A DNA stretch of 5,758 nucleotides from a bacterium. Its GTDB lineage: Bacteria > SM23-31 > JAUVVT01. Below are positions 1 through 5,758 of the stretch, in pieces; within the stretch, counting starts at the first letter, position 1, and every line of letters begins with the position of its first letter. The notes below the pieces were generated by a model. The model made no database searches. It saw nothing but the letters and a program-made list of their open reading frames with translations, and was not told the DNA's origin. Location: assembly GCA_030616165.1 (NCBI GenBank), contig JAUWXV010000229.1:1-5758 (forward strand), in the 5' to 3' direction. A program made the translations under genes and the position numbers.

Positions 1-1
1 G

Positions 2-634
2 GGAAGGGCATATCTTTTTTATGGGAAGAAAAATTTTAAAAAGGATATTGATGCTTCAGATGCTGACCTGATAATTCGCGCAGATGGAAGAGATGAATGG
101 ATTGGAAACAAAGTTAGGATAATACCGGACATTAATGGAGATAAATTGTCGGATTTTATGATAAGTGCACCTGGTAAGGATACCGAACATCAGGATTCGG
201 GTGTTGCGTATGTTTTTTATGGAGGAGATAGAAAAGGGGAAATTCGTGCTTCTGAGGCAGACCTGATTTTAAAAGGGAAGCCTGTTGGAAGAAAATTCGG
301 GTCTTATATATCATCATTGGGAGACATTGATGGGGATGGGAGAGTTGACCTTGCAATAAGTGAACCGGGAGGAGAAGCAAATCCGATGGGTATGTTGAAT
401 TTGGGTTCGGTCTATTTCTTTTTAAGCACTCTTTTAAAAGAGAAGGAAAAAACTATAGATGGATTTGCCATTTCGGGTCCTAAGCCAGATACAGAATTTG
501 GAAACAGCATATCTTTAAGTGATGTGGATGGAGATGGAATTAAAGAGGTGATTATAAGTTCATATTATGAAAATATAAACGGAGATAAAAGTGGGGCTGT
601 TTTTATATATAAGTGGTTAATTAAAAGAAGATAA
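2..634 (+). CDS. FG-GAP repeat (integrin-alpha-like beta-propeller) protein, 3' fragment
   Basis: This is the C-terminal 210 residues of a larger protein. The frame is open from base 2 with no stop, so the 5' end lies outside the window; the TTG at 146 is an internal leucine, not a credible start. Three blade-like repeats of about 63-68 residues are visible. Each begins with a strand of the type G-x-A-Y-x-F-Y-G (residues 1-8, 67-74, 135-140, 198-203). Between them lie Ca-binding loops of the D-x-D/N-G-D type: D43-I-N-G-D47, D108-I-D-G-D112-G and D174-V-D-G-D178-G, followed by hydrophobic strands such as DLAIS and EVIIS. This is the FG-GAP/VCBS architecture of integrin-alpha propellers. In bacteria such proteins are usually exported and bind ligands or surfaces, but the signal peptide would be upstream, so location is inferred. 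The protein ends in a basic KWLIKRR tail without an obvious sorting domain. Family assignment is firm; the specific role is unknown. Confidence 0.88.
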   Translation, partial: GRAYLFYGKKNFKKDIDASDADLIIRADGRDEWIGNKVRIIPDINGDKLSDFMISAPGKDTEHQDSGVAYVFYGGDRKGEIRASEADLILKGKPVGRKFGSYISSLGDIDGDGRVDLAISEPGGEANPMGMLNLGSVYFFLSTLLKEKEKTIDGFAISGPKPDTEFGNSISLSDVDGDGIKEVIISSYYENINGDKSGAVFIYKWLIKRR

Positions 635-679
635 TCCATTTTTCACAGCAGTTCTATCGTTGATGAGAAGATTTTTAAA

Positions 680-714
680 AAGGGCTTGATTTATCAAGCC
701 CTTATAATTTTATT
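680..714 (+). terminator. Rho-independent terminator after the FG-GAP gene
   Basis: A perfect 10-bp stem (AAGGGCTTGA at 680-689, TCAAGCCCTT at 694-703) with a TTTA loop lies 45 bases past the stop. It is followed by the T-rich stretch ATAATTTTATT. It should end transcription of the upstream gene, so the downstream aminotransferase probably has its own promoter. The A-run before the stem gives weaker termination potential on the opposite strand. Confidence 0.85.
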
Positions 715-733
715 AATTTCAGGTTTATTAAAT

Positions 734-757
734 GTAGTGATTCGATTTATCGAACCC
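734..757 (-). repeat. Solo palindromic (REP-like) element, reverse orientation
   Basis: These 24 bases match the reverse complement of the palindrome at 4669-4692, including its CTAC edge (here GTAG at 734-737), at 22 of 24 positions. The core is TTCGAT-TT-ATCGAA-type dyad symmetry. The copy sits alone between the terminator and the aminotransferase gene, almost 4 kb from the cluster of related elements. This shows the element is dispersed and found in both orientations. Confidence 0.6.
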
Positions 758-830
758 TAATTGAAACAGCAGACTGCGAATAATTTTCTTGAGATTAAAA
801 AAGTCATAATATTTTTATTAGAGAACTGAA

Positions 831-2036
831 ATGAATTACAGAGATTTTTTAAGCAGAAATATTTCAAAAATACCTGAATCACCAACCCTTTCTGTGAATC
901 AAAAGGTAAGTGAGTTAATTAAAACGGGAGAAAAAGTAATAAACCTTTCTATTGGAGATCCGGATTTTGATGTATTTCCGCATGTGAAAGATGCTGCTAT
1001 AAGAGCAATTCGAGAGATACCAATGCGATATACAAGTTCATATGGTGATTTTGAACTTAGAAAAGCAATTTCAACAGGTTTTCAAAGGGATAATAATCTA
1101 ATATATAATCCTGAAAATCAGATTGTAGTCTCTCCCGGTCCTAAGAAGAGTATATATGACTGTATAACCGCACTTTTAAATCCCGGAGATGGTATTATAA
1201 TTCCAAGACCATATTGGGAAGCGTATTTTATTCACGCTAAATTTTGCTTTGCGGAACCAATATTTCTTGATACAAATGAGAATTTAAGATTAACTCCCGA
1301 ATCTTTGGAAGATACAATAAAATCGCATTCAAGTGTGAAAGTTGTTGTTCTTAATTATCCGTGCAATCCTACAGGTGTTTCGTACGGGGAATCGGAATTA
1401 GAGAAATTTGCAGAAATTATACTTAAATATAATTTGATTCTAATATCGGATGAGGTTTATGATATATACTCTTATGAATTTGAACATATAAGCATTGCAA
1501 GTGTTGATAATGATATATATAGGAGAACTATAACAATTAACGGGGCTTCGAAGAAATATGCAATGACTGGCTGGAGAGTAGGCTGGGCAGCAGGACCCTT
1601 AGAAATAATGAAGATGGTTGCAAATGTTCAGGGGAATACGAGTTCCTGTGTTAATGTTGCTGCTCAGAAAGCAGTCGAGGCTGCAATACTTGGAGACCAG
1701 ACACCAGTTATGAAAATAACTGAAGAATTTAAAAGAAGAAGAAATGTTGTGGTAAATGAGATTAGCAAGATTAAAGGTTTGAGGTCTATAAAGCCTGAAG
1801 GGGCATTTTACATTTTTCCATCTGTTGAAGAATTTATCGGAATGAGCGATAATGGGAAGCCAATTATGGACGATATAGAAATGAGTGATTATTTGCTTAA
1901 TGAAGCGAAAGTGGCAACTATTCCTGGCTCTTTAATCGGGAGAAAAAATCATATAAGGTTTGCTTATGTCAGACCCGTAGATATACTTATCAAGGCTTTC
2001 AGTCAGGTAAAATCAGCCCTGGGAAAGTTGAAATAA
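831..2036 (+). CDS. Class I PLP-dependent aminotransferase (aspartate aminotransferase type)
   Basis: A 401-residue cytosolic enzyme of normal length for fold-type I aminotransferases, which move an amino group from an amino acid to a 2-oxo acid. Family landmarks occur in order: GDPDFD at 42-47; YTSSYGDFELRKAI at 67-80; SPGPKK at 101-106; PRPYW at 125-129; NYPCNPTG at 175-182; SDEVY at 206-210, where D207 should contact the PLP pyridine nitrogen; SKKYAMTGWR at 240-249, with K241 the predicted Schiff-base lysine; and R376 in HIRFAY, the predicted alpha-carboxylate arginine. K105 aligns with the lysine that recognises the acidic side chain in Thermus-type AspAT, which favours aspartate/glutamate. 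Prephenate or another substrate is not excluded. The ATG at 831 has only a weak GAGA at 821-824 in front, but it places the N-terminus where the family begins. An upstream terminator and a downstream hairpin suggest a monocistronic unit. I did not find a convincing promoter. Confidence 0.93.
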   Translation: MNYRDFLSRNISKIPESPTLSVNQKVSELIKTGEKVINLSIGDPDFDVFPHVKDAAIRAIREIPMRYTSSYGDFELRKAISTGFQRDNNLIYNPENQIVVSPGPKKSIYDCITALLNPGDGIIIPRPYWEAYFIHAKFCFAEPIFLDTNENLRLTPESLEDTIKSHSSVKVVVLNYPCNPTGVSYGESELEKFAEIILKYNLILISDEVYDIYSYEFEHISIASVDNDIYRRTITINGASKKYAMTGWRVGWAAGPLEIMKMVANVQGNTSSCVNVAAQKAVEAAILGDQTPVMKITEEFKRRRNVVVNEISKIKGLRSIKPEGAFYIFPSVEEFIGMSDNGKPIMDDIEMSDYLLNEAKVATIPGSLIGRKNHIRFAYVRPVDILIKAFSQVKSALGKLK

Positions 2037-2053
2037 AAAGGTATAATGTTAAA

Positions 2054-2078
2054 AGCGAAGGTGAAGAACACCTTCGCT
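2054..2078 (+). terminator. Stem-loop after the aminotransferase gene, possible terminator
   Basis: A perfect 10-bp stem, AGCGAAGGTG (2054-2063) with CACCTTCGCT (2069-2078), and an AAGAA loop start 17 bases past the stop codon. The position is right for a terminator, but the following bases (AATGAAGTGATTTCTTG) lack a real T-run. It may act mainly as a 3'-end stabiliser or a weak terminator. Confidence 0.5.
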
Positions 2079-2142
2079 AATGAAGTGATTTCTTGACCCT
2101 TTAACTAATAATTCTTCTATATTAGTAGAAAATAGAATATTT

Positions 2143-2275
2143 AATGTCAAATGTCAAAATCCAAATGTCAAATCAAGCTCAAAATCCAAATATCAAAATA
2201 ACTATAAATACACAAGTTTTGACATTTGGTCATTTGGATTTTATTTGACATTTGAGCTTTAAAATTTGAGCTTTT
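2143..2275. repeat. Fold-back repeat built from TGTCAAA / AATCCAAATG words
   Basis: The left arm is rich in TGTCAAA and AATCCAAAT words and the right arm carries their reverse complements. AAAATCCAAATG (2156-2167) is perfectly complementary to 2231-2242. CAAATGTCAAA (2148-2158) is complementary to 2244-2254, with a one-base bulge between the two pairings. AGCTCAAA-type words inside the left arm pair with TTTGAGCT words at the right end. The result is a long, imperfect inverted repeat with an AT-rich centre. It lies between two convergent genes, encodes nothing and looks like a miniature or expanded intergenic repeat. I recognise the word type as common in environmental genomes, but I cannot assign a named family. 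Confidence 0.6.
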
Positions 2276-2294
2276 ATTAACTGTAATAATGAAT

Positions 2295-2319
2295 GAACAG
2301 ACAAGAATGTCTGTTCTAC
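2295..2319. repeat. Short palindrome ending in CTAC, also a candidate cstA 3' hairpin
   Basis: A perfect 9-bp stem, GAACAGACA (2295-2303) with TGTCTGTTC (2308-2316), an AGAA loop, then the CTAC edge at 2316-2319. The stem sequence differs from the elements after 4589, but the shape and the CTAC edge are the same. Read on the minus strand it lies 44 bases past the cstA stop and is followed by ATTCATTATTAC, so it may help end cstA transcription. No strong U-tract is present. Confidence 0.5.
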
Positions 2320-2362
2320 TAAGATTTGTAAGATAAAATTCTAATTTTTTGTTATAAGCAGT

Positions 2363-4060
2363 TTAAAAAATTTCTTCGGGTATCTTCTCGGCATGCTCTT
2401 TTTTAATAATTTTTCTTCTTTTTATTACCAGTATTCCTTCCAAAATAAGCCACGCTTCCAATCCCAGTATGATAATTCCCAGGATTGCAAGTAACCAGTT
2501 ATTTGTATTGATATATTTACCGAGATTCATAATCATCGTTGCTGTTGAAATGAGCGCTATGAATATCATGGGAATCAAGGTATAGATTATAGGTTTTCCT
2601 TTTTTGTAAAGATAGACAGTAATCACCATTAATGCTAATCCACCAATTAATTGATTAGTAGCACCAAACAAAGGCCACAATATTAATCCCCCCTCACCCC
2701 CACCTTTCAGAAGAGCAAGTGTTAGAGCAGAACTCGCCGCTATTCCTGATGCGATGTATCTGTTTTGAATTGATATAATGTTATAAGATTTTCCAATTTC
2801 AGATATGATGTATCGCTGAATTCTGCAGGCGGTATCCAGTGTGGTTGCAGCAAAAGCAATAACTAAAACTCCTATCAGTGAAATTCCAAATTCTTCCGGA
2901 ATACCAAGTGCACCGAGGAATCTTGAGCCTCCGGTTAAGAACGCCCCAATTTTTGCGCCCATGCTGTTTGCCTGGTCCCATGATGCATAATGATTCAGCC
3001 ATTCTGCTCTGCTCGAAAACCCCGCTGAAACAGCAACAAGTGCCATTAATGCCAGGCATCCTTCAAGAATCATTCCTCCGTATCCTATTGTTTTACCGTC
3101 GGTCATTTTTCTTAATTGTTTTGAAGTAGTTCCTGAACTAACAAGACTGTGAAACCCGGATATTGCCCCGCAGGCTATGGTAACAAAAAGAAATGGTATG
3201 ATTAATGGTGCTCCTTCAGGAGAAAGCTGAACAGCAGGTGCTACAATCTTTGGATTTACCAAGAATACTCCAATAAACATTAAACTGAGACCTACTATGA
3301 GTTGGTGAGAATTGATATAATCTCTGGGCTGGAGCAGAATCCAAACTGGAAGAACAGAAGCAATGAATGAATAGAGCATTAGAAGAATAATCCATATCTG
3401 AAGGGGAGACATTCCAAACATGGGAGGAATTGAAATCGGAATCTTAATTCCAATCCAGATAAAAAAGTATAAGAAAAGAAGTGCTATTATACTCGGGATT
3501 AGGATTTTTATTTTTTTTCTGTAGATAAGGAATCCAATTGCAATCGCTATGATAATTTGTGCATTTATGGGAATGACAGTTGTTGGGTGCTGAACAAATA
3601 GAGTAGCGATAATATAAGCAAATACTGCGAGAACAAAAAATATAAGAAAGAATGCAATAAAGAGAAAAAGAGTTCTTGCCCTCTTTTTAATTATATCAGC
3701 GGCAGTATTTCCAATTGAAGAGCCGTCGTATTTCACGGACACCGCAAGACTCCCGAAATCATGGACTGCACCCATAAATATGCTTCCTAATACAATCCAT
3801 AGAAAAGCGGGGACCCAGCCCCAGATAATCGCTATTGCCGGACCTACTATTGGTGATGCACCTGCTATAGAAGTGAAGTGATGTCCGAACAGTACCGGCT
3901 TTGCTGTCGGAACATAATCTACTCCATCCAGAAATCTGTGCGCTGGTGTGATGTCGTTTGAATTCATGTCAAATAGCTTAGTGTCGAGAAATCTGCCGTA
4001 GTACCTTACGGAAAGGTAGAAACATAACAGCGAGAATATTATCAGAAATATAGCGTTCAT
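2363..4060 (-). CDS. cstA: CstA-family carbon-starvation transporter (peptide/pyruvate uptake)
   Basis: A 565-residue inner-membrane protein with about 14-16 hydrophobic segments, the first at residues 2-18. CstA proteins and their relative BtsT/YjiY are linked to peptide or pyruvate uptake during carbon starvation. Family blocks: DGVDYVPT at 45-52; VLFGHHFTSIAGASPIVGP at 56-74; GAVHDFGSLAVSVKYDG at 97-113; SGFHSLVSSGTTSKQ at 301-315; LEGCLAL at 332-338; AATTLDTACRIQRY at 404-417; and WPLFGATNQL at 462-471. Polar residues within these blocks (H60, H61, H100, D101, H304, D409) are candidates for the transport path by inference. It is shorter than the roughly 700-residue E. coli proteins, a length also seen in other bacterial CstA forms, and ends in a basic/acidic cytoplasmic tail. 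The ATG complement at 4058-4060 fits the family N-terminus, but no Shine-Dalgarno sequence precedes it. The gene is convergent with the aminotransferase. Its promoter and unusual leader are listed separately. Peptide versus pyruvate as substrate cannot be decided here. Confidence 0.95.
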   Translation of the reverse strand: MNAIFLIIFSLLCFYLSVRYYGRFLDTKLFDMNSNDITPAHRFLDGVDYVPTAKPVLFGHHFTSIAGASPIVGPAIAIIWGWVPAFLWIVLGSIFMGAVHDFGSLAVSVKYDGSSIGNTAADIIKKRARTLFLFIAFFLIFFVLAVFAYIIATLFVQHPTTVIPINAQIIIAIAIGFLIYRKKIKILIPSIIALLFLYFFIWIGIKIPISIPPMFGMSPLQIWIILLMLYSFIASVLPVWILLQPRDYINSHQLIVGLSLMFIGVFLVNPKIVAPAVQLSPEGAPLIIPFLFVTIACGAISGFHSLVSSGTTSKQLRKMTDGKTIGYGGMILEGCLALMALVAVSAGFSSRAEWLNHYASWDQANSMGAKIGAFLTGGSRFLGALGIPEEFGISLIGVLVIAFAATTLDTACRIQRYIISEIGKSYNIISIQNRYIASGIAASSALTLALLKGGGEGGLILWPLFGATNQLIGGLALMVITVYLYKKGKPIIYTLIPMIFIALISTATMIMNLGKYINTNNWLLAILGIIILGLEAWLILEGILVIKRRKIIKKEHAEKIPEEIF

Positions 4061-4063
4061 TGC

Positions 4064-4156
4064 TTAAAACCGCTAATTACGCGAATTTCACGAATTTAAT
4101 GTTGCTTAGTTAAATAAAAGACAAATGAAATAAATTGGCGAAATTCGTGGTTTTAA
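4064..4156. repeat. 93-bp inverted-repeat element in the cstA leader
   Basis: Perfect 8-bp terminal inverted repeats, TTAAAACC (4064-4071) and GGTTTTAA (4149-4156), enclose a second perfect pair, CGAATTTC (4082-4089) and GAAATTCG (4140-4147). The outer left end lies three bases from the cstA start codon. The layout is MITE-like and non-coding. It lies downstream of the predicted cstA promoter, so it would be transcribed as a leader hairpin with its 3' arm where a ribosome binding site would normally be. Confidence 0.6.
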
Positions 4157-4183
4157 TTTTTTTAATTTGATACATTAGTTTTA

Positions 4184-4212
4184 ATATTAAATTTTTTGAT
4201 ATGAAAAGTCAA
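4184..4212 (-). promoter_or_regulatory. Predicted sigma-70-type promoter of cstA
   Basis: On the minus strand the sequence reads TTGACT (complement of 4207-4212), exactly 17 bases, then TAATAT (complement of 4184-4189). This is one mismatch from consensus at -35 and two at -10, with ideal spacing. Transcription would start near 4177, giving a leader of roughly 115 bases before the cstA ATG. The region is AT-rich, so chance matches are possible, but the TTGAC core and spacing make this the best candidate. Confidence 0.55.
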
Positions 4213-4572
4213 GTTATTTTTGAGAGCAATAATTTGTTATCTTTTTTTTTGGGAAAATAGTCTCATTTTACTGAATTTTTATGGGAAAAAAGTGCCAAAA
4301 TTGCCATTTTTCCCATTTTGATAAATATTTTGACTATTCGTTATTTATTGTAATACAAGTATTTATGAGTATAATTAAAATTTTTTTTTCTGAAAAAAAG
4401 CATAATTTTTTTTCTGAAAAATATGTAAATCATTGGGAAATATGATTTTATGGTTATTGTGTTGATATTTTTGTCTCATTGAACACGATTTATTAATTGT
4501 TATTGATAATAATATTATATTATAAATATAACAAATAATATTCGTAAATACAAGAACTATTTTTGTTTTTAG
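4213..4572. other. Very AT-rich gene-free stretch with homopolymer runs and a hairpin
   Basis: I find no credible gene here; all frames are broken by stops. Visible structure includes an inverted repeat, ATGGGAAAAA (4281-4290) with TTTTTCCCAT (4307-4316), enclosing the palindromic CAAAATTG at 4296-4303. A near-identical direct repeat of a T-run plus CTGAAAAA occurs at 4379-4396 and 4404-4421, and AATAATATT is repeated at 4508-4516 and 4534-4542. GGGAAA recurs near 4251, 4283 and 4435. The stretch could be an upstream regulatory or DNA-bending region for cstA, or simply decayed sequence. I saw no DnaA boxes to suggest an origin. Confidence 0.45.
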
Positions 4573-4588
4573 TAATTAGCAAAATAAA

Positions 4589-4642
4589 GGGGGCGAATCC
4601 AAAGGACAGGCACACAGTGCACGCACACGGGTTCGCCCCTAC
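4589..4642. repeat. Palindromic element with enlarged loop, CTAC edge
   Basis: GGGGCGAATCC (4590-4600) pairs with GGGTTCGCCCC (4629-4639) with one mismatch, and CTAC follows at 4639-4642. The loop is 28 bases, far longer than in the sister elements, and holds a small inner hairpin (GCAC-ACA-GTGC at 4610-4620). It is the first of the GC-rich palindromes in this cluster and is preceded by TTAGCAAAATAAAG, like the copy at 5075. Confidence 0.6.
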
Positions 4643-4704
4643 GTTATGTTTGAAATTTGTATTATGACGGGTTCGATAAATCGAACCCCTACATTTGGTT
4701 GAAA
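4633..4704. repeat. 72-bp direct repeat, copy 1 (partner at 4848-4919)
   Basis: This stretch recurs 215 bases downstream with three mismatches. It begins inside the right arm of one palindrome, runs through GTTATGTTTGAAATTTGT, contains the whole palindrome at 4669-4688 and ends in GGTTGAAA. The duplicated unit therefore links two different palindromes in fixed order, which indicates duplication of a composite block rather than separate insertions. Confidence 0.8.
4669..4692. repeat. Perfect palindrome GGGTTCGAT-AA-ATCGAACCC with CTAC edge
   Basis: Nine-base arms at 4669-4677 and 4680-4688 around AA, then CTAC at 4689-4692. It is identical to 4884-4907 and nearly identical, in reverse, to 734-757. 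The GGTTCGA word recalls a tRNA T-arm, but no other tRNA arms are present. Confidence 0.75.
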
Positions 4705-4756
4705 CATTGCCTCAAGCTATTAGCTGTTAGCTTTTAGTTGTTAGATAAAATAAGAG

Positions 4757-4785
4757 GAGTATGCATTAAAACAAGGATTGAAAAC
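4757..4785. repeat. CRISPR-repeat-like fragment 1
   Basis: The sequence GGAGTATGCATTAAAACA continues into AGGATTGAAAAC. It matches the copy at 5261-5290 across about 25 bases with few differences and shares CATTAAAACAAGG with 5018-5030. The AT-rich body and ATTGAAA(A)C end are typical of type I/III CRISPR repeats. There is no regular spacing and no array, so this is called a dispersed CRISPR-like repeat, not a CRISPR. Confidence 0.5.
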
Positions 4786-4831
4786 AATAAGAATAAACCG
4801 CAGACCCAAAGGGGCAAGGAAGAAAACAGAG

Positions 4832-4857
4832 GGGGCGACCCGGCGGGTCGCCCCTAC
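4832..4857. repeat. Palindrome GGGGCGACCC-GGC-GGGTCGCCCC with CTAC edge
   Basis: Perfect 10-base arms at 4832-4841 and 4845-4854 around a 3-base centre, with CTAC at 4854-4857. Compared with 4590-4639 the arms carry GAC/GTC where the sister has GAA/TTC. The stem therefore changed while pairing was kept. The strong GC content contrasts with the surrounding AT-rich DNA. Confidence 0.75.
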
Positions 4858-4919
4858 GTTATGTTTGAAATTTGTGTTATGACGGGTTCGATAAATCGAA
4901 CCCCTACAGTGGGTTGAAA
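4848..4919. repeat. 72-bp direct repeat, copy 2 (partner at 4633-4704)
   Basis: This is the same composite block as 4633-4704, shifted 215 bases. Differences are A/G at 4661/4876, T/G at 4694/4909 and T/G at 4696/4911. It contains the full palindrome at 4884-4903 with CTAC at 4904-4907, and ends in GGTTGAAA, which resembles the 3' end of the CRISPR-like fragments. Confidence 0.8.
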
Positions 4920-4966
4920 GATAAAGATATTAAAAATATAAAAAAGGGCAGAACATAGTGTGCGGG

Positions 4967-5025
4967 CAAAGAGGGCGAACACACGGGTTCGCCCCTACAA
5001 ATATTGAAATAAAACACCATTAAAA
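4967..5025. repeat. 59-bp direct repeat with palindrome, copy 1 (partner 5069-5127)
   Basis: The block is repeated 102 bases later with a single mismatch (5017 versus 5119). It contains the palindrome GGGCGAAC (4973-4980) / GTTCGCCC (4987-4994), the CTAC edge at 4995-4998, then AAATATTGAAATAAAACA and the start of a CRISPR-like fragment. Low divergence suggests recent duplication or gene conversion. Confidence 0.8.
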
Positions 5026-5038
5026 CAAGGGTTGAAAC
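5016..5038. repeat. CRISPR-repeat-like fragment 2
   Basis: ACCATTAAAACAAGG (5016-5030) followed by GTTGAAAC (5031-5038). It shares CATTAAAACAAGG exactly with 4764-4776 and ends in the canonical TTGAAAC. It starts inside one 59-bp direct repeat; in the partner repeat at 5120 the same fragment is cut after CATTAAAA. Confidence 0.5.
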
Positions 5039-5068
5039 ATTGGTATTAGCTATTGGCTATTAGCAAAA

Positions 5069-5127
5069 CAAAGAGGGCGAACACACGGGTTCGCCCCTAC
5101 AAATATTGAAATAAAACAACATTAAAA
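5069..5127. repeat. 59-bp direct repeat with palindrome, copy 2 (partner 4967-5025)
   Basis: The same block as 4967-5025 with one mismatch, with its palindrome and CTAC edge at 5075-5100. It is preceded by a short TATTAGC-type tandem (5044-5064) resembling the TTAGC-rich stretch at 4715-4744. The CRISPR-like fragment at its right end is truncated to CATTAAAA. Confidence 0.8.
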
Positions 5128-5165
5128 AATAGTCGTTGGACAGAAAATTGAGAGTTAGTGGCTGT

Positions 5166-5273
5166 ATGGATATTTCTTAAAAAGTGTCGATACGCCTGAG
5201 GCGTATAAATGTGATTGGAAGGTCTCGGGGAGCGGGACGGGAGACATATAACTCACGATAAAGGAATATCCAT
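5166..5273. other. Possible three-way-junction RNA or fold-back element
   Basis: Outer arms 5166-5178 (ATGGATATTTCTT) and 5261-5273 (AAGGAATATCCAT) pair over 13 positions, with one position that would be a G-U wobble in plus-strand RNA. Inside are two hairpins: ATACGCC (5190-5196) with GGCGTAT (5200-5206), and GTCTC (5222-5226) with GAGAC (5241-5245). The right outer arm overlaps the start of CRISPR-like fragment 3. There is no coding sequence. Whether it is transcribed is unknown. Confidence 0.35.
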
Positions 5274-5290
5274 TAAAATAAGGATTGAAA
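5261..5290. repeat. CRISPR-repeat-like fragment 3 (most complete)
   Basis: AAGGAATATCCATTAAAA continues into TAAGGATTGAAA, 30 bases in all. It has the length and ATTGAAA end usual for a CRISPR repeat and matches fragment 1 over about 25 bases. It is single, directly followed by another palindrome at 5298, with no second repeat 60-75 bases away on either side. Confidence 0.5.
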
Positions 5291-5297
5291 TATTCTT

Positions 5298-5321
5298 AGA
5301 CACGCCATGGCGTGTCTCTAC
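5298..5321. repeat. Perfect 20-bp palindrome with CTAC edge
   Basis: AGACACGCCA (5298-5307) is directly followed by its reverse complement TGGCGTGTCT (5308-5317), then CTAC (5318-5321). It has the same design as the palindromes at 4669, 4832 and 4973 but an unrelated stem sequence. As RNA it would need to open a few central pairs to form a loop. Confidence 0.65.
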
Positions 5322-5359
5322 ATTAACTGCGTGGTGAAGAAGGCCTCGTCATTTACGAT

Positions 5360-5758
5360 TACTGAAGTAAGGGGTTAATGGAATGTGTTTACGCCTAACT
5401 TACCCCTAACTAAAGTTAGGGGTTAATGAAAAATCAATCCCATACTGAAGTTAGGGGTTAATGAGATGTGTTTACGCCTAACTTACCCCCGACTGAAGTC
5501 AGGGGTTAATGAAAAATCAATCCCTGACTGAAGTCAGGGGTTAATGAGATGTGTTTACTCCTAACTTACCCCTAACTGAAGTTAGGGGTTAATGAAAAAT
5601 CAATCCCTGACTGAAGTCAGGGGTTAATGAGATGTGTTTACGCCTAACTTACCCCTAACTAAAGTTAGGGGTTAATGAAAAATCAATCCCTGACTGAAGT
5701 CAGGGGTTAATGAGATGTGTTTACGCCTAACTAAAGTTAGGGGTTAATGAAAAATCAA
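5360..5758. repeat. 83-bp tandem array with two hairpins per unit, runs off the window
   Basis: The word ATGTGTTTA recurs at 5383, 5466, 5549, 5632 and 5715, an exact 83-base period over nearly five units. Each unit has two related cores: CCCTAAC-TGAA/TAAA-GTTAGGG followed by GGTTAATGAAAAATCAAT, and CCCTGAC-TGAA-GTCAGGG followed by GGTTAATGAGATGTGTTTA. The cores lie 35 and 48 bases apart (5570 to 5605, then 5605 to 5653), so the unit probably arose by duplication of a smaller hairpin motif. Stems differ as TAAC/GTTA versus TGAC/GTCA with pairing kept. The last visible unit has lost 11 bases. Since 83 is not a multiple of three and every frame is interrupted, the array does not encode a repeat protein. 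The first copy is degenerate on its left. The function is unknown. Confidence 0.9.

Follow-up and report, generated by a model that had tools for sequence, protein, structure and literature searches.

The window, by which we mean the whole 5,758-nt stretch of DNA analysed here, ends in an 83-bp tandem array on the plus strand (5361..5732). Tandem Repeats Finder reported a period of 83, 4.5 copies and 94% match with no indels over 5361-5732; the contig end (5758 of 5758) falls within the array, hence the 4.5 copies are the assembled part only. Each unit holds two hairpins, here termed B1, with spacers of differing length (28 nt and 16 nt). Ten such hairpins of 20 nt, of the type stem-TRAA-stem, lie head-to-tail in direct orientation at 5355..5743 on the plus strand, starting at 5355 (degenerate), 5403, 5438, 5486, 5521, 5569, 5604, 5652, 5687 and 5724. 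The form of the B1 hairpin is CCCCTNAC-TRAA-GTNAGGGG followed by TTAAT, with stems of 7-8 bp and TGAA or TAAA loops. The conserved 3' tail TTAATGA is first clearly seen at 5423..5429 (plus strand) and recurs after the remaining hairpins. The last partial unit (5693..5758, plus strand) is 11 bp short compared with the others and runs off the contig end; this deletion is consistent with slippage between two CCTAACT half-copies.

A previous sequence-only reading described an exactly constant 83-base period with two tetraloop-like hairpins per unit, the first of these being AAC/GTT in units 1, 3 and 4 and GAC/GTC in unit 2. The two hairpins and their distribution by unit were found as described, and four units keep the period exactly, the shortened last unit being the exception. 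We also agree that the array is not a CRISPR, as unique spacers would be required, yet the entire 83-bp unit is conserved throughout.

Other repeats lie upstream of the array. Three isolated 37-nt repeats resembling CRISPR-DR7, with the core ATTAAAACAAGGATTGAAAC, are found about 250 nt apart at 4748-4784, 5003-5038 and 5255-5291. They score slightly under the Rfam gathering score, are interleaved with GTAG-type hairpins and have more single copies on five other contigs; possibly they represent a decayed or scattered CRISPR array. Positions 4588-5100 hold several other palindrome families (GGGCGAACNNNGGGTTCGCCCCTAC and GGGTTCGATAAATCGAACCCCTAC), whose GTAG tags are read on the complementary strand, and the same hairpin types border two RAYT genes at other loci of the genome (L031 and L032).

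On both strands an 83-nt unit folds much more stably than 200 dinucleotide-shuffled versions of it (z from -4.8 to -5.4). Most stem differences had been described as paired, and the pattern is real, as far as it goes: within the B1 family of the genome from which the window derives (the source genome), paired change is essentially confined to one stem pair (AT 25, GC 16, CG 4, TA 3), and unpaired changes are present in the hairpins at 5355, 5438, 5486 and 5724. The variable pair shows all four Watson-Crick states and is paired in 48 of 57 rows, against at most 34 in 20,000 shuffles, while the other B1 pairs hardly vary. The 57 rows include one palindrome counted twice owing to its self-complementary loop (contig C187), and correspond to 56 copies. 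Such covariation suits folded single-stranded DNA and RNA equally well.

The source genome (3.74 Mb on 343 contigs, an assembly 90% complete) was searched for further copies, and the stretches around the matches were read. Allowing at most one mismatch, GTYAGGGGTTAATG gave 49 matches, against 2 for its backwards control. The B1 hairpin has 56 copies on 24 contigs, with backwards controls near zero, so the element does occur at other loci of the same genome, a check that had been proposed. Within clusters the orientation of B1 is identical in all 27 neighbouring pairs, two pairs from the double-counted C187 hairpin being excluded. None of the 22 loci inspected has hairpins within a long ORF, and the locations are mostly intergenic. 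The B1 repeats often break the assembly: as read from the match positions, about eight of the 24 contigs have a copy no more than 300 bp from one of their ends. The arrays on C90 and C187, which are built of different units, nevertheless speak against the copy number being a simple assembly artefact.

Many isolated B1 copies are preceded by a second hairpin, and B1 is one module of a larger, dispersed composite. Its order is a constant hairpin A (AAACCGTTRAAACGGTTT), a linker of variable sequence, B1, TTAAT and an optional 19-bp mini-hairpin C (AAGCCNNAGGCTTATTAAT), which often follows directly after the TTAAT of B1; for the element in general, the motif behind hairpin B is TTA(A)T. In 16 of 18 composites of the source genome B1 starts 40-45 nt after A. 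The array in the window is B1 only, without hairpin A; the sequence-only reading saw this one module, hairpins A, C and B2 being located at other loci of the source genome. An inverted partner often follows. At five loci (C160, C249, C147, C114 and C182) it carries the different B hairpin B2 (CCCTCGATWWATCGAGGG), at a search offset between 31 and 33 nt, which rises to 51-52 nt where C is present. Where both A hairpins are retained, as on C160, the arrangement becomes A-B1...B2'-A'; the five loci hold complete or partial pairs of this kind. No consistent orientation of the composite to neighbouring genes was detected (ORF-based, no gene caller), and on the same ORF basis the inconsistent orientation led us to reject a cis-regulatory leader. 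At L006 (on C145; reverse strand, about 1155-1420), just upstream of a composite element, there is a tRNA-like gene whose end (GCTTGGGAAGCTTGCACTCTACCNACTGAGTTNCACCCGC) is repeated behind it in incomplete tandem copies.

Comparison of composites points to modular behaviour. C145 and C80 carry near-identical composites in different flanks, differing by exactly the 19-bp hairpin C after TTAAT. On C114 there is a 27-bp B2 hairpin plus TTAATAT which is absent from C182 and C32 of the same genome, with matching sequence on both sides. From these two comparisons, hairpin-plus-TTAAT(AT) units are gained or lost as blocks, insertion versus deletion not being polarised. C114 and C182 may be segmental duplicates, as they have longer flanks in common.

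A covariance model built from 16 composites gave 34 matches in the source genome, 7 in G001 (another genus of the same family), 18 in G006 (another phylum, of which it is the sole genome in the collection) and a single marginal match in G005. No composite was detected by the model in 94 other genomes. A covariance search across genomes, as had been proposed for the array unit, recovered the composite in two further genomes. The strict B1 pattern was absent from 97 other genomes, and outside the source genome it gave two stretches in the genome collection with one hairpin each, from an Ignavibacteriales MAG and a Saprospiraceae MAG; crossing between genomes was achieved by the structure model only and not by the strict pattern.

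In G006 hairpin A is either unchanged or carries a paired change (AACCGA-TGAA-TCGGTT). Hairpin B has a TNAA loop nearly always and mostly lies 39-49 nt after A, with stems such as CCCACGAA/TTCGTGGG, CCCCAGT/ACTGGGG and CACCACGA/TCGTGGTG. All cells of the B-stem alignment pair, and six of the eight pairs are changed on both sides. The covariation score was 0.416, against at most 0.039 for slid-partner controls, from an alignment that was fitted to the model and hence leans toward structure. From one genome to another the B stems take on other sequences but keep their pairing, their loop and their distance from A.

The homologues in G006 are also linked to transposase genes. On C32 a Y1_Tnp gene is flanked on both sides by inverted composites, on C89 another lies between two A-B...B'-A' pairs, and on C51 a 35-residue tnpA remnant adjoins a composite. 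Both proteins match the IS200 family and carry an HUH motif (DHFH and EHIH) together with the Y---Q--HH signature (YIRKQEEHH and YIQNQDEHH), features shared with TnpAY1 subclass 1.2 (PMC6006769), to which they are assigned by signature alone. The survey of that subclass reports generally no terminal secondary structures (PMC6006769), unlike these two members with their flanking double-hairpin repeats. The C89 element gave no matches in a plasmid search.

Further, we looked at homologous loci. The signature is carried by 10 of the 11 examined, and at 8 of 11 the two flanks share sequence beyond 200 dinucleotide shuffles; by the same test none was shared at G045, G058 and G056. The shared sequences are mostly palindromes, G050b being a plain direct duplication, and A-B type flanks were seen in G006 only among these loci. 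Judged from these flanks, an association of subclass 1.2 with flanking repeats may be general. Other repeated palindromes, including AGCTGCGTAGCTGCGTAATATTTGTAGA and AGTCCCGTTAGGGACGA, flank the signature-bearing genes L236 (Bernardetia plasmid NZ_CP147018.1), L235 (Persicobacter plasmid CP012861.1), L215 (G003) and L217 (G050).

No subclass 1.2 gene was detectable in the source genome (90% complete assembly) or in G001; therefore the elements there are either orphaned or their gene is unassembled. This leaves room for a mover of a different kind, namely one of the genome's own class 2 RAYT (TnpAREP) proteins. The source genome has seven Y1_Tnp loci, several of them with flanking hairpin families of their own, and together with the missing subclass 1.2 gene this would favour such a protein. 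However, the A-B composite directly flanks none of the seven, the hairpin family at each characterised locus is another one, and REPs are reported to pair specifically with their enzymes (PMC2817692, PMC8266576), so we regard a RAYT mover as improbable. Two of the Y1_Tnp observations are worth recording in their own right. At L026/L075 (C182, about 13.3-16.7 kb) a RAYT gene lies between tandem 41-bp hairpin arrays of 10.2 and 7.4 copies that have the same orientation on both sides, as opposed to the usual inverted REP pair. L027 and L028 (C283 and C302) encode Y1_Tnp proteins that closely resemble each other; no obvious hairpins flank them, and they are possibly recently duplicated.

Among known repeats, the closest likeness is to REP/BIME/REPIN sequences (PMC2817692, PMC3116915, PMC3733652). 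Like these, it consists of short palindromes that are dispersed, lie between genes and come in complementary stem subtypes. It also forms inverted dimers (at the five loci of the source genome and in G006, the array in the window being direct), and its G006 homologues flank, in inverted orientation, a Y1 tyrosine transposase gene. In REP families complementary stem subtypes are common, GTAG/CGTC tags are present and head-to-tail dimers are rare (PMC3733652). The present element, in contrast, has flanks without a GTAG or CGTC tag; instead, TTAAT follows the stem on its 3' side when the hairpin is read with the TRAA loop. It also joins two dissimilar hairpins in each unit at a constant spacing, forms direct tandem arrays, has fewer copies, is linked to enzyme class 1 and not class 2, and directly flanks no RAYT gene in the source genome. 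As it lacks the tags, we term it REP-like and keep it apart from the REP families.

The IS200/IS605 elements are similar in having end hairpins, a Y1 transposase, a short conserved sequence adjacent to the hairpin and, in G006, tnpA remnants. They differ in their distinct left and right hairpins, as against inverted double-hairpin ends on both sides, and a gene between hairpin-bearing ends is found in G006 and not in the source genome. By description the element may also be likened to TIRtrons (PMC3733652), which have tyrosine transposase genes, terminal repeats lacking GTAG and, in some cases, double palindromes with dispersed copies. Finally, hairpin A is identical to an 18-nt palindrome of Caldithrix abyssi, aAACCGTTgaAACGGTTt (PMC5317091), including the strand-defining central GA/AA, and both are intergenic and multi-copy, with 38 exact sites in Caldithrix abyssi. 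The Caldithrix abyssi palindrome was described as stand-alone, strand-specific, intergenic, unexplained and possibly Chi-like, with no conservation outside the 18 nt (PMC5317091). A B hairpin of variable sequence beside that motif would escape a comparison based on sequence conservation.

The strong RNA folding and the conserved pairing could also be expected of hairpins acting mainly as RNA, either as stabilising or terminating 3' structures of mRNAs or as a repetitive structured transcript, with the array as an expanded set, and there are three weak terminator-like matches on the array minus strand. We find this quite unlikely, as orientation to genes is inconsistent, the plus-strand hairpins are followed by TTAATGA and not by a T-run, nothing over the array reached the gathering score in Rfam 15, the homologues flank a single-stranded DNA transposase gene and the modules are gained and lost as units. 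Intrinsic terminators were likewise rejected, given the lack of a T-run on the plus strand and the three weak matches on the minus strand. The repetitive structured RNA offered by the sequence-only reading is not supported, since the composite lacks a consistent gene orientation and its homologues flank the transposase gene, and the element is probably not a dedicated RNA; host use of the hairpins as RNA may be a secondary effect. Least likely of all is a minisatellite built by slippage and hairpin-templated repair with no mobile element involved, which fits the paired variation at mostly one stem position and the slippage-like 11-bp deletion but leaves unexplained the spread over 24 contigs, the recurrence of a fixed composite of two hairpins in other genomes, the presence and absence of modules and the flanking of tnpA. 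Slippage and repair may well explain the local amplification step.

We consider it likely that the array arose when B1, a module of a dispersed, gene-less palindromic mobile element putatively served by a TnpAY1 enzyme of subclass 1.2, was amplified locally in tandem. Enzymes of the TnpAY1 type recognise hairpins folded from single-stranded DNA, next to which they cleave at guided positions (PMC6006769, PMC8266576). Here, a TnpAY1-type HUH-tyrosine enzyme of subclass 1.2 would recognise the folded single-stranded hairpins, cut near the conserved TTAAT on their 3' side and join hairpin-TTAAT units, and by such cutting and joining the modules would spread and stack. Slippage or unequal recombination between direct copies would then have multiplied B1 head-to-tail in the window. 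Pairing would be kept because it is the folded hairpin that is recognised, or possibly also because the palindromes template their own repair. As no cognate enzyme gene was found in the source genome, mobilisation there is something that we only infer. The dispersed copies, the presence and absence of modules, the covarying composite in other genomes and the flanking of transposase genes in G006 support the structural constraint proposed in the sequence-only reading and likewise its suggestion of an expanding selfish repeat.

As a REP-like, non-autonomous element it is ordinary in kind; what is unusual is the two-hairpin architecture, the direct arrays and the association with an enzyme subclass for which no substrates are known. 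More tentatively, and at somewhat less than an even chance, we speculate that subclass 1.2 TnpAY1 enzymes broadly drive palindromic elements in several phyla, that one branch of these has two hairpins, A constant and B diversifying, and that the Caldithrix abyssi motif is a half-element. The case illustrates that paired hairpin changes resembling selection on RNA can arise from mobile DNA hairpins. A transposase subclass without known substrates gains a candidate DNA substrate, and for the strand-specific palindrome of Caldithrix abyssi, so far unexplained, the match to hairpin A offers an explanation that can be tested.
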